Below, in pieces: positions 1 to 64,000 of a stretch of DNA of 64,000 nucleotides. The DNA is taken from positions 1 through 64,000 of the forward strand of contig NZ_BAJW01000009.1 in the NCBI RefSeq assembly GCF_000613905.1, in the 5' to 3' direction. Source of the DNA: Acetobacter persici JCM 25330 (GTDB lineage Bacteria > Pseudomonadota > Alphaproteobacteria > Acetobacterales > Acetobacteraceae). Under the pieces are notes generated by a model, which saw only the letters and a program-made list of their open reading frames with translations, had not been told where the DNA came from and did no database searches. The stretch's first letter is position 1. Every line of letters begins with the position of its first letter. Both the position numbers and the translations under genes were made by a program.

Positions 1-47
1 CGGGCTGGAAGGCGGCCCGCATGTTTCAGAAGTCCGGCGAGCCAGCG

Positions 48-412
48 TTATAAACCGGGGCTATAAACCGGAAAGCTGCCGTCCTGCTGGCGTGCTTTGC
101 GCTGTGGCGTAAAGCTCCACCAGTTTCTGGCTTCTCCCGTGCGGGCCTGATGAATGGCCGCGGCAAAGACATCATGCACGCAGGGTCATGCCGCTGCCGG
201 GTTTTCTGGCAGAGCGTCAGATAAAGGTGGTCCGCGTCCTGCCCGGCAAGCTGCCCGATTGTCTGGATCTCCAGCACGGCAAAGTCCGCAAGTGCGGCCT
301 TGCCAATATTGCGCAGGCTGGCGAGGCTCCCGTGGCCATCCGGCGCAGCCGGTTTTCCGGCCCCGCTTTGCTGACCAGTCCCGCCTTGCTGCGGTGAGTC
401 CTCAGGCATCAT
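48..412 (-). CDS. Cdd1-like helix-hairpin-helix protein (frameshifted)
   Basis: A small protein of the Cdd1 / pathogenicity-locus HhH family. It has an N-terminal LRNIGKAALADF hairpin, then QTIGQLAGQDADHLY and the family's Cys motif CQKTRQRHDPAC. After HDPAC (near 174) the frame changes: the continuation DVFAAAIHQARTGEARNWW, typical of the family, lies in the other frame and ends at TAA 50-48. One missing base explains this and gives about 121 residues. The family is small and cytoplasmic, and its biochemical role is not established; HhH folds suggest nucleic-acid contact. ATG at 412-410 lies 18 bases after the stop of the upstream dehydrogenase, so the two are probably co-transcribed. Confidence 0.75.
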
Positions 413-430
413 TCGCGACGATATGTTCCA

Positions 431-1276
431 TCACCCGATCAGGGCAGAATAGTCCTCATTCGCGGCAGCGCGACGGGTGAGGGAGAGTTGCTGCGTTGTG
501 GCGGCCATGGTCGGCATGGGCACAGCCTGACGGGCGGCGGCATCCAGCAGCAGGCGCATGTCCTTCTGCATCAGGCGGGTGGGGAACTGCGGCGTGAAGT
601 CTCCCTCCTTAGCGGCCCGGATTTTACGTTTGTGGTGGGGGGAGATGACAGCGACTTCTCCCAGCGCATCAAACAGCATCGAGCGGTCCAGCCCCGCCGC
701 CAGACCGTAGGCAATGGTTTCCGCTACGGCCGCAAGGCCAGCCCCCATAATCCCGTTAATCACCAGTTTTAGCCGTGCGCCGCTGCCAGACGGCCCGGCG
801 TGGATGGTTGTCTTGCCAATGCAGTCAAATACGGGGCGGGCGCGTTCCAGCAGGGCGTCGTCACCCCCGGCCAGCACAACCAGAGCGGCGGCTTCAGCTT
901 CCGGCGTGCTGCCGGATACAGGGCAGTCAATCACACAGACCTGTTTCTCTTGCCCGGCTTTCTGGAGCGCATCCGTCGCTTCTGGGGAGACAGAGCTTGT
1001 GTTGAGCAGCAACTGGTTTGCGTGGGTACCTGCCAGTGCGCCATGTTCTCCATACATGGCGGCGGCCAGTGCTTCATCATCCGGCACGCAGACAAGGATG
1101 ATATCCGCTTTGCGCGCGACATCGGCAGGGGTCGGGAGGAATGGCGTGGTGCCATCGCCTCCCTTGCCGGAGGGGGTATAGGCAACCAGAGCGTATCCGG
1201 CCTTTTTCAGGTTGTCCCCCATCCGGCTGGCCATGGCGCCAAAGCCGATAAACCCAATGGTCTGCTGCGTCGTCAT
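431..1276 (-). CDS. NAD(P)-dependent beta-hydroxyacid dehydrogenase (3-hydroxyisobutyrate dehydrogenase family)
   Basis: A cytoplasmic dehydrogenase of the 3-hydroxyisobutyrate / 6-phosphogluconate superfamily. The N-terminus carries the dinucleotide fold glycine motif GFIGFGAMASRM, followed by the substrate-binding DCPVSGSTPEAE and the catalytic-lysine helix GSGARLKLVINGIMG, with an all-alpha C-terminal domain. About 281 residues from the ATG at 1276, which has AGGGA upstream; an in-frame extension to 1336 adds 20 residues that do not look like this family. The exact substrate (3-hydroxyisobutyrate, tartronate semialdehyde, glyoxylate or another) cannot be read from the sequence. It is followed closely by the Cdd1-like gene. 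Confidence 0.85.
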   Translation of the reverse strand: MTTQQTIGFIGFGAMASRMGDNLKKAGYALVAYTPSGKGGDGTTPFLPTPADVARKADIILVCVPDDEALAAAMYGEHGALAGTHANQLLLNTSSVSPEATDALQKAGQEKQVCVIDCPVSGSTPEAEAAALVVLAGGDDALLERARPVFDCIGKTTIHAGPSGSGARLKLVINGIMGAGLAAVAETIAYGLAAGLDRSMLFDALGEVAVISPHHKRKIRAAKEGDFTPQFPTRLMQKDMRLLLDAAARQAVPMPTMAATTQQLSLTRRAAANEDYSALIG

Positions 1277-1498
1277 TCTGCAAGTCCCTGTTCTTGTGTG
1301 TGCGCGGAGTATGGCAGAAACGGCCGGGCGGCTCATGTGGTTTCCTGCATGGCGCTGTTACACGAAATGCGGCGTAAGGCCGGGCGGTGTGGACGGCTAC
1401 CAAAGTTTCATGACGCTTTTTTCCATATACATCCGCCAGACTTTCGTTTTCACTGAACGGACTGGTTAGAGTTCTGTAAAAAAGGAAGGGGCTTCCTT

Positions 1499-2452
1499 AT
1501 GGCTGTGTATCGCTATCCTCGCCCGGCTTCCTCGGATATTACGCCGCGTCGGCTGTTTTTTTCACGTCGGGCTTTGCTGGGCACGGCTGTCGGGGGTGTT
1601 CTGGCCGGTGGCCTCAGGCCCGGTATGGCACAGGCTGATGCGCCTGTTGCGGAGTCTGCACGCGGCTGGCCAGCGGCTGAAACGCCGACACCTCGCGATG
1701 ATGTCACACATTATAATAATTTTTATGAATTCGGGATGGAGAAGAGTGACCCGGCAGAACTGTCCGGCGGGTTTCACCCTCGCCCGTGGCAGGTGCAGGT
1801 GGACGGGATGGTTGATCACCCGCAAACCTGGGATCTGGATGCGCTGGGCGCGCGCTTCGGGCATGAGGACCGGCTGTATCGGATGCGGTGCGTTGAGGCG
1901 TGGTCCATGGTGATCCCGTGGCAGGGGTTTGAGCTGGGGGCACTGTTGCGGGCTGCCGGGGTCAAGGCAGGGGCGCGCTATGTTGCGTTTACGTCTGTTG
2001 TCCGGCCTTCTGAAATGCCGGGTCAGCGGGGCGGGTTATTTTCACTGAGCTGGCCGTATGTGGAAGGGCTGAGGCTGGATGAGGCCATGCATCCGCTCAC
2101 CCTGCTGGCAACCGGGGTGTATGGGGAGGCGCTTCCTGCCCAGAATGGTGCGCCCATCCGGCTGGTTGTGCCGTGGAAATATGGCTTTAAAGGCATCAAA
2201 TCCATCACGCGTATTACCGTGACAGATCAGCAGCCCCCCACAAGCTGGAACAGGATGGCGCCGGAAGAATACGGGTTTTACGCCAATGTTAATCCGGACG
2301 TGGACCATCCGCGCTGGAGCCAGTCGAGCGAGCAGGTTATTGGCGAGGGCAGTCTGTTCCGGACAGCGCGCAGACCCACGCGGCTGTTTAACGGCTATGC
2401 GGAACAGGTTGCCGGTTTGTATCGCGGTATGGATCTGAGGAAGGATTTTTAG
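1499..2452 (+). CDS. msrP: Protein-methionine-sulfoxide reductase catalytic subunit MsrP
   Basis: Periplasmic molybdopterin enzyme that reduces methionine sulfoxide in oxidised envelope proteins. 317 residues with a twin-arginine signal (SRRALLGTA, residues 22-30) followed by a hydrophobic stretch, so it should be exported folded by Tat. The sulfite-oxidase-type Mo-binding core includes Cys131 in [15 protein letters not shown], the expected molybdenum ligand, and [12 protein letters not shown] near the C-terminus. GGAAGGGG precedes the ATG by 8 bases. The membrane partner MsrQ begins 4 bases after its stop, so the pair is an operon. YedY was the older name. Confidence 0.95.
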
Positions 2453-2456
2453 GCAG

Positions 2457-3074
2457 ATGGCTCCAGCACCTTCAGGGCGGCGGCGTTCCCGTTTTTCGCC
2501 GTTAACGCGGCAGATTTTTCTTTATCTGTTTGGCTTGCTTCCTGCTGTGCTGGTGCTGGCACAGGGCATGGCAAACATGCTGGGGCCTAATCCGGTTTCG
2601 GCCTGTTTGCATGAATTCGGGCGGTGGGCGTTCCGGTTTTTGCTGATCTCACTGGCGGTCAGCCCGTTAAGACGTTTTGCCAAGCTGGATTTCATGGTCT
2701 ATCGCAGGCCGCTCGGTTTGCTGGCATTTACCTATGCGGCGTTGCATGTCGTGTTTTATGCTGGTGTGGCGCGGCATTTTGATACGCATGTCCTGTGGAA
2801 GGATTTTACGTCCCGCCCGTTCCTGACGTTCGGGCTTCTGACATTTCTGATCCTGCTCGTGCTGGCTCTGACATCTACCCGCAGAGCGATTATGGCTCTG
2901 GGGCGGCGTTGGGCAAAGCTGCATAAGCTGGTGTATGTGGCCATGATACTGGCCTCTGTGCATTACACCATCGCCTTTAAAACCTGGCATGTGGAGCCAT
3001 TTATCTATGCCGCACTCGCGGCTGGTCTGCTGGCCTTGCGGCTGGTGCCAAAACAGACGAAGCGCGTTGCCTGA
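2457..3074 (+). CDS. msrQ: Heme-binding membrane subunit MsrQ
   Basis: Inner-membrane b-type cytochrome that passes electrons from the quinone pool or flavin to MsrP. 205 residues, about six hydrophobic helices, ferric-reductase-like fold. Candidate heme-ligand histidines lie in YAALHVVFYAGV and in ASVHYTIAFKTWH. Immediately downstream of msrP and followed by a strong terminator, so msrPQ forms a two-gene unit. Confidence 0.94.
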   Translation: MAPAPSGRRRSRFSPLTRQIFLYLFGLLPAVLVLAQGMANMLGPNPVSACLHEFGRWAFRFLLISLAVSPLRRFAKLDFMVYRRPLGLLAFTYAALHVVFYAGVARHFDTHVLWKDFTSRPFLTFGLLTFLILLVLALTSTRRAIMALGRRWAKLHKLVYVAMILASVHYTIAFKTWHVEPFIYAALAAGLLALRLVPKQTKRVA

Positions 3075-3117
3075 TTGTGGAGTTGCTGCTCTTAAAAGCC
3101 GGATGAAAAATTCTGAT

Positions 3118-3156
3118 AAAAAACCCCGCCAGACGGAAAATCTGGCGGGGTTTTTT
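3118..3156. terminator. Bidirectional rho-independent terminator between msrQ and the SulP gene
   Basis: The arms CCCCGCCAGA (3124-3133) and TCTGGCGGGG (3141-3150) pair perfectly around a 7-base loop. Six A lie before and six T after, so the hairpin can end transcription from both convergent genes. Confidence 0.9.
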
Positions 3157-3179
3157 GTAAGACTACTCTGAAAGCTTCA

Positions 3180-4661
3180 TTAAGTAGACGGAGAGATCTG
3201 TGTCTCTGCCAGAAGTGTGTCATGGCCCAGCGCGTTCAGAAGCTGAGCGGCTCGGGCATCCGGGTTGAGGATCTGCACGGTTTTGCCACGTCCTTGCAGC
3301 CGGGAGACGATTTTTTCCAGCGTGTCGGCAGCACTGATGTCCCACAGACGGGCGTCTTTCAGGTCCAGCACGATGTGTGTGGCCGTGTCCTGAAAATCAA
3401 CGGCGTCAGACAGGAGGCTGGCGGAAGCAAAAAAGACCTGCCCGTGAATGTAATAGGTACGGGTTATGCCATCCGGGCCGAGGGTGTCAGTAATTTTCAG
3501 AAGTGTCATGACCTGAAAGGAGAAGAACAGGCCGCTCAGAAGCACGCCGCAGGCAACCCCCGCCGCCAGATCATGCGTGAGCACCACCACCAGAACCGTG
3601 ACCAGCATGACGGTGGAAGACAGGCGCGGGTGGCGCACAAGGTCCCGCAGGGAGGACCATGAAAACGTGCTCACGGACACCATGATCATGATGGCCACTA
3701 GAGCCGCGACAGGTACGCGGGCCACAAAACCATGAAAGGCGACCAGAAGTAGCAGCAGGAACGCCCCGGCAGTAAAGGTGGAAAGCCGACCGCGCCCCCC
3801 GTAGCGCAGGTTGCCAACCGTCTGGCCGATCATCCCGCAGCCTGCCATGCCGCCAAACAGGCCGACAAAAATGTTGGAGAGGCCAAGGCCTGTACATTCC
3901 ATGCGCTTGTTGCTGTGGGTGTCTGTCATTTCATCCACCACCGTGGCGGTCATGAGGGATTCCAGCAGCCCGACCATGGCCATGGCAAAGGCGTAGGGCA
4001 GAACGATTTTAAATGTGTCCAGCGTCAGCGGCACATGCGGCAGCGTGAAGGACGGCAGGCCGGTGGGCAGCGCCCCCAGATCAGACACCACATGGACAGG
4101 CATGGGCACGGCCATGGTCAGGCCCGTCAGCACCAGAATACAGATCAGGGGGGAGGGGATGGCGGTTGTCAGGCGGGGCAGCAGATAGACAATGGCCAGC
4201 CCCAGAGCAATGAGCGCGTAGGTGTGCCATGTGACATGCAGCATCTGTGGAATCTGTGCGGAAAAAATCAGCAGGCCGAGCGCGTTGACAAACCCTGTCT
4301 CCACCTCTCGAGAGACAAAGCGCATCATGCTTTGCAGTCTGAGCAGGCCAAACCCGATCTGAAAGGCCCCGGCCAGAAGGGTAGCAAGCAGCAGATACTC
4401 AAACCCATGCCCATGCACGAGGTCCGCCGCGACCAGAGCGACAGACCCGGCAGCGCCGGAAATCATTCCCGGTCTGCCGCCCGTAATGGCAATGGCGATG
4501 CTGATGACAAAGGAGGCAAACAGCCCCACCGCCGGCGCCACACCTGCAGCGTAGGAAAAGGCAATGACTTCCGGGATGAGGGCAAAAGTTCCAACCATGC
4601 CCGCCAGAAGATTTTTGACCGGATCGTCCGTCCATTCTCTGAGATATTGGCTAACAGTCAC
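3180..4661 (-). CDS. SulP family anion transporter with STAS domain
   Basis: 493-residue inner-membrane transporter. About 10-12 hydrophobic helices cover residues 15-395, with the SulP region GRPGMISGAAGSVALVAADL near the N-terminus. A cytoplasmic STAS domain follows (about 400-490, HIVLDLKDARLWDISAAD). Relatives carry sulfate, bicarbonate or dicarboxylates; the substrate cannot be assigned here and no cysteine or sulfate genes are adjacent. The start is GTG at 4661 with AAAGAGG four bases upstream. Convergent with msrPQ. Confidence 0.88.
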   Translation of the reverse strand: MTVSQYLREWTDDPVKNLLAGMVGTFALIPEVIAFSYAAGVAPAVGLFASFVISIAIAITGGRPGMISGAAGSVALVAADLVHGHGFEYLLLATLLAGAFQIGFGLLRLQSMMRFVSREVETGFVNALGLLIFSAQIPQMLHVTWHTYALIALGLAIVYLLPRLTTAIPSPLICILVLTGLTMAVPMPVHVVSDLGALPTGLPSFTLPHVPLTLDTFKIVLPYAFAMAMVGLLESLMTATVVDEMTDTHSNKRMECTGLGLSNIFVGLFGGMAGCGMIGQTVGNLRYGGRGRLSTFTAGAFLLLLLVAFHGFVARVPVAALVAIMIMVSVSTFSWSSLRDLVRHPRLSSTVMLVTVLVVVLTHDLAAGVACGVLLSGLFFSFQVMTLLKITDTLGPDGITRTYYIHGQVFFASASLLSDAVDFQDTATHIVLDLKDARLWDISAADTLEKIVSRLQGRGKTVQILNPDARAAQLLNALGHDTLLAETQISPST

Positions 4662-4783
4662 GAGACCTCTTTCTGCTGTGTCCGATATTTTGTCTGATGC
4701 TGTAGGGCATAAGATGGAGACACCCGGATCGGAAAGGTTTTTCTGAGATTGTGCTGCGCCGGGTGCGCCGGTATGCGTGGTTT

Positions 4784-5968
4784 ATGGATGCGCATATTCC
4801 TTCTCCCGCTTCTGCTCCCCTGATCTGGATTCTGGCTGGTGAGGCGAGCGGTGACGTGCTGGGCGCCCGCTTGATGCAGGCGCTGCGTGCGCGTAACCCG
4901 GCCATCCGCTTTGCCGGTGTGGGTGGTGTGCGTATGGAGGAGCAGGGGCTGCGCAGCCTGTTCCCCATGCGGGATCTGGCCGTAATGGGGCTGGTGGAAG
5001 TGCTGCCGCGCCTGCGCGCGCTCTCAGCCCGGCTGAATGAGGCTGTGCAGGATATTGAAGCCCGCAGGCCGGACCTTGTGGTGACAATTGACAGCCCCGG
5101 TTTTGCCCTGCGTGTGCTGCGTCGCATTCGGGGGCTGGGCATCCCCCGCGTGCATTACGTGGCCCCGCAGGTCTGGGCGTGGCGGCAGAAACGGGTGAAG
5201 GAATTCCCCGGCTTGTGGGAAGAGCTGTTGTGCCTTCTGCCGTTTGAAGAAGAGTTTTTTAGCAAGCATGGATTGCTGACAAAGTTTGTCGGGCATCCGG
5301 TGCTGCAATCAGGAGCGGAGACGGGCGATGCCGCGCGCTTCTACCGCAAGCATGGGGTGAAAGAGGGCGCACACGTCCTGATTCTGATGCCCGGTAGCCG
5401 GCGTTCCGAAGCGCCGCGCCTGTTGCCGGTGTTTGGAAAAATGCTGGCTCTGTTGCGGCAGGAGATGCCGGATGTGGTGCCCGTTATTCCAGTCTCTCCT
5501 GTTGTCGCGGCGACCGTGGCCCGTGAGACAGCCCGTTGGCCGGTGCGCCCGGTGATTGTGACGGATGTGCAGGACAAGCATGATGCCTTTGCCGCAGCCG
5601 GAGCCGCGCTGACAAAGTCTGGCACATCTACGCTGGAACTTGCGCTGGCCGGGGTGCCCATGGCGGTGACCTATCGGGTGAACCCCCTGACGGCCTTTAT
5701 GGCGCGGCGGCTGATCCGTGTGCCGTATGTGGCAATGGTCAATCTGCTGGCGGGCCGGGCCGTGGTGCCGGAACTGTTGCAGGAACAGTGTCGTCCCTCC
5801 GTGCTGGCACGCGCCGTGCGGGCCTTGTTTGAAGACCCTGAGATGGCCCACGAACAGAAGGAAGCCTTTAAAACCGTGTTGCAGGGTTTGCAGGGGCCCG
5901 GGGGTACGCTGCCAGCGGAAGCCGCGGCAGACGCTGTGCTTCAGGTGCTGGCAGAGGCCGCCTGTTGA
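4784..5968 (+). CDS. lpxB: Lipid-A-disaccharide synthase
   Basis: GT19 enzyme joining UDP-2,3-diacylglucosamine and lipid X to form the lipid A disaccharide at the inner membrane. Recognised by [17 protein letters not shown] near the N-terminus, [15 protein letters not shown], the nucleotide-sugar motif [17 protein letters not shown] and [17 protein letters not shown]. 394 residues from ATG 4784; a GTG at 4751 would add 11 residues and has no better ribosome site. It stands apart from lpxA/lpxD, is divergent from the SulP gene and convergent with hisI 23 bases away. Confidence 0.93.
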
Positions 5969-5991
5969 GCAGCCTCTGTCCAATATTCCTG

Positions 5992-6409
5992 TTAAGCCTT
6001 TTTGCCGTAAAGCGCGTTCGGGTCGATTTCCGGCTTCATCAGTTCCACCAGCCTTCAGGCCTGAAGCGCGATAGAAACAGCTGCGGCGGCCTGTGTGGCA
6101 GGCAACGCCAATCTGGTTGACCAGAAGCAGCACGGCATCTGCATCGCAATCCAGACGGGCTTCAGTCAGATACTGGATTTGTCCGGATGTTTCCCCTTTG
6201 CGCCAGAGCTTTTTACGGCTGCGGGAGAAATAGCAGACGCGGCCTGTCTCCAGTGTTTCCTGAAGGGCTTCACGCGTCATCCAGGCAATCATCAGCACTT
6301 CGCCGGTGTCATGCTGCTGCGCAATGGCGGCGATCAGGCCGGAGGCATCGAATTTAACGGTGTCCAGCATGGCGGAAAGAGCAGAGGGGGCGGGGGGCTG
6401 ATAGGTCAT
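5992..6409 (-). CDS. hisI: Phosphoribosyl-AMP cyclohydrolase (frameshifted)
   Basis: Third step of histidine synthesis: opens the adenine ring of PR-AMP. The metal and active-site residues are visible: [21 protein letters not shown], the DCDADA aspartates and [11 protein letters not shown]. The reading frame breaks near 6052-6056. The proper C-terminus [19 protein letters not shown] is in the next frame and ends at 5992, giving about 138 residues after removal of one base (or addition of two). ATG overlaps the ygfZ stop as ATGA, so translation is probably coupled. It is separated from other his genes. Convergent with lpxB. Confidence 0.9.
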
Positions 6410-7293
6410 GAGGAAGAAGACGAATCCGGGTTAAAGGTGGATGCAGGCGGCTGGGGCGGGACAAGGGCCTCAGCAAGCCAGACGGGCGGGCGGGGCACAA
6501 GGGTATGCCCGCCACAATCCAGCTTTTGTGTCACAGCACTGGTTTTGAGCAAAGCAAGCCCGACATGATCCTGTGAAGAGCAGAGCGTGCCCACCTCCAC
6601 ACCTCCGGCCAGAACGGGTGTGCCGGGGGCGGGCATCGGGCCGGTGCTGGCAACCGGGACCATGCGTTTTTTGACCAGCGTGCGGTAATGCATACGGGCC
6701 GTTACTTCCTGCCCCATATAGCAGCCTTTGCTCCATGAGACACCGCCCAGCAGGTCCATATTGGCCTCGGCGGCCAGTGTGCGGCCCACTTCACAATCCT
6801 GCACCCCGTCGGGCAGGCCCAGAATCAGCCGGTGCAGATTGTAGTCCTGAGGGGTGTCGGTCGGCTGTGTGGCTTCCGGCACATCCAGCAGACGCCACCC
6901 GGCGGCGGGCAGGCGCGGGTCGGCAAAGCTGATGCTGTTTTCCAGCAGGGCTGCATCTGGCGCGTTCCCCCATGCGACCATAACGCGCATGCCGGTAGGT
7001 TCCATCTGAACATCGGCCCGCAGACGAAAGCGCAGGAGCTGTTTGCACAGGGCGTCCGCCTGCTCACTGGCGCAGTCGAGCAACAGGCAGGTCTCATCCG
7101 GGTCTGACACCAGAAAGAAATCTGCCTGCCAGCGGCCTTGCGGTGTCAGGCAGGCGGACCATGTGGCCTGCCCCGGCTCAAGGGCTGCGACGTCGGCCGT
7201 CACAAGTCCTTGCAGGAATTTGACCCGATCCGCGCCGGAGAGTTTCAGAACGGTCCGGTTTTCCAGCAGGGCACTATGGGAAGAGGTTGGCAT
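6406..7293 (-). CDS. ygfZ: YgfZ/GcvT-type folate-binding protein
   Basis: Folate-dependent protein that supports Fe-S cluster enzymes such as the tRNA methylthiotransferase MiaB. 295 residues, GcvT-like fold, with [10 protein letters not shown] at the N-terminus and the diagnostic [16 protein letters not shown] (residues 189-204) whose Cys is characteristic of the YgfZ branch. The C-terminus ends in a run of six serines. It lies inside the minus-strand operon, 29 bases after the amidotransferase and overlapping hisI by four bases. Confidence 0.9.
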
Positions 7294-7322
7294 GACAGGT
7301 GCTCCCGATGATGAGGCAGACT

Positions 7323-9093
7323 TTATAACGGCCGGCTGAGTGTTTCAAAAACATCTCCTGCCGGGGCAAGCCCGTGGATATGTGTGCGGTGCCACAGGGT
7401 ATAGAACAGTAACGTCCATGCAGCGGGGCCGGTTTTGCGGCCTGCGGCTGCCTGAAAGAGTGCCCGTACCCGCTCGGGTCTGGCAATTTCCTGAATGCAG
7501 TCCTGTTGTGCAACAAGCTGCCCCAGCCGCGCTCCATCCTGCGCAATCCATGTGCCGATGGGCACGGTAAAGCCCTGTTTGGGGGCAAAGGGGCGGGCTG
7601 CGGGGCAGTGCTGTTCCAGCCAGCGGCGGAGCAGCCATTTGCCTTTATCATCCCGCACACGGAGCGTGTCGGGCAGACGCCAGGCCAGATCTGCCACAGC
7701 CGGGTCCAGCAGGGGTGTGCGGCCTTCCAGCCCGTGGGCCATCAGGCACCGGTCCAGCTTGAGCAGGAGGTCATTGGGCAGCCATTCCGCAATATCGACG
7801 GATTGCACGGCGGACAGGCGGGTGGGTGCGTTTGCCGCACACATCTCGGCGGCCATAAGGCCATCGCGCCAGTGTGCGGGCCGCTGGCGGAGCGTGTCCA
7901 GACGGTCAAACATGCCCTGCCGCCACATGCGGCGTCCGCCCTGCCACCATGGGCGTATGGCGGAGCGATACCGGCCGTAGCCCGCAAACAGTTCATCCCC
8001 GCCTTCACCAGACAGGATCACGCGGACATCCCTGGCGGCTTCGCGCGCCAGAAACCATGTGGGGATAATGGCGTAATCGGCCGCAGGATCATCCATGCAT
8101 GTGGCTATGGCTGGCAGATGCTGCCAGACCATGGCGGCGGTAATGCGTACGGTCTGATGCTCAGTCTGCGCTGCGCGGGCGAGGGCTGTGGCGGCGTCGG
8201 CCTCATCCGCTGCGTTGCGGGCGTCAAAAACGGCTGTCCATGTGCGTAATTTTTCAGGACGGGGCAGGCGGCTCATGGCTGTCAGCAGGCTTGCGCTGTC
8301 AATCCCGCCGGACAGGAACAGGCCGAATGGCACATCCGCGCGTCATGCGCCTGAACGCTGTTCATCAGTGCGTCGTCCAGACGGGCCAGTGCAGCCTCTT
8401 CCGTCAGGGTGTGGCGGGTGTCCGGCCGGGAGGGGAGGGGGGAAAGCCGCTGGCGGTCCAGAATACGGCCCTGCACGATGCGGAGTGTCTCACCCGGCAG
8501 GACACGGGAGATGCCTTTGAAAATCGTCTCCCGTCCGGTGGTGAACTGAAGTTGCAGCAGTTCATCCCGCGCGGAGGACGACTCCGTGCGCGGCGCAAGC
8601 CTGCGGCCAGCAGGACGGCGGGTTCGGACGCAAACGCGACGCCGCCGTCAAATTCCGTGAAATAGAGCGGCTTTATGCCAAATGGGTCCCGGCAGAGCAG
8701 AAGCTCATCCTGTGCGCTGTCATACAACGCAATGGCATACATGCCGCGCAGATGGCGGGGGAAGTCCGCGCCATGCCGTTCCCAGAGCCGCAGGGGGGAT
8801 TCACAGTCGCTACCGGTTTTAAAATGATCGGGGCCGATTTCCGTGCGGATCTCCGGATCATTATAGATCTCGCCATTGGCAATCAGGGTGCCGGACCCTG
8901 CGGAAAGAGGCTGATCCCCGCCTGCAATATCAATAATCGAGAGCCGCGTGTGGATCAGGTCCGCGTGCGGAAAGCGGGCAAAATGCGCGCCATCCGGGCC
9001 GCGATGTTGCAGGGCGGCGGCCATGCGGTCCAGCACATTCTGCCCGCAGGGGGGCGTGCCGCGTGTGTAAACCAGACCACCAATGCCGCACAT
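7323..9093 (-). CDS. Asparagine-synthase-like glutamine amidotransferase (two frameshifts)
   Basis: Class II glutamine amidotransferase plus ATP-pyrophosphatase domain. The N-terminus begins MCGIGGLVYTRG, with Cys2 as the glutaminase nucleophile, then LQHRGPDG and GEIYNDPEI; the synthetase domain has the PP-loop LSGGIDSASLL. Three reading frames hold consecutive parts: to about 8590, then 8590-8343 (QLQFTTGRETIFKGISRVLP), then the C-terminal 340 residues. Two missing bases restore about 590 residues. ATG at 9093 shares one base with the stop of the upstream glycosyltransferase (TGATG). Relatives either make asparagine or amidate sugars in glycan clusters; the operon favours the latter, which is inference. 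Confidence 0.85.
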
Positions 9094-10137
9094 CAGGGCG
9101 CCTCCACTGTGGACAGGAAGTCCGACCATGCCCGGAGCACAGGGGCTGTGGCAAACGTCTGATCATAGTCCGCGCGGCCTGCGGCGGCGAGTTTGCTCGC
9201 TCTCACCGGGTCTTCCAGCACAGCGGCGAGTTGCTGTGCGAGGGCGCGGTCATCTTCCACCGGGGCCAGAAGCCCATTTTCTCCGGAGCGGATCAGTTCC
9301 GTTGGGCCTTGCGAGGCTGCGGCCACCACGGGCTTCCGGGCTGAAAACCCTTCAATCACCACATTGCCCAGCGGTTCATGCCGGGAGGGGCAGACAAGGG
9401 CCGAGCAGGCGCGAATCAGGCCGCCGGGCTGTGTGGCCCAGCCGGGCATCAGCACACGGTCGGCCACGCCTTCCTTGCGGGCAAGGTCTTCCAGTGCGGC
9501 GCGTTCCGGGCCTTCCCCGGCAATAACCAGCCAGACGCCGGGAAGGTGCGCCATGGCGCGGATCAGCACATCAAACGCCTTGTTGGTATGCAGGCGGCCC
9601 AGAGCCAGAAGAAAAGGCGCGCCGGGGGGCAGGCCTTCCGGGCGGACGGGGAGCGTGCTGGCCAGTTCTGTTGCAAAATTGGGCAGGTAATGCACCCGAT
9701 CCTGCGGCCAGCCCTGCTCGCGCATCCAGCGCACCAGCGTGGGTGTTGCCAATCAGGTGTGAGCAGCGGCGATAATAGGACAGATCATAAAACCCGCCGA
9801 GCCGCCCGGCCAGAATCCAGTCTCCCTGTGGGGTGAAGCGCGCCGCCCGGTTCATCCAGGCAACCGTCACGCGTGGGGCAAACTGTTTGAGGCGCGCGCG
9901 GATTTGCGGGCGCGTCCGCCAGTCTGTCAGGCCGCCAAAATTCAGTTCACAGGCGGGGGCTCCACCAGCTGCATACGGGCTGCACGGCTGCGTCCTTGCG
10001 GATGATGGGCAGGACGGAAAGGCCGGACGCAGCCTGCGCCATACAGAGCCGTTCAAAAAACAGTTCAGCCCCGCCGGTGGGCGCTCCGGCCATAACGTGC
10101 GCAACGCGGAGGGGGAGGAGGGGACGTGTCCGGTCAT
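9093..10137 (-). CDS. GT4-type glycosyltransferase (several frameshifts)
   Basis: Retaining glycosyltransferase with two Rossmann domains. The C-terminal half is continuous: PFLLALGRLHTNKAFDVLI, GEGPERAALEDLA, then the acceptor/donor helix SRHEPLGNVVIEGFSARKPV. The N-terminal half lies in other frames: VAHVMAGAPTGGAELFFERL (break in the C run at 10120-10123), ELNFGGLTDWRTRPQIRARL (break about 9960-9985) and HLIG joined to TPTLVRWMREQGW near 9752. The corrected length is about 347 residues. ATG 10137 overlaps the upstream heptosyltransferase stop (ATGA) and its own stop overlaps the amidotransferase start. Probably adds a core or O-chain sugar. Confidence 0.82.
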
Positions 10138-11042
10138 GCGTGTGTTTCCGCCAGCAGGGTAGAGGCCGCCTGTGTGACAGCCGCAACGGAGAGTCCGGCA
10201 ATGGGGGCTTCCCCCTCCGGTCCGGGGGCGGCAATCCATGTGGCGCAGCGGCCTGACGGAGCATATTCCGAGGCGCGGGAGGGGCCAAAAAGCCCCAGAG
10301 TCGGCGTTCCTGCCGCTGCCGCCAGATGCATGAGGCCGGAATCGTTCCCGATAAACAGGCGGCACCGGGCCAGCATGGCGGCAACCTGTGTCAGTGAGAA
10401 CCGGCCACCGGCATCAATCGCGTTCGGCAGGGCTTGCAGAACAGGCAGCGCAAGGGCGCGTTCCTGCTCACCGGGGCCGTAGAAAATGGCCGGGCGCGCC
10501 GCCGGGTTCTGGCGGGACAGGTCCGCCCATAGCGGCAGATAGCGCTCTGTGGGCCAGATTTTGCCGGTCCAGTTGGCCGTGGGGCCAAGAGCAATAACCG
10601 GGCCGCCCTCGGCAGGAACGATCTGACTGGCGAGGGTTTTGTCCGCCTCGGAAAGCCAGACTGTTGGCATCGGCGCAGGGGAGAGGTGAAAAAGCTGCGC
10701 AAGATGGTTCAGCCGCAGGCCGGGGCGGCGGCCCCCGCGCATGATCATCCGTTTGCGCGTGCGCAGGAAAAACGTGGTGGCGGAGCCACGCAGATCAAGT
10801 GCGAGATCCCATTTCTGGCCAATGCAGGCTTTCCACAAATCCAGCCAGTGTCGGTCATGCGGGCGCTTGGTCATGATGATCACGCGTTCGAGTCCGGGCA
10901 GGTTCTGAAATAACCCGGCGGCCACAGGCCCGCAGGCAATGGTAAAACGCGCATTGGGGTAGATCTGGATAAGGTGAGCCAGAAGGCCGGTCGAGAGCAC
11001 GGCATCGCCAAGGCGTGTGGCCGTGATGAAGAGAATGCGCAT
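10134..11042 (-). CDS. ADP-heptose--LPS heptosyltransferase family (GT9)
   Basis: Intact 302-residue GT9 glycosyltransferase, which normally transfers heptose to LPS core at the cytoplasmic face of the inner membrane. N-terminal FITATRLGDAVLSTGLLAHL, donor-domain motif IALGPTANWTGKIWP, and FIGNDSGLMHLAAAAGTPTL, the family hallmark. First gene of a tightly packed operon with the GT4, amidotransferase, ygfZ and hisI genes. Whether the donor is heptose cannot be read from the sequence. Confidence 0.88.
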   Translation of the reverse strand: MRILFITATRLGDAVLSTGLLAHLIQIYPNARFTIACGPVAAGLFQNLPGLERVIIMTKRPHDRHWLDLWKACIGQKWDLALDLRGSATTFFLRTRKRMIMRGGRRPGLRLNHLAQLFHLSPAPMPTVWLSEADKTLASQIVPAEGGPVIALGPTANWTGKIWPTERYLPLWADLSRQNPAARPAIFYGPGEQERALALPVLQALPNAIDAGGRFSLTQVAAMLARCRLFIGNDSGLMHLAAAAGTPTLGLFGPSRASEYAPSGRCATWIAAPGPEGEAPIAGLSVAAVTQAASTLLAETHA

Positions 11043-11245
11043 TGGAAAGAGTCTATACGGGCCTCTCCCCGTTTTTCCAAGTGCGCGGCACGGAAGGAAA
11101 TTTTATGCCGTATTCTGGCCCACAACAGGGTGCAGAAGGCGGGGGATGGACATTTGCACGGCCTGTGTCATGTGAACGCGCAGGCATGCCAGTGGCCGCC
11201 CGAAGGTTCGGGCCGGAGATGGCGTGCAGAACAGGGAAATTGAGA

Positions 11246-11587
11246 ATGAGGAAAGGTTTTTTTCTGGTTTTGGGTGGCCTGCTGGCCGGGGCTGGTCTGG
11301 CAGACTCCGGGACGGCTCGGGCCGCAACCGGAGCATGGGGTGCGCCTGCCTGCGGGGCGGAGCCTGCGGCACCGTCTGTCGATGTGTCATCCGTTGAGCA
11401 TTACAATGCCAGCGTGGACAAGGTGACAGCGTATGAAAAGGCCGCCCGGGCCTATAATACCTGTGTTGCCCGCACGGCGAACAAGGAAGAAACCGCCATC
11501 AGCAATGAGGCGCGGGAAAAAATTGCCCATATTCATGAAGGCAGTTCCACCGTGCAGAAGCGGATTGCCGGCAATTTGTGCATCTGA
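11246..11587 (+). CDS. Small secreted protein of unknown function
   Basis: 113 residues beginning MRKGFFLVLGGLLAGAGLAD, a clear Sec signal peptide with a likely cut after GTARA. The mature part is about 88 residues, has three cysteines (CGAEP, NTCVAR, NLCI) and a predicted helix around VDKVTAYEKAARAYNTCV. AGGGA precedes ATG 11246. Divergent from the LPS operon. I do not recognise a named family. It resembles short conserved periplasmic proteins of acetic acid bacteria, but that is an impression without a search. Confidence 0.65.
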   Translation: MRKGFFLVLGGLLAGAGLADSGTARAATGAWGAPACGAEPAAPSVDVSSVEHYNASVDKVTAYEKAARAYNTCVARTANKEETAISNEAREKIAHIHEGSSTVQKRIAGNLCI

Positions 11588-11761
11588 CAGCCTCACTGAA
11601 AGCCGCAAGCGCAAAATTCGGGGGCAGCGCGCACTGAAAGCTGGCCTTCTGCCACGTATGTTAAGGGGTGTCTTTCTCGCAGGTGGCTTGTATGATGGGT
11701 GTGCATAGGGCAGAAGTGCCGATTACGCACGCATCATAGTCAGAACGGGAACCAGCCAGAC

Positions 11762-12454
11762 GTGGCAGAAGATGTTTTCAAGGAAGTTGACGACGAATTG
11801 AAGGCTGAACGCCTGCGTCAGACTGCTCGCCGTTATGCTGGTCTCGGGATCGGGGTGATCGCCGCCGTGGTGATCGGGGCCGGGGCGTGGTCATGGCATG
11901 TGTCCAGCCAGAAATCGGCCTCTCTTGCCGCCACAGGCTCCTATCTGACAGCCCTGCGTGAGACGGATCATCTTCCGCCCGCTCTCTCCACACAGACGCC
12001 GCTGACGGAAACGGCCCAGACCGGCCTTTCTGCCTTGCAGAAGCTGGTGGCGACCGCCCCCAAAGGTGTGGCAACACTGGCCCGCCTGCAGGAAGGTGCT
12101 GTGCAGGCCGTGCATGGGGATGTCAAAGCGGCTCTGGCAGCATGGGATGCCGTACAGACGGACCAGAGTGCGGACCCTGTCCTGCGGGATCTGGCGACGC
12201 TGCTATGGTGCCAGAAACAGCTTGATGCGGAGGACCCGGCTACGCTGCGCTCACGCCTTTCTCTGCTGACTGGCAGCGGCAGGCCGTGGAATGGTCTGGC
12301 GACAGAAGCTCTGGCGACGCTGGATGTCCGTGAAGGGCATCTGGATGACGCCCGTAAGAAATTTGCCGTGCTGGCCGCGGCGCAGGACGTTCCTTCGGGC
12401 GTGCGGAACAGGGCTCAGGCGCTGTCCCAGGCTCTTGATCCGTCGGCAGGGTGA
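11762..12454 (+). CDS. YfgM-like membrane-anchored TPR protein
   Basis: About 230 residues from a GTG at 11762. A charged N-terminus (VFKEVDDELKAERLRQTARR) leads into one membrane helix YAGLGIGVIAAVVIGAGAW, then a helical-repeat periplasmic domain. The layout matches YfgM, an ancillary SecYEG/chaperone-associated protein that sits just before bamB and der in many proteobacteria, as it does here. It precedes bamB by 6 bases, so the three genes are likely one operon. Confidence 0.82.
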   Translation: MAEDVFKEVDDELKAERLRQTARRYAGLGIGVIAAVVIGAGAWSWHVSSQKSASLAATGSYLTALRETDHLPPALSTQTPLTETAQTGLSALQKLVATAPKGVATLARLQEGAVQAVHGDVKAALAAWDAVQTDQSADPVLRDLATLLWCQKQLDAEDPATLRSRLSLLTGSGRPWNGLATEALATLDVREGHLDDARKKFAVLAAAQDVPSGVRNRAQALSQALDPSAG

Positions 12455-12460
12455 GGCATC

Positions 12461-13887
12461 ATGAGTAATAAAACAGACGCTGGCAAAACAGACTCCGGCA
12501 AAACACGCTCCGGCTTTTTTGGCCGTCCGTCCGTCGCACGCAGAAAGCTTCTGGCCGGGGCCGCCATGATGCCCGTTCTGGCGGGTTGCAGCCTGTTTGA
12601 TGAAGATGAAAAGCCCATTCTGGCAGGCCACCGCACCAATGTGCTGTCCTCCGGCGCGGGGCTGACGGTCGATAAGGAAGACCACACCCCCATTACCCTG
12701 CCGGAAGCGGTTTCGGTTTCAGACTGGCCGCTGGTTGGCCGCGTGACCTCGCATGTTGGCAGCAACTACCGCTGGGGTGGGCTGCACCCGCGCTGGACGA
12801 AGGATATCGGGGCGGGCATTTCCGAACCGGATCTGCTGGCATGGGCGGCTCTGGGCGACTTTGGCCGCGGGCTGATCCAGTCTCCGCCTGTGGTGCATGA
12901 CGGGCGCCTGTTCATCATGGATGCCCGGTGTGTGGTGCGGGCGTTTAGCTGGCCGCATATGTCACATTTGTGGACCATCAACCCAAACCCAAGAAGCTTC
13001 AGTCCAGCAACGTGGGCGGCGGCATCGGCGTGGATGGGGATACGGTCTATATCATTGACGGTATTTCTCAGGCGCTGGCCGTCAATGCGGCGACTGGTAA
13101 GGTCAAATGGCGTTCCGATTTCGGGACGCCGGGCCGCTCCGCGCCGACCATTGCGGATGGCCGCGTCTTTTTTGCAACCATTGACGAGCGCCTGTTTGCG
13201 CTGGATGCCGCAACCGGCAGCCAGCTCTGGTCCTACACGGCGACGGCGGCGGAAACCACGGTGTTCGGCCAGCCCGCTCCGGCGGTGGTGAATGGTGTGG
13301 TTATCGCCGGGTTTGGCGGGGGAGACCTTGTGGCTTTCCGCGCGGAAAGTGGTGAGGTTGTCTGGAGTGACATGCTCGGCAACGTCGGCAGTCAGGCCAG
13401 TACGCTGAATCTGGCCTGTGTGCGTGGCCTGCCGGTTGTGGTGGACAGCACGGTTTACGCCGTCAGTCTGGCGCAGGTTATGGCTGCGGTGGATATCCGG
13501 ACAGGCCGCCGCCTGTGGGAGCGTGCCGTCGGGAGCCAGAACAGCCTGCTGTGCGTGGGGGACTGGCTCTATGTCCTGTCTCAGGATGATCAGCTTGCCT
13601 GTATTGATCGTCTTTCCGGCCATGTGCGCTGGATTACGCAGCTCCGCCGGTTTGAGCGCGTCGATGTCAGCAAAAATATTGTGACATGGATTGGCCCGGT
13701 TATGGCCGGTGGCCAGCTTGTGTGCGTCAGCACCATGCCGGGCAACGGTGTTGTGCGCGTCAACCCGACGACGGGTGCCATTATTTCCGTGGATTCCACG
13801 GATCAGGTTTCTTTTGTTCCCCCTATTGTTGTTGACGAGCAGATGCTGATTGTCACCAACGACGGAAAGCTTCGTTCTTATGGCTGA
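12461..13887 (+). CDS. bamB: Outer membrane assembly factor BamB (frameshifted)
   Basis: Outer-membrane lipoprotein of the BAM complex, an eight-bladed PQQ-type beta-propeller. Residues 1-45 form a lipoprotein signal (ARRKLLAGAAMMPVLAGC, Cys as the lipidated residue). The frame breaks at the short C run 12982-12984: WTINP continues as KPKKLQSSNVGGGIGVDGD in the next frame. One added C gives about 475 residues. Propeller repeats such as ALDAATGSQLWSY, AVDIRTGRRLWERAV and CIDRLSGHVRWITQL are plain. The stop overlaps the der start by 8 bases. Confidence 0.92.
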
Positions 13888-15334
13888 TCGCCGGCGGCCC
13901 ATGCGGCCTGTTGCGCCTGTACCTTCTGCTGATCTCCCTCTGGTGGCTATTGTTGGCCGCCCGAATGTTGGCAAATCGACTCTGTTTAACCGCCTTGTTG
14001 GCCGCCGTCAGGCGCTGGTGGCGGACACCCCCGGTGTCACGCGTGACCGTAAGGAAGGTCTGGCTGTCCTGCGGGGGCGCACCATCCGTCTGGTCGATAC
14101 GGCAGGACTGGAAGAGGCTGCTCCCAACACGCTGTTCGGGCGTATGCGGGCCTCGTCCGAAAGTGCCGTGCGGGATGCCGTACTTGTGCTGTTCTGCATT
14201 GATGCGCGTGCAGGGATTACCCCGGCGGACGAGCATTTTGCCGCATGGGTGCGCAAGCAGGGGCGGCCGGTTATGCTGGTGGCCAACAAGGCGGAAGGGC
14301 GCGGTGGTGCGGCCTCTGCCATGGAAGCCTATTCTCTGGGGCTCGGGGAACCTGTTGCGGTTTCTGCCGAGCACGGGGAAGGTCTGTCTGACCTGATGGG
14401 CGAGATTGTTGACCATCTGCCGCCGGAGCCGGAACCAGAGGACGTATTTGAGGAAGAAGACGCATTCGAGCCAGATGCAGAGGCACTGGACCCGGATGCG
14501 GAAATTGTTCTCCCCGCCCGACCGCCCGGCCCGATCCGGATTGCGATTGTTGGCCGCCCGAATGCCGGGAAATCCACGCTTCTGAACTCCCTACTGGGAG
14601 AAGAGCGGATGATTACCGGGCCGGAACCCGGCCTGACGCGCGATTCCGTCGCGGTAACGCTGCATGATGAAGGCGATGTGTTTGAGGTGGTGGACACCGC
14701 CGGTCTGCGGCGTAAGGCCCGGATTGATGAAGCGCTGGAAAAAATGTCGGTATCCGCCTCTATTGAAGCCCTGAAAATGGCGGAAGTGGCGGTGCTGGTG
14801 TTGGACGCCACGCTGGGTGTGCATGAGCAGGATTTGCAGATTGCCCGCCTGATTGAGCGTGAAGGCCGGGCCTGTGTGCTGGCCCTGAACAAATGGGATG
14901 CGGTGGAAGACCGCAATGCCACGCGTCAGGCTATTCTGGACCGCCTGAGCATTTCCCTTGCCCAGATGCGGGGCGTGCCGGTGGTGACGTTCTCCGCGCT
15001 GACGGGGGCCTCCGTGCATCGGCTGCTGCCCGCCGTGCGGGAAGCGTGTGAGGTGTGGAATGCCCGTGTGCCGACCGGTGCGCTGAACCGCTGGTTTGAG
15101 GAAGCGCTGGAACGCCATGCGCCGCCGCTGGTGGATGGCCGCCGCCTGAAGCTGCGTTATATGACGCAGGTGAAAGCCCGCCCGCCGACATTCGTGATTT
15201 TTGGCACCCGCGCCGAGCAGACGCCAGAAGATTACAAACGGTATCTGGTGAACGGCCTGCGTGAGACCTTTAATCTGCCGGGCGTGCCGATCCGCCTGCA
15301 AACGCGCGGCACGAAAAACCCGTATTCCAAATAA
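13880..15334 (+). CDS. der: Ribosome biogenesis GTPase Der
   Basis: Double-GTPase needed for 50S subunit maturation. G domain 1 has GRPNVGKSTLFN, DTPGVTRD and DTAGLEEA; its G4 reads NKAE rather than NKxD. G domain 2 has GRPNAGKSTLLN, DTAGLRRKARI and LNKWD. An acidic linker (EPEPEDVFEEEDAFEPDAE) joins them and a KH-like domain follows, ending in RGTKNPYSK. 484 residues from ATG 13880, which lies inside the bamB stop region, suggesting coupling. Confidence 0.96.
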   Translation: MADRRRPMRPVAPVPSADLPLVAIVGRPNVGKSTLFNRLVGRRQALVADTPGVTRDRKEGLAVLRGRTIRLVDTAGLEEAAPNTLFGRMRASSESAVRDAVLVLFCIDARAGITPADEHFAAWVRKQGRPVMLVANKAEGRGGAASAMEAYSLGLGEPVAVSAEHGEGLSDLMGEIVDHLPPEPEPEDVFEEEDAFEPDAEALDPDAEIVLPARPPGPIRIAIVGRPNAGKSTLLNSLLGEERMITGPEPGLTRDSVAVTLHDEGDVFEVVDTAGLRRKARIDEALEKMSVSASIEALKMAEVAVLVLDATLGVHEQDLQIARLIEREGRACVLALNKWDAVEDRNATRQAILDRLSISLAQMRGVPVVTFSALTGASVHRLLPAVREACEVWNARVPTGALNRWFEEALERHAPPLVDGRRLKLRYMTQVKARPPTFVIFGTRAEQTPEDYKRYLVNGLRETFNLPGVPIRLQTRGTKNPYSK

Positions 15335-15452
15335 ATCCCTCTTTTAGATCCGGAGGGACAGGGCCGTCAGGCCTGCCGGGGGTTGGATGTTGCTTCAAAA
15401 AGCAGTCTGTTCCCACATAAAGATACCCGGCCAGCTCAGGTCAGGATTTTTG

Positions 15453-15486
15453 AAAAAGGCCCTCTGGAAATAGGGGGCCCTTTTTG
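15453..15486. terminator. Bidirectional terminator between der and the gluconate permease
   Basis: AAAAAGGCCCTCT, loop GGAAAT, AGGGGGCCCTTTTT. An 8-pair stem with one G-T wobble is flanked by A and T runs, and it serves both convergent genes. Confidence 0.8.
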
Positions 15487-15493
15487 TTGGGGG

Positions 15494-16837
15494 TTAGTGA
15501 ATCACCCAGGACAGCGGCAGGCAGATCAGCAGGCCGAGGACGGCAATGAGCGTTTCAATCATCGTCCAGCTCCGCAGGGTCTGTGAGAGGTTCATCCCCA
15601 GATATTCCTTCATCTGCCAGAAGCCTGCATCATTCATCAGGCTTAGCCCCACGGAGCCAGCTCCTGTCACCAGCACCAGCAGTTCCGGTGAGACAGAATG
15701 GGACGCAGCCAGAATGGGGCCGACAATACCGGAGGCTGTTGTGGTGGCGACCGTCGCGGAACCCGTGGCAATACGGACCAGCAGGGCAAGCATCCATGCC
15801 AGAACCAGCAACGGCACATGCGCGCCCAGCGCCAGATTTGTAATGGCGTGGGAGAGCCCGCTGTCTATCAGTTCCCGCCCGAATCCCCCGCCTGCGCCAA
15901 TCAGCAGCATGATGGTGGCTGTCGGGGCCAGACATTCATTGCTGAAGCGCAGAACAGTCTCACGGGAGAGGCCACTGAGGCTACCCATCAGCCAGAAAGA
16001 CATCAGCGTCGCGACAAGCAGGGCAATATCCGTGTTCCCCAGAAAATGCAGAATACGGTAGGGCAGGGCTGTTGCGGGCCAGACCAGTTCAGCCAGCGCG
16101 CCACCCAGCATCAACACAACCGGGCTAAGCAACGTCGCGCAGGAAAGCGCAAAGGACGGCAGCTTGTCGTGCTCAAACTCGCCGGTAAACTGCTCCTCCA
16201 GCGCCGTGGGAGCCAGCGCGCCGATGCGTGGTGCGATGTACCAGGTGTAAACCGGCCCCGCGAGCGCTGCGATGGGCGTGCCAATCACAATCCCCCAGAA
16301 CAGCGTGCGGGCCGTGTTGGCATGATACGCCGTAATCGCCAGCAACGTGGCCGGATGCGGGGGCACCATGGCATGCGTGACGGATAAGGCCGCCGCCATA
16401 GGAAAGGCCAGAACGGGCAGAGGCAACGTGTTGCGGCGGGAGAGAATGAAGGCCAGCGGAATTAGCAGCACGAACCCGACTTCAAAAAAAACTGGCAGCC
16501 CGACCAGCAGGCCAATCACCATCATGGCCCAGGACAGATGTTTCTTTCCGGCCATGCGGGAAATGGTCAGGGCGATCTGGTCCGCGCCGCCGGTTTCCGC
16601 CAGAATTTTCCCCAGCATGGTGCCCAGTGCCACAACACCCGCCACATGCCCCAGAACGTGGCCCATGCCGTTTTCAAAAGAACTGATGGCCTGCTCCGTT
16701 GGCATGCCCGTTGCCAGAGCCAGCCCGACGGAGACGATAAAGAGCGTCACAAAGGGGTTGAGGCGCGCCACGCCGATCAGGAGCATGAGCAGGATGATGG
16801 CGGTGGCTGTCAGGCCTGAGGCGAGTAAAGGCGTCAT
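15494..16837 (-). CDS. GntP-family gluconate:proton symporter
   Basis: 447-residue inner-membrane permease with about 12-14 hydrophobic segments. Family features include PFVTLFIVSVGLALATG, the conserved HAMVPPHPATLLAI loop, VRIATGSATVATTTASGI and SLMNDAGFWQMKEY near the C-terminus. GntP proteins import gluconate or related sugar acids, which suits an organism that oxidises sugars in the periplasm. No kinase or regulator is adjacent. Confidence 0.9.
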   Translation of the reverse strand: MTPLLASGLTATAIILLMLLIGVARLNPFVTLFIVSVGLALATGMPTEQAISSFENGMGHVLGHVAGVVALGTMLGKILAETGGADQIALTISRMAGKKHLSWAMMVIGLLVGLPVFFEVGFVLLIPLAFILSRRNTLPLPVLAFPMAAALSVTHAMVPPHPATLLAITAYHANTARTLFWGIVIGTPIAALAGPVYTWYIAPRIGALAPTALEEQFTGEFEHDKLPSFALSCATLLSPVVLMLGGALAELVWPATALPYRILHFLGNTDIALLVATLMSFWLMGSLSGLSRETVLRFSNECLAPTATIMLLIGAGGGFGRELIDSGLSHAITNLALGAHVPLLVLAWMLALLVRIATGSATVATTTASGIVGPILAASHSVSPELLVLVTGAGSVGLSLMNDAGFWQMKEYLGMNLSQTLRSWTMIETLIAVLGLLICLPLSWVIH

Positions 16838-17142
16838 GGCCCGAGGATGGAGCGGGACGGGGCCTGAATGTCAACCATTCGTGCAGGCAGGGGGTTGTCG
16901 TCTTTTCCGGTGGGGGAGCAGCCAGAAAACGCAGGGCCAGTCAGGAGCAGGAGATTTCTTGTTATTTCATAAATGAATAAATCCACTCTCTCCGCACGCG
17001 CACAATTCCGTGTGCTGGTGCCTGTGCTGCGTTGTCTGGTGGTATGCCGCAGAAAGACCAGTAAGCCTGACTGGCCTTCCCCTTTCCGGTTCAGGGTGGC
17101 ACAGAAGTCCACCGGCGCAGGACGTGAGACGTCAGAAAAGGA
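16838..17142. other. Intergenic region between divergent transporter genes
   Basis: About 305 bases with the short AT-rich stretch TATTTCATAAATGAATAAAT near 16960-16980. It should hold promoters for both the gluconate permease and the MFS exporter, but no operator or convincing -35/-10 pair was identified. Confidence 0.5.
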
Positions 17143-18564
17143 ATGATCAGGCTGATGAATGAACATGCGCAGAACGCAGGAACGACGGTAGAACCGGCAG
17201 CCACGGCAGGCCTGTATGGCCGCGCGCGGATGTGGGCCATGCTGGCGGTCTCGCTTTCCGTGCTGATGGCCTTGTTGGATTACGCCATTGCCAACGTGGC
17301 CCTGCCCGATATTGCGCGGGACCTGCATGCGTCGTCCTCAGCGTCCATCTGGGTGGTCAATGCGTATCAGCTTGCCAGTCTGGTCTCTTTGCTGCCGCTG
17401 GCGGCGCTGGGCAGTATGGTCGGGTTTGCGCGCATGTGCCGCTTTGGCATCGTGCTGTTCATGGGTGCTTCTGTTCTATGCGCGCTGGCGACGACACTCC
17501 CCGCACTCGCTGCGGCCCGCGTGTTACAGGGGATTGGCGGGGCGTGCATCCTTAGCGTGAATATTGCCCTTGTGCGTTACATCTATCCGCATGCGGAAAT
17601 TGGCAAAGGCATTGCCCTGAACGGCGTTGTGGTGGCCATAGGCGTGGCGCTGGGGCCAACGGCGGCGGCGGCTATTCTGACAGTGGCCTCATGGCCCTGG
17701 CTGTTCTGGGTGAATCTGCCGCTGGGGGCTGTGGCGCTGGTCATGGCATTTTCCGCATTACCTGCCGTGCCGCCAAGTGGCGCGCGCCCGGATATTACGG
17801 GCAGCCTGCTCTGTATGCTGGCTTTTGGGGCGCTGGTTATGGGTGGAGACGGGCTGGCGCATCAGTCCGGCATTATCCTGTCCTTTGGGTTGATTATGGT
17901 GGGGCTGCTGTCCGGCCTGCTGCTTATCCGGCGGGAGAGCGGGCTTCCGCAGCCTATTCTGCCAGTAGATATGCTGGCCAGACCGGACTTTGCCATTGCG
18001 TTTGTCACCGGATTTTGCGGCTTTGTGGCCTCCAATTTTTACATCATCTCCATGCCGTTTACGCTGCATGATGTGCTGGGCATGAGTGCGGCGGAAACAG
18101 GTCTGCTGATCACGCCATGGCCGATCGGGATTATGTGCGCGGCCCCTCTGGTGCGGCGTCTGGCCGATACGGTGTCCGCCGGGGTGCTGTCTTCCATTGG
18201 CTTGCTGATGACGGCAACCGGGTTTTTCCTGCTGTGGAGCATGCCCGCGCACCCGACTGCTCCTGATATTATCTGGCGGACCTGGCTGGCTGGTTGTGGG
18301 TTCGGCCTGTTCCAGCCGCCGAACAACCGCGCCATGATGGTCTCGGCCTCACACGCGCGGGCCGGGGGGGCAAGCGGCATGGTGCAGGTGGCGCGTCAGG
18401 CCGGGCAAACCCTTGGAGCCATGGGGGTGGCGGCTTTTTTTGCGTTATTTGCTGAGGGTGCTGCGCTCAACTGCCTGCTGACTGCGGGCTGCGTCGCGGT
18501 GTTTGCCGCCTTGCTGAGTTCCAGCCGGTTACTGGCGGGACGCCGGGCTGACAAGCCAGCCTGA
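17143..18564 (+). CDS. MFS drug exporter, DHA2 (SmvA/QacA-like) family
   Basis: 473 residues with about 14 hydrophobic helices, as in DHA2 drug:proton antiporters. MALLDYAIANVALPDIARDL in helix 1 has the family acidic residue and the ALP motif; WVVNAYQLASL follows in helix 2. VLQGIGGACILSVNIALVRY and GPTAAAAILTVASWPWLFWV fit motif C and its surroundings. Substrate unknown. ATG 17143 lies directly on AAAAGGA, so ATG 17155 is the likelier translation start. Confidence 0.87.
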   Translation: MIRLMNEHAQNAGTTVEPAATAGLYGRARMWAMLAVSLSVLMALLDYAIANVALPDIARDLHASSSASIWVVNAYQLASLVSLLPLAALGSMVGFARMCRFGIVLFMGASVLCALATTLPALAAARVLQGIGGACILSVNIALVRYIYPHAEIGKGIALNGVVVAIGVALGPTAAAAILTVASWPWLFWVNLPLGAVALVMAFSALPAVPPSGARPDITGSLLCMLAFGALVMGGDGLAHQSGIILSFGLIMVGLLSGLLLIRRESGLPQPILPVDMLARPDFAIAFVTGFCGFVASNFYIISMPFTLHDVLGMSAAETGLLITPWPIGIMCAAPLVRRLADTVSAGVLSSIGLLMTATGFFLLWSMPAHPTAPDIIWRTWLAGCGFGLFQPPNNRAMMVSASHARAGGASGMVQVARQAGQTLGAMGVAAFFALFAEGAALNCLLTAGCVAVFAALLSSSRLLAGRRADKPA

Positions 18565-18604
18565 AGGGCCAGCCTGAAAGAGCGGGCATTAAAAAATCAG
18601 ACGT

Positions 18605-18638
18605 TAAAAAAGGCTGGCGCGCAGGGAGCGGCCAGCCC
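18605..18638 (-). terminator. Terminator downstream of gshA
   Basis: Read on the minus strand, GGCTGGC (complement of 18631-18637) pairs with GCCAGCC (18612-18618) and is followed by six T. It lies 14 bases past the gshA stop. Confidence 0.8.
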
Positions 18639-18651
18639 GGAGAATGCGCGA

Positions 18652-20079
18652 TCAGATCTCGCTTTCTCCAAAAATACGGGTCACATCGCCGCTCCATGCG
18701 CCGTAATAGCGTTCCAGCCAGCGTTCCGCCTGCGTGGGGCCTCCGGCGGCCATGGCGGTCAGCGGGGCCAGATAAGCCCATTCTTCTCGCTCGTTTTCAT
18801 CCACAAAGCCACGGGCCTGAAGGCCATCCATGGCAATGCCGATAACCTGTGCGGCCAGATCCCGCACGGTGCCTTCACCCCACGGAGTATTCAGCGCCTG
18901 AGACGGCACCAGAGCCCGCAGCTTGGCGTAATCTTCCCACGGGCGCTCACACACCAGTTCATAAGCGGCTTCCAGTGCGGCATCATCATACAGCAGGCCA
19001 ACCCACAGGGCGGACTGGGCCAGCATCATTTCCGCGGAGCCCGCATCGGCGCCGCGCATTTCCAGAAACTGCTTGAGGCGGACATCCGGGAAGGCGGTGG
19101 AAATGTGGTTTTCAAAGTCGGCCAGAGTGGGGGTGACATCCTCCAGCCCGTCCTGACGGTCCCCGTTCATCCATGCGCGGAAGGAGCGGCCGGAAACATC
19201 GCGCATCTTGCCATCACGGATGATGAAATACATGGGCACATCCAGCACCCATTCCGCATAGCGTTCAAACCCGAAGTCTTTTTCAAACACACAGGCGGGC
19301 ATCCCGGCACGGGCGTTGTCCGTGTCTGTCCAGATGCGGGCGCGGTTGGAGAGGAAGTTGTTGGGCTTGCCCTCAAAGAACGGAGAATTGGCGAACAGAG
19401 CGGTAGCAACAGGTTGCAGGGCCAGAGAGACCTGCATCTTGCGCACCATGTCCTGCTCGGACCCGAAATCCAGATTGACCTGCACGGTACAGGTCCGCTG
19501 CATCATATCCAGACCCAGCGCGCCCACTTTTGGCATGTAATTGCGCATAATGGCGTAGCGGGATTTGGGCATCCACGGCTGGTCGGCCCGTGTGGCGGTC
19601 GGGTGGAAGCCCAGCGGGCTGAAGCCTAGCCCCAGTTTGCGCGCCAGCGGGCGCACGGAATCATAATGCGCGGCCAGTTCTTCCGCTGTTTCATGCAGTG
19701 TGTTCAGCGGGGCGCCGGAGAGTTCAAACTGCCCTGCCGGTTCCAGAGAAATGCCAGCGCCCTTCTGTTCTTCAATGCCTTTCAGGCCGATAATCTTGCC
19801 TTCATCCAGAATGGGCTGCCAGTCATCCGGTTCCACTTCCTGAAGGCCGTCCAGCAGCGCCTCTATGCCTGCCGGGCTGTACGGGGGAGTTGCGTAAGCG
19901 GCGCGGCCGACCTGCGGACCGGTGCCGTTTGCCGCAGCCTCCGGGCGGACCCAGCCGAATTTTTCATGCTCCGTGCCAATGCGCCATGAATCGCGGGGCT
20001 TGCATCCTTTGGCAAAAACCTCGGCCAGCTGAAAAACTGAACGAACGGGTGTGTCGTCGTGGGCATCGGCGTGAGACAT
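18652..20079 (-). CDS. gshA: Glutamate--cysteine ligase, plant/alphaproteobacterial type
   Basis: First step of glutathione synthesis, ATP-dependent. 475 residues. Recognisable segments are GTEHEKFGWVRPE, GAGISLEPAGQFELSGAPL, MRNYMPKVGALGLDMMQRT and CTVQVNLDFGSEQDMVRKM of the GCS2/plant-type family, which differs from the E. coli enzyme. It lies 72 bases after rsmE on the same strand and has its own terminator. The partner gshB is at 61.9 kb. Confidence 0.94.
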   Translation of the reverse strand: MSHADAHDDTPVRSVFQLAEVFAKGCKPRDSWRIGTEHEKFGWVRPEAAANGTGPQVGRAAYATPPYSPAGIEALLDGLQEVEPDDWQPILDEGKIIGLKGIEEQKGAGISLEPAGQFELSGAPLNTLHETAEELAAHYDSVRPLARKLGLGFSPLGFHPTATRADQPWMPKSRYAIMRNYMPKVGALGLDMMQRTCTVQVNLDFGSEQDMVRKMQVSLALQPVATALFANSPFFEGKPNNFLSNRARIWTDTDNARAGMPACVFEKDFGFERYAEWVLDVPMYFIIRDGKMRDVSGRSFRAWMNGDRQDGLEDVTPTLADFENHISTAFPDVRLKQFLEMRGADAGSAEMMLAQSALWVGLLYDDAALEAAYELVCERPWEDYAKLRALVPSQALNTPWGEGTVRDLAAQVIGIAMDGLQARGFVDENEREEWAYLAPLTAMAAGGPTQAERWLERYYGAWSGDVTRIFGESEI

Positions 20080-20151
20080 TAGAAATCACTGTTCCTTGAA
20101 AAACAGCCCGGCAGCAGGAGGCGGGCCAGAACGAAGGTAAGGGTATTCTGA

Positions 20152-20910
20152 CTAATCCTGCGCGGAGCGCAAGCCGTCGCCCATAAGCGCCAGTCCTGCG
20201 GCCACCGCCGTATCAGCCCGCAAAACCAGCGGCCCCAGAGAAATGGGGGTGATAGCCGGACGCGCAAGGAGGGCGCGGCATTCCGGATCGGAAAAACCAC
20301 CTTCCGGGCCAATCAGCAGGCCATCGCCCGCGCGGGCATTGCGCAGGGTGGCGTGGAGCGTAACGCCTCGGTCCTCCGCGCGCTCCATCGCGGTAAACAG
20401 ACGGGCCTCTTCCGGCCATGCGCCCAGAAGGCGGGCAAGAGGGCAGGGTTCGGCAACGGTCGGGATATCCAGCCGTTCGCACTGCTCGGCGGCTTCCGTG
20501 GCGATAGCCTCCAGCCGTTCGAGGTTGGTACGGTGGGTGTTGGTGCGTTCTGTCATAACGGGCAGGAAGCGCGTCACCCCGAGTTCCGTCCCCATACGCA
20601 GGACCATATCGGTCGCATCGCGCTTGAGGAGTGCGAAGGCCAGAACAAGCTCAGGCCGGGGAGAGGGAGGGCGCAGGGGCTCCGTCAGGCTCAGGCTGCC
20701 GCGATCCTTGCGAATCTCGCCCAGAGTGGCCAGCCATTCCCCCATTTCCGCATTAAACACGCGCACAGGGTCTCCGGCCTTTTTCCGCATGACGGTGCCC
20801 AGATAGCGGGCCTGCGCCGGGCTGAGCAGGCAGGATGCGCCTGCGTGCGCAGCACCCTCGACGGCGTCCAGCGGGATGAAAAGGCGGGGGAGATGCTCGG
20901 GCGAACTCAT
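20152..20910 (-). CDS. rsmE: 16S rRNA (uracil-1498-N3)-methyltransferase
   Basis: SPOUT-class methyltransferase acting on 30S subunits. PUA-like N-terminal domain (LSPAQARYLGTVMRKKAGD), then the knot region with LGVTRFLPVMTERTN, LLIGPEGGFSDPE and LGPLVLRADTAVAAGLAL. 252 residues from ATG 20910; a TTG four codons earlier is possible. Divergent from ubiA, in tandem with gshA. Confidence 0.94.
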   Translation of the reverse strand: MSSPEHLPRLFIPLDAVEGAAHAGASCLLSPAQARYLGTVMRKKAGDPVRVFNAEMGEWLATLGEIRKDRGSLSLTEPLRPPSPRPELVLAFALLKRDATDMVLRMGTELGVTRFLPVMTERTNTHRTNLERLEAIATEAAEQCERLDIPTVAEPCPLARLLGAWPEEARLFTAMERAEDRGVTLHATLRNARAGDGLLIGPEGGFSDPECRALLARPAITPISLGPLVLRADTAVAAGLALMGDGLRSAQD

Positions 20911-21090
20911 GGCATTCAGCAATCAGGCAGGGTGCAGCGGGAGAAGAGGCACGGTCCGGTGGATCGGTCTCGGAATGATCGCCTGATGTTTAGGCGGGAA
21001 TCCACGTCCGCGCAAAGAGGTTCATGCCAGAGCGCAATTTATGGCATACCCCCGGCACCTGTTGTGTTTGCTTAAAGGACTGCCTGTATC

Positions 21091-22008
21091 GTGTCAGCGT
21101 CTTCCGGTCATACCGATATCCGGGTAACGGGTTGGATTGCCCGCCTGCCTCCGGCCCTGCGTTCTTATGCCCTGCTGGCGCGGCTGGACCGGCCTATTGG
21201 CACATGGCTGCTTTTCCTGCCCGGTGTCTGGGGGATTCTGCTGCCGCAGGGTGTGCCGGTTGCGGAGCGGGTGCGGCTGATCGTGCTGTTTGGCATTGGC
21301 AGTCTTGTCATGCGGGCCGCAGGCTGCGTGGTGAATGATATGTGGGACCGGGATATTGACCGGCAGGTAGCCCGCACCGCGGGCCGCCCGCTGGCGTCCG
21401 GCGCGTTGCGGATGCGGCATGCGGTGCTGTTTCTGGCTCTTCTGCTGGCGATTGGCCTCGCGATCCTGCTTCAGTTGAATGGGTTGTCCCAGAGTCTGGG
21501 GGCGTCTTCTCTGGTGCTGGTGGCGTTGTACCCTCTGGCCAAGCGGTTCACGTGGTGGCCGCAGCTTGTCATGGGCTTTACCTTCGGGTTTGGCGCACCG
21601 CTGGGCTATGCGGCGGCGGCAGGCCATCTCTCGCTTGCGCAGCTTGCCTTATATGCCGCGACGATCGTCTGGCAGCTTGGGTTTGATACCATCTATGGCT
21701 TTCAGGATATGGAAGATGACGCCCGGATTGGCGTAAAATCCACCTCGCGGCTGATGGTCGGGCGGGCAAAGGGCTTTATCGGCACCTGTTACGCCCTGAC
21801 GGGAATTTTGCTGGCTGTGGCCGCAGGCCTTGCGGGCACTGGCAGTCTGTTCTGGCCGGTTCTGCTGCTGCCGCTGGTCCTGCTGTGGCGGCAGGTTGCG
21901 GGGCTGAACCCACAGAATCCGGCACTGTGTCTGGCGCAGTTCCGTGCCAACCGGGAAATTGGGCTGGCGGTGGCTCTGGCCTTTCTGGCGGGGCTTGTTG
22001 CTGTGTGA
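21091..22008 (+). CDS. ubiA: 4-hydroxybenzoate polyprenyltransferase
   Basis: Inner-membrane enzyme that attaches the polyprenyl tail to 4-hydroxybenzoate in ubiquinone synthesis. 305 residues, about eight or nine hydrophobic helices, and the two Asp-rich Mg-diphosphate motifs NDMWDRDIDRQVART and YGFQDMEDDARIGVKST. GTG start at 21091 with AAAGGA 11 bases upstream. A COQ9 homologue at 40.7 kb belongs to the same pathway. Confidence 0.94.
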   Translation: MSASSGHTDIRVTGWIARLPPALRSYALLARLDRPIGTWLLFLPGVWGILLPQGVPVAERVRLIVLFGIGSLVMRAAGCVVNDMWDRDIDRQVARTAGRPLASGALRMRHAVLFLALLLAIGLAILLQLNGLSQSLGASSLVLVALYPLAKRFTWWPQLVMGFTFGFGAPLGYAAAAGHLSLAQLALYAATIVWQLGFDTIYGFQDMEDDARIGVKSTSRLMVGRAKGFIGTCYALTGILLAVAAGLAGTGSLFWPVLLLPLVLLWRQVAGLNPQNPALCLAQFRANREIGLAVALAFLAGLVAV

Positions 22009-22063
22009 GCGGCTGACGCAGGTCCTGAACGGGTCGGTGCTGGTCTGTCGGAAAAGTAATGAG

Positions 22064-22097
22064 AAGGGCGGGATCAGGTTATGGTCCCGCTCTTTTT
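22064..22097 (+). terminator. Terminator of ubiA
   Basis: AAGGGCGGGA (22064-22073) pairs with TCCCGCTCTT (22085-22094), ten pairs with one G-T wobble, followed by TTTTT. Confidence 0.82.
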
Positions 22098-22134
22098 AGG
22101 TTTTTAAAGAATTAATTCAGAATACTGATTTGAA

Positions 22135-22153
22135 AATGAGAAATATTCTCATT
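22135..22153. promoter_or_regulatory. GAA-N3-TTC palindrome (iron-type operator candidate) upstream of mbfA
   Basis: AATGAGAA-ATA-TTCTCATT is a perfect 8-base inverted repeat in an AT-rich leader 49 bases before mbfA. The core GAA-N3-TTC matches the centre of the Irr iron control element (TTTAGAA-N3-TTCTAAA) described in Rhizobiales, where mbfA is an Irr target. A possible -35 TTGAAA (22130-22135) overlaps it. The assignment to Irr or Fur is inference. Confidence 0.55.
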
Positions 22154-22201
22154 ATGTAAGAATAAATTGAGATTTATCCTGAAAATCCTTATAAAAAGCA
22201 G

Positions 22202-23158
22202 ATGCGCAAATTTACAGCTCTGACTGAACAGGAAATTCTTGCTCTGGCCATTTCCAATGAGGAAGAGGACGGACGTATCTATGCCGATTTCTCCTATACA
22301 TTGCAGGAGAATTACCCCGACACCGCGAAAATTTTTGCGGACATGGTGCATGAGGAAGATGACCACAGGCGGCATCTGATTGACGTCTATGTCCGGCGGT
22401 TTGGCGCACATATTCCTCTTATCCGCCGTCAGGATATTGCCGGGTTCATGCCGCGGAAGCCCGCCTGGCAGATTCAGGGGCAGGGGATTGAGGTCGTGCG
22501 GCGCTACGCGGAGGATATGGAGCGCGATGCCGCCCGGTTTTACCGTCAGGCTGCCCTGCGCACCAATGATGCTGAAACCCGGAAACTGCTGGGGGATCTG
22601 GCCACAGCGGAAGACCAGCATGGCCGCGCCGCCAGTGACATGACCTCCCGCCATCTGACGCAAGACAAACGCGAAGACGAGGATGAAAACGCCCGGCGGC
22701 GGTTTGTCCTCCAGATTGTCCAGCCCGGTCTGGTTGGCTTGATGGATGGGTCTGTGTCCACGCTGGCCCCGGTTTTTGCGGCAGCCTTTGCCACGCATGA
22801 CCCGCATAGTGCGTTTCTGGTCGGGCTGGCGGCCTCGTTAGGGGCTGGGATTTCCATGGGTTTTGCGGAGGCACTCTCGGATGATGGTGCCTTGTCCGGT
22901 CGCGGCAAGCCGCTTATCCGCGGGCTTGTGTGCGGGACAATGACGATGGCGGGCGGCATTGGCCATACCCTGCCGTTCCTGATTGGCTCCTTCAGCGCCG
23001 CAATGGCGGTCGCTGTCGCCGTTGTGGTGGTGGAACTGTTCCTGATCTCATGGATACGTTGGCGGTATCAGGATACGCCTTTCGGCTCCGCCATTGTGCA
23101 GATTGTATTTGGCGGCGCGCTGGTTTTTCTGGCGGGTGTGCTGATCGGCAGTTCCTGA
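22202..23158 (+). CDS. mbfA: Erythrin-VIT iron exporter MbfA
   Basis: Membrane-bound ferritin-like protein that exports iron and protects against iron and peroxide stress. Residues 1-150 form the erythrin di-iron domain with paired acidic motifs: [50 protein letters not shown] and [13 protein letters not shown]. Residues 165-318 are the VIT-like membrane domain ([20 protein letters not shown], then four more hydrophobic helices). 318 residues. The gene has its own AT-rich leader with a GAA-N3-TTC palindrome, fitting iron control, and is not in an operon with ubiA because a terminator intervenes. Confidence 0.92.
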
Positions 23159-23286
23159 GCCTGCCTCTGTCTCTGTGTTTGCGTCCTGATAGCGCTGCCT
23201 CTGTTATCCGGCGTCTGCTGGTGGCATAGTGCGGGTGCCATAATAAAGGCGCGGGCAAGAGGTTTGCTGGCGGCCTGTGGTCACCA

Positions 23287-23997
23287 ATGGGAATGACAGC
23301 GCGTATGACACCACGTTCCGGCAAATTTTCCGCTCTTTGTCTCGCTCTTTCTGTAGGGGGCAGCGTGAGCGCACTGGCGCCCGTTGCTCCGGCTCTGGCG
23401 CAGGCCGGGACGCAGAGCGCTGTTCAGAACGCACAGCAGGCGGAAGCGCCGCAGGGCATCACGCTCTCCGCGTCTGACAAGGCATGGCTTGGCAAGATTG
23501 AAAAGGCGCTCAACAGCGTCACGACCTTTCAGGCGCATATGCAGCAACTGGATGCGGACGGTAAGCGCACCACCGGCATTGTGTGGATGCAGCGCCCCGG
23601 CCAGATGCGTCTGGCGTATGACCCGCCAACCCCGCTCCTGCTTGTCGCCAGTCAGGACAAGGTGGTGTTCCGGGATAACCAGCTTGACCAGACGACCGTG
23701 ATCCCGATGGATCGCACCCCGCTGGGGCTGCTGCTGCGCAAGCATGTCAGTCTGACGGATGATGTGACCGTCACCGGCTTTCAGCACGAGGGCGGCCTTG
23801 TGCAGGTAACGGTTGTGCGCACGTCCTCCCCCGGGGATGGCAGCCTGACGCTGGTGTTTTATGATAACCCGGTCTCCCTGCGCTCCTGGAGCGTGGTGGA
23901 TGCGCAGGGGCGCGAGACCCGTGTGACCCTGTTTGATGTCAAAAGCGGCATTACCATTCCCGCCGGTACGTTCACGCTGCCTGCGCAGCCGGAATAA
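23287..23997 (+). CDS. lolA: Outer-membrane lipoprotein carrier protein LolA
   Basis: Periplasmic chaperone that carries lipoproteins from LolCDE to the outer membrane. Sec signal peptide in residues 1-40 (SALCLALSVGGSVSALAPVA, then PALAQA). The mature part has the half-barrel features of the family: VTTFQAHMQQLD, GIVWMQRPGQMRLAYDPP and VFRDNQLDQTTVIPM. 236 residues; ATG codons at 23293 and 23305 are alternative starts. It stands alone, 104 bases before rarA. Confidence 0.88.
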   Translation: MGMTARMTPRSGKFSALCLALSVGGSVSALAPVAPALAQAGTQSAVQNAQQAEAPQGITLSASDKAWLGKIEKALNSVTTFQAHMQQLDADGKRTTGIVWMQRPGQMRLAYDPPTPLLLVASQDKVVFRDNQLDQTTVIPMDRTPLGLLLRKHVSLTDDVTVTGFQHEGGLVQVTVVRTSSPGDGSLTLVFYDNPVSLRSWSVVDAQGRETRVTLFDVKSGITIPAGTFTLPAQPE

Positions 23998-24101
23998 GGC
24001 GCGCAGGCAGGCCACGGCTCTGCCCTGAGATTAAGGGCAGGGGTGGTAAAACAGAGGCGGCAACCCGATATCACGGACGGAAAGTTTCAGGACAGGCAGG
24101 T

Positions 24102-25481
24102 ATGGCGGCACGGCGCACAACAGATTCAGACATGGCGGTGGGTGAGGACCTTTTCGGGGGTCAGGCACCGTTGTCCGACCATGCGCCGTCGGCGGCTCAT
24201 CCAGCACGTCCTGCCCCGAACCAGCCTCTGGCTGACCGCCTGCGTCCTGACAGGCTGGAGGATGTCGTCGGGCAGGCGCATCTGCTGGGGCCGGATGGAA
24301 CGCTTACACGGATGCTGGAGCGCGGGTCCCTTGCCAGCCTGATTCTCTGGGGTGGCCCCGGTGTGGGGAAGACAACCATTGCCCGCTTGCTGGCTCAGGC
24401 GGCTGGCCTGCGGTTTGTGCAGCTTTCTGCCGTATTTTCCGGCGTGGCGGACCTGAAAAAAGCTTTTGAAAACGCCCGCAGGCAGGCGGAAGCCGGAGGC
24501 GGTACGCTGCTGTTTGTGGATGAAATCCATCGCTTTAACCGCGCCCAGCAGGATGGTTTTTTGCCCGTGGTGGAAGACGGGACGATTGTGCTGGTGGGGG
24601 CTACGACGGAAAACCCGTCCTTTGCGCTGAATTCCGCCTTGCTTTCCCGCTGTCAGGTTATGGTGCTGAACCGGCTGGATGATCCGGCGGAAGAAGCCCT
24701 GCTGGCTCGTGCGGAGGAAGAAACCGGACGCGCGCTGCCACTGACAGAAGAGGGGCGGGCAACACTCCGCGCCATGGCGGACGGGGATGGCCGGTATCTG
24801 CTGAACATGGTGGAGCAGATTCTGAGCCTGAAGACGGATGCGCCGCTGGATGCGCAGGCGCTGGCCCGCCTGCTGGCAAAACGCGCCGTGCTGTATGACC
24901 GGGACCGGGAAGAACATTACAATCTGATTTCCGCCCTGCATAAGTCCATGCGTGGTTCCGACCCGGATGCGGCCCTGTACTGGTTTGCACGGATGCTGGA
25001 AGGCGGGGAAGACCCGCGTTACCTTGCCCGCCGCATGACCCGCTTTGCGGCGGAAGATGTCGGCATGGCGGACCCGCATGCCCTGCCGCTGGCCATTGCC
25101 GCGTGGGAGACATACGAGCGTCTTGGCTCCCCCGAGGGTGAACTGGCTCTGGCCCAGCTTGTGGTGCATCTGGCCACGGCCCCCAAATCCAACGGCGTTT
25201 ACAAAGCCTATGGCGCGGCCCGGCGGGCGGCCAAGGCCACCGGCAGCCTGATGCCGCCTGCCCATATCCTCAATGCCCCGACAAAACTGATGCAGGATAT
25301 CGGGTATGGGAAGGGCTATCAGTATGACCACGATACGGAAGAGGGCTTTTCCGGGCAGAACTATTTTCCGGACGGCATGAAGCGCCAGACCTTCTATAAT
25401 CCAACCGGAAAAGGCTTTGAGCGGGAGATCCGCCATCGTCTGGAAACATGGTCCCGCTTGCGGGATCGGCGTCAGTCGTGA
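24102..25481 (+). CDS. rarA: Replication-associated recombination protein A (MgsA/WRNIP1 family AAA+ ATPase)
   Basis: Clamp-loader-like ATPase acting at stalled replication forks. 459 residues: RPDRLEDVVGQAHLLG, Walker A GGPGVGKTTIARLL, Walker B LLFVDEIHRFNRAQQDGFL, sensor 1 LVGATTENPSFALNSALLSR. The C-terminal tetramerisation domain is typical (KAYGAARRAAKATGSLMPPA and YGKGYQYDHDTEEGF). Good ribosome site AGGCAGGT before ATG. It precedes the pseudouridine synthase by 10 bases. Confidence 0.95.
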   Translation: MAARRTTDSDMAVGEDLFGGQAPLSDHAPSAAHPARPAPNQPLADRLRPDRLEDVVGQAHLLGPDGTLTRMLERGSLASLILWGGPGVGKTTIARLLAQAAGLRFVQLSAVFSGVADLKKAFENARRQAEAGGGTLLFVDEIHRFNRAQQDGFLPVVEDGTIVLVGATTENPSFALNSALLSRCQVMVLNRLDDPAEEALLARAEEETGRALPLTEEGRATLRAMADGDGRYLLNMVEQILSLKTDAPLDAQALARLLAKRAVLYDRDREEHYNLISALHKSMRGSDPDAALYWFARMLEGGEDPRYLARRMTRFAAEDVGMADPHALPLAIAAWETYERLGSPEGELALAQLVVHLATAPKSNGVYKAYGAARRAAKATGSLMPPAHILNAPTKLMQDIGYGKGYQYDHDTEEGFSGQNYFPDGMKRQTFYNPTGKGFEREIRHRLETWSRLRDRRQS

Positions 25482-25491
25482 ATATCGTCGC

Positions 25492-26475
25492 ATGAGTGTT
25501 GTGATTCTGACTGTCAGCGAGGACGAGGCGGATATTCGCCTTGATCGCTATTTTCGTCGCCATTACCCGCATCTGACGCAGGGTGCGCTGCAAAAACTGT
25601 GCCGTACCGGGCAGATTCGGGTGGATGGCAAACGGGCTGAGGCCTCGACCCGCCTGCAACCGGGCCAGTCCGTGCGGGTGCCGCCTATCCCGATGGCTGC
25701 TAAACCGGCGAAGGATGCCCCGCGCCCGCTGGATGAGCGGCTGGTGCGTGAAATTCAGGGCATGGTGCTTTATCAGGATAAGCATCTGATTGTGCTGAAC
25801 AAACCGGCAGGTCTGCCGGTGCAGGGCGGCCCCGGTATTACCAAACATGTGGATATGATGCTGGACGGCCTGCGGGCTGAAGCGGATGACCCGCGCCCGC
25901 GTCTGGTGCACCGCATTGACCGGGATACATCTGGCCTGCTGCTGCTGGCCCGCACGCCGGGTGTGGCCGCCAAGCTGGCAGAAGCCTTCCGCGGGCGGGA
26001 CGTGAAAAAGACCTACTGGGCTGTTGTGGTGGGGCGCCCTGACCCGATGGAGGGTGAGATTGATCAGCCTCTGGCGCGGCTCGGGGTTGGCGCAAACGCC
26101 ATTATGGTGGCGGCAGACCGGACAGATCCGGACGGCCAGTATGCCCGGACGTCCTACGAAGTCGTGGATTCGGCTGCGCGTAAATTTTCATGGCTGGCGC
26201 TTTCTCCACATACGGGCCGGACGCACCAGTTGCGTGTGCATTGTGAATCGCTCGGCACCCCGATTCTGGGTGACCCGAAATATGGCGGGGAAACCGCGCA
26301 TGTTGATGGCTTTGCAGACCAGTTGCATCTGCATGCCCGGCAACTGGATATGCCACATCCGGCCGGAGGGCGTCTGACGGTAACGGCCGAACTCCCGCCG
26401 CATATGCGTGAGACCTTCCGTTCTCTGGGCTTCACGCCGGGGGCTACGCCCAAACCGTCTCGTCGCGGCGGATAA
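25492..26475 (+). CDS. RluA/RluC-family 23S rRNA pseudouridine synthase
   Basis: 327 residues: an N-terminal S4 RNA-binding domain (DIRLDRYFRRHYPHLTQGAL), then the synthase domain with the catalytic Asp motif HRIDRDTSGLLLLART, KKTYWAVVVG and HTGRTHQLRVH. The family position specificity (RluC versus RluA/RluD) cannot be fixed by eye; rluC is most likely. ATG 25492 follows the rarA stop by 10 bases, suggesting one transcript. Confidence 0.92.
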   Translation: MSVVILTVSEDEADIRLDRYFRRHYPHLTQGALQKLCRTGQIRVDGKRAEASTRLQPGQSVRVPPIPMAAKPAKDAPRPLDERLVREIQGMVLYQDKHLIVLNKPAGLPVQGGPGITKHVDMMLDGLRAEADDPRPRLVHRIDRDTSGLLLLARTPGVAAKLAEAFRGRDVKKTYWAVVVGRPDPMEGEIDQPLARLGVGANAIMVAADRTDPDGQYARTSYEVVDSAARKFSWLALSPHTGRTHQLRVHCESLGTPILGDPKYGGETAHVDGFADQLHLHARQLDMPHPAGGRLTVTAELPPHMRETFRSLGFTPGATPKPSRRGG

Positions 26476-26506
26476 CAGCGGCTTCTGGAACGCAGGAGGA
26501 AGGCCC

Positions 26507-28694
26507 ATGCGGCTGAAATGGAAGATCGGTCTGGTGGCTGGAGCCGCCGTGCTGCTGGTGGGCGGCGGCAGTGTTGTGTCCGCCATGCAGGAGGCGGACT
26601 GGCTGCGCGTCCGACTGGTAGCGGCCGTAGAGGAAAAAACCGGCCGCCATCTGGCGATTGACCATCTGCATGTCTGGCTTCTGCCATTCCCGTGGGTGGA
26701 AGCGCGTGGCGTGCATCTGTCCGGCGTGGCAGAGGGTGGTAGCGCAGCAGCGGCACCGGAGGAGCAGGCGGCCCGCACAATGCTGGATGTGGCGGAAGTG
26801 CGTGCGCGGCTCGGGCTGTTGCCGTTGTTCAGCCATCGCATTGTTTTTAATGATGTCAGCCTCATTCAGCCGCATGTTTCCCTGCGTCGCTTGCCGGATG
26901 GCCGGGCGGACTGGGTGTTTACGCCGCCTGTGCGGCCGGAAACCGGCGGGGGCAGCACGTCCTCCGGTCAGATGCACTGGGATGTCAGTGTTTCCACGCT
27001 CCGCGTCTCCAAAGCGGATGTGCAGTGGGATGATCAGATCCGGCGCAAGACGGGCCAGATCGGGTTTGAGCGTATTCAGGCAAGTGATCTGGACGGCTCA
27101 GCCCCACGTTTGACGTGCGGGGGGAAAAGGGGAAAGGCCAGTTTGTGCTGACAGGCCAGACAGGCCGCCTGCTGCCCGCACGTGCCAGGGATTTCCCGGT
27201 ACAGTTCAAACTGGCGCTGACGATTGCGGGCTACCCTGCGGGGCTTGCGCATCTTGATGGCAGGATCACGGACCTGACGGCGCTCGGGTTTATGCGCTTC
27301 AGGCCGGAGGGTCTCTGGGGCAGTTGCGGGATCTGGAGCAGTTTTTCCCGCGGGCGGACTTGCCGGACGGGCAGAATATTTCCGTGGATGCGCAGATTGC
27401 CGGGGCAGGCCAGCAGCCCGTGGTGCAGGGGCTGCATGTGCATACCGGGCAGGTTGAACTGGGCCGTTTTGTGCCCGGCAGCAAGCTGACCCGCGCCATG
27501 CTGGACGCGACAAAAGCGGAGGACGCGCTGACGGTGCAGGCTGACGGCCAACTCGGGGCGCAGGCTCTGGGGCTGCGGGGTTCGCTTGGCACGCTGGCGC
27601 AGATGACGGCGCTCGCCCTCGCGCCGGAAAAGACGGAAACCCCGGTGGACCTGACTCTTGTGGACGGGGCTTCCAGCCTGAAAATGGCTGGCACGCTGGG
27701 TGGTGGTCATTCCTCCGTGGAGGTGCATGGTGTGCTGGATCAACTGGCACCCGGCGGCACCTACCCGACAGCAGAGAGTGTGAAGGTGGATGGGCATGTG
27801 GAAGCCGCATCCACACTGGCGCTGGTGAAGAGGCATGCGCCGCAGGATCTGGTACGCGGTCTGATGCTGAACATGACTGTGGAAAGCCCGCACGTTAGCT
27901 GGCGCGACCTGAGCTGGTCTCAGGTCACCAGCCATGTGGTGGTGCAGAACGGGAAGCTGGTGGCGGACCCGGTGCAGGCTGAAGGCTCAGGCACCGCGCA
28001 ATCCGCCCGGTTTGTTTATGATGCCTCCGGCAACAGCCCGGCCTATGAGATTGCAATGCACCCTGTTGTGCTGCCGGTGGCGGCTGTGCAGGGCTGGATG
28101 GGGGCACCGCCCCTGATGCAGGGGGCGCTGATGCTTGTCGGCGCCGTCAGTATGCAGGGGGATGATGCTGAGGCACGGCGGCGGACGCTGGCCGGGCATA
28201 TTGGCGCGTCCGTGGTGGATGGCTCCATTGGCGGGGCGGCGCTCCGCACTCTGCTGGGTCCGGATATCCCGTTGAAAGGAAAAATGCCGGTGCGCTGCTT
28301 TGGCACCCATATGCAGCTCGCTGATGGAACGGCGCAGATTGATCTGCTGGCTATGGAAACACCGTTCCTGTCCCTGCACGGCCACGGCACAGTGGGCCTG
28401 GGCGCGCATACGCTGGACCTGCATCTCTCGCCGCGCGTGCTACTGGGCGGGGCATCCGCGTCTTCCGACCTGCGGGTAACGGGCACGCTGGACGCACCCG
28501 TGCCAAAAATGGAGCCTTCTTACGGCGGGCGTTACGGGCTGAATATTGGCGGGAATGACGGGGGGAATGATAACTGCCCCACGCTGCTCTCCGCCGCGCG
28601 GGAAGGTGGAGCTGGCCCCGCGCCCACGGCCCCCAAAGCCGGGAAAGAGGGCAAGGTGATGAATATGCTGCGTGGACTGGGGCTGTTTAAATGA
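26507..28694 (+). CDS. AsmA-family envelope protein (two frameshifts)
   Basis: Large inner-membrane-anchored periplasmic protein of the AsmA/TamB-like group, implicated in lipid or outer-membrane protein transport. An N-terminal membrane helix (IGLVAGAAVLLVGGGSVVSA) is followed by beta-rich repeats, for example KTGRHLAIDHLHVWLLPFPW. The frame is lost twice: in the CCCC at 27102-27105 (SAP continues as TFDVRGEKGKGQFVLTG) and in the GGG at 27309-27311 (RPEG continues as SLGQLRDLEQFFP). Adding one base at each gives about 729 residues. AGGAGGA precedes ATG 26507, and the stop overlaps the ATP12 gene (ATGA). Confidence 0.84.
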
Positions 28695-29439
28695 CCGGCT
28701 CCGAGAAAGCGCCTGCTCCGGCAGGGGCACGTAAGCGGTTCTGGAAACAGGCCAGCGTCGTGCCGGAGCAGGACGGGTTTGCTGTCCAGCTTGACGGCAG
28801 GCCGGTCCGCCTGCCGGAACGGACCGTGCTGGCTGTGCCCTCCCGCCCGCTGGCGGAGGCACTGGCGGCGGAATGGCAGGCGGCTGGCCTGACCGTAGGC
28901 GGATATTTCCGGCCGGAAGATTTGCCGCTGACCCGGATTGCGGGCTCCATGCTGGAGCGTATTCCCGGCGCGCGGGCGGGCGTGATCGACAGTCTGCTGG
29001 CGTATGCTAGCAGTGACCTGCTGTGTTATCGCGAGGCCGGGAATTCCAGACTGGCCCGGCGGCAGCGGGAAGTGTGGTCTCCCTGGCTGGACTGGTGTCA
29101 GGATACGTTCGGGATGGTGTTGCGCACCACGGAAGGTGTGATGCCCATCACCCAGCCGGATGCCACCATGCGGACGCTGCGTGCGCTGCTGGAGTCTCTC
29201 CCGGATGCGGAACTGGCCGTGCTGGGTGTTGCCGTCCCCGCGCTGGGGAGCCTCTATCTGGGTCTGGTTCTGGTTAAAGGGCCGGGCACGCCGGAGGAAC
29301 TGGTTGCCTGCGCCACGCTGGATGAGCGGGAGCAGATGGCGCTCTGGGTGAAGATACGGATGTGACGGACCGTATTGCCATACGCCTGCGGGATGTGGCG
29401 GACGCTGCCCTTTTTCTTGAACTGCTGCGTAAGCCGTAA
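28691..29439 (+). CDS. ATP12-family F1-ATPase assembly chaperone (frameshifted)
   Basis: Homologue of mitochondrial ATP12, which binds the F1 alpha subunit during assembly; common in alphaproteobacteria. KRFWKQASVVPEQDGFAVQL, LDGRPVRLPERTVLAVP, LAAEWQAAG and YASSDLLCYREAG are typical. Near 29346-29348 a GGG run lacks one G: ALWG should continue EDTDVTDRIAIRLRDVAD and end in LLRKP at 29439, making 249 residues. ATG overlaps the AsmA stop. Confidence 0.88.
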
Positions 29440-29618
29440 AGCGTAAGTAGTAAGGCTTCCTGCTGCTGCGGGCTGCGCCCGTGTTTTATGTGTTGATCGA
29501 CACGCATCTGCCATGAATTTGCCCCGGTCTGCCTCCAGACAGAACCTCACAGACTGATGAACGGGAGCGTTCTCTCAGCCTGAAAAGACGGTCATGTCAC
29601 CGGATGAGGAGCATGCAG

Positions 29619-29789
29619 ATGCGATATGAATCCACGGGTGGAGAACCTCGGCATCAGGTCCCGTCACGTTCCGGCTCCCGGGCGCGGTTGCAGGGGCGGG
29701 TGGCCCATGCTGTTGCAACCTGTGCCATGGGCTCTTGGTTTCTGCTGGGGCTGATCCCGGTCTTTGTCATCATCTATTCCATGAGCTGA
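29619..29789 (+). CDS. Small single-helix membrane protein of unknown function
   Basis: 56 residues starting MRYESTGGEPRHQ, a basic middle (RSGSRARLQGRVAHAV) and a C-terminal hydrophobic helix GSWFLLGLIPVFVIIYSMS that ends the protein. GAGGAG lies seven bases before ATG 29619; the upstream in-frame ATG codons at 29604 and 29613 are badly placed relative to it. It sits alone between ATP12 and the LTXXQ gene. No family recognised. Confidence 0.5.
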   Translation: MRYESTGGEPRHQVPSRSGSRARLQGRVAHAVATCAMGSWFLLGLIPVFVIIYSMS

Positions 29790-29892
29790 AACAGACGCCT
29801 CTGGTGACAGTGCAGTGACTCATCTTGCACAGGGGCCGGGGATTGTCTGATAGTCATCAGCGCACAGATTTTTTCAGGAGTTGTCAGAGTCC

Positions 29893-30420
29893 ATGAATTA
29901 CAGAACTGGTTTCCTTGCCGCAGCGGCAGTCATTGGTCTCTCCGTTGCAGCTCTGCCTGCCTCAGCACATCCCGGCCATGGTGGCTTTCCGCCGCCGGGT
30001 GGCCCCGGTGGACCGGGTGGCTGCATGCCGGGTGGCCATGGTGGCGGGATGAGCATGCTGGAAGGGCTGGACCTGACCAAGCAGCAGCGCAAAAAGATCG
30101 ACGCCATTCTGCGTGAAGCCCATGATCAGGATCACGGGGATGATATGCGGGATGATGCCTCCAAGATCCATCAGCAGATTCAGGATATCCTGACGTCTCC
30201 CGGCCCGGTCGACAAAGACAAGATTGCGGCGTTGCAGCAGCAGCAGGCGACTCTGCGTGCGCAGGCTGAAGCCCGCCATCTGGACGTGGCCGCCCGCATC
30301 CATGATGTGCTGACGGCGGACCAGCTTGCGCAGGTCAAGGCGCGTCAGGCCAAGATTCATGATCTGATGGAGCAGCTCCGCGAGGTTGAACACCCCGCGC
30401 CGCCGGTTTCTGACAAGTAA
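29893..30420 (+). CDS. Periplasmic LTXXQ-motif (Spy/CpxP-like) protein with Gly-rich N-terminus
   Basis: 175 residues from ATG 29893. Signal peptide to PASA, then a Gly/Pro/His-rich segment (HPGHGGFPPPGGPGGPGG). A helical domain follows with two LTxxQ motifs, LTKQQ and LTADQ, the signature of Spy/CpxP/ZraP chaperones that respond to envelope or metal stress. The helical part is rich in Gln and charged residues (KIAALQQQQATLRAQAEAR). The His/Gly segment could bind metal, which is inference. A TTG at 29881 is a possible alternative start. Confidence 0.75.
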   Translation: MNYRTGFLAAAAVIGLSVAALPASAHPGHGGFPPPGGPGGPGGCMPGGHGGGMSMLEGLDLTKQQRKKIDAILREAHDQDHGDDMRDDASKIHQQIQDILTSPGPVDKDKIAALQQQQATLRAQAEARHLDVAARIHDVLTADQLAQVKARQAKIHDLMEQLREVEHPAPPVSDK

Positions 30421-30481
30421 AAGACAGACGTTTCTTGACTCGGTGAGAGCGGGGCTGTAACCCGTTCTCACAAATCAGGAC

Positions 30482-30511
30482 CGCCACTCCGCGAGTGTTC
30501 GCGCAGTGGCG
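30482..30511 (+). promoter_or_regulatory. Hairpin just upstream of ffh
   Basis: CGCCACT (30482-30488) pairs with AGTGGCG (30505-30511), and GCGA with TCGC inside. It ends 25 bases before the ffh start and is followed by TCTCCTTTT. It may be a weak terminator for the LTXXQ gene or part of the ffh leader. Confidence 0.45.
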
Positions 30512-30536
30512 CGTCTCCTTTTGGGGTATTACGCTG

Positions 30537-31931
30537 TTGTTCGAGGCACTTTCAGGCAGGCTTTCAGGGGTTTTTGACGGGCTCGCCAAACGTGGCGCGC
30601 TGTCCGAAGCCGACGTTATGGAGGCAATGCGCGAAGTCCGTCTGGCTATGCTGGATGCAGACGTCGCGCTACCTGTGGTCAAGGACTTCGTTAACAAGGT
30701 GAAGGAACGCGCCGTAGGGGCGGAGGTGCTGGAAAGCATTTCTCCCGGTCAGGCCGTTGCGAAAATTGTTAATGATGCGCTGATTGATGCCCTAGGCGGA
30801 GCAGGCGCCGTCCCGCTCAACCTGAACGCCGTGCCGCCTGTGCCTGTCCTGATGGTTGGTTTGCAGGGGTCCGGTAAAACCACAACATCCGGCAAGATTG
30901 CGCTGCGCCTGTCCACGCGTGAGCGGAAAAAGGTGCTGCTGGCGTCTCTGGATACGCAGCGCCCCGCCGCGCAGTTGCAGTTGGCGCAGCTTGCCGAGCA
31001 GGCGCATGTCGCCTCCCTGCCGATTGTTGCGGGCCAGACCCCTGTTGAAATCGCCCAGCGCGCGATGGATGTGGGTCGGCGCGAAGGCTATGACGTTGTT
31101 GTTCTGGATACCGCAGGCCGTCTGTCCATAGACGAAGCGCTGATGGAAGAGGTCCGGCAGGTTCGTGCCGTGACCCAGCCTGCGGAAACCCTGCTGGTTG
31201 TGGATGCCATGACCGGGCAGGACGCCGTGAACACAGCCAAGGCGTTTAATGACGCTGTAGGTGTGACCGGCGTGGTGATGACCCGTATGGATGGTGATGC
31301 GCGCGGTGGCGCGGCCCTGTCCATGAAGGCCATTACCGGCGCGCCCATCAAGCTGACCGGTTCCGGTGAAAAGCTGGATGCGCTGGAAGAATTCCACCCC
31401 GAGCGTGTTGCTGGCCGTATCCTCGGTCTGGGTGACATTGCCGGGCTGGTGGAAAAAGCGGCTGATACCCTTGACCATGCAGAAGGGGAGCGGCTGGCCA
31501 AAAAGATGATGGCCGGCAAGTTTGATCTGGATGATTACGCATCCCAGATCAAACAGATCAGCAAGCTTGGGTCCATTTCCGGAATTGTCGGCATGCTGCC
31601 GGGCATGGGGAAGATCAAGGAAGCCCTTGGTGACAAGGATCTTGATACCTCCGTGCTCAAAACGCATCTGGCCATTATTTCATCCATGACCAAAGGCGAG
31701 CGTAAAACGCCAGCCGTTATCAAGGCGTCCCGCAAGAAGCGGATTGCAGCCGGGTCAGGGACGAGTGTTCAGGAGGTCAACAAGCTGCTCAAGCAGTTTG
31801 ATATGATGTCCTCAATGATGAAGCGCTTTAACAAGCTCGGCATGAAAGGTCTCATGCGCCAGGGTATGTCCGCGCTCATGCCTAAAGGAATGGGAGGAGG
31901 GCCGCCGGGTGGTGGCCGTCCCTTCCGCTAA
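30537..31931 (+). CDS. ffh: Signal recognition particle protein Ffh
   Basis: SRP54 GTPase that binds 4.5S RNA and signal sequences for co-translational targeting to FtsY. N domain (FEALSGRLSGVFDGLAKRG), G domain with GLQGSGKTTTSGKIAL, DTQRPAAQLQLAQL, DTAGRLSIDE and TRMDGDARGGAALS, then the Met-rich M domain (SSMTKGERKTPAVI, then ASRKKRIAAGSG and MMSSMMKRFNKLGMKG). 464 residues if the TTG at 30537 is the start, which aligns with the usual MF-LSxRL opening; an in-frame GTG at 30495 adds 14 atypical residues. It leads the rpsP-rimM-trmD-rplS group. Confidence 0.95.
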   Translation: MFEALSGRLSGVFDGLAKRGALSEADVMEAMREVRLAMLDADVALPVVKDFVNKVKERAVGAEVLESISPGQAVAKIVNDALIDALGGAGAVPLNLNAVPPVPVLMVGLQGSGKTTTSGKIALRLSTRERKKVLLASLDTQRPAAQLQLAQLAEQAHVASLPIVAGQTPVEIAQRAMDVGRREGYDVVVLDTAGRLSIDEALMEEVRQVRAVTQPAETLLVVDAMTGQDAVNTAKAFNDAVGVTGVVMTRMDGDARGGAALSMKAITGAPIKLTGSGEKLDALEEFHPERVAGRILGLGDIAGLVEKAADTLDHAEGERLAKKMMAGKFDLDDYASQIKQISKLGSISGIVGMLPGMGKIKEALGDKDLDTSVLKTHLAIISSMTKGERKTPAVIKASRKKRIAAGSGTSVQEVNKLLKQFDMMSSMMKRFNKLGMKGLMRQGMSALMPKGMGGGPPGGGRPFR

Positions 31932-31979
31932 AGCGGCCTGTTTCTATCCGAAGTTTTTCAGGGTTTTGGAGAAGTCTGA

Positions 31980-32330
31980 ATGAGTGTTAAAATCCGTCTT
32001 GCCCGTGCAGGTGCCAAGAAGCGTCCTTACTACCACATCGTTGTGGCTGACAGCCGCTCCCCGCGCGATGGCCGTTTTATTGAAAAAGTGGGTTCCTACA
32101 ACCCGATGCTGCCGTCCGACCACGCTGAACGCGTGCGTCTGGTGAACGACCGCATCACCCACTGGCTGGCTCAGGGCGCGCAGGCAACCGACCGTGTTGC
32201 ACGTTTCCTCGGCAACGCTGGTCTGGCTCCGAAGCCTGCTTACAACGAGCAGCCGAAGCAGGCCGCTCCGAAGAAGAAAGCTCAGGAACGCGCTAAAGCT
32301 GCTGCTGCCGCTGCTGAAGCCGCAGCCTGA
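31980..32330 (+). CDS. rpsP: 30S ribosomal protein S16 (bS16)
   Basis: 116 residues. The family opening [20 protein letters not shown] and [14 protein letters not shown] are unmistakable. The C-terminal tail is Ala/Lys-rich ([20 protein letters not shown]), as in other alphaproteobacteria. 48 bases after ffh and 28 bases before rimM. Confidence 0.97.
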
Positions 32331-32358
32331 AGCCAGAGCGAGCTAAGCTGACCGGATC

Positions 32359-32901
32359 ATGCGCGCAGACCTTATCCAGATAGGCGTTGTTGGCAGGCCG
32401 CATGGCGTGCGCGGGCTTGTGCATGTGCACAGCCACGCAGCCGATGCGTCCGCGCTGGAAGCCTACAAGGTTCTGGTGGATGATAAGGGGCGGGAATGGT
32501 CTCTGCGCTGGCGCGGGGAGGACGGTGTGGCGGAGTTGCGTGATGCGCAGGGCACGCCACTGGCCGACCGGACTGCGGCACAGGCGCTGGTCAATACCCG
32601 TCTTTTCGTGCCGCGTGATGCGCTGCCCGAGCCTGAGGAAGAAGAATTCTACCATGCTGATCTGATCGGCATGGAGGCGCGGGAAGGCGACTGCTCTCTG
32701 GGGCAGGTTGTCATGGTGCATGATTACGGGGGTGGCGCCAGTCTGGAACTGACCGGGGGCGTGCTGGTGCCGTTCACCCGGGCCTGCGTGCCGGAGATTG
32801 ATCTGAAAGGGCGTGTGGTCACCATCGTACGTCCTGTTGAGGTCTCTGGTGAGGAAGGGCGCGGTGTCGGGGCAGCAAAAGCGGCGGGGCCTGCGGCATG
32901 A
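32359..32901 (+). CDS. rimM: Ribosome maturation factor RimM
   Basis: Assists 30S head assembly through contact with uS19. [20 protein letters not shown] at the N-terminus, then the PRC-barrel domain with [14 protein letters not shown] and [15 protein letters not shown]. 180 residues. The stop overlaps the trmD start (ATGA). Confidence 0.95.
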
Positions 32902-33650
32902 GTTGGCAGGCAACGGTGCTGACGCTGTTTCCGGAGATGTTCCCCGGTCCGCTGGGGCTTTCTCTGGCGGGTCGCGCGCTGGAAAACGGTGTGTGGTCCT
33001 GCACGGCGCAGGATATGCGGGAGCATGGTCTGGGTCGGCATCGGGCGGTGGATGATTCCCCGTTTGGTGGGGGCGCAGGCATGGTCATCCGCCCGGACGT
33101 GGTGGAGGCCGCTCTGGCAGCCACGCAGGTTCCGGTGGATGTGCCGCGTGTGTTTCTCACACCGCGTGGCCGCCCGCTCCGCCAGCAGGACGTGCAGCGT
33201 TACGCACAGGGGCCGGGTCTCGTACTGTTGTGCGGCCGGTTTGAAGGCGTGGATGAACGCGTGCTGGAAAGCCGGAAGATCGAGCAGGTTTCCATTGGAG
33301 ACTATGTTCTGTCCGGTGGAGAGACAGCCGCCCTTGTGCTGCTGGATGCCTGCATCCGGCTGCTGCCCGGCGTGATGGGGTGTGAGGACAGCGGGGTTGA
33401 GGAAAGTTTTTCCGAAGGCCTGCTGGAGTATCCGCACTATACCCGTCCTGCCGTATGGGATGGTCAGAACGTGCCTGAAGTCCTGCTGTCAGGAAATCAC
33501 GCGGCAATTGCTGCGTGGCGCCAGACGCAGGCGGAAGAAATCACGCGGGAAAGACGGCCGGACCTGTGGTCTGCCTGGCTGGCTCGCAGGGAGAAAAACG
33601 GGGCTGCTGCCAACGGGAAAAACGGGCAGACAGACCCAACAGGGGTTTGA
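32898..33650 (+). CDS. trmD: tRNA (guanine-37-N1)-methyltransferase
   Basis: SPOUT methyltransferase that makes m1G37, which prevents frameshifting on tRNAs including tRNA-Pro. [52 protein letters not shown] and the knot [19 protein letters not shown]. 250 residues, translationally coupled to rimM. Confidence 0.96.
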
Positions 33651-33664
33651 GGAAGGATACCGAA

Positions 33665-34051
33665 ATGAACATTATTCAGCAGTATGAAGCTGCAGAAATC
33701 GAACGTCTGACAGCCGCTCGCGCCGTGCCGGAATTTGCAGCCGGTGATACGCTCCGCGTGTCCGTGCAGGTTGTTGAAGGTGAGCGCAAGCGTCTTCAGG
33801 CTTTTGAAGGTGTTGTGATTGCCCGTTCCAACAAGGGCCTGAACAGCAACTTCACCGTGCGTAAAATCTCCAATGGTGAAGGCGTGGAACGTGTGTTCCC
33901 GCTTTATGCGCCGACCATTGCGGAAATCAAGGTTGTGCGTCGCGGTAAAGTGCGTCGTGCAAAGCTGTACTACCTGCGTGGCCGTAGCGGTAAGTCCGCT
34001 CGTATTGCTGAACGTCCGCGTGACGTTGCAGCACCGGCAGCTGCTGGCTAA
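33665..34051 (+). CDS. rplS: 50S ribosomal protein L19 (bL19)
   Basis: 128 residues beginning [15 protein letters not shown], with [39 protein letters not shown] and [18 protein letters not shown]. The start at 33665 is fixed by GAGGAAGGA seven bases upstream. Last gene of the ffh-rplS operon, followed by a strong terminator. Confidence 0.97.
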
Positions 34052-34095
34052 AATCACGTTGCAGCAGGCGGCCTCCGGGCGGCCTGCTTCACCGC

Positions 34096-34129
34096 AAAAC
34101 CCGGTTGGGCTTCGGCCCGCCGGGTTTTT
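34096..34129 (+). terminator. Terminator of the ffh-rplS operon
   Basis: AAACCCGG-TT-GGGC, loop TTCG, GCCC-G-CCGGGTTT followed by T. The TTCG tetraloop and 12 paired bases make this a strong intrinsic terminator. Confidence 0.9.
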
Positions 34130-34231
34130 GGGTGCTGAGAAGATGAAGGCGCGGGTTTTTCGTCTGTTGGACCAGGGCTGAGTTCAGGCTGATCTGCGCG
34201 AGTCCGTGCCGTTCCATGAAAGGGGAGGGCC

Positions 34232-35635
34232 ATGGCGCCGCGTACGTTATTCGACAAGATCTGGGACCACCACGTTGTCGAAACTTTGCCGGATGGCACC
34301 TCTATCCTTTATATTGACCGTCACCTTTTGCATGAAGTGACAAGCCCGCAGGCGTTTGAAGGCCTGCGGCTGGCCGGGCGTAAGCTGCGCCACCCTGAAA
34401 TGACGATGGCTGTGGTGGACCATAACGTCCCCACGTCTGACCGCACCAAACCCATTGAAGAGCCGGAAAGCCGCAACCAGATTGAAACGCTGGAGCGGAA
34501 TGTGAAGGAATTCGGGGTTCCGTATTTCCCGCTGCTCTCTGCCTCTCAGGGCATCGTGCATGTGGTCGGGCCGGAGCAGGGGATTTCTCTGCCGGGCATG
34601 ACCATTGTGTGCGGGGATTCCCATACGTCCACGCATGGCGCCATGGGGTCTCTGGCGTTCGGTATCGGCACGTCTGAAGTCGAGCATGTGATGGCAACCC
34701 AGACCATCCTGCAACGGCCTGCCAAGAACATGCGTGTGACGGTGGAAGGGCAGCTTGCTCCGGGTGTGTCCGCCAAGGATGTCATGCTGGCGATTATCGG
34801 TCATATCGGTACCGCAGGCGGCACCGGGCATGTGATCGAGTTTGCAGGCTCTGCCATCCGGGGGCTGGATATGGCTGGCCGTATGACCATCTGCAACATG
34901 TCCATCGAGGCAGGCGCGCGGGCCGGACTTGTGGCTCCGGATGACACGACGTTTGACTATGTGCGCAACCGTCCGTTTGCCCCCAAGGGCGAGGACTTTG
35001 AGAAAGCCGTCGCTTTCTGGCGCACACTGGCAACGGACGAGGGCGCGCATTTTGACAAGGAAGTTTCTCTGCGCGCTGAGGATATTGCTCCCAGCCTGAC
35101 ATGGGGCACCAGCCCGGAAACCGTCCTGCCCATTACTGGCACGGTGCCGGACCCTGCACAGGAAGCGGACGAGTCAAAACGTGCGCAGATGCAGCGTATG
35201 CTGGATTATATGGGGCTTGAGGCCGGGCAGAAAATTGCGGGAACGCCGGTCGACGTGGTGTTTATCGGCTCCTGCACCAACAGCCGGATTGAAGACCTGC
35301 GCGCTGCGGCTCAGATTGCCGCAGGCCGCAAGGTGGCGGACGGCGTGCGCGCCATGATTGTTCCGGGTTCCGGGCTGGTCAAAATGCAGGCGGAAGAAGA
35401 AGGTCTGGACAAGGTCTTTCTGGATGCCGGGTTTGAATGGCGTGAGGCCGGATGCTCCATGTGTCTGGGGATGAACCCGGACAGACTGACACCGGGGCAG
35501 CGCTGTGCGTCCACTTCCAACCGTAATTTTGAAGGACGTCAGGGGCCAGGTGGGCGGACGCATCTGCTGTCTCCCGCCATGGCGGCTGCGGCTGCGGTCA
35601 CGGGCTGCCTGACGGATGCGAGGGAACTGGTCTGA
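34232..35635 (+). CDS. leuC: 3-isopropylmalate dehydratase large subunit
   Basis: 4Fe-4S isomerase subunit of leucine synthesis (with LeuD). 467 residues: [40 protein letters not shown], and the cluster cysteines in [16 protein letters not shown] and [23 protein letters not shown] lies before ATG 34232. The stop shares a base with leuD (TGATG). Confidence 0.97.
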
Positions 35636-36256
35636 TGGAAAAATTTACCACCCTGTCTGCTGTTGCTGCCGCTCTGCCGGAAGACAACATTGATACGGAT
35701 AAGATCATTCCGGCCCGCTTCCTGAAAACCACGCAGCGCACGGGTCTGGGGAAATATGCGTTTGACAGCATGCGCTATCGCCCGGACGGGTCTGAAAATC
35801 CGGATTTATCCTAAATAAGGAGCCCTGGCGGAAAGCGAGATTCTGGTCACTTATGATAATCTCGGCTGCGGGTCTTCCCGTGAGCACGCGCCCTGGGCGT
35901 TGCTGGATTTTGGTATCCGCTGCGTGATTGCCCCGTCTTTTGCGGATATTTTCTTCAATAACTGCTTCAAGAACGGCATCCTGCCGATCTGCCTCCCGCG
36001 TGAAATCTGTGATCAGCTCATGTCGGACTCCACCATGGGCAGCAATGCCCGGCTGACCATTGACCTGCCCCGGCAGGTGGTGATCCGCCCGGATGGTGAG
36101 GAAGTGCCGTTTGAAATTGATCCGTTCCGCAAGCACATGCTGCTTGAGGGGCTGGATGATATTGGCCAGACACTTCAGCACGAGACTGAAATTAAGTCCT
36201 TTGAACAGAAGGTTGCCGGGGAACGCCCCTGGATGCCTTCAATCACCCTTGATTGA
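35635..36256 (+). CDS. leuD: 3-isopropylmalate dehydratase small subunit (two frameshifts)
   Basis: Partner of LeuC. The start [20 protein letters not shown], then [20 protein letters not shown], runs to ENPDLS and a false stop at 35814. Two missing bases, in the TTT at 35805-35807 and in GCGAG at 35835-35837, restore [19 protein letters not shown]. The sequence then continues [19 protein letters not shown] to PWMPSITLD. The corrected length is 207 residues, normal for LeuD. Flanking leuC and leuB are intact. Confidence 0.92.
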
Positions 36257-36271
36257 AGAATGGGAAAAACC

Positions 36272-37387
36272 ATGACTGCACAGCCTGCAAAACTGCTCGT
36301 TCTGCCCGGGGATGGTATCGGGCCGGAAGTGATGCGGGAAGTTGGCCGCGTTATCACATGGCTGGAAAAGAACCGTGGCCTTGCGTTTGACATCACGGAA
36401 GATCTGGTTGGTGGCGCGTCTCTTGCGGAATATGGCGAACCGATCCGGAATGAGGTGATTGAAAAAGCCCGCGCGGCGGATGCGGTTCTGTTCGGCTCCG
36501 TGGGGGACCCGCGCTGGGGGCATGTTGGTTTTGAAAAGCGGCCGGAAGTCGCCATTCTCAAACTCCGGCAGGAGCTGGAGCTCTTTGCCAACCTGCGTCC
36601 GGCCAAGGTGTTTGACGCGCTTGTGGATGCCAGCACGCTGAAGCCCGATGTGGTGCGCGGACTGGATATCATGATTGTGCGTGAGACAGTCGGCGGCATT
36701 TATTTTGGGGACCCGCGCGGAATTGAAACCCTGCCGGACGGCACCCGTCGCGGTATCAACACGGAAGTCTATACAACGCCGGAAATCGAGCGCGTGGCGC
36801 GTGTGGCGTTTGAAATGGCCCGCAAGCGCTCTGGCCATGTCTGTTCCGTTGAAAAATGCAACGTGATGGAAAGCGGTCTGCTGTGGAAAGAGGTTGTGAC
36901 GGACCTCCATGCGCGTGAATTTGCTGACGTCAAACTCACGCATATGCTGGCCGATAACTGCGCCATGCAGCTTGTGCGTAACCCGCGCCAGTTTGATGTG
37001 ATTGTTACCGGCAACCTGTTTGGAGACATTCTGTCCGACTTGGCCTCCATGCTGACAGGCAGCCTTGGTATGCTGCCGTCCGCAACGCTGGGTGCGGTGC
37101 AGTCTAACGGCAAATCCGCTGCGCTGTATGAGCCGATCCATGGCAGTGCGCCGGATATTGCCGGGCAGGGTATTGCCAACCCGATCGCGCAGATCCTCTC
37201 CTTTGCCATGCTGCTGCGCTATTCGCTCAACCTTCAGGAAGAAGCGAAGATGGTGGAAGAGGCTGTCTCCCGCGTGCTGGAAAGCGGGTTGCGGACAGCG
37301 GATATCATGAGCGACGGTATGGCGCGCGTGGGCACATCCGTGATGGGTGAGGCCATTGTCCGTGAACTGGATAAACTCCACAAATAA
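36272..37387 (+). CDS. leuB: 3-isopropylmalate dehydrogenase
   Basis: NAD-dependent oxidative decarboxylase, third step of leucine synthesis. [67 protein letters not shown] and [20 protein letters not shown]. 371 residues from ATG 36272, preceded by GGGA at good spacing; an ATG at 36260 adds four residues. Last gene of leuCDB. Confidence 0.96.
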
Positions 37388-37430
37388 GGTTTTCTTTTCA
37401 GGTGGCTGCTGTGCGGCCTGAAAAAAGACG

Positions 37431-37464
37431 GCCCCCCGGTGTGAGAACGCCGGGGGCTTTTTTG
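37431..37464 (+). terminator. Terminator of leuCDB
   Basis: GCCCCCCGG pairs with CCGGGGGC (one C bulged), loop TGTGAGAACG, followed by six T. Confidence 0.85.
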
Positions 37465-37492
37465 TTTGCTCCAATTTGTTGGGCTGGTGGGT

Positions 37493-37525
37493 AGACTGTT
37501 TTTCAATACGGTGAAAAAACAGTCT
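37493..37525. repeat. Long inverted repeat before the S9 peptidase gene
   Basis: AGACTGTTTTTCA (37493-37505), six-base loop ATACGG, TGAAAAAACAGTCT (37512-37525). The arms are perfect except for one extra base. No T run follows, so a terminator is unlikely. It lies 36-68 bases before the peptidase ATG and could be an operator or leader structure. Confidence 0.6.
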
Positions 37526-37560
37526 GCATGACCCATCAGATTTTTCCGGGAACAGTAAAA

Positions 37561-39704
37561 ATGCGTTTGAAACGTTTACTGCTGGCAGGGGCTGCCTCGG
37601 CGCTGCTCATGGCAGAGGCCGCACAAAGCGGGCTGGCACAGACGGCTGCCGCCGGCGCCGCGCCGGTCATTAAAGCTAATACGACTATAGCGTTTCTGGA
37701 TGATATTCATGGTCCGCAAGCCATGGCATGGGTGCGGGCCCAGAACCTGCACACCACCAGCACGCTGGAAAAAGACCCGCGTTACGCCGGATTTTACAAG
37801 ACCGTTCTGTCCGGCCTTCAGGCGCCGGACCGCCTCGCCATGCCGTCTCTCATGGGTGGGGCCGTCTGGAATTTCTGGCAGGATGCGGCCCATCCGCATG
37901 GGATCTGGCGCGAGGCCAGTCAGGCCTCTTACCTGAAAAAAGCACCGGACTGGACCGTGCGTCTGGATGTGGATGCTCTGGCAAAACAGGATGGTATCAA
38001 CTGGGTCTTTAAAGGTGCGAACTGCCTTGCCCCGGCGGATGAGCACTGTCTTGTGGCGTTGTCCAATGGTGGGGAAGATGCTGAGACGCTGAGGGAGTTC
38101 AACACAAAAACCGGCCAGTTTGTGCCGGGTGGTTTTGTATTCTCCCGTTCCAAGCAGACGGCGGCATGGGTCGATGCCAATACGATTTTACTGGCGCGTG
38201 ACTGGGATGGAAAAGGCACAACGCTGACGCCGTCAGGCTATCCGTATGTGGTGAAAACCATGGTACGGGGTGCGGCAGCCGGGCAGGAGGCAGAGCTTTA
38301 TCGCGGTGAGCCTTCTGATATGGCGGTTATGCCGATGGTGCTGACAGATGGAGACGGGCACCAGCTCGTTCTGATCCAGCGGAACGTAAACTTCTTTGAA
38401 ACGCGTTATGCTGTGGTGGAGGGCGGCAAAAGCCTGCGCTGGCTTGCACTGCCTGCAAAAAGCGAAATTCAGGGGATGCTCAAAGGGTGCCTGATCGTCT
38501 CTGTGGAAGAAGACTGGCATCCGGCCGGGCAGGCTGTAATTCCGGCGGGGAGCCTGTTGTCCGTGGACCCAGCCGCAGCGGAGCGGGGTGTGCAGGTCAT
38601 TTTCACTCCCGGTGCGTCTCAGTCCATTGATCAGGTGGGGGTTACGAAAAACACCGTGGTCGTGAGCCTGTTTGATAACGTGCGCGGTCGGGCAATGCGC
38701 TTTACCGCGCCGCAGGCTGGTCAGCCCTGGCAGGCGCTGCCGCTTGCGCTGCCGGATATGACCTCCATCCATATCGTCGATACGGATCACGCATCGGACA
38801 CAGCGTTCCTGAGTGTGGAAGGGTATCTGGAGCCGTCTCAGCTCTGGCTGCTTGAAGGGAAGGGGCAGCCGCACAAGGTGAAATCCGCTCCGGCGCGGTT
38901 CAAAACGGATAATCTGGTTACCGAGCAGTTCTGGGCGACTTCCACGGATGGCACCCGGATTCCGTATTTCATCGTGCATCGGCGTGACATAAAGCTGAAT
39001 GGTGCCAATCCGACTTTGCTGACAGCCTATGGCGGTTTTCAGGTCTCTTACACCCGCTTTACGCGCCGGAAATCGGCCAGCTCTGGCTGGAGCGTGGGGG
39101 TGTGTATGTGGTGGCGAATATTCGCGGTGGCGGGGAGTTCGGCCCCGCATGGCATGAGGCAGGCCGTAAATCAGGCAGACAGAAAGTCTATGATGACTTT
39201 GCCTCCGTCGGGCGTGATCTGATCAGCCGCAAGATGACCTCACCGCGTTATCTGGGGATTCGCGGGCGTTCCAATGGCGGCCTGTTGTCCGGGGTGCAGA
39301 TGACGCAGCATCCGGACCTGTGGAATGCCGTGATTATCGGTGTGCCGCTGCTGGATATGGAGCATTTTGAAACCATGTCCGCGGGGGCCTCATGGGCCGC
39401 GGAATATGGGTCTATGTCCGTTCCGGCAGAAGCTGATTTCCTGCGGTCCATCTCTCCGGTGCAGAATCTGAAAGCGGGTATTTCCTATCCGGAACCGTTT
39501 ATTTTTACAGCCACCAGTGATGACCGCGTTGGCCCCGTCCATGCGCGCCGCTTTGCTGCGCGGCTTGAGGCAATGGGGAAGCCCTTCTTCTATTATGAAG
39601 ATATTGAAGGCGGCCATTCCGGAACAGTGAACGCGCCGGAAGTCGCGCATGAGCGGGCGCTGGAAGCGGTCTATCTGTCTCATCGTCTGATGGACAAGGA
39701 ATAA
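37561..39704 (+). CDS. Secreted prolyl-oligopeptidase-family serine peptidase, S9 (frameshifted)
   Basis: Exported S9 peptidase with a beta-propeller (about residues 60-430) and a C-terminal alpha/beta hydrolase. Signal peptide MRLKRLLLAGAASALLMAEA ending near GLAQ. The frame breaks at 39064-39067: YGGFQVSYT continues in the next frame as IGQLWLERGGVYVVANIRGG. The nucleophile is in GIRGRSNGGLLSG, Asp in ATSDDRVGPVHARR and His in EDIEGGHSGTV. One added base gives about 714 residues. Such enzymes cleave short peptides after Pro or other residues; the specificity is not known here. Confidence 0.88.
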
Positions 39705-39740
39705 AAAAGGGCGGGACACACCGCGTGTCCCGCCCTTTTT
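39704..39740. terminator. Bidirectional terminator between the S9 peptidase and rpsU
   Basis: AAAAAGGGCGGGACAC (39704-39719) and GTGTCCCGCCCTTTTT (39725-39740) pair perfectly over 16 bases with a five-base loop. Both convergent genes can use it. Confidence 0.93.
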
Positions 39741-39761
39741 AGCGTTCTGTGTGCGGAAGCT

Positions 39762-39965
39762 TTAGAAGCCTTCGCGCTCGAGACGCTTGCGTTCCATTTT
39801 ACGGGCGCGGCGCACAGCCTCAGCAGACTCACGTGCTTTACGCTCGGAAGGCTTTTCGAAATGACGACGCAGCTTCATTTCACGGAAGATGCCTTCACGC
39901 TGCATTTTTTTCTTGAGCGCTTTGAGAGCCTGATCGACATTGTTGTCACGGACGAGAACGTGCAC
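39762..39965 (-). CDS. rpsU: 30S ribosomal protein S21 (bS21)
   Basis: 67 residues, GTG start at 39965. [20 protein letters not shown] and [19 protein letters not shown] identify it. The basic Arg/Lys-rich C-terminus ends [12 protein letters not shown]. Single gene, convergent with the peptidase and divergent from def. Confidence 0.96.
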
Positions 39966-40166
39966 TTGGCCACTAACCCCTGTTTCAGAAAACCCGGATA
40001 ACCCCGGTTTTGACGTGATATGGAAAAGACTCGGTTCAGCACTTCCGTGCCACCGATTCCTCTATTGGCGGCGTCTATAGCACGGGCTTGCAGAAAGACA
40101 CAATTCGTTCTTGCTTCCCGGCAACAAACTCTTGTGAGGGCTGAACAGGGCTGTAAGGAGGCTGGT

Positions 40167-40696
40167 ATGGCTATTTTGAAAATTGCCCGGATGGGCCACC
40201 CGGTTCTGCTCAGGCGGGCGGAGGACGTTGCGGACGTCACCGCGCCGGACATCGCGTCTCTGATTCAGGATATGATGGAAACCCTGAAGGATGCCGGGGG
40301 TGTCGGGCTTGCGGCGCCTCAAGTCCATGTTTCAAAAAGGGTTTTCCTGTATTTTGTGCCGGAAAGCCGGAGTGAGGGAGAGGATGACCCACCCTGCGAC
40401 GTACAGGTGCTGATCAACCCGGTGCTGGAGCCCGTGGGGGAAGAGCAGGTGCCGCGTCTGGAAGGGTGTCTGTCCATTCCCGGCCTGCGGGGGGAAGTTC
40501 CGCGCTACAGGCGGGTCCGCTATGCGGGATATGATCAGAAAGGCAACCCGGTGCAAGGCGTAGCTCAGGCTTCAGAGCAAATGTCATGCAGCATGAAATG
40601 GATCATCTGGACGGGATTCTTTATCCCATGCGAATGGATGATCTTGGAAAGCTCGGATTTGATGCCGAGGTAACGCGATACGGAGTGCGGACATGA
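40167..40696 (+). CDS. def: Peptide deformylase (frameshifted)
   Basis: Metalloenzyme removing the N-formyl group from new proteins. Motif 1 GVGLAAPQVH and motif 2 EGCLSIPGLRGEVPR are in the first frame. Near 40566-40569 one base is missing, after which motif 3, VMQHEMDHLDGILYP (the two metal-binding His and catalytic Glu), and the C-terminus GFDAEVTRYGVRT lie in the next frame. 176 residues after correction. AAGGAGG sits six bases before ATG 40167. The true stop overlaps the COQ9 start (ATGA). Confidence 0.93.
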
Positions 40697-41361
40697 CCAC
40701 CACAGGATGGGGCAGGGTCGAGCAGGCAGTTTCTCTGGCTGTGGCAGGGTTGGCAACGGGTAGTATGCCTTTCCCTGTTGAGCGGGATGCCGTGCGGGAT
40801 ACGGCGCTGCGCAAACTGGCAGCTGTTGCCGGACAGCGCGGGTGGAGCGTGCAGGTCCTGCGGGATGTTGCCGGACCGGAGGCAGACCTGCTGTTCCCCG
40901 GTGGGCCGGTGGAAATGGTCGAGGCCTGGTCAGACCTGTGTGACCGGGAGATGGTTGTTGCTATGCAGGAGACTGCAGAGCCCCGCCTGAGCCTGCGTGT
41001 CCGGCAGGCCCTTCTGCTGCGTCTGCCTGTGGATCAGGCCATGCGGGCCGGAGCCAGAAGCGGATTTGCCACGCTGGCAACGCCGTGTGCGCGCGGCGCG
41101 TTGCGGCGTTCCCTGATGCGCACCGTCAATGCCATCTGGCAGGCGGCGCAGGATGAGTCGTCAGGCATGACATATGTGACCAAACGCCTCACGCTCGGGG
41201 CGGTCTATGGGGCGACTCTGCTCTACTGGCTGGCGCGCGGGCAGGATGAGGCCGCTCTTGCGGCCTTTATTGATCGCCGGCTGGCTGGTGTGCTGCGTCT
41301 TGGGCAACTTCGCGCACGCCTGAGCGGCAGAAAGGCCCCTGTGCGTCCGGCTCCAGTCTGA
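40693..41361 (+). CDS. COQ9-family ubiquinone biosynthesis protein
   Basis: 222 residues. COQ9 proteins bind lipids and assist the COQ7/UbiF-type hydroxylation step of ubiquinone synthesis. The C-terminal signature SGMTYVTKRLTLGAVYGATL followed by LYWLARGQDEAALAAFIDRR is typical, and the N-terminal half has a TetR-like helical fold (LRVRQALLLRLPVDQAMRAG). Overlaps def by four bases, an arrangement implying coupling. Confidence 0.87.
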   Translation: MTTTGWGRVEQAVSLAVAGLATGSMPFPVERDAVRDTALRKLAAVAGQRGWSVQVLRDVAGPEADLLFPGGPVEMVEAWSDLCDREMVVAMQETAEPRLSLRVRQALLLRLPVDQAMRAGARSGFATLATPCARGALRRSLMRTVNAIWQAAQDESSGMTYVTKRLTLGAVYGATLLYWLARGQDEAALAAFIDRRLAGVLRLGQLRARLSGRKAPVRPAPV

Positions 41362-41394
41362 GGGGCGGCGCGTGCAGCAAGGCGGCAGACTCTG

Positions 41395-41925
41395 ATGACA
41401 TCAGGATATCGCCCACATGATGAGGCCGGTGCGGGGCTGCTCTTTCTGCGGGAAGAGCAGCTCAGGCTGGCTCAAACCATGATGTTTCTGGCAGGGCGCG
41501 ATATGGCGGCTGCCCTTGAACCGATTCTGACAGAAGAAAAACTGGGAAGCGCGCATTATCGGGTTTTGCAGGTACTGGCGTTCAGCCCCGGTATTCCGGT
41601 CAGCCGCCTTCAGGACACACTGGGTGTTACCAAGCAAAGCCTTGGCCGGACGCTCGGCGAATTGCAGGATCGTGGCTATCTGGACAGCGAAACCGGGCTG
41701 CGGGACAGGCGACAAAGGTTGTTGCGGCTCAGTAAAGAAGGGCAGGCTGTGGAGGCCCGTCTGTTTGCCGTTGTGCGCCAGCGCCTGAGTGCGGCCTATC
41801 GGGAAGCCGGAGGGGCCGCGGTGGAAGGGTTTCGGCGTGTGATGCACGGAATGCTTTCTGAAAGCAGCCGCGCCATGATGGCGGATGACGCCGCCGGACG
41901 AAGAAAGGGACGCAATGGAACTTAG
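41395..41925 (+). CDS. MarR-family transcriptional regulator
   Basis: 176 residues with a winged helix: HYRVLQVLAFSPGIPVSRLQ, then the recognition helix VTKQSLGRTLGELQDRGYLD and wing DRRQRLLRLSKEG. It overlaps the following response regulator by 11 bases. A MarR protein joined to an OmpR-type regulator recalls PetP-PetR of Rhodobacter capsulatus; that identity is a suggestion only. Confidence 0.88.
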   Translation: MTSGYRPHDEAGAGLLFLREEQLRLAQTMMFLAGRDMAAALEPILTEEKLGSAHYRVLQVLAFSPGIPVSRLQDTLGVTKQSLGRTLGELQDRGYLDSETGLRDRRQRLLRLSKEGQAVEARLFAVVRQRLSAAYREAGGAAVEGFRRVMHGMLSESSRAMMADDAAGRRKGRNGT

Positions 41926-42646
41926 TCACCGTGAGAGTGTCCCGGAAGAAGGAACGGCCCCCCATGTCATTGTGGTGGATGATGACCCGCGCCTGAGGCG
42001 TCTGCTGCAACGCTATCTGTCTGAACAGGGGTTCCGCATCAGCGTTGCGGCCAGTGCGGCGGAGGCCCGGCAGGCCTTACAGGGGATTCAGCCGGACGCC
42101 ATGGTGCTGGACGTTACCATGCCGGGTGAAAACGGGCTGGAACTGACGCGCGCCTTGCGGGATGCCGGTCAGGATCTGCCCATTGTGCTGCTGACGGCGC
42201 GTGGTGAACCCGCTGACCGGATTTCCGGTCTGGAAGCGGGCGCGGATGATTATCTGGGGAAGCCGTTTGAACCACGGGAACTGCTTTTGCGGCTCAAGGC
42301 GCATCTGCGCCGTCTGACGCCCGCACCCGCCGCGGACAATCTGCGTATTATCCGTCTGGGGGAGAAAGAGTTTGACCCTGTCCGCGCCTTGCTGTCCGGC
42401 CCGGAGGGGAATGTGCATCTGACAGGGGGGGAGGCGGCTCTTCTGTCTGTTCTGGCGCGCCACCCGAACGAGGTTTTCTCCCGCGAGGAAATTGCCCGTG
42501 CGCTGGATATGGCGGAAATTGGCGAGCGTGCCGTGGATGTACAGGTTACGCGCCTGCGGCGGCGGATTGAGCCGGACCCGCGTGAGCCACGCTTTCTGCA
42601 CACCATTCGCGGGCGCGGTTACGTGCTCAAGCCCGGTGTGCAGTGA
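41915..42646 (+). CDS. OmpR-family two-component response regulator
   Basis: 243 residues. Receiver domain with VDDDPRLRRLLQRYL, phosphoacceptor Asp66 in MVLDVTMPGENGLEL, the LLTARGEP switch Thr and the GKPFEPREL Lys. Then a winged-helix DNA-binding domain: LTGGEAALLSVLARHPNEVF, RAVDVQVTRLRRRIEPDP and IRGRGYVLKPG. AAAGGGA precedes ATG 41915. Lies between the MarR and kinase genes; PetR-like is possible. Confidence 0.93.
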   Translation: MELSHRESVPEEGTAPHVIVVDDDPRLRRLLQRYLSEQGFRISVAASAAEARQALQGIQPDAMVLDVTMPGENGLELTRALRDAGQDLPIVLLTARGEPADRISGLEAGADDYLGKPFEPRELLLRLKAHLRRLTPAPAADNLRIIRLGEKEFDPVRALLSGPEGNVHLTGGEAALLSVLARHPNEVFSREEIARALDMAEIGERAVDVQVTRLRRRIEPDPREPRFLHTIRGRGYVLKPGVQ

Positions 42647-42670
42647 CATATTTTTGTCAGTGATGCCGCG

Positions 42671-44050
42671 ATGAAACGGCGTGCACTCAAACTTTTTCCC
42701 TCCGGGGTTCTTAAGTCCCGTGGCGTGGAAAAATCTGTGCGGCGGGTGCTGCCCCGCTCCATGCTGGGGCGCTCTCTGCTAATTGTCCTAATGCCATTGC
42801 TGATTACGCAGGCTATCTCGCTGGAACTGTTTTACGGAAACTTTCTCCGGGTTGTCTCCCGTCGGCTGTCAGACAGTGTGACGGCGGATATTGTTTTGTC
42901 TCTCAACGCGCTGGAACATCTGCAAAAGCGGAGTGACAAGGATTGGTTTGTGGCGCAGGCGCGGGACCATCTGCAACTGGTGGAAACATGGCATCCCGGT
43001 GCCCGTCTGCGTCGTTTTGGGTTTAACCACATTACCGGGCCGATGGATGATGATCTGGCGCACGCGCTGGATACCGCCATTGATTATCCGTTCTTTGTGA
43101 ACTGGAAGGTGGACCCGCATACCGTGAAAATTTCCATCCAGTTGCCGGACGGGGTGCTGGATGTGGATGCCCCCCGCAAGCGGCTGGATGTGGGGCAGAT
43201 CTGGCTGTTTGTCGGCTGGGCGCTGAGCAGTTCCATTCTGCTGTTTGTGGTGGCCAGCCTGTTCATGCGGAATCAGGTGCGGGCTATCCGCCGTCTGGCG
43301 CGGGCTGCCGAACAGTTCGGGCTGGGGCGGGATATTGGTCCTATCAAGCTGGAAGGGGCGCAGGAGGTGCGGAAGGCGGCTGTGGCGTTTAACCGCATGC
43401 AGGACCGGATTTACCGCTTTGTCTCCCAGCGGACCGGCGTGCTGGCCGGGGTCTCGCACGACTTACGCACCCCTCTGACCCGCCTGCGCCTCTCTCTGGC
43501 CATGATGCCCCGTAGTGGCACGGTTAAAGGCGAAGAACTGAGTCAGGAAGTGGATGATATGATCGGTGACGTTGCCGAGATGGAACACATGATCGGCAGC
43601 TATCTGTCTTTCGCCCGAGGTGAGGGCGCGGAAAACCCGGAGCAGGTGGAAATGGCGCCGTTTATTGAGGACGTTGTCACAGCGGCCCGCCGGGCCGGGG
43701 CACGGGTTGACTCTGTGACCGTGCAGCCCGGTCTGTATGTCCATATGCGGCCGGACGCCATGAAGCGCGCTCTGACCAATCTGCTGGATAATGCCCGCAG
43801 GCATGGGGGAGCAATAGCGGTCACCGCCTACGCGATGCAGGAGGGGGCCTGTATTCTGGTGGATGATGACGGGCCGGGCATCAGCCCAGAGCGGCGTGAG
43901 TCCGTCTTTCGGGCTTTTGAAAGTGGCCGTGGAGGTGGCACCGGTCTGGGTCTGACAATTTCACGCGATATCGTGCGGGCCCACGGGGGCGATATGGAAC
44001 TGGAAGCCTCGCCCGCCGGAGGGGTGCGCGTCAAACTGATCCTGCCCTAG
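42671..44050 (+). CDS. EnvZ-like sensor histidine kinase
   Basis: 459 residues. Two membrane helices (about 33-52 and 177-198) bound a periplasmic sensor of roughly 120 residues, followed by HAMP (NQVRAIRRLARAAEQFG), the H box with His263 in VLAGVSHDLRTPLTRLRLSL, N box LTNLLDNARRHGG and G boxes DDGPGISPERR and GRGGGTGLGLTISRDIVR. Cognate kinase of the regulator 24 bases upstream. The signal is unknown. Confidence 0.93.
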   Translation: MKRRALKLFPSGVLKSRGVEKSVRRVLPRSMLGRSLLIVLMPLLITQAISLELFYGNFLRVVSRRLSDSVTADIVLSLNALEHLQKRSDKDWFVAQARDHLQLVETWHPGARLRRFGFNHITGPMDDDLAHALDTAIDYPFFVNWKVDPHTVKISIQLPDGVLDVDAPRKRLDVGQIWLFVGWALSSSILLFVVASLFMRNQVRAIRRLARAAEQFGLGRDIGPIKLEGAQEVRKAAVAFNRMQDRIYRFVSQRTGVLAGVSHDLRTPLTRLRLSLAMMPRSGTVKGEELSQEVDDMIGDVAEMEHMIGSYLSFARGEGAENPEQVEMAPFIEDVVTAARRAGARVDSVTVQPGLYVHMRPDAMKRALTNLLDNARRHGGAIAVTAYAMQEGACILVDDDGPGISPERRESVFRAFESGRGGGTGLGLTISRDIVRAHGGDMELEASPAGGVRVKLILP

Positions 44051-44098
44051 GGCAGGAGGTCTGAAGCTGTAGGAATAGAGTTCAGCAAAAAAAGCGGT

Positions 44099-44628
44099 TT
44101 AGAGCGTATTTCCCGCACCGAAGTGGCCCGGGCCGCTATTGCCGCCCATCATGCCCGTGCCGCTACCGCTGGAATTCATCATGTTCTGCATCGGGTTGTA
44201 GCGGCCCACATTGCCCAGAATCTGCTGGAGAATGTTGATGCTGGTGCCCGGTGTCGGTGTGACCTTGCTGATCATGGCCACAGAGCGGCTGTCTTTACGG
44301 TTCAGGGTCCGCAGGCTTTGCAGGGTGCCTGCGCCGTCAAACTTCAGAACAACGACCTGCTGCTTATCAATACCGGGGAAATCCAGCGGCCGCATGTAGG
44401 TCGTCATGGAAATGTAAATCCAGGTATTATCGTCAAAGGCGCCCTTGGTGGTGGGGGAGCCGAGCAGATCGACCGCATCCGCACGGGTGCTGGAACCGGT
44501 GTGAGCTGATTATAATCATCCGCCTCGATAAGGGAGCCGCGCGGCACGGGAGTGGGTGCAAACACGGAGCAGCCGGAAATGACGAACGCAGCCGCCAGCG
44601 CCCCACAGGCGGTGCCGAAGCGCGTCAT
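44099..44628 (-). CDS. bamE: Outer membrane assembly lipoprotein BamE (frameshifted)
   Basis: SmpA/OmlA-fold lipoprotein of the BAM complex. Lipobox ALAAAFVISGC, then GSLIEADDYNQLTP. One base is missing near 44494-44497; the rest, STRADAVDLLGSPTTKGAFD followed by DNTWIYISMTTYMRP, is in the next frame and matches the BamE core. About 176 residues after correction, longer than the E. coli protein because of a C-terminal tail with NMMNSSGSGTGMMGGNSG. Convergent with the kinase gene. ATG 44652 is an alternative start. Confidence 0.86.
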
Positions 44629-44878
44629 ACTTTTCTTGCGGTGCGGTGTCATGCGGTAAGGCGTCCCCAAATCTATGCGGTCACTCTGAGAAAGACCTAC
44701 TCTGTCGGATGCCCCAACGGGCTCTGTGCGTCAATTCCTGAATTGTGCAGAGGGCGGGTTTTCAGGCTGATCATTGCGCTTGGGGCGCTTTATGTTAGGC
44801 CTGCAGAAAGGTGCTCCTGTAAATCCGCAGCAGGAGGCCGGTCTGTTTTTCCAGAAGCCAGAGTTTCAGGAGGTTTCC

Positions 44879-45433
44879 ATGTCGCATAAGCCGGAATTTT
44901 CCCGCCCCGTTGCCGTGCGTCGAATCGGCGCATCCGGGCTGGATCTTACGGTCGAGGCTACGCCCGCCGAGTGCGCGCAGATTGCCAGACGTCTGGGTTT
45001 GCCTGAAATCAGCATGTTCCGCTGCAAATATACGCTTACTCTGGGGCGGCGAGATCTTGTGTCTGCCCACGGGGCACTGGCGGTCCGTTTTAAGCAGACA
45101 TGTGTGCGCACACTGGAGCCATTTGAGGATATGCTGGCAGGCTCCTTTGCGGTGCAGTTTGTGCCTGAGGAGCATTTTGAAGAAAGTGCGGCACCCGATC
45201 TGGAAGCTCTGGACGAGATTCCCTATGAAGGGGAATCGATTGACCTTGGGGAAGCTGCGGTTGAGCAGTTTGCACTGGATCTTGAGCCGTATCCCCATGC
45301 TCCGGACGCCAGTCTGCCCGAAGGGCTTGTCATAAGTGAGGAAGAGGCGGAAAAGCTTGGCGCGCAGGAAGCTGCGGCGCAAAAAGTGAATCCGTTTGCC
45401 GATCTCGCACGGTTGCGCCGCAAAGATAGCTGA
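44879..45433 (+). CDS. yceD: YceD/DUF177 family protein
   Basis: 184 residues starting MSHKPEFSRPVAVRRIG, with CAQIARRLGLPEISMFRCKY, TCVRTLEPFEDML and the acidic centre of DUF177, ending NPFADLARLRRKDS. The family is linked with 23S rRNA accumulation and nearly always lies before rpmF and plsX, as here. CAGGAGG six bases before ATG fixes the start. Confidence 0.92.
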   Translation: MSHKPEFSRPVAVRRIGASGLDLTVEATPAECAQIARRLGLPEISMFRCKYTLTLGRRDLVSAHGALAVRFKQTCVRTLEPFEDMLAGSFAVQFVPEEHFEESAAPDLEALDEIPYEGESIDLGEAAVEQFALDLEPYPHAPDASLPEGLVISEEEAEKLGAQEAAAQKVNPFADLARLRRKDS

Positions 45434-45590
45434 CGTGCTGCGATAGGTTTTATTGCGCTCTTGCTTGCGAAAGAGGCGGCTCTCTGCTAGAGGCCGCCCT
45501 CAATCTGGTGATTAACCTGTTTTGTCTTTCGGTGGTGTGGATTGTCCACGGTGCCGGTAGTCTTTGATCTGTTTGGAGGGGCTCGGTCCC

Positions 45591-45794
45591 ATGGCTGTAC
45601 CCAAAAGAAAAACTTCGCCTTCACGTCGTGGCATGCGTCGCAGCCATCAGGCTCTGCGTGTGGAGGCTCATGCTGAATGCTCCAACTGTGGTGAGCTGAA
45701 GCGCCCGCACAACATCTGCAGCCACTGCGGCCATTATGACGGTCGTGAAGTGATTGCGGCTGGCAAGGCACTGAAAGTCGCTGTTCGCGCCTGA
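45591..45794 (+). CDS. rpmF: 50S ribosomal protein L32 (bL32)
   Basis: 67 residues, [20 protein letters not shown], with the zinc-ribbon pairs CSNC and CSHC retained (the zinc-binding form). GGAGG precedes the start. Between yceD and plsX. Confidence 0.97.
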
Positions 45795-45872
45795 GGGCAG
45801 ATGGCTCACATTGCCACAAGGTAATGTGTTGTTACGGGAGTAAGGCATCTGCGGCATGGCAGAGAAGCAGGC

Positions 45873-46979
45873 ATGAGCGATAGAGAGATTTCCGAGAATT
45901 CCCCCGCTGAACAGAGTGAGGTTTTCAGCCTTGCTGTTGATGGAATGGGGGGGGACGGAGCTCCCGACGTGGTCGTTGCCGGGCTTGCCATCGCAGCTGA
46001 TCGCCATCCCGGGATGCGCGTGCTTCTGACGGGTGATGAATCCCGTCTGCGTCCGCTTCTGGCGAAATATCCCAAAGCGGAAGCAATCTGCACCATCTGG
46101 CATACAGATGCCGCCATCCCTATGGACATGAAGCCCACCGCCGCCCTGCGGGTGCGTCGGTCCTCCATGCGTCTGGGGATGGATGCTGTTGCAAGTGGCC
46201 GCGCCAGAGGCGTGGTCTCTGCCGGTAACAGCGGCGCCATGCTTGCTCTGGCAAAAATCGTCGTTAAGACCATGCCCGGCATTTCCCGGCCCGCCATGGC
46301 CGCCATCAGCCCGACAATCAAGGGTGATGTGGTCATGCTGGACCTTGGGGCCAACGTGGCGTGCGACTGGCGCAATCTGGTTGAATTTGCCGTGATGGGC
46401 GAGGCCTTTGCCAAGGCTGTGCTCGGTCTGCCCGCACCCAGCATCGGGCTTCTCAACATCGGCTCGGAAGAGCTGAAAGGTGATGAGAAGCTGCGTGTTG
46501 CGTCCGAAGCGCTGCGTGAAAGCCCGCTTGCGGCCCAGTTCCACGGTTTTATTGAAGGTCACGACATTACGGCGGGCACGACCGACGTGGTGGTGACGGA
46601 CGGTTTTACCGGGAACGTGGCCCTCAAGACCGGGGAAGGTGCGCTGAAAATGGCGTCCTCCCTGCTGCGGCAGGTTTTCAATCGCGGCATTATTTCCAAA
46701 ATTGGCTATCTGCTTGTCCGGCCCGGCCTTGAGCGCATGAAGGAATGGCTTGACCCACGCCGCTATAACGGTGCGGTTTTTGTCGGCCTGAACGGCGTTG
46801 TGGTGAAATCTCATGGCGGCACAGACGCCGAGGGATTTGCTGCGGCTGTGGATGTGGCCATGGATATGGTCACGCATGGATTTAATGATGGTATTCGTGA
46901 GCGCCTGACCCATATGGGGGCGCTTCTTTCCCGTCAGCAGGCCTCGCTTGAGCGTGAGCCTGAGACGACGGCTTCCTGA
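45873..46979 (+). CDS. plsX: Phosphate acyltransferase PlsX
   Basis: Converts acyl-ACP to acyl-phosphate for phospholipid synthesis. 368 residues: AVDGMGGDGAPDVVVAGLAI, ASGRARGVVSAGNSGAMLAL, LLNIGSEELKGDE, VVTDGFTGNVALKTGEG and VGLNGVVVKSHGGTDAEGF. Next to fabH, as in many bacteria. Confidence 0.96.
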   Translation: MSDREISENSPAEQSEVFSLAVDGMGGDGAPDVVVAGLAIAADRHPGMRVLLTGDESRLRPLLAKYPKAEAICTIWHTDAAIPMDMKPTAALRVRRSSMRLGMDAVASGRARGVVSAGNSGAMLALAKIVVKTMPGISRPAMAAISPTIKGDVVMLDLGANVACDWRNLVEFAVMGEAFAKAVLGLPAPSIGLLNIGSEELKGDEKLRVASEALRESPLAAQFHGFIEGHDITAGTTDVVVTDGFTGNVALKTGEGALKMASSLLRQVFNRGIISKIGYLLVRPGLERMKEWLDPRRYNGAVFVGLNGVVVKSHGGTDAEGFAAAVDVAMDMVTHGFNDGIRERLTHMGALLSRQQASLEREPETTAS

Positions 46980-47049
46980 TCAGATACGGGTTCAGGGCCT
47001 GAATGTCAGGCAGTCCTGAGTGCTGGTGTCTGGCAATGAAAGAACGGTA

Positions 47050-48013
47050 ATGGCGAGACGTTCGCTTCTGGTAGGGTTTGGCGGGTTCCTGCCGGATCGG
47101 GTCGTGTCTAACGATGAACTGGCAGTCCGGCTTGAAACCTCCGATGAATGGATAAAAACCCGTACCGGCATCACCCAGCGCCACATTGCGGGTGAGCACG
47201 ATACGGCGACCAGCATGGGCGCTGCCGCAGCGCGCCGGGCACTGGATTATGCCGGTCTGAGTGCTGACGATATTGATGCCGTGATTGTCGCGACATCCAC
47301 CCCCGATCAGGCTTTCCCGGCGACAGCGTGCGGATTCAGGCCGAACTGGGGATGACGCAGGGCTTTGGATTCGATCTGGCCGCAGCCTGTTCCGGGTTTG
47401 TGTATGGTCTTTCCACTGCTGATGCGTTTATCCGGGCCGGACAGGCACGGAATATTCTGGTGATCGGCAGTGAGGTCTATTCCCGTATTGTAGACTGGTC
47501 CGACCGTGGCACCTGCGTGCTGTTCGGGGATGGAGCCGGGGCCGTTGTGCTCTCTGGCTCCGATGCGCCGGGCGATAAAGGGCTGCTCTCCACCCACCTG
47601 CATTCCGACGGCACAGCGGGAGACCTGCTGTATGTTGATGGCGCAGTAGGCCGCCGGGATAAAAGCGGTTACCTGAAAATGAGCGGGCGTGATGTGTTCC
47701 GGCATGCCGTTGCCAAGCTTTCTTCTTCAGTCGATGAGGCTCTGAAAGCCGAAGGTCTGGATTATTCAGACGTCAACTGGCTGGTGCCGCATCAGCCAAC
47801 ATCCGCATTATTGAAGGTGTGGCGAAAAAACTGAGCCTGCCTGCCGAGCAGGTGGTGATCACGGTTGACCGGCACGCCAATACTTCAGCAGCTTCCATCC
47901 CGCTGGCTCTGGATGAAGCCGTGCGCGATGGCCGTATCCAGAAGGGCGATCTGGTGCTGATGGAAGCGCTGGGTGGCGGCCTGACCTGGGGTTCAGCACT
48001 CGCCCGTCTCTGA
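47050..48013 (+). CDS. fabH: 3-oxoacyl-ACP synthase III (two frameshifts)
   Basis: Starts fatty-acid chains from acetyl-CoA and malonyl-ACP. Three segments in successive frames: [20 protein letters not shown] to FPAT (break 47319-47323); [20 protein letters not shown] with the catalytic Cys, to VPHQP (break 47796-47798); then [19 protein letters not shown] and [18 protein letters not shown]. Cys, His (VPHQPN) and Asn (HANTSAAS) of the triad are all present once joined. 321 residues with two added bases, normal for FabH. Confidence 0.94.
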
Positions 48014-48045
48014 CGGTATTTTCAGAATTCTGACCGCAGGATAGT

Positions 48046-48079
48046 GGGCGACCTCACGAGAGAATTGACGAGGTCGTCC
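48046..48079 (+). promoter_or_regulatory. Hairpin in the ihfA leader
   Basis: GGGCGACCTC (48046-48055) and GAGGTCGTCC (48070-48079) pair at 9 of 10 positions around a 14-base loop, 20 bases before the ihfA ATG. No T run follows. Could be a regulatory leader element or an operator. Confidence 0.45.
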
Positions 48080-48099
48080 AACGTGTTACTTTCGTCAGT

Positions 48100-48420
48100 A
48101 TGGAAACTGTCACGCGTGCCTCTCTGGTCGAACAGATCTATCAGCAGGTTGGGCTGTCCCGTAAGGAATCGGCTGTCCTGCTGGAAGATATTCTGGAAAC
48201 GGTCATGCTTGCGCTGGAGCGCGGCGAAAGCGTCAAGATCAGCGGTTTTGGTACTTTTTCCGTAAGGCAAAAAGGCCAGCGCTGCGGACGTAATCCAAAA
48301 ACGGGAGAGGAAGTGCCGATTCTTCCGCGTTCCGTTCTGGTTTTCCGCCCGAGTCAGTTGCTGCGTGCGGCTATTAACCACGAGCCGCTTGAGGGTGGCG
48401 AGGCATATGACGATGAGTGA
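48100..48420 (+). CDS. ihfA: Integration host factor subunit alpha
   Basis: 106 residues. DNA-bending HU/IHF family: [40 protein letters not shown] and [20 protein letters not shown] with the beta-arm Pro. Overlaps the MerR gene by 14 bases. The beta subunit gene is at 53.7 kb in this window. Confidence 0.95.
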
Positions 48421-49270
48421 CACCGACCAGCTTCCCTCCATAATCGACTCTTCCGGCCTGCCGGATGATGAAAATGGTGTGCAGACCCGCACGGAAAAAG
48501 GTCCGCTCGCGTTCCGCACCATTAGCGAAGTCGCAGATGAACTCCATGTGCCGCAGCATGTTCTGCGATTTTGGGAAACACGGTTTGAGCAGGTTCGCCC
48601 GCTGAAGCGCGGTGGTGGCCGGCGCTATTATCGTCCGGCGGATGTGGACCTCCTGCGCCATATTTCCGATCTTCTTTATGCTAAGGGCTACACGGTAAAA
48701 GGTGTGCAGCGCCTGTTGCGTGAAGGCGCGGTGGAAACTGACGCTGCACCACAAAATCCTGTTGTGACGGAGACTGTCGCTGACGTGATCCCTCACGAAC
48801 CAGCAGCCCCAACATCCGAGGGTGCGCAGGAGGATGCATCATCTGCGGCAGAGTCGGCAGAAAATACGACCGTCGTTGAAAATTTTGCTTCTGCGGATGT
48901 TTTAAAAGAGCAGCCTGCTGATGCTGATGCTGATGCTGATGCTGATGCTGATGCTGATGCTGATGCTGATGCTGATGCTGATGCTGATGCTGATGTCGGC
49001 GGCGTAGAAGGTGCCATCGGTCAGCTTCATCACTCCGCCGCTCCTCAACAGGAAACGCAAATTGTGCTGGATCAGCCGGATGAGGTTGCTTTCTCGCAGG
49101 ATAATGCTGTTGAGGCTGCACCTGCACCTGCACCTGCACCTGCACCTGCACCGGAAACCGGGTCTGCCGAGGTTGTTCGTCGGCTGGAAATGCGGAATGT
49201 ACGCCTGAGAAATGATCTTGCGGATATTCTTGTAGAACTGGAAGCGTTTCGGGCCCGCATTACGGCGTGA
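48407..49270 (+). CDS. MerR-family regulator with repetitive linker
   Basis: 287 residues. Winged-helix MerR domain at about 37-110 ([53 protein letters not shown]). A long low-complexity acidic linker follows with 13 Ala-Asp pairs and later six Ala-Pro pairs, then a C-terminal coiled segment [20 protein letters not shown]. It lies after ihfA and before tRNA-Pro, a conserved alphaproteobacterial order. Ligand unknown; no Cys-based metal site is visible. ATG 48413 is an equally good start. Confidence 0.88.
48917..48994 (+). repeat. Perfect hexanucleotide tandem repeat (GCTGAT)13
   Basis: Thirteen uninterrupted copies of GCTGAT, 78 bases, coding (Ala-Asp)13 in the merR linker. Unit length is a multiple of three, so copy-number changes keep the frame. 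Confidence 0.98.
49118..49153 (+). repeat. Hexanucleotide tandem repeat (GCACCT)5 GCACCG
   Basis: Six six-base units, 36 bases, coding (Ala-Pro)6 near the C-terminal segment of the same MerR protein. The last unit differs by one silent base. Confidence 0.96.
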
Positions 49271-49334
49271 AAAAATCCGCAAGGTGGCTTGTGCGGCGTG
49301 AAGGGGCCTGCTAAACACCCTTTCACCAAATGGA

Positions 49335-49408
49335 CGGGCAGTAGCGCAGTCTGGTAGCGCATCAGTCTGGGGGACTGGGGGTCGTGGGTTCGAATCCCGC
49401 CTGCCCGA
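49335..49408 (+). tRNA. tRNA-Pro (GGG anticodon)
   Basis: 74-base cloverleaf without encoded CCA: acceptor CGGGCAG/CTGCCCG, D arm GCGC-AGTCTGGTA-GCGC, anticodon arm TCAGT-CTGGGGG-ACTGG with anticodon GGG reading CCC/CCU, T arm GTGGG-TTCGAAT-CCCGC, discriminator A. All stems pair; T27-G43 is a wobble. Confidence 0.95.
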
Positions 49409-49451
49409 TATTTGTCCAGTTGGTCTTCTGAAAATTTCAGAGCAGTTTGAC

Positions 49452-49479
49452 GGGTGTTCAGAACATGAACACCCTTTTT
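49452..49479 (+). terminator. Terminator downstream of tRNA-Pro
   Basis: GGGTGTTCA, loop GAACA, TGAACACCC, then TTTTT. Nine perfect pairs. Confidence 0.9.
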
Positions 49480-49484
49480 GCTGT

Positions 49485-50606
49485 TCAGGCTTTTATGGCG
49501 TTATTACCTGACGTCCAGCGGCGCCAGAGCAGATTGAGTGCCGCCATTGCCGCAGGCCCGACAAACAGGCCCAGCAGGCCCCATGTTTCCGCACCTCCCA
49601 GAATACCCAGCAGCACCCACAGGAAGGGGAGCTGCGTGCTGCCCCCAATAAGCACCGGGCGGATAAAATGGTCGGCGACGAAAATGACTACCGCACCAAT
49701 ACAAAACGTCACAATGCCAGCCAGAGAGGCCGCTTTTGCAAGGATCAGCAGAGAAACAAGGCTGACGGCAATCATGGCGCAGAAGGGGATCATGGCGGCG
49801 ACCGCTGTAATGACACCAAACAGGGCAGGGTGGGGCGCACCGGCAAGAGTGTAGACAATCCCCATCAGCACGCCTTCTCCAATACCAACCAGCACCAGCC
49901 CCAGCACAGTCCCGTGAACAGAGGCGACAATCTGGCGGGCAATTGTTTCACCGCGCTTTCCAAAAGCACGGCGGGACGCAATGCGGCACTGGCGGATAAC
50001 AGAGGTGCCATTTTTATAAAGAAAAAACAGGGTCACGATTGAAAAGCAGAAAAGCGTGCCTCTATGCGCAATCTGGGAACCGAGGGCTTTGGTAATAGCC
50101 ATCCCTTTGCTGTCCAGCGCGCCCGTCAGGCTTGAGACATCTTCCGGGTTGGACAGGTGTGCCTGCCACCAGTTGATAAGCGTCTGGCTGCCGAAGGGCA
50201 GGCGGTTGAGTGCATCAGGCACTGGCACACCGTTTTTCCGGGCGTCTTCCAGCCAGCTCAGGGCGCTCTGAGCTTCTCCCACGGCTTCCAGCGTGATGAG
50301 CATGAGCGGGATGACAAAAATAAGGGCCATGGCTGCGGTAAAGAGAAACGGCAGGGCCGAGCCATTGGCGGCTTTAGGCCACGCGGCCTGAGCGCGCGTG
50401 TAAAGCGGCCATGTTGCGATGGCGAACACGCCCCCCCAGACTAGAGCGGGTAAAAACCCGTGGATGGTGTAGAGGGCGACAGCAAAGATGAAAATTGCCA
50501 GAACGTTCCGCGCTGTTTCCTGTCCCTTCCTGGAGCGTTGGCTCGGCTTGACCAGAATACAGCGTGGGTGCCCGGAGACTGTGGGCTGGCTTGTCGTGTC
50601 TGGCAT
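49485..50606 (-). CDS. AI-2E family transporter (YdiK/PerM-like)
   Basis: 373-residue inner-membrane permease with about seven or eight hydrophobic helices. NVLAIFIFAVALYTIHGFLP at the N-terminus, ALVLVGIGEGVLMG-type central region, and GSTQLPFLWVLLGILGGAET then WGLLGLFVGPAAMAALNLLW near the C-terminus. Family members export AI-2 or act as Na/H antiporters; the name does not establish the substrate. Divergent from murJ, convergent with tRNA-Pro. Confidence 0.88.
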   Translation of the reverse strand: MPDTTSQPTVSGHPRCILVKPSQRSRKGQETARNVLAIFIFAVALYTIHGFLPALVWGGVFAIATWPLYTRAQAAWPKAANGSALPFLFTAAMALIFVIPLMLITLEAVGEAQSALSWLEDARKNGVPVPDALNRLPFGSQTLINWWQAHLSNPEDVSSLTGALDSKGMAITKALGSQIAHRGTLFCFSIVTLFFLYKNGTSVIRQCRIASRRAFGKRGETIARQIVASVHGTVLGLVLVGIGEGVLMGIVYTLAGAPHPALFGVITAVAAMIPFCAMIAVSLVSLLILAKAASLAGIVTFCIGAVVIFVADHFIRPVLIGGSTQLPFLWVLLGILGGAETWGLLGLFVGPAAMAALNLLWRRWTSGNNAIKA

Positions 50607-50787
50607 ATGGGGCGTTTCTCCTATTACCCAGTAAACATATCATTTCTGACAAGTTTGCGCGTTCGCACGCTTTCGGTCGAGCAAAATATAGAGCGGCACG
50701 GGTGCTGCACAGGGCCGTTTTATTTTAAGGATTGCAGTCTTATCCCCCTATCTCTGGAGGGAGCGCTGCCGGTATAAGCACTCTGTC

Positions 50788-52338
50788 ATGCTCAAAAATT
50801 TTCTTACTGTTGGCGGCTGGACCATGCTCAGCCGTATCCTTGGTCTGGTGCGGGATCAGCTTCTGGCAGCCTTTATGGGTGCGGGCGCGTTGCAGGACGC
50901 CTATCAGGTGGCGTTCCGGTTGCCGAACATGTTTCGGCGGCTGTTTGGCGAGGGAGCCTTCAATGCCGCCTTCGTCCCGCTGTTTTCGTCCGTCCTGACG
51001 AAGGAAGGGGAGGATGAAGCCCGGACGTTTGCGCGCCGCGCTCTGGGCGTCATGCTGGTCTGGCTGCTCTTTCTGTGTGTGGTGGGAGAGATTTTCATGC
51101 CGCAGGTCTTGCGGCTGATTGCCCCCGGCTTTTCGCAGGCGGGTGAGCGGTATGCGCTGGCCGTCAGCCTCAGCCGGATTACCTTTCCGTATCTGGTGCT
51201 GATCTGCGCGGCGGCTCTGGTTGCCGGTGTGCTCAACGGGCTGCATCGCTTTGGCATCGCCGCGGCTGCGTATCTGGCCTTTAATGTGGTCGGGATTGCC
51301 GCCATCCTGTTTGCCTCGTCCTTTTTGCCGAATGTGGCCTATGCCGCAGCATGGGGGGTGACGGCCTCTGGCGTGGTGCAGCTTGGGCTGCTGCTGTGGG
51401 CAGCGCATCGTGCAAATTTCGGGCTGATGCCGCTGCGGCCTGCTCTGACGCCCCGCATCCGTCTGCTTGTGCGCCGCATGGTGCCGGGACTGGTGGGGAG
51501 CGGGGTTGGGCAGATTAACCTCACCGTAGATACAATCATCGGCACGCTCCTTCCTTCGGGCAGTGTTTCGCTGATGTATTTTGCGGACCGGATCAACCAG
51601 TTGCCTCTGGGTGTGCTGGGTGCCGCAGCGGGGACAACCCTGCTGCCAGTGCTGACGCGCCATCTGGCCGCCGGTGAGCATGATGCCGCACATTCCGCCC
51701 AGAACCGGGCCATGAGTTACGTTCTGCTTCTCACGCTGCCTGCGGTGGCCGGATTACTGGTGCTGGCGGGGCCGATCATGATTGTCCTGTTTGGCCACGG
51801 GTCTTTTACCGAGCGTGATGCGCTTCTGTCAGCGCAGGCTTTGCGGGCCTATGCGATCGGCCTTCCGGCATTTGTGCTGGTAAAAGTCTTTTCCCCCGCT
51901 TTCTTTGCCCGGGGCGATACCCGTACGCCAGTGTATGTCGGCATTGGTATTCTGGTGCTGAATTTTCTCCTTAATCTGCTTTTCATGAAGCCTCTGGCCC
52001 ATATGGGGCCACCGCTGGCCAGCAGTCTGGCGGCGTGTGTCAATGTGGCGTGTCTGGCACTTCTACTCATGCGTCGTGAGGCGTTGCGGGTTTCCGGAAT
52101 GGAGCAGATCAGAATGGTCAAGACGGCCTGCGCGGCTGGTCTCATGGGGCTGGTGCTGGTCGGGGTTCAGGCTGTTCTGGTGTTTCCTGCCGGGCTGATT
52201 CTGCGTGGTCTCTGGCTGAGTGGCATGGTGGGGCTGGGGGCTGTTCTGTACGGTGTGTTCCTGCATCTGTCGGGCATCATGAATGGGGCGGATATTCTGG
52301 CGCGTGTGCAGCGCCGTCTGCAAAAACGCCGGAGCTGA
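50788..52338 (+). CDS. murJ: Lipid II flippase MurJ
   Basis: 516 residues, about 14 hydrophobic helices (MOP superfamily), moves lipid II across the inner membrane for peptidoglycan synthesis. ILGLVRDQLLAAFMGAGALQ, AFRLPNMFRRLFGEGAFNAA, LIAPGFSQAG and PFVLVKVFSPAFFARGDTRTP-type helix 11-12 loop are characteristic. Followed 19 bases later by the UdgX-type gene. Confidence 0.95.
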   Translation: MLKNFLTVGGWTMLSRILGLVRDQLLAAFMGAGALQDAYQVAFRLPNMFRRLFGEGAFNAAFVPLFSSVLTKEGEDEARTFARRALGVMLVWLLFLCVVGEIFMPQVLRLIAPGFSQAGERYALAVSLSRITFPYLVLICAAALVAGVLNGLHRFGIAAAAYLAFNVVGIAAILFASSFLPNVAYAAAWGVTASGVVQLGLLLWAAHRANFGLMPLRPALTPRIRLLVRRMVPGLVGSGVGQINLTVDTIIGTLLPSGSVSLMYFADRINQLPLGVLGAAAGTTLLPVLTRHLAAGEHDAAHSAQNRAMSYVLLLTLPAVAGLLVLAGPIMIVLFGHGSFTERDALLSAQALRAYAIGLPAFVLVKVFSPAFFARGDTRTPVYVGIGILVLNFLLNLLFMKPLAHMGPPLASSLAACVNVACLALLLMRREALRVSGMEQIRMVKTACAAGLMGLVLVGVQAVLVFPAGLILRGLWLSGMVGLGAVLYGVFLHLSGIMNGADILARVQRRLQKRRS

Positions 52339-52357
52339 AAGACGGGACGAAAGAACC

Positions 52358-53626
52358 ATGACAGAGATTGTTCTGGCGCATCAGGTTGATCTGCAAACAT
52401 GGCGGCAGGCGGCGCGGCACTATGCTCTGGCCGGTGTGCCGCCGGAGGCACTGTCCTGGCGTGTTGCCCAGTCTTCTGAAGATATGCCGCAGGTTTTTCA
52501 GGCCTCTGCGTCTGCACAGGCAGGCTCTCAGGCTGTTCTGCACCTGCCGCGCAGGCTTGTGGAATGGATTCTTCTGGGGCTTCAGTGCGCACAGGCTGAG
52601 AGGTTTGACTTACTTTATCGTCTGGTGTTCCGCGTAGCGCAGGAAAATCTGGATCTGGCAACCGCTTTGGATGATCCGGACGTGTGCAGAGTTATTCAGC
52701 TTGTGGAGGCCGTTAAAGCGGAAACCAGGCGTTTCCGGCTTGAATTTGCGCAGATATTTGCAGACTCCGCCCGGACCGTCTGGAAGACGACGCCTGCTGC
52801 GTATGTGGTGGAAGGGAACGCCGCGTATTGCATGGCGCGGTACGCCCACCCGTGGGAGATCCGCACCCCGTATCGCAGCATGAAGTGGGACGGTAAGACG
52901 CTCTGGTTCGGTGCATCTGCTGCCGACACGACTTCTGAACCGCCGGGCGGATGGCAGCAGGCCGGCCACGGTCTGTGGCAGGACTGGCCCCGTACGGTTC
53001 TGGCCCCGGACAGGGCAGAGGTTGAACAGACAGCGTCACTGGAGAGGCTGGGCGCGGAAGCCATGGATTGCCGGGCCTGTGCGCTCTGGCGTCCGGCCTC
53101 CCGCACTGTTTTTGGAGAGGGAGCCTCCTCAGCGCGTGTGATGCTGGTGGGCGAGCAGCCGGGGGATCAGGAGGATCTGGCGGGGCGACCGTTCGTGGGG
53201 CCTGCCGGGCAGGTGCTGGAGCGCGCGCTGGAGGCGGCCGGGTTAAGCCGGAGCACGGTTTACGTTACCAATGCGGTCAAGCATTTTCGTTTTACATGGC
53301 GCAATGGCCGGCGGCTGCACCAGAAGCCGGAGCAGGACAACGTGCAGGCCTGCCAGATGTGGCTGGATGCGGAGCGACGGCTGGTCAGGCCAGCCTTGAT
53401 TGTCATGATGGGTGTTACCGCGGCACAAAGCTTGCTGCATCGACCGGTGACGATTTCTCGTGAGCGGTCCCGTATTTTCCCGTTGAGTGACGGCAGTCAG
53501 GGACTGGTGACCGTCCATCCGTCCTATCTGCTGCGTCTGCCCAGTGAGGCGGATAAGGAGCGGGAATATGCGCGTTTTGTAGAAGATCTGAGGTGCGTCA
53601 AAACATTTATGGATAGCCTGCCCTGA
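52358..53626 (+). CDS. DUF4130-UdgX fusion: uracil-DNA glycosylase family protein
   Basis: 422 residues in two domains. Residues 1-195 match the DUF4130 family (VEWILLGLQCAQAERFDLLY, AQENLDLATALDDPDV, PWEIRTPYRSMKWDGKTLWF). Residues 225-422 are a UDG fold of the UdgX group: MDCRACALWRPAS (one of the Fe-S cysteine pairs), MLVGEQPGDQEDLAGRPFVG, YVTNAVKHFRFTWRNGRRLH and VTVHPSYLLRLPS. GRRLHQKP corresponds to the KRRIH loop of mycobacterial UdgX, whose His bonds covalently to DNA at uracil sites. The usual radical-SAM partner is not in this window. Likely role: uracil or damage processing in DNA. Confidence 0.85.
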   Translation: MTEIVLAHQVDLQTWRQAARHYALAGVPPEALSWRVAQSSEDMPQVFQASASAQAGSQAVLHLPRRLVEWILLGLQCAQAERFDLLYRLVFRVAQENLDLATALDDPDVCRVIQLVEAVKAETRRFRLEFAQIFADSARTVWKTTPAAYVVEGNAAYCMARYAHPWEIRTPYRSMKWDGKTLWFGASAADTTSEPPGGWQQAGHGLWQDWPRTVLAPDRAEVEQTASLERLGAEAMDCRACALWRPASRTVFGEGASSARVMLVGEQPGDQEDLAGRPFVGPAGQVLERALEAAGLSRSTVYVTNAVKHFRFTWRNGRRLHQKPEQDNVQACQMWLDAERRLVRPALIVMMGVTAAQSLLHRPVTISRERSRIFPLSDGSQGLVTVHPSYLLRLPSEADKEREYARFVEDLRCVKTFMDSLP

Positions 53627-53674
53627 GAGCTCAGGCGCTTATGGCAAGAAGTCAGTCAGACTGGGCTGTTCAGG

Positions 53675-53965
53675 TCAGGCTTTGCGCGCTTTATTGATAC
53701 GGGCGTGCAGATCTTTCCCCGTTTTAAAGAACGGGATGTATTTTTTAGAAACCTGAACCTGCTCACCTGTTTTCGGGTTACGGCCAATGCGCGGGTCGCG
53801 CTCTTTAATGGAAAATGCCCCGAAGCCCCGTAATTCCACCCGATTATTGTCTGCCAGACTCGTAGAAATGGAATCGAAGACAGTATTGACGATCAGGTTG
53901 ATGTCTTTGAGCTGAAGATGCGGATGTTTCTGCATAAGAGCAGCAATAAGTTCGGACTTAGTCAT
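53675..53965 (-). CDS. ihfB: Integration host factor subunit beta
   Basis: 96 residues from ATG 53965, with GGAAGGTGG upstream. MTKSELIAALMQKHPHLQLK, NNRVELRGFGAFSIKERDPR and [20 protein letters not shown] place it with IHF-beta rather than HU. Forms the IHF heterodimer with the ihfA product encoded 5.5 kb away. Confidence 0.92.
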   Translation of the reverse strand: MTKSELIAALMQKHPHLQLKDINLIVNTVFDSISTSLADNNRVELRGFGAFSIKERDPRIGRNPKTGEQVQVSKKYIPFFKTGKDLHARINKARKA

Positions 53966-54129
53966 GGTCCACCTTCCACATTCTGGACAGTCAGCCTGCC
54001 GGACGAACAGGGCGCCAGCGGATCTGCGTAACAAAAAAGGACGCCATATTAAAAAAGTGCGCAACCGGCCCTAAAGCTGGTGCGCACTCCAAAATTCACT
54101 AAGCCGGTATGATCCGTCAATACATAAAT

Positions 54130-54166
54130 AGTCTGACAGTACGAACCAGAGGAATACTGTCAGACT
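54130..54166 (-). terminator. Perfect 12-bp hairpin after mucR
   Basis: AGTCTGACAGTA (54130-54141) and TACTGTCAGACT (54155-54166) are exact complements around 13 bases. On the minus strand it starts 7 bases past the mucR stop and is followed by ATTTATG, a poor T run, so termination is likely but not certain. Confidence 0.65.
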
Positions 54167-54173
54167 TTAAAGA

Positions 54174-54635
54174 TCAGGCTGTCGCTTTTTTGCTGCGGCG
54201 GCCGCGTGTGGCCCCTTCTTCACCTTCCGGTGTTGCATGAATCTTGCGGCCCAGACCAATTTCACGGGCCAGAGTGGAGCGACGTTCCGCGTAGTTCGGA
54301 GCAACCATGGGGTAGTCAGCCGGCAGGCCCCAGCGCTCACGATACTGTTCCGGCGTAATGCCATAGGCGCTCTGAAGGTGGCGCTTGAGCATTTTCAGTT
54401 TCTTGCCGTCTTCCAGACAGACAATGTAATCCGGGAAGACAGAGCGTTTGACCGGCACGGCAGGCTGAAGCTTTTCGGGTTCATTCTGTGGCTGGTCAGC
54501 CGTTTTCAGAGCCTGATACACATCGCGGATCAGGGCGGGGAGCAGGGCCGGGTCGGTCTGGTTGTTGGAAACATGCGCAGAAACGATTTCTGCCGCCAGA
54601 TCAAGAATATTGGGATAGCTCTGGTTCTCTGTCAT
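54174..54635 (-). CDS. mucR: MucR/Ros-family transcriptional regulator
   Basis: 153 residues. C-terminal zinc-finger domain VCLEDGKKLKMLKRHLQSAY, then GITPEQYRERWGLPADYPMV and APNYAERRSTLAREIGLGRK, the hallmark of MucR/Ros. N-terminal helical oligomerisation region (LDLAAEIVSAHVSNNQTDPA). MucR proteins act as H-NS-like silencers on AT-rich targets, controlling exopolysaccharide and motility genes, and often repress themselves. The gene is read away from a 400-base AT-rich region shared with manC. Confidence 0.93.
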   Translation of the reverse strand: MTENQSYPNILDLAAEIVSAHVSNNQTDPALLPALIRDVYQALKTADQPQNEPEKLQPAVPVKRSVFPDYIVCLEDGKKLKMLKRHLQSAYGITPEQYRERWGLPADYPMVAPNYAERRSTLAREIGLGRKIHATPEGEEGATRGRRSKKATA

Positions 54636-55035
54636 AACAATTCCGCTTATTTGTGGGGCTGAATGACTCACCCATACTATTCCAATTCTTGTTTGTGAAT
54701 AGAGAATATAACAATGTGATTGAATAAAATTGAATATAGAATGAAAAACAGTCCTTGAAGAGAGTGAAGAATGGGGATGTATGCAAGTAAAATAAATATT
54801 TGGTAATCTGTTTTATGATTGATTTGTCTGCTTTGGCTTGTCTTCAGGCATGGGGCGGGTAATAGCTGGCGTTTGTTTTCAAGGCTCAGGTATTTGCAAA
54901 TGGCATAATTGACTTTACGGTTCAGCCTACTACCAAAACGCTCTTGCTGCGTGCAGGCAGTCCTTTCAATAGACGTGGATTGGCTGCGAGACCCCTTTAA
55001 TATTTGTAAGATCCCGGAAATAAGGACTGTTGGAA
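54636..55035. other. AT-rich intergenic region between mucR and manC
   Basis: About 400 bases without a gene. 54660-54830 is strikingly A/T-rich compared with the rest of the window (for example GAATAGAGAATATAACAATG and AGTAAAATAAATATTTGG) with many TA steps, the kind of DNA bound by MucR. It should hold both divergent promoters. No reading frame in it has a convincing start or known product. Confidence 0.6.
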
Positions 55036-56474
55036 ATGGCCTCTTGTCGCGCTGGCAGTAAACTGATTGTGCCTGTTGTGCTGTCTGGCGGAACGGGAAG
55101 CCGGTTGTGGCCAATGTCACGGGCCAGCTTTCCCAAACAGCTCTGGTCGCTGGTGAGTGAGCGCAGCATGCTGCAGGAAACAGTTTTACGGGGTCAGGCA
55201 GCCGGTTTCGCGCCGCCCGTGATTGTGTGTAATGAAGAACATCGTTTCCTGATTGCAGAGCAGTTGCGGGAAGTTCTGGTAGAGGATGCCAGCATTATGC
55301 TGGAGCCGGTTGGCCGCAATTCCGCACCGGCTATTACCGCAGCGGCTCTCCTTGTCACGCAGACGCATCCGGATGCTGTGTTGTGGATGATGGCCGCGGA
55401 TGCGGATATCAAGAAGTCCGAAGCCCTGACACAGGCCATGACAAAAGCTGTGCAGGCCGCGGAGGCTGGCCGTGTCGTGACGTTCGGGATGGCGCCTACC
55501 CGGCCTGAAACCGGATACGGTTATATTGAAAAAGGTGCCCCGCTACCCGGCGTGGACGGAGTTTTTGCCATCAAATCTTTCCGTGAAAAACCCGCGCAGG
55601 CGGTTGCGGAAGAGTTTTTGAAAGATGGCAATTATTTCTGGAATTCGGGCATGTTTGTTTTCCGGGCTGATGTGCTGCTTGATGAAATGCGCTGCTATGC
55701 TCCGCAGGTTGTGGAGAGTGTGACTGCGGCGTTTGAGAAGCGGAAAACGGATCTAGATTTTATCCGGCTGGATAAAGCGGCCTTTGCTCAGGCTCCGGAT
55801 ATTTCCATCGATTATGCCATTGCTGAAAAAACTCAGGTTTCCGCTGTCATCCCGGCTGATCTGGCTGGTCGGATGTTGGGAGCTGGGATGCGTTATGGGA
55901 CATCAGCCCCAAAACACCAGACGGCAACGTACTGCTGGGGGATGTTCTGACAGAAGATGCGCATGGCTGTTACATCCGCTCCGAAGGCCCGCTGACGGCA
56001 GTGACGGGTGTGGATGATGTTGTGGTTGTGGTGACCGCTGACGCGGTGCTGGTCACGCATAAAGACCGTGCGCAGGACGTTAAAAAACTTGTCGATCGGC
56101 TGAAGACGGATGGTCGGGGTGAAGCGTCTGAGCACCAGAAGAATTATCGCCCATGGGGGTTTTATGAAGGGCTGATCCGGAACGAGCGGTTTCAGGTGAA
56201 GCGGATTGTGGTCAATCCGGGCGGGAAGCTGTCTTTGCAGAAGCATTTTCACCGGGCGGAACACTGGGTTGTTGTGGGTGGCGTGGCACTGGTCACAAAA
56301 GGCGATGAGGAAATTCTGGTGCGGGAGGACGAGAGTGTCTACCTGCCGCAGGGCTGTGTGCATCGGCTGGAAAACCCCGGCAAAATACCACTCACGCTTA
56401 TTGAGGTTCAGTCAGGTGCTTATTTAGGGGAAGACGATATTATAAGGCTGGAAGACAGTTATAATAGAAATTGA
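55036..56474 (+). CDS. manC: Mannose-1-phosphate guanylyltransferase / mannose-6-phosphate isomerase (frameshifted)
   Basis: Bifunctional type II enzyme giving GDP-mannose. Nucleotidyltransferase domain: VVLSGGTGSRLWPMSRASFP with KQLW, TRPETGYGYIEKGAPLPG, FREKPAQAVAEEFL and WNSGMFVFRADVLL. The frame breaks at 55867-55871: ADLAGS continues as DVGSWDALWDISPKTPDGNV. The cupin PMI domain then has NYRPWGFYEGLI, GGKLSLQKHFHRAEHWVVV and YLPQGCVHRLENPG. 479 residues after one added base. AAGGA nine bases before ATG 55036. Supplies mannose for polysaccharide or glycan synthesis. Confidence 0.93.
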
Positions 56475-56498
56475 TAAATAAATAAGAATAAAGACATA

Positions 56499-56527
56499 AA
56501 AAAAGCTCCCGAAAAGGGGAGCTTTTT
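56499..56527. terminator. Bidirectional terminator between manC and the LysR gene
   Basis: AAAAAGCTCCC and GGGAGCTTTTT pair around GAAAAG. A and T runs on both sides serve the convergent genes. Confidence 0.9.
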
Positions 56528-56588
56528 ATGTTATCCGCCCGACTCGTTTTTCCGGACAGGCAGGCAACCGAGTCTGAGGAGCCTGATT

Positions 56589-57470
56589 TTAGCGAATACC
56601 GAGTTCGCTCATCAGGAAATCCCGGAAAACGGCAACGCGTTTGGAACTGCGCAGCTCTTCCGGGTAGACAAAATAGGCATCCACGGTCGGGGTTGTGATG
56701 TCGGGCAGAATCTGAATAAGATCAGGGAACTGCGCAGCGGCATATGTCGGGATGGACCCGATGCCAAGCCCAGCGGCAATAGCGGACGCCATCGCTGCCA
56801 TACTATTCACTTCCAGACGGGCATTCTGCTTTGTGGGAGTGTGTTTGACGCTTTCAGCCAGCCAGTTGATATGGGCAACCGGAGGATGATGCTCTCCGAA
56901 TAACACGAGCTGATGCGCAGAGATTTCGTCAATGCTTCTCGGCATCCCGTATTTTTCGATATAGAGCGGCGCAGCAAAAATCGGCAGGTGAAAATCTGCC
57001 AGATGCCGCTGAATGAGGTCAGGCTGGCGGGGGGCGTGCATCCGCACCGCCACGTCAGCTTCTCTCATGCCCAGATCAAGATCGCTGTCTTCCATAATAA
57101 GGCAGATATCAATGTCTGGATTGGCAGCCATAAACTTGTGCAGCCGTGGCATAAGCCAGCAGTTGCCAAAGCCTGTGGTTGTCGTAACCCGCAGACGTCC
57201 TGCGGCTTTTTCCTTACTTTCGGTTAAAAGCGTCTGGGTCATTTCAAGTTTTGAAAAGACCTCACGCACCGTCTTGTGCAGCGTCTCGCCCTGTTCAGTG
57301 AGGATCAGTCCTCGGGCGTGGCGATGAAAAAGAGGAACCTGAAGGACGTCCTCCAGCGCGGAAATCTGCCGTGAAACAGCAGACTGGCTTAGGTTAAGCA
57401 CATCTCCCGCGTGGGTAAAGGAACCGGCTTCCGCCACAGCATGGAATACCCGGAGTTTGTCCCAGTCCAC
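56589..57470 (-). CDS. LysR-family transcriptional regulator
   Basis: 293 residues. Winged helix-turn-helix at the N-terminus (WDKLRVFHAVAEAGSFTHAG, LNLSQSAVSRQISALEDVLQ) and a periplasmic-binding-type effector domain (VTTTTGFGNCWLMPRLHKFM, AAMASAIAAGLGIGSIPTYA). The start is taken as GTG 57470 because CAGGAGG lies five bases upstream. It follows trxB on the same strand by about 100 bases. Target genes and effector unknown. Confidence 0.92.
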   Translation of the reverse strand: MDWDKLRVFHAVAEAGSFTHAGDVLNLSQSAVSRQISALEDVLQVPLFHRHARGLILTEQGETLHKTVREVFSKLEMTQTLLTESKEKAAGRLRVTTTTGFGNCWLMPRLHKFMAANPDIDICLIMEDSDLDLGMREADVAVRMHAPRQPDLIQRHLADFHLPIFAAPLYIEKYGMPRSIDEISAHQLVLFGEHHPPVAHINWLAESVKHTPTKQNARLEVNSMAAMASAIAAGLGIGSIPTYAAAQFPDLIQILPDITTPTVDAYFVYPEELRSSKRVAVFRDFLMSELGIR

Positions 57471-57571
57471 GCACGCCTCCTGCAAATTGAATGAAGTTAT
57501 AAGAGCATAATTATCATGCTTCGAATTTCATTACGTGCAGTAATTGCCCGGACTGGTCAAGGGATGACCTG

Positions 57572-59187
<1,616 letters not shown>

Positions 59188-59191
<4 letters not shown>

Positions 59192-60309
59192 TAGCGGCTG
59201 CTGCGGAAAAAGCGCCGGACGTGCGGGCCGGGCCAGATATCAGCATCATTGTGCCGTGCTATAACGAGGTCGGTAACGTCGGTCCTCTTGTGGCCGCGCT
59301 GGCGCGTGCGCTGGATGGACGCCGGTGGGAAGCCATTTTTGTGGATGATAACTCGCCAGACGGCACCACGGCTGCTGTTCACGCCATAGCGCGGACAGAC
59401 TCCCGCGTACGGGGCCTGTGCCGCATTGGCCGCCGGGGCCTGTCTTCTGCGGTGATTGAAGGGGCTTTATCCTCCTCCGCACAGATTGTCGCCGTGATGG
59501 ATGGTGACATGCAGCACGATGAAAGCCGCCTTGGCGCGCTGATAGATGCTGTGCAAAGCGGGGCCTGCGATATTGCCGTGGGCAGCCGCCATGTGGAGGG
59601 CGGTGATAATTCCGGTCTGGCCAACGCCTGGCGGCACACCTTGTCTGACGGTGGGATTAAACTCGCGCAGATGCTGCTGCCCGTGCGGCTGGGAGACCCG
59701 ATGAGCGGGTTCTTCGCCCTGCGGCAGGATACGTTTGCCCGGATTGCCCCGCATCTGTCCGGCACCGGCTTTAAAATTCTGGTTGATCTGTTGCTGTCGT
59801 CTCCACAACCTTTGCAGGTGCAGGAAATCGCCTGCGGTTTCCGGGCGCGTGTCGCGGGTGAAAGCAAGCTGGACGCGCTGGTCATGCTGCAATTTGTGGC
59901 ACTCCTGCTGGACAAGCTGTGCCGTGGCTGGCTGCCTTTGCGGTTTGTGGCCTTTGCGCTGGTCGGGGTGGTTGGGATCGGGACCAACCTGCTGGTTATG
60001 CAGTGTGCCCGCGCGCTGGGGGCGGACTTTCCTCTGGCGCAGGGGATCGGCACGGTCGTGGCGATGATCGTGAATTTCCAGCTTGATAATAATTTCACTT
60101 ACCGGGACAGACGCCTGCGTGGTGTGCGTTGCGTGTGGGGGCTGCTGCTCTTTATGGTTGTCTGCTCCGTTGGGGCGCTGGCCAATGTTGGCGTGGCAGA
60201 CATGGTGTATAACCAGAGCCGCGCCTTTAACGAGGCAAGTGTTGCCGGTGCTCTGATTGCGGTGGTCTGGAATTACGCGATGTCCTCCACCATCATCTGG
60301 CGGCCGTGA
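59188..60309 (+). CDS. GT2 glycosyltransferase fused to a GtrA-like membrane domain
   Basis: 373 residues, GTG start. Residues 15-240 form a GT2 domain of the polyprenyl-phosphate mannosyl/glucosyltransferase type: SIIVPCYNEVGNVGPLVAAL, AIFVDDNSPDGTT, VAVMDGDMQHDE (DxD-like site) and GDPMSGFFALRQDTF. Residues 250-373 carry about four hydrophobic helices with the GtrA signature (VNFQLDNNFTYRDRRLRGVR). Expected to load a sugar on undecaprenyl phosphate and help flip it. Coupled to the following GT39 gene. Confidence 0.88.
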
Positions 60310-61800
60310 TCCCGCGTATGCCACGTATTACCGGGATATGGGGCGGGATATGGGCATGGGGCATCGCGTTAGGCGTTTTGACGTTCTGCCGTCTGATGAT
60401 GGCAGCATGGGTACCGCTGACCCCGGATGAAGCATACTACCGGATCTGGGCGCTCGCACCAGCCGCCGGGTATCTTGATCATCCACCTCTGGTGGCGTTC
60501 TGGATCCGGGCCGGACTGGCGTTGTTCGGGGATACCGCTCTGGGTGTGCGGGCCATGGGGCCTGTCTCTGCACTGGCCGGGACGGTGTTTCTTGCTCTGA
60601 CTGCGCGTGACTGGCTGACGGCCCGTGCCCGGATGGGGGGAGAAGAGGCGTCCCTCACTCCGGATGCTGGTATGGTGCGAACCGGCCTGCTGCTGAACGG
60701 CACGGTTGCTCTTGGTGTCGGCACCCTGATCATGACGCCGGATACACCACTCCTGTTTTTTATGGCTTTGCTGGTCTGGAGTCTTGGGCGCGTCTGTCTG
60801 GCCGGGCAGGGCACTGGCTGGTTACTGGCCGGGCTGGCCACTGGCCTTGGTTTTGAAAGTAAATATACCGCCGTGCTGCCGGTTGGTGGCGTGCTTGTCT
60901 GGCTTTTTCTAACCCGTGCCGGGCGCATATGGCTGAAAACCGTCTGGCCCTGGCTGGCGGGGGCGTGGCTCTGTTGTGTGCTGCGCCTGTTATCAGGTGG
61001 AATGCCGCGCATGGCTGGGTGAGCTTTCTCAAGCAGGGAGGACGCACCAGTGACTGGCATCCGGCCAAAATGCTCACTTATTTTGGTGAGTTGCTGGGCG
61101 GGCAAGTGGGACTGGCCTCTCCCGGCGTGTTCCTGTTTTTCTGGGGGGCGTCTGGCTGCTGTGGCGGCAAAAAGACAGCTTCTCCCGTCTGCTGCTCCTG
61201 ATGATTGCCATCCCGGCCCTTGTCTTCGTGCAGCACGCGTTTGGCGCGCGTGTGCAGGCAAACTGGCCGGTTGTGCTCTACCCCGCTCTGGCTGTAGCGG
61301 CAGTGCTGCCGGTCTGGCGGGGTGCCGTGGCATCTAGTCTGTTTGGGATGGCGCTGGTGCTGGTGATTGTCATGCAGGCTATTTTCTCGCCTGTTACACT
61401 CTCCCCGCATTTTGACATGACCTTGCGGCAGATGGGCGGCTGGCAGGACTTTGCCAGAACAGTCGCTGATCACACGCCCCCATCCTCTGTGCTGGTTGCC
61501 GACGAATATGGTCTGGCGTCAGAGCTTTCATTTTACGCACCTCCGGGTCGTCCGGTGATGGCGGTTGAGCCGCGCTGGATGCTGTTTGATCTGCCGCGTG
61601 CTGCGTGTGGAGAGGGGTATCTGATTCGCAGCTACAGGCGGCATGATCAACCGGATGCGACTCACTTTATCGTGCTGGAGGAGGAGCCGTCTCTGGTCCG
61701 GCAGCGGCACGGAGTTGTGGCTGATACATACTCGGTTTTTCATGTGCAGATGCGGTGTGATGCCACAGGGCATGCGCGTGATGCCGTGACGCTGCCCTGA
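60306..61800 (+). CDS. GT39 (ArnT/PMT-like) membrane glycosyltransferase (two frameshifts)
   Basis: Polytopic GT-C enzyme that uses polyprenyl-phosphate sugars on the periplasmic side. N-terminal loop with the acidic motif PLTPDEAYYRIWALAP and YLDHPPLVAFWIRAG, and MTPDTPLLFFMALLVWSL. G runs at 60959-60963 and 61143-61148 each lack one G. The joined sequence is WLAGGGVALLCAAPVIRWN, then SDWHPAKMLTYFGELLGGQ, FFWGGVWLLWRQKDSFSRLL and the C-terminus QANWPVVLYPALAVAAVLPV onward. About 498 residues. The neighbouring GT2-GtrA protein should make its donor. The acceptor (lipid A, polysaccharide or protein) is unknown. Confidence 0.85.
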
Positions 61801-61912
61801 AAAAAGACGGGAAAAAGCCACTCTGCCCGGAGGAATGCCGTGTCTGCTTGGACAGGGGCGCGGAACGGGATTACGATGTGACAAGAGTGACAAAAAAGGA
61901 AAGCGGGGGCGT

Positions 61913-62913
61913 ATGTCTTCTCCACTGAATGTGGCCGTCCAGATGGACCCTCTGGAGCACATCAATATTGATGGTGATTCCACATTCGCCATGATGCTGG
62001 AAGCGCAGGCCCGTGGGCATGCGCTGTTTGTGTATGAAGTCGGCTCCATGGCGCTGGGGGAAGGGGGGACCGAGCCGGAGGAGTGGCGAGAGCACAGGTG
62101 AGTGCAGCCGTCCGCCCAGTGACAGTGCAGCGCGCGCGCGGCAATCATGCCAGCTTTGGCCCGGTCACCCGTCGGTCACTGGGGGAAATGGATGTGGTGC
62201 TGATGCGTCAGGACCCGCCGTTTGACATGGCGTATATTACGGCCACGCATCTGCTGGACCATGTGCACGGGATTGGCCCCGATAAGGCGCTGGTGGTGAA
62301 TGACCCGCGCTGGGTGCGGGATTCCCCGGAAAAACTGCTGGTGACCCATTTCCCGGGCCTGATGCCGCCAACACTGGTGACATGGGACGTGGAGGAAATC
62401 CGCGCGTTCCGTCGGAAGTGGCGCGACATTATTGTCAAACCGCTCTTCGGGAATGGCGGCAGCGGGATTTTCCGTATTCGTGAAGATGATCAGAATCTGA
62501 ACGCACTGCTGGAAATGCATTTTGCCCGCTCCCGTGAGCCGCTGATGATCCAGCGTTACGAACCTGCGGTCAAAGCCGGGGATAAGCGGATTATTCTGGT
62601 GGATGGGGCGCCGATCGGGGCCATTAACCGGGTGCCGTCTGGTGAGGATCACCGGTCTAACATGCATGTTGGCGGTGTTGCCCGTAAAGTTGACCTGACT
62701 GCGCGTGATAAGGAAATCTGCGCTGCAATCGGGCCGTTCCTGAAAGAACATGGGCTGATTTTCGTCGGGATCGACGTGATCGGTGAGTATCTGACGGAAA
62801 TCAACGTCACCTCACCGACGGGACTTCAGGAACTGGAACGGTTTGACGGTATTAACGGTGCCGGACTGATCTGGGAGTGCATTGAAGCCAAACTGAAAGG
62901 AAAGGCTGACTGA
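61913..62913 (+). CDS. gshB: Glutathione synthase (frameshifted)
   Basis: ATP-grasp enzyme joining gamma-glutamylcysteine and glycine. [20 protein letters not shown] at the N-terminus. A break in the G run at 62063-62068, then [58 protein letters not shown] and [20 protein letters not shown]. 333 residues with one G added. Second half of the pathway whose first enzyme, gshA, is at 18.7 kb. Confidence 0.94.
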
Positions 62914-62916
62914 ACG

Positions 62917-63126
62917 TCAGGAGGCTTTGTCGGCCGGAGTGGCGCCCGCTGCAGCAGAAGAATGTTCTGTCTGGTGTGTCGGGCCGTCCTCTGCGTCCGG
63001 GTCCGGCAGGACAGGGTCTTTACCAAAGCGATTGTCAAACCACTGCATCAGCGGGGATCGAAAATAGTAAATCGCAATCGATGACCAGATGATCAGTGAA
63101 AGGATGGCAATAAACAGATTTAGCAT
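62917..63126 (-). CDS. Small membrane protein of unknown function
   Basis: 69 residues, MLNLFIAILSLIIWSSIAIY as a single N-terminal membrane helix, then YFRSPLMQWFDNRFGKDPVL and an acidic, Ala-rich tail. An in-frame GTG at 63174 would add 16 charged residues before the helix. Convergent with gshB, stops 3 bases apart. No family recognised; membrane position is read from the hydrophobic stretch. Confidence 0.6.
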   Translation of the reverse strand: MLNLFIAILSLIIWSSIAIYYFRSPLMQWFDNRFGKDPVLPDPDAEDGPTHQTEHSSAAAGATPADKAS

Positions 63127-63278
63127 GGCAGTTTTCTTTTCACCCCGTTCTTTCAGAGCGGACCGTAAGGGCACAATGGGGCTGAAGACAAGGGCGCTTT
63201 TGTGGCAGGCAGTATTTAATACAGGGAAGATGCGTTGTGGCTCTTGAAGAAATTACAGCAAGCAGGCAGAGAGAGAGC

Positions 63279-63968
63279 ATGAGTGACGTTCTCCACGAAT
63301 GCCCGCCCGGTCAGGGTGAAGATCCGGTGCCTCCTCCTTCACGCTCGGCGCTGGATGCAGAGGCTGTAAAAGTTGCCTACCGTCGGTGGGCCGCCGTCTA
63401 TGATACCGTTTTTGGCGGTGTTTCGGGCGTGGGGCGTAAACGCGCGGTTGAAGCTGTCAACGCGCTGCCGGGCACAAAGGTGCTGGAAGTCGGCGTGGGG
63501 ACGGGGCTTGCCTTGCCCTGCTATACTCAGAACAAAAAAATTACGGGCATTGATCTCTCTGGTGACATGCTGGCCCGTGCGCGGGAACGCGTGCAGAAAG
63601 AGCATCTGACCAATGTTGAAGCCCTGCTGGAAATGGATGCGGAAGAGACCAGCTTTGCTGATGCCTCTTTTGATATTGCAGTCGCCATGTTTGTGGCGTC
63701 CGTGGTGCCGCATCCGCGCAAGCTGCTGAGCGAACTCAAGCGTGTTGTGCGCCCCGGCGGCCACATTCTTTTTGTAAACCATTTTCTGGCACCCAACGGT
63801 GTACGGGGCGCGGTCGAGCGCGGAATGGCGCGGGCGTCCCGCTCTCTGGGTTGGCATCCTGACTTTGCCATGGAATCCCTGCTGCCACCGGATGATCTGG
63901 CACGGGCACAGATCCAGCCAGTGCCGCCGCTTGGTCTTTTTACACTTGTAACACTCGACCGGACGTAA
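63279..63968 (+). CDS. pmtA: Phosphatidylethanolamine N-methyltransferase, PmtA type
   Basis: 229 residues from ATG 63279; a GTG at 63237 with GGGAAG upstream is an alternative adding 14 residues. SAM-binding fold: YRRWAAVYDTVFGGVSGVGR, VLEVGVGTGLALPCY (motif I), ITGIDLSGDMLARARERVQK, DASFDIAVAMFVASVVPHPR and RVVRPGGHILFVNHFLAPNG. This is the Rhodobacter/Acetobacter PmtA pattern, which methylates PE to phosphatidylcholine; related quinone methyltransferases cannot be fully excluded. Confidence 0.82.
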   Translation: MSDVLHECPPGQGEDPVPPPSRSALDAEAVKVAYRRWAAVYDTVFGGVSGVGRKRAVEAVNALPGTKVLEVGVGTGLALPCYTQNKKITGIDLSGDMLARARERVQKEHLTNVEALLEMDAEETSFADASFDIAVAMFVASVVPHPRKLLSELKRVVRPGGHILFVNHFLAPNGVRGAVERGMARASRSLGWHPDFAMESLLPPDDLARAQIQPVPPLGLFTLVTLDRT

Positions 63969-64000
63969 AAACCCCGTCCCGTCGCCCCTGCCGCCTTTTC

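Follow-up and report, generated by a model that had tools for sequence, protein, structure and literature searches.

The Acetobacter gene described here encodes a UdgX protein that would cross-link to uracil-containing DNA, fused to an N-terminal half that is a diverged relative of DUF4130. Our preferred reading, to which we give a probability of about 75%, is that the UdgX half is active in cross-linking and that the N-terminal domain, probably inactive, is kept as a structure and uncoupled from the radical-SAM (rSAM) protein. The features concerned lie within the window, by which we mean the whole 64-kb stretch of DNA that was analysed:

50788-52338, plus strand: murJ (TIGR01695, 411.6 bits, cut-off 235.55)
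52358-53626, plus strand: open reading frame for the UdgX protein with the diverged DUF4130-like N-terminal half (P0001), 422 aa plus stop
52358-53014, plus strand: N-terminal half, residues 1-219, decayed DUF4130 (TIGR03915 positions 5-225 of 243, 52.2 bits, cut-off 112.25)
53021-53599, plus strand: UdgX domain, residues 222-414 (TIGR03914, 287.2 bits, cut-off 189.95)
53150-53164, plus strand: motif A, GEQPG, residues 265-269 (E266 and Q267 aligned with E52 and Q53 of MsmUdgX)
53309-53320, plus strand: R-loop, RRLH, residues 318-321 (His321, 53318-53320, aligned with the cross-linking H109 of MsmUdgX)
53516-53536, plus strand: motif B, HPSYLLR, residues 387-393 (H387 and R393 aligned with H178 and R184 of MsmUdgX)
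53675-54064, minus strand: ihfB, convergent to the UdgX gene (NF001222, 135.1 bits, cut-off 115)

An earlier reading of this DNA from its letters (the sequence-only reading) had placed a fusion gene at 52358-53626, with murJ and ihfB as neighbours. The frame does encode 422 residues, and the family models TIGR01695 and NF001222 identify the two neighbours. An alternative ATG at 52283 would give a protein of 447 aa and overlap the end of murJ. The start at 52358, 19 bases after the murJ stop, is preferred because in close relatives (e.g. L019 and L021) the stop-to-stop frame begins only a few codons 5' of the equivalent position. The pattern GTTC-N7-GTTC, which we take to represent an SOS-type box, occurs twice in the 64-kb window and nowhere near the UdgX gene, a number matched by 31 of 100 shuffles. 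Elsewhere in the window, an ORF for a MerR-like regulator (48365-49270) holds two perfect hexamer arrays, TGCTGA x 13.3 (48916-48995) and CTGCAC x 6.2 (49116-49152). These encode Asp-Ala and Ala-Pro runs, and frame-neutral length variation between strains is possible.

The alphaproteobacterial DUF4130-UdgX fusion architecture that the sequence-only reading had singled out is present, but fusions of this kind are common. A scan of genome contigs confirmed at least 579 stretches encoding a relative; the best 80 each align over both halves, and nearly all of them come from Alphaproteobacteria (mainly Sphingomonas, Caulobacter, Brevundimonas, Devosia, Acetobacteraceae and related groups). Among the matches listed, the closest named relative is Acetobacter senegalensis, with 62% identity in its best segment; on the UdgX tree it groups within the genus to which the window belongs. 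The fusions were split by profile score into normal (at least 280; 99 distinct proteins) and diverged (below 230; 54 distinct proteins) classes. L135, at first counted among the diverged proteins, was placed in the normal class because it has the normal C-terminal motif. Two members stay in the diverged class with reservations: L150 may be a frame-broken normal copy, and L024 may be a UdgX with a different N-terminus. The 54 diverged loci, some of them too short to reveal their neighbours, include mucR in 37, ihfB in 36 and murJ in 23, and this recurrence suggests that the gene has long been inherited vertically at a single location.

The C-terminal half belongs to TIGR03914, named in NCBIfam as the UdgX family uracil-DNA binding protein, and its best PDB matches are chains of MsmUdgX, the Mycobacterium smegmatis protein (E about 3e-55). 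The strings GEQPGDQED (residues 265-273) and GRRLHQKP are present as the sequence-only reading had claimed, and its assignment of a histidine to the UdgX position also stands. Both the PDB alignment and our alignment A1 equate E266, Q267, D270, D273, F279 and N305 with E52, Q53, D56, D59, F65 and N91 of MsmUdgX, and K308, R319, H321, H387 and R393 with K94, R107, H109, H178 and R184. R319 and H321 therefore fill the R107 and H109 slots of the R-loop, and other UdgX-specific residues are kept as well. Compared with MsmUdgX, the R-loop lacks two residues, a short form also found in many normal alphaproteobacterial fusions. Motif B fits the consensus HPS(S/A)(L/V)(L/V)R at all positions except for Y in place of S/A, and HPSYLLR and HPSFLLR are frequent in normal alphaproteobacterial fusions. 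With a possible 4Fe-4S cluster in mind, we note that C238, C241 and C332 do not vary in alignment A1. Among the positions conserved in normal rows (49 in all, with three rows from two genomes excluded for their degenerate UDG halves), 44 are kept here; the median for diverged rows is 45 and the minimum 41. All 55 rows initially classed as diverged (54 after the reclassification of L135) carry the cross-linking His together with the Arg two positions ahead of it. In three diverged fusions (L198, L199 and L202) motif A reads GEQAG instead of GEQPG.

The predicted model (45 sequences; mean pLDDT 93.2, pTM 0.89) superposes on MsmUdgX chains at 1.0 to 3.5 Å, with 1.0 Å over 192 columns for the uracil-DNA covalent complex 6ajo_A. 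On these residues and this model, the protein most likely cross-links itself to DNA. Like MsmUdgX, it would excise uracil and then at once bond covalently to the resulting site through His321, aided by Glu266. Passages of two reports (PMC10359453 and PMC10776899) describe the roles of the residues in MsmUdgX, and on the cross-linking that remains after the E52A change these passages disagree.

The N-terminal half is not the ordinary DUF4130 that the sequence-only reading had taken it to be. It scores below the cut-off of TIGR03915 (52.2 bits vs 112.25) as well as that of Pfam PF13566 (20.5 bits vs 27), and keeps only 18 of 51 conserved positions, which marks it as a diverged relative. The 51 positions were chosen for conservation in 95% or more of 100 normal rows, among which one protein occurs twice. 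Across 52 diverged rows the median is 17 of 51 (range 5 to 23); two of the 54 diverged rows, L024 and L211, gave no DUF4130 match. By comparison, for the 21 rSAM-linked DUF4130 copies that lack an in-frame UdgX the median is 47 and the minimum 42, one of them (L066) being a fusion truncated by the locus edge. The conserved HKM, WFEP, FF..RF, FNPAR and EMP..YW..LPE residues are lost from the window protein, and its C-terminal FNPAR..EMP..YW..LPE segment is absent altogether. Since such an absence could reflect the ends of local alignments, the letters were inspected directly, and the absence held. A text search for FNPA, HKM and FEP matched none of the 54 diverged proteins vs 97, 95 and 94 of the 99 normal ones. 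Four EMP, YW or LPE look-alikes among the diverged proteins all lie outside the context of the C-terminal segment. Divergence is graded: the least diverged N-terminal halves, those of L188-L190 (profile scores 225-228), lie between both groups, and L188 exceeds the Pfam DUF4130 cut-off (46.2 bits vs 27) with a match restricted to profile positions 2-92 of 146.

Models of the two forms agree in part. Ahead of residue 195, the order of elements in a normal DUF4130 model (L228; pLDDT 86.6, falling to about 62-76 beyond residue 190) is nearly identical to that in the model of the window protein. Past residue 195 the normal model has four helices, of lower confidence, that are missing from the window protein. 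Foldseek with the normal model returned no match at E <= 0.001, and the DUF4130 sequence profile found none in the PDB up to E = 1. VIA-align with residues 1-195 of the L228 model returned chiefly DHH/RecJ-type proteins, the best at Z 7.1. Models that lack a clear match usually reach a best Z of 7-8 with this tool, which makes the likeness a lead only. To our knowledge DUF4130 has no known activity, and calling the N-terminal half dead is therefore a judgement from lost conservation; the half could act through other residues. Loss of DUF4130 catalysis is nonetheless probable from the sequence.

The N-terminal half is under looser yet continuing constraint than the UdgX half. Compared with genomes G009, G033, G023 and G090, dN/dS is 0.14-0.24 for the N-terminal half and 0.06-0.10 for the UdgX half, and dN in the former is 2.3 to 4.1 times that in the latter; with dS at about 1 or more, the dN/dS values are rough. 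Further comparisons gave 0.22 vs 0.07 (G008) and 0.25 vs 0.13 (G004), and saturation against G001 left no value. Values for DUF4130 copies without UdgX were set aside, as their frames contained non-domain upstream sequence. In a tree of the UdgX half (147 rows, built without six long rows, two diverged and four normal), the normal/diverged label requires four changes, three of them forced by starred branches, so that decay probably occurred more than once and the linkage and co-occurrence counts given below are not independent. The window UdgX belongs to a starred set of 39 rows; every row in this set is diverged, and Acetobacter, Gluconobacter and Gluconacetobacter are among the genera represented.

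The sequence-only reading had described an rSAM protein as the usual companion of DUF4130 and as missing from the window, and was right on both points: no TIGR03916 gene occurs in the 64 kb. The genome-wide search that it proposed did locate a partner, beside a different DUF4130 and not this gene. The single match in the genome lies on another contig (C139:815-2014, minus strand; 568 bits vs a cut-off of 343.5). Next to it, at the contig end, is a separate DUF4130 split over three frames, whose pieces carry HKM, FEP, RFRE, FNPAR, KYWK and LPE; this type of DUF4130 is unbroken in the relatives G009, G033, G023, G090 and G036. A UDG-superfamily gene in the same assembly (C221:29637-30090, L156) is also split, across two frames, so sequencing error in this assembly is possible.

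We asked how the two components are distributed across 140 Acetobacteraceae genomes. The rSAM gene is above cut-off in 56; 55 of these are exactly the 55 with DUF4130 above cut-off, and the remaining one is the present genome with its split copy. UdgX is above cut-off at 78 places in 75 genomes. It is fused to a normal DUF4130 at 48 places, all in rSAM genomes, and accompanied by a diverged or undetected DUF4130 half at 30, none of which adjoins rSAM; the 30 include three short frames with no DUF4130 detected (G198, G167 and G076) and one gene spread over two contigs (G173). Of the 30 genomes with a diverged or undetected half, 21 have no rSAM match and nine have one elsewhere: on the same contig at least 80 kb away in three (G076, G082 and G085), and on another contig in six, where contig breaks limit any judgement of distance. 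The 37 genomes of the same genus comprise 24 with UdgX above cut-off and 18 with rSAM (seven with both, 17 with UdgX only, 11 with rSAM only and two with neither). In one of the rSAM-only genomes, G036, a diverged DUF4130 reaches the end of its contig, and the UdgX of this genome may therefore merely be absent from the assembly. At the level of loci, rSAM is present at 94 of 96 assessable normal fusions vs none of 40 assessable diverged ones. Three normal and 14 diverged loci were too short to judge, and because rSAM-positive loci were counted at any length and rSAM-negative ones only with 3 kb upstream, there is a slight bias towards normal loci.

The reverse case also occurs. In G010 (L235, 3793-5361) and G019 (L236, 3678-5249) the fusion that comes after the rSAM gene has an intact DUF4130 half (48 and 51 of 51 positions, respectively) and a degenerate UDG half (29 and 31 of 49). 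The cross-linking histidine is lost in both, and motifs A and B are altered. The G019 UDG half is still above the Pfam UDG cut-off (44.6 bits vs 24.3), and in both genomes this half is below the UdgX cut-off (178 and 162 bits vs 190). Together with the decayed N-terminal half of the window protein, this indicates that either half can persist when its counterpart no longer works. As DUF4130 is intact in the relatives only alongside rSAM, the two halves look like separable machines.

Could C139 be a contaminant, leaving this organism without any radical-SAM system? The assembly is a draft (236 contigs, 91.45% complete, 1.34% contamination), the C139 DUF4130 is split across frames, and past about 2,050 bases the contig has no match in the stretches compared from G033 and G009. 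Over those 2,050 bases it is nevertheless 89% identical to both genomes, and to G023 it is 85-86% identical over about 4.7 kb. The window locus is 80-86% identical to the same three genomes, and GC content is similar (59.1% for C139 vs 60.0%). C139 is thus closest to the relatives that are also nearest at the window UdgX, which argues against contamination, and we judged this explanation extremely unlikely. Another reading, implied by the wording of the sequence-only reading, is that the fusion is of the ordinary kind, works fully and draws on the C139 rSAM protein in trans, an idea favoured by the presence in the genome of that gene, with a score above its cut-off. Yet this rSAM gene adjoins a DUF4130 of its own with normal motifs, albeit frame-split in the assembly, while the N-terminal half of the window protein scores under the cut-offs of both families and has no C-terminal segment; moreover, the majority of family genomes with such a UdgX (21 of 30) have no rSAM match. 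We therefore regard use in trans as highly unlikely.

A different question is whether the N-terminal half has taken on a new function (DNA binding, regulation of UdgX or recruitment of a partner) and is not a passive remnant. Purifying selection, a confident predicted fold that keeps most of the DUF4130 element order, and the weak DUF4130 match (28.7-60.7 bits) beside UdgX in all 24 genus genomes with UdgX above cut-off are in keeping with re-use. These observations are also compatible with structural support, and the 11 positions conserved at 85% or more across the diverged group form no evident new active-site signature. In G005 (C123:42745-43952, L022 / L051), the diverged DUF4130 and UdgX halves occupy separate frames (329 and 234 aa), through either a frame error or a genuine separation of the fusion. 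Re-use is possible, and we entertain it tentatively.

Under our preferred reading of an active UdgX with a probably inactive N-terminal domain, the N-terminal half would descend from DUF4130 and probably no longer do its job. It would be kept as a folded, constrained domain for support, DNA contact or protein contact, and support or contact is most likely its present role. The rSAM/DUF4130 activity would be a separate machine, encoded here on C139 and absent from most relatives with the decayed form. A broader and more speculative proposal, which we rate as doubtful, is that in acetic acid bacteria an rSAM + DUF4130-UdgX system split into a UdgX with a repurposed N-terminal domain and an rSAM + DUF4130 pair whose UdgX is dead or has been lost. 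In that case the chemistry of rSAM/DUF4130 would not be obligatory for resolving the UdgX cross-link and would not depend on that cross-link, and the orphan N-terminal domain would have a new selected role.

UdgX traps uracil sites irreversibly, and we know of no function assigned to the linked rSAM and DUF4130 proteins. One obvious idea is that these proteins remove or process the UdgX cross-link. Lineages whose UdgX has every catalytic residue and that show no rSAM match, set against those with rSAM + DUF4130 and a degenerate UdgX, make this idea directly testable, and the comparison highlights the DUF4130 residues kept only alongside rSAM. The useful result is this wider pattern, in which rSAM goes with a normal DUF4130 and UdgX forms a separable component.

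The DUF4130-UdgX fusion as such is already known, and the decayed N-terminal half is a variant of it and not a new kind of system. The family names rSAM_link_UDG and SAM_7_link_chp already record the linkage, and a 2013 paper groups DUF4130 with uracil-DNA glycosylases and with radical-SAM proteins of the SplB-like type (PMC3765255). The decayed state of DUF4130 beside UdgX was not found described in the open-licence papers searched. With MsmUdgX (PDB 6AIL, 6AJO and 6IOD) the Acetobacter protein shares motif A GEQPG and the RRxH loop; it differs in its fusion to an N-terminal half, in the R-loop shortened by two residues, in G for K105 and in Y for S/A in motif B. The rSAM-linked fusion of Alphaproteobacteria (TIGR03916 + TIGR03915-TIGR03914) has the same domain order and a homologous N-terminal half, whereas the Acetobacter protein lacks the normal DUF4130 motifs and the C-terminal segment and does not adjoin rSAM. 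The rSAM-linked DUF4130 without UdgX (G009, G033 and the split C139 copy) comes from the same genus and belongs to the DUF4130 family; in G009 and G033 it keeps the conserved motifs (47 of 51 positions) and, unlike the window protein, has no UdgX half in frame.
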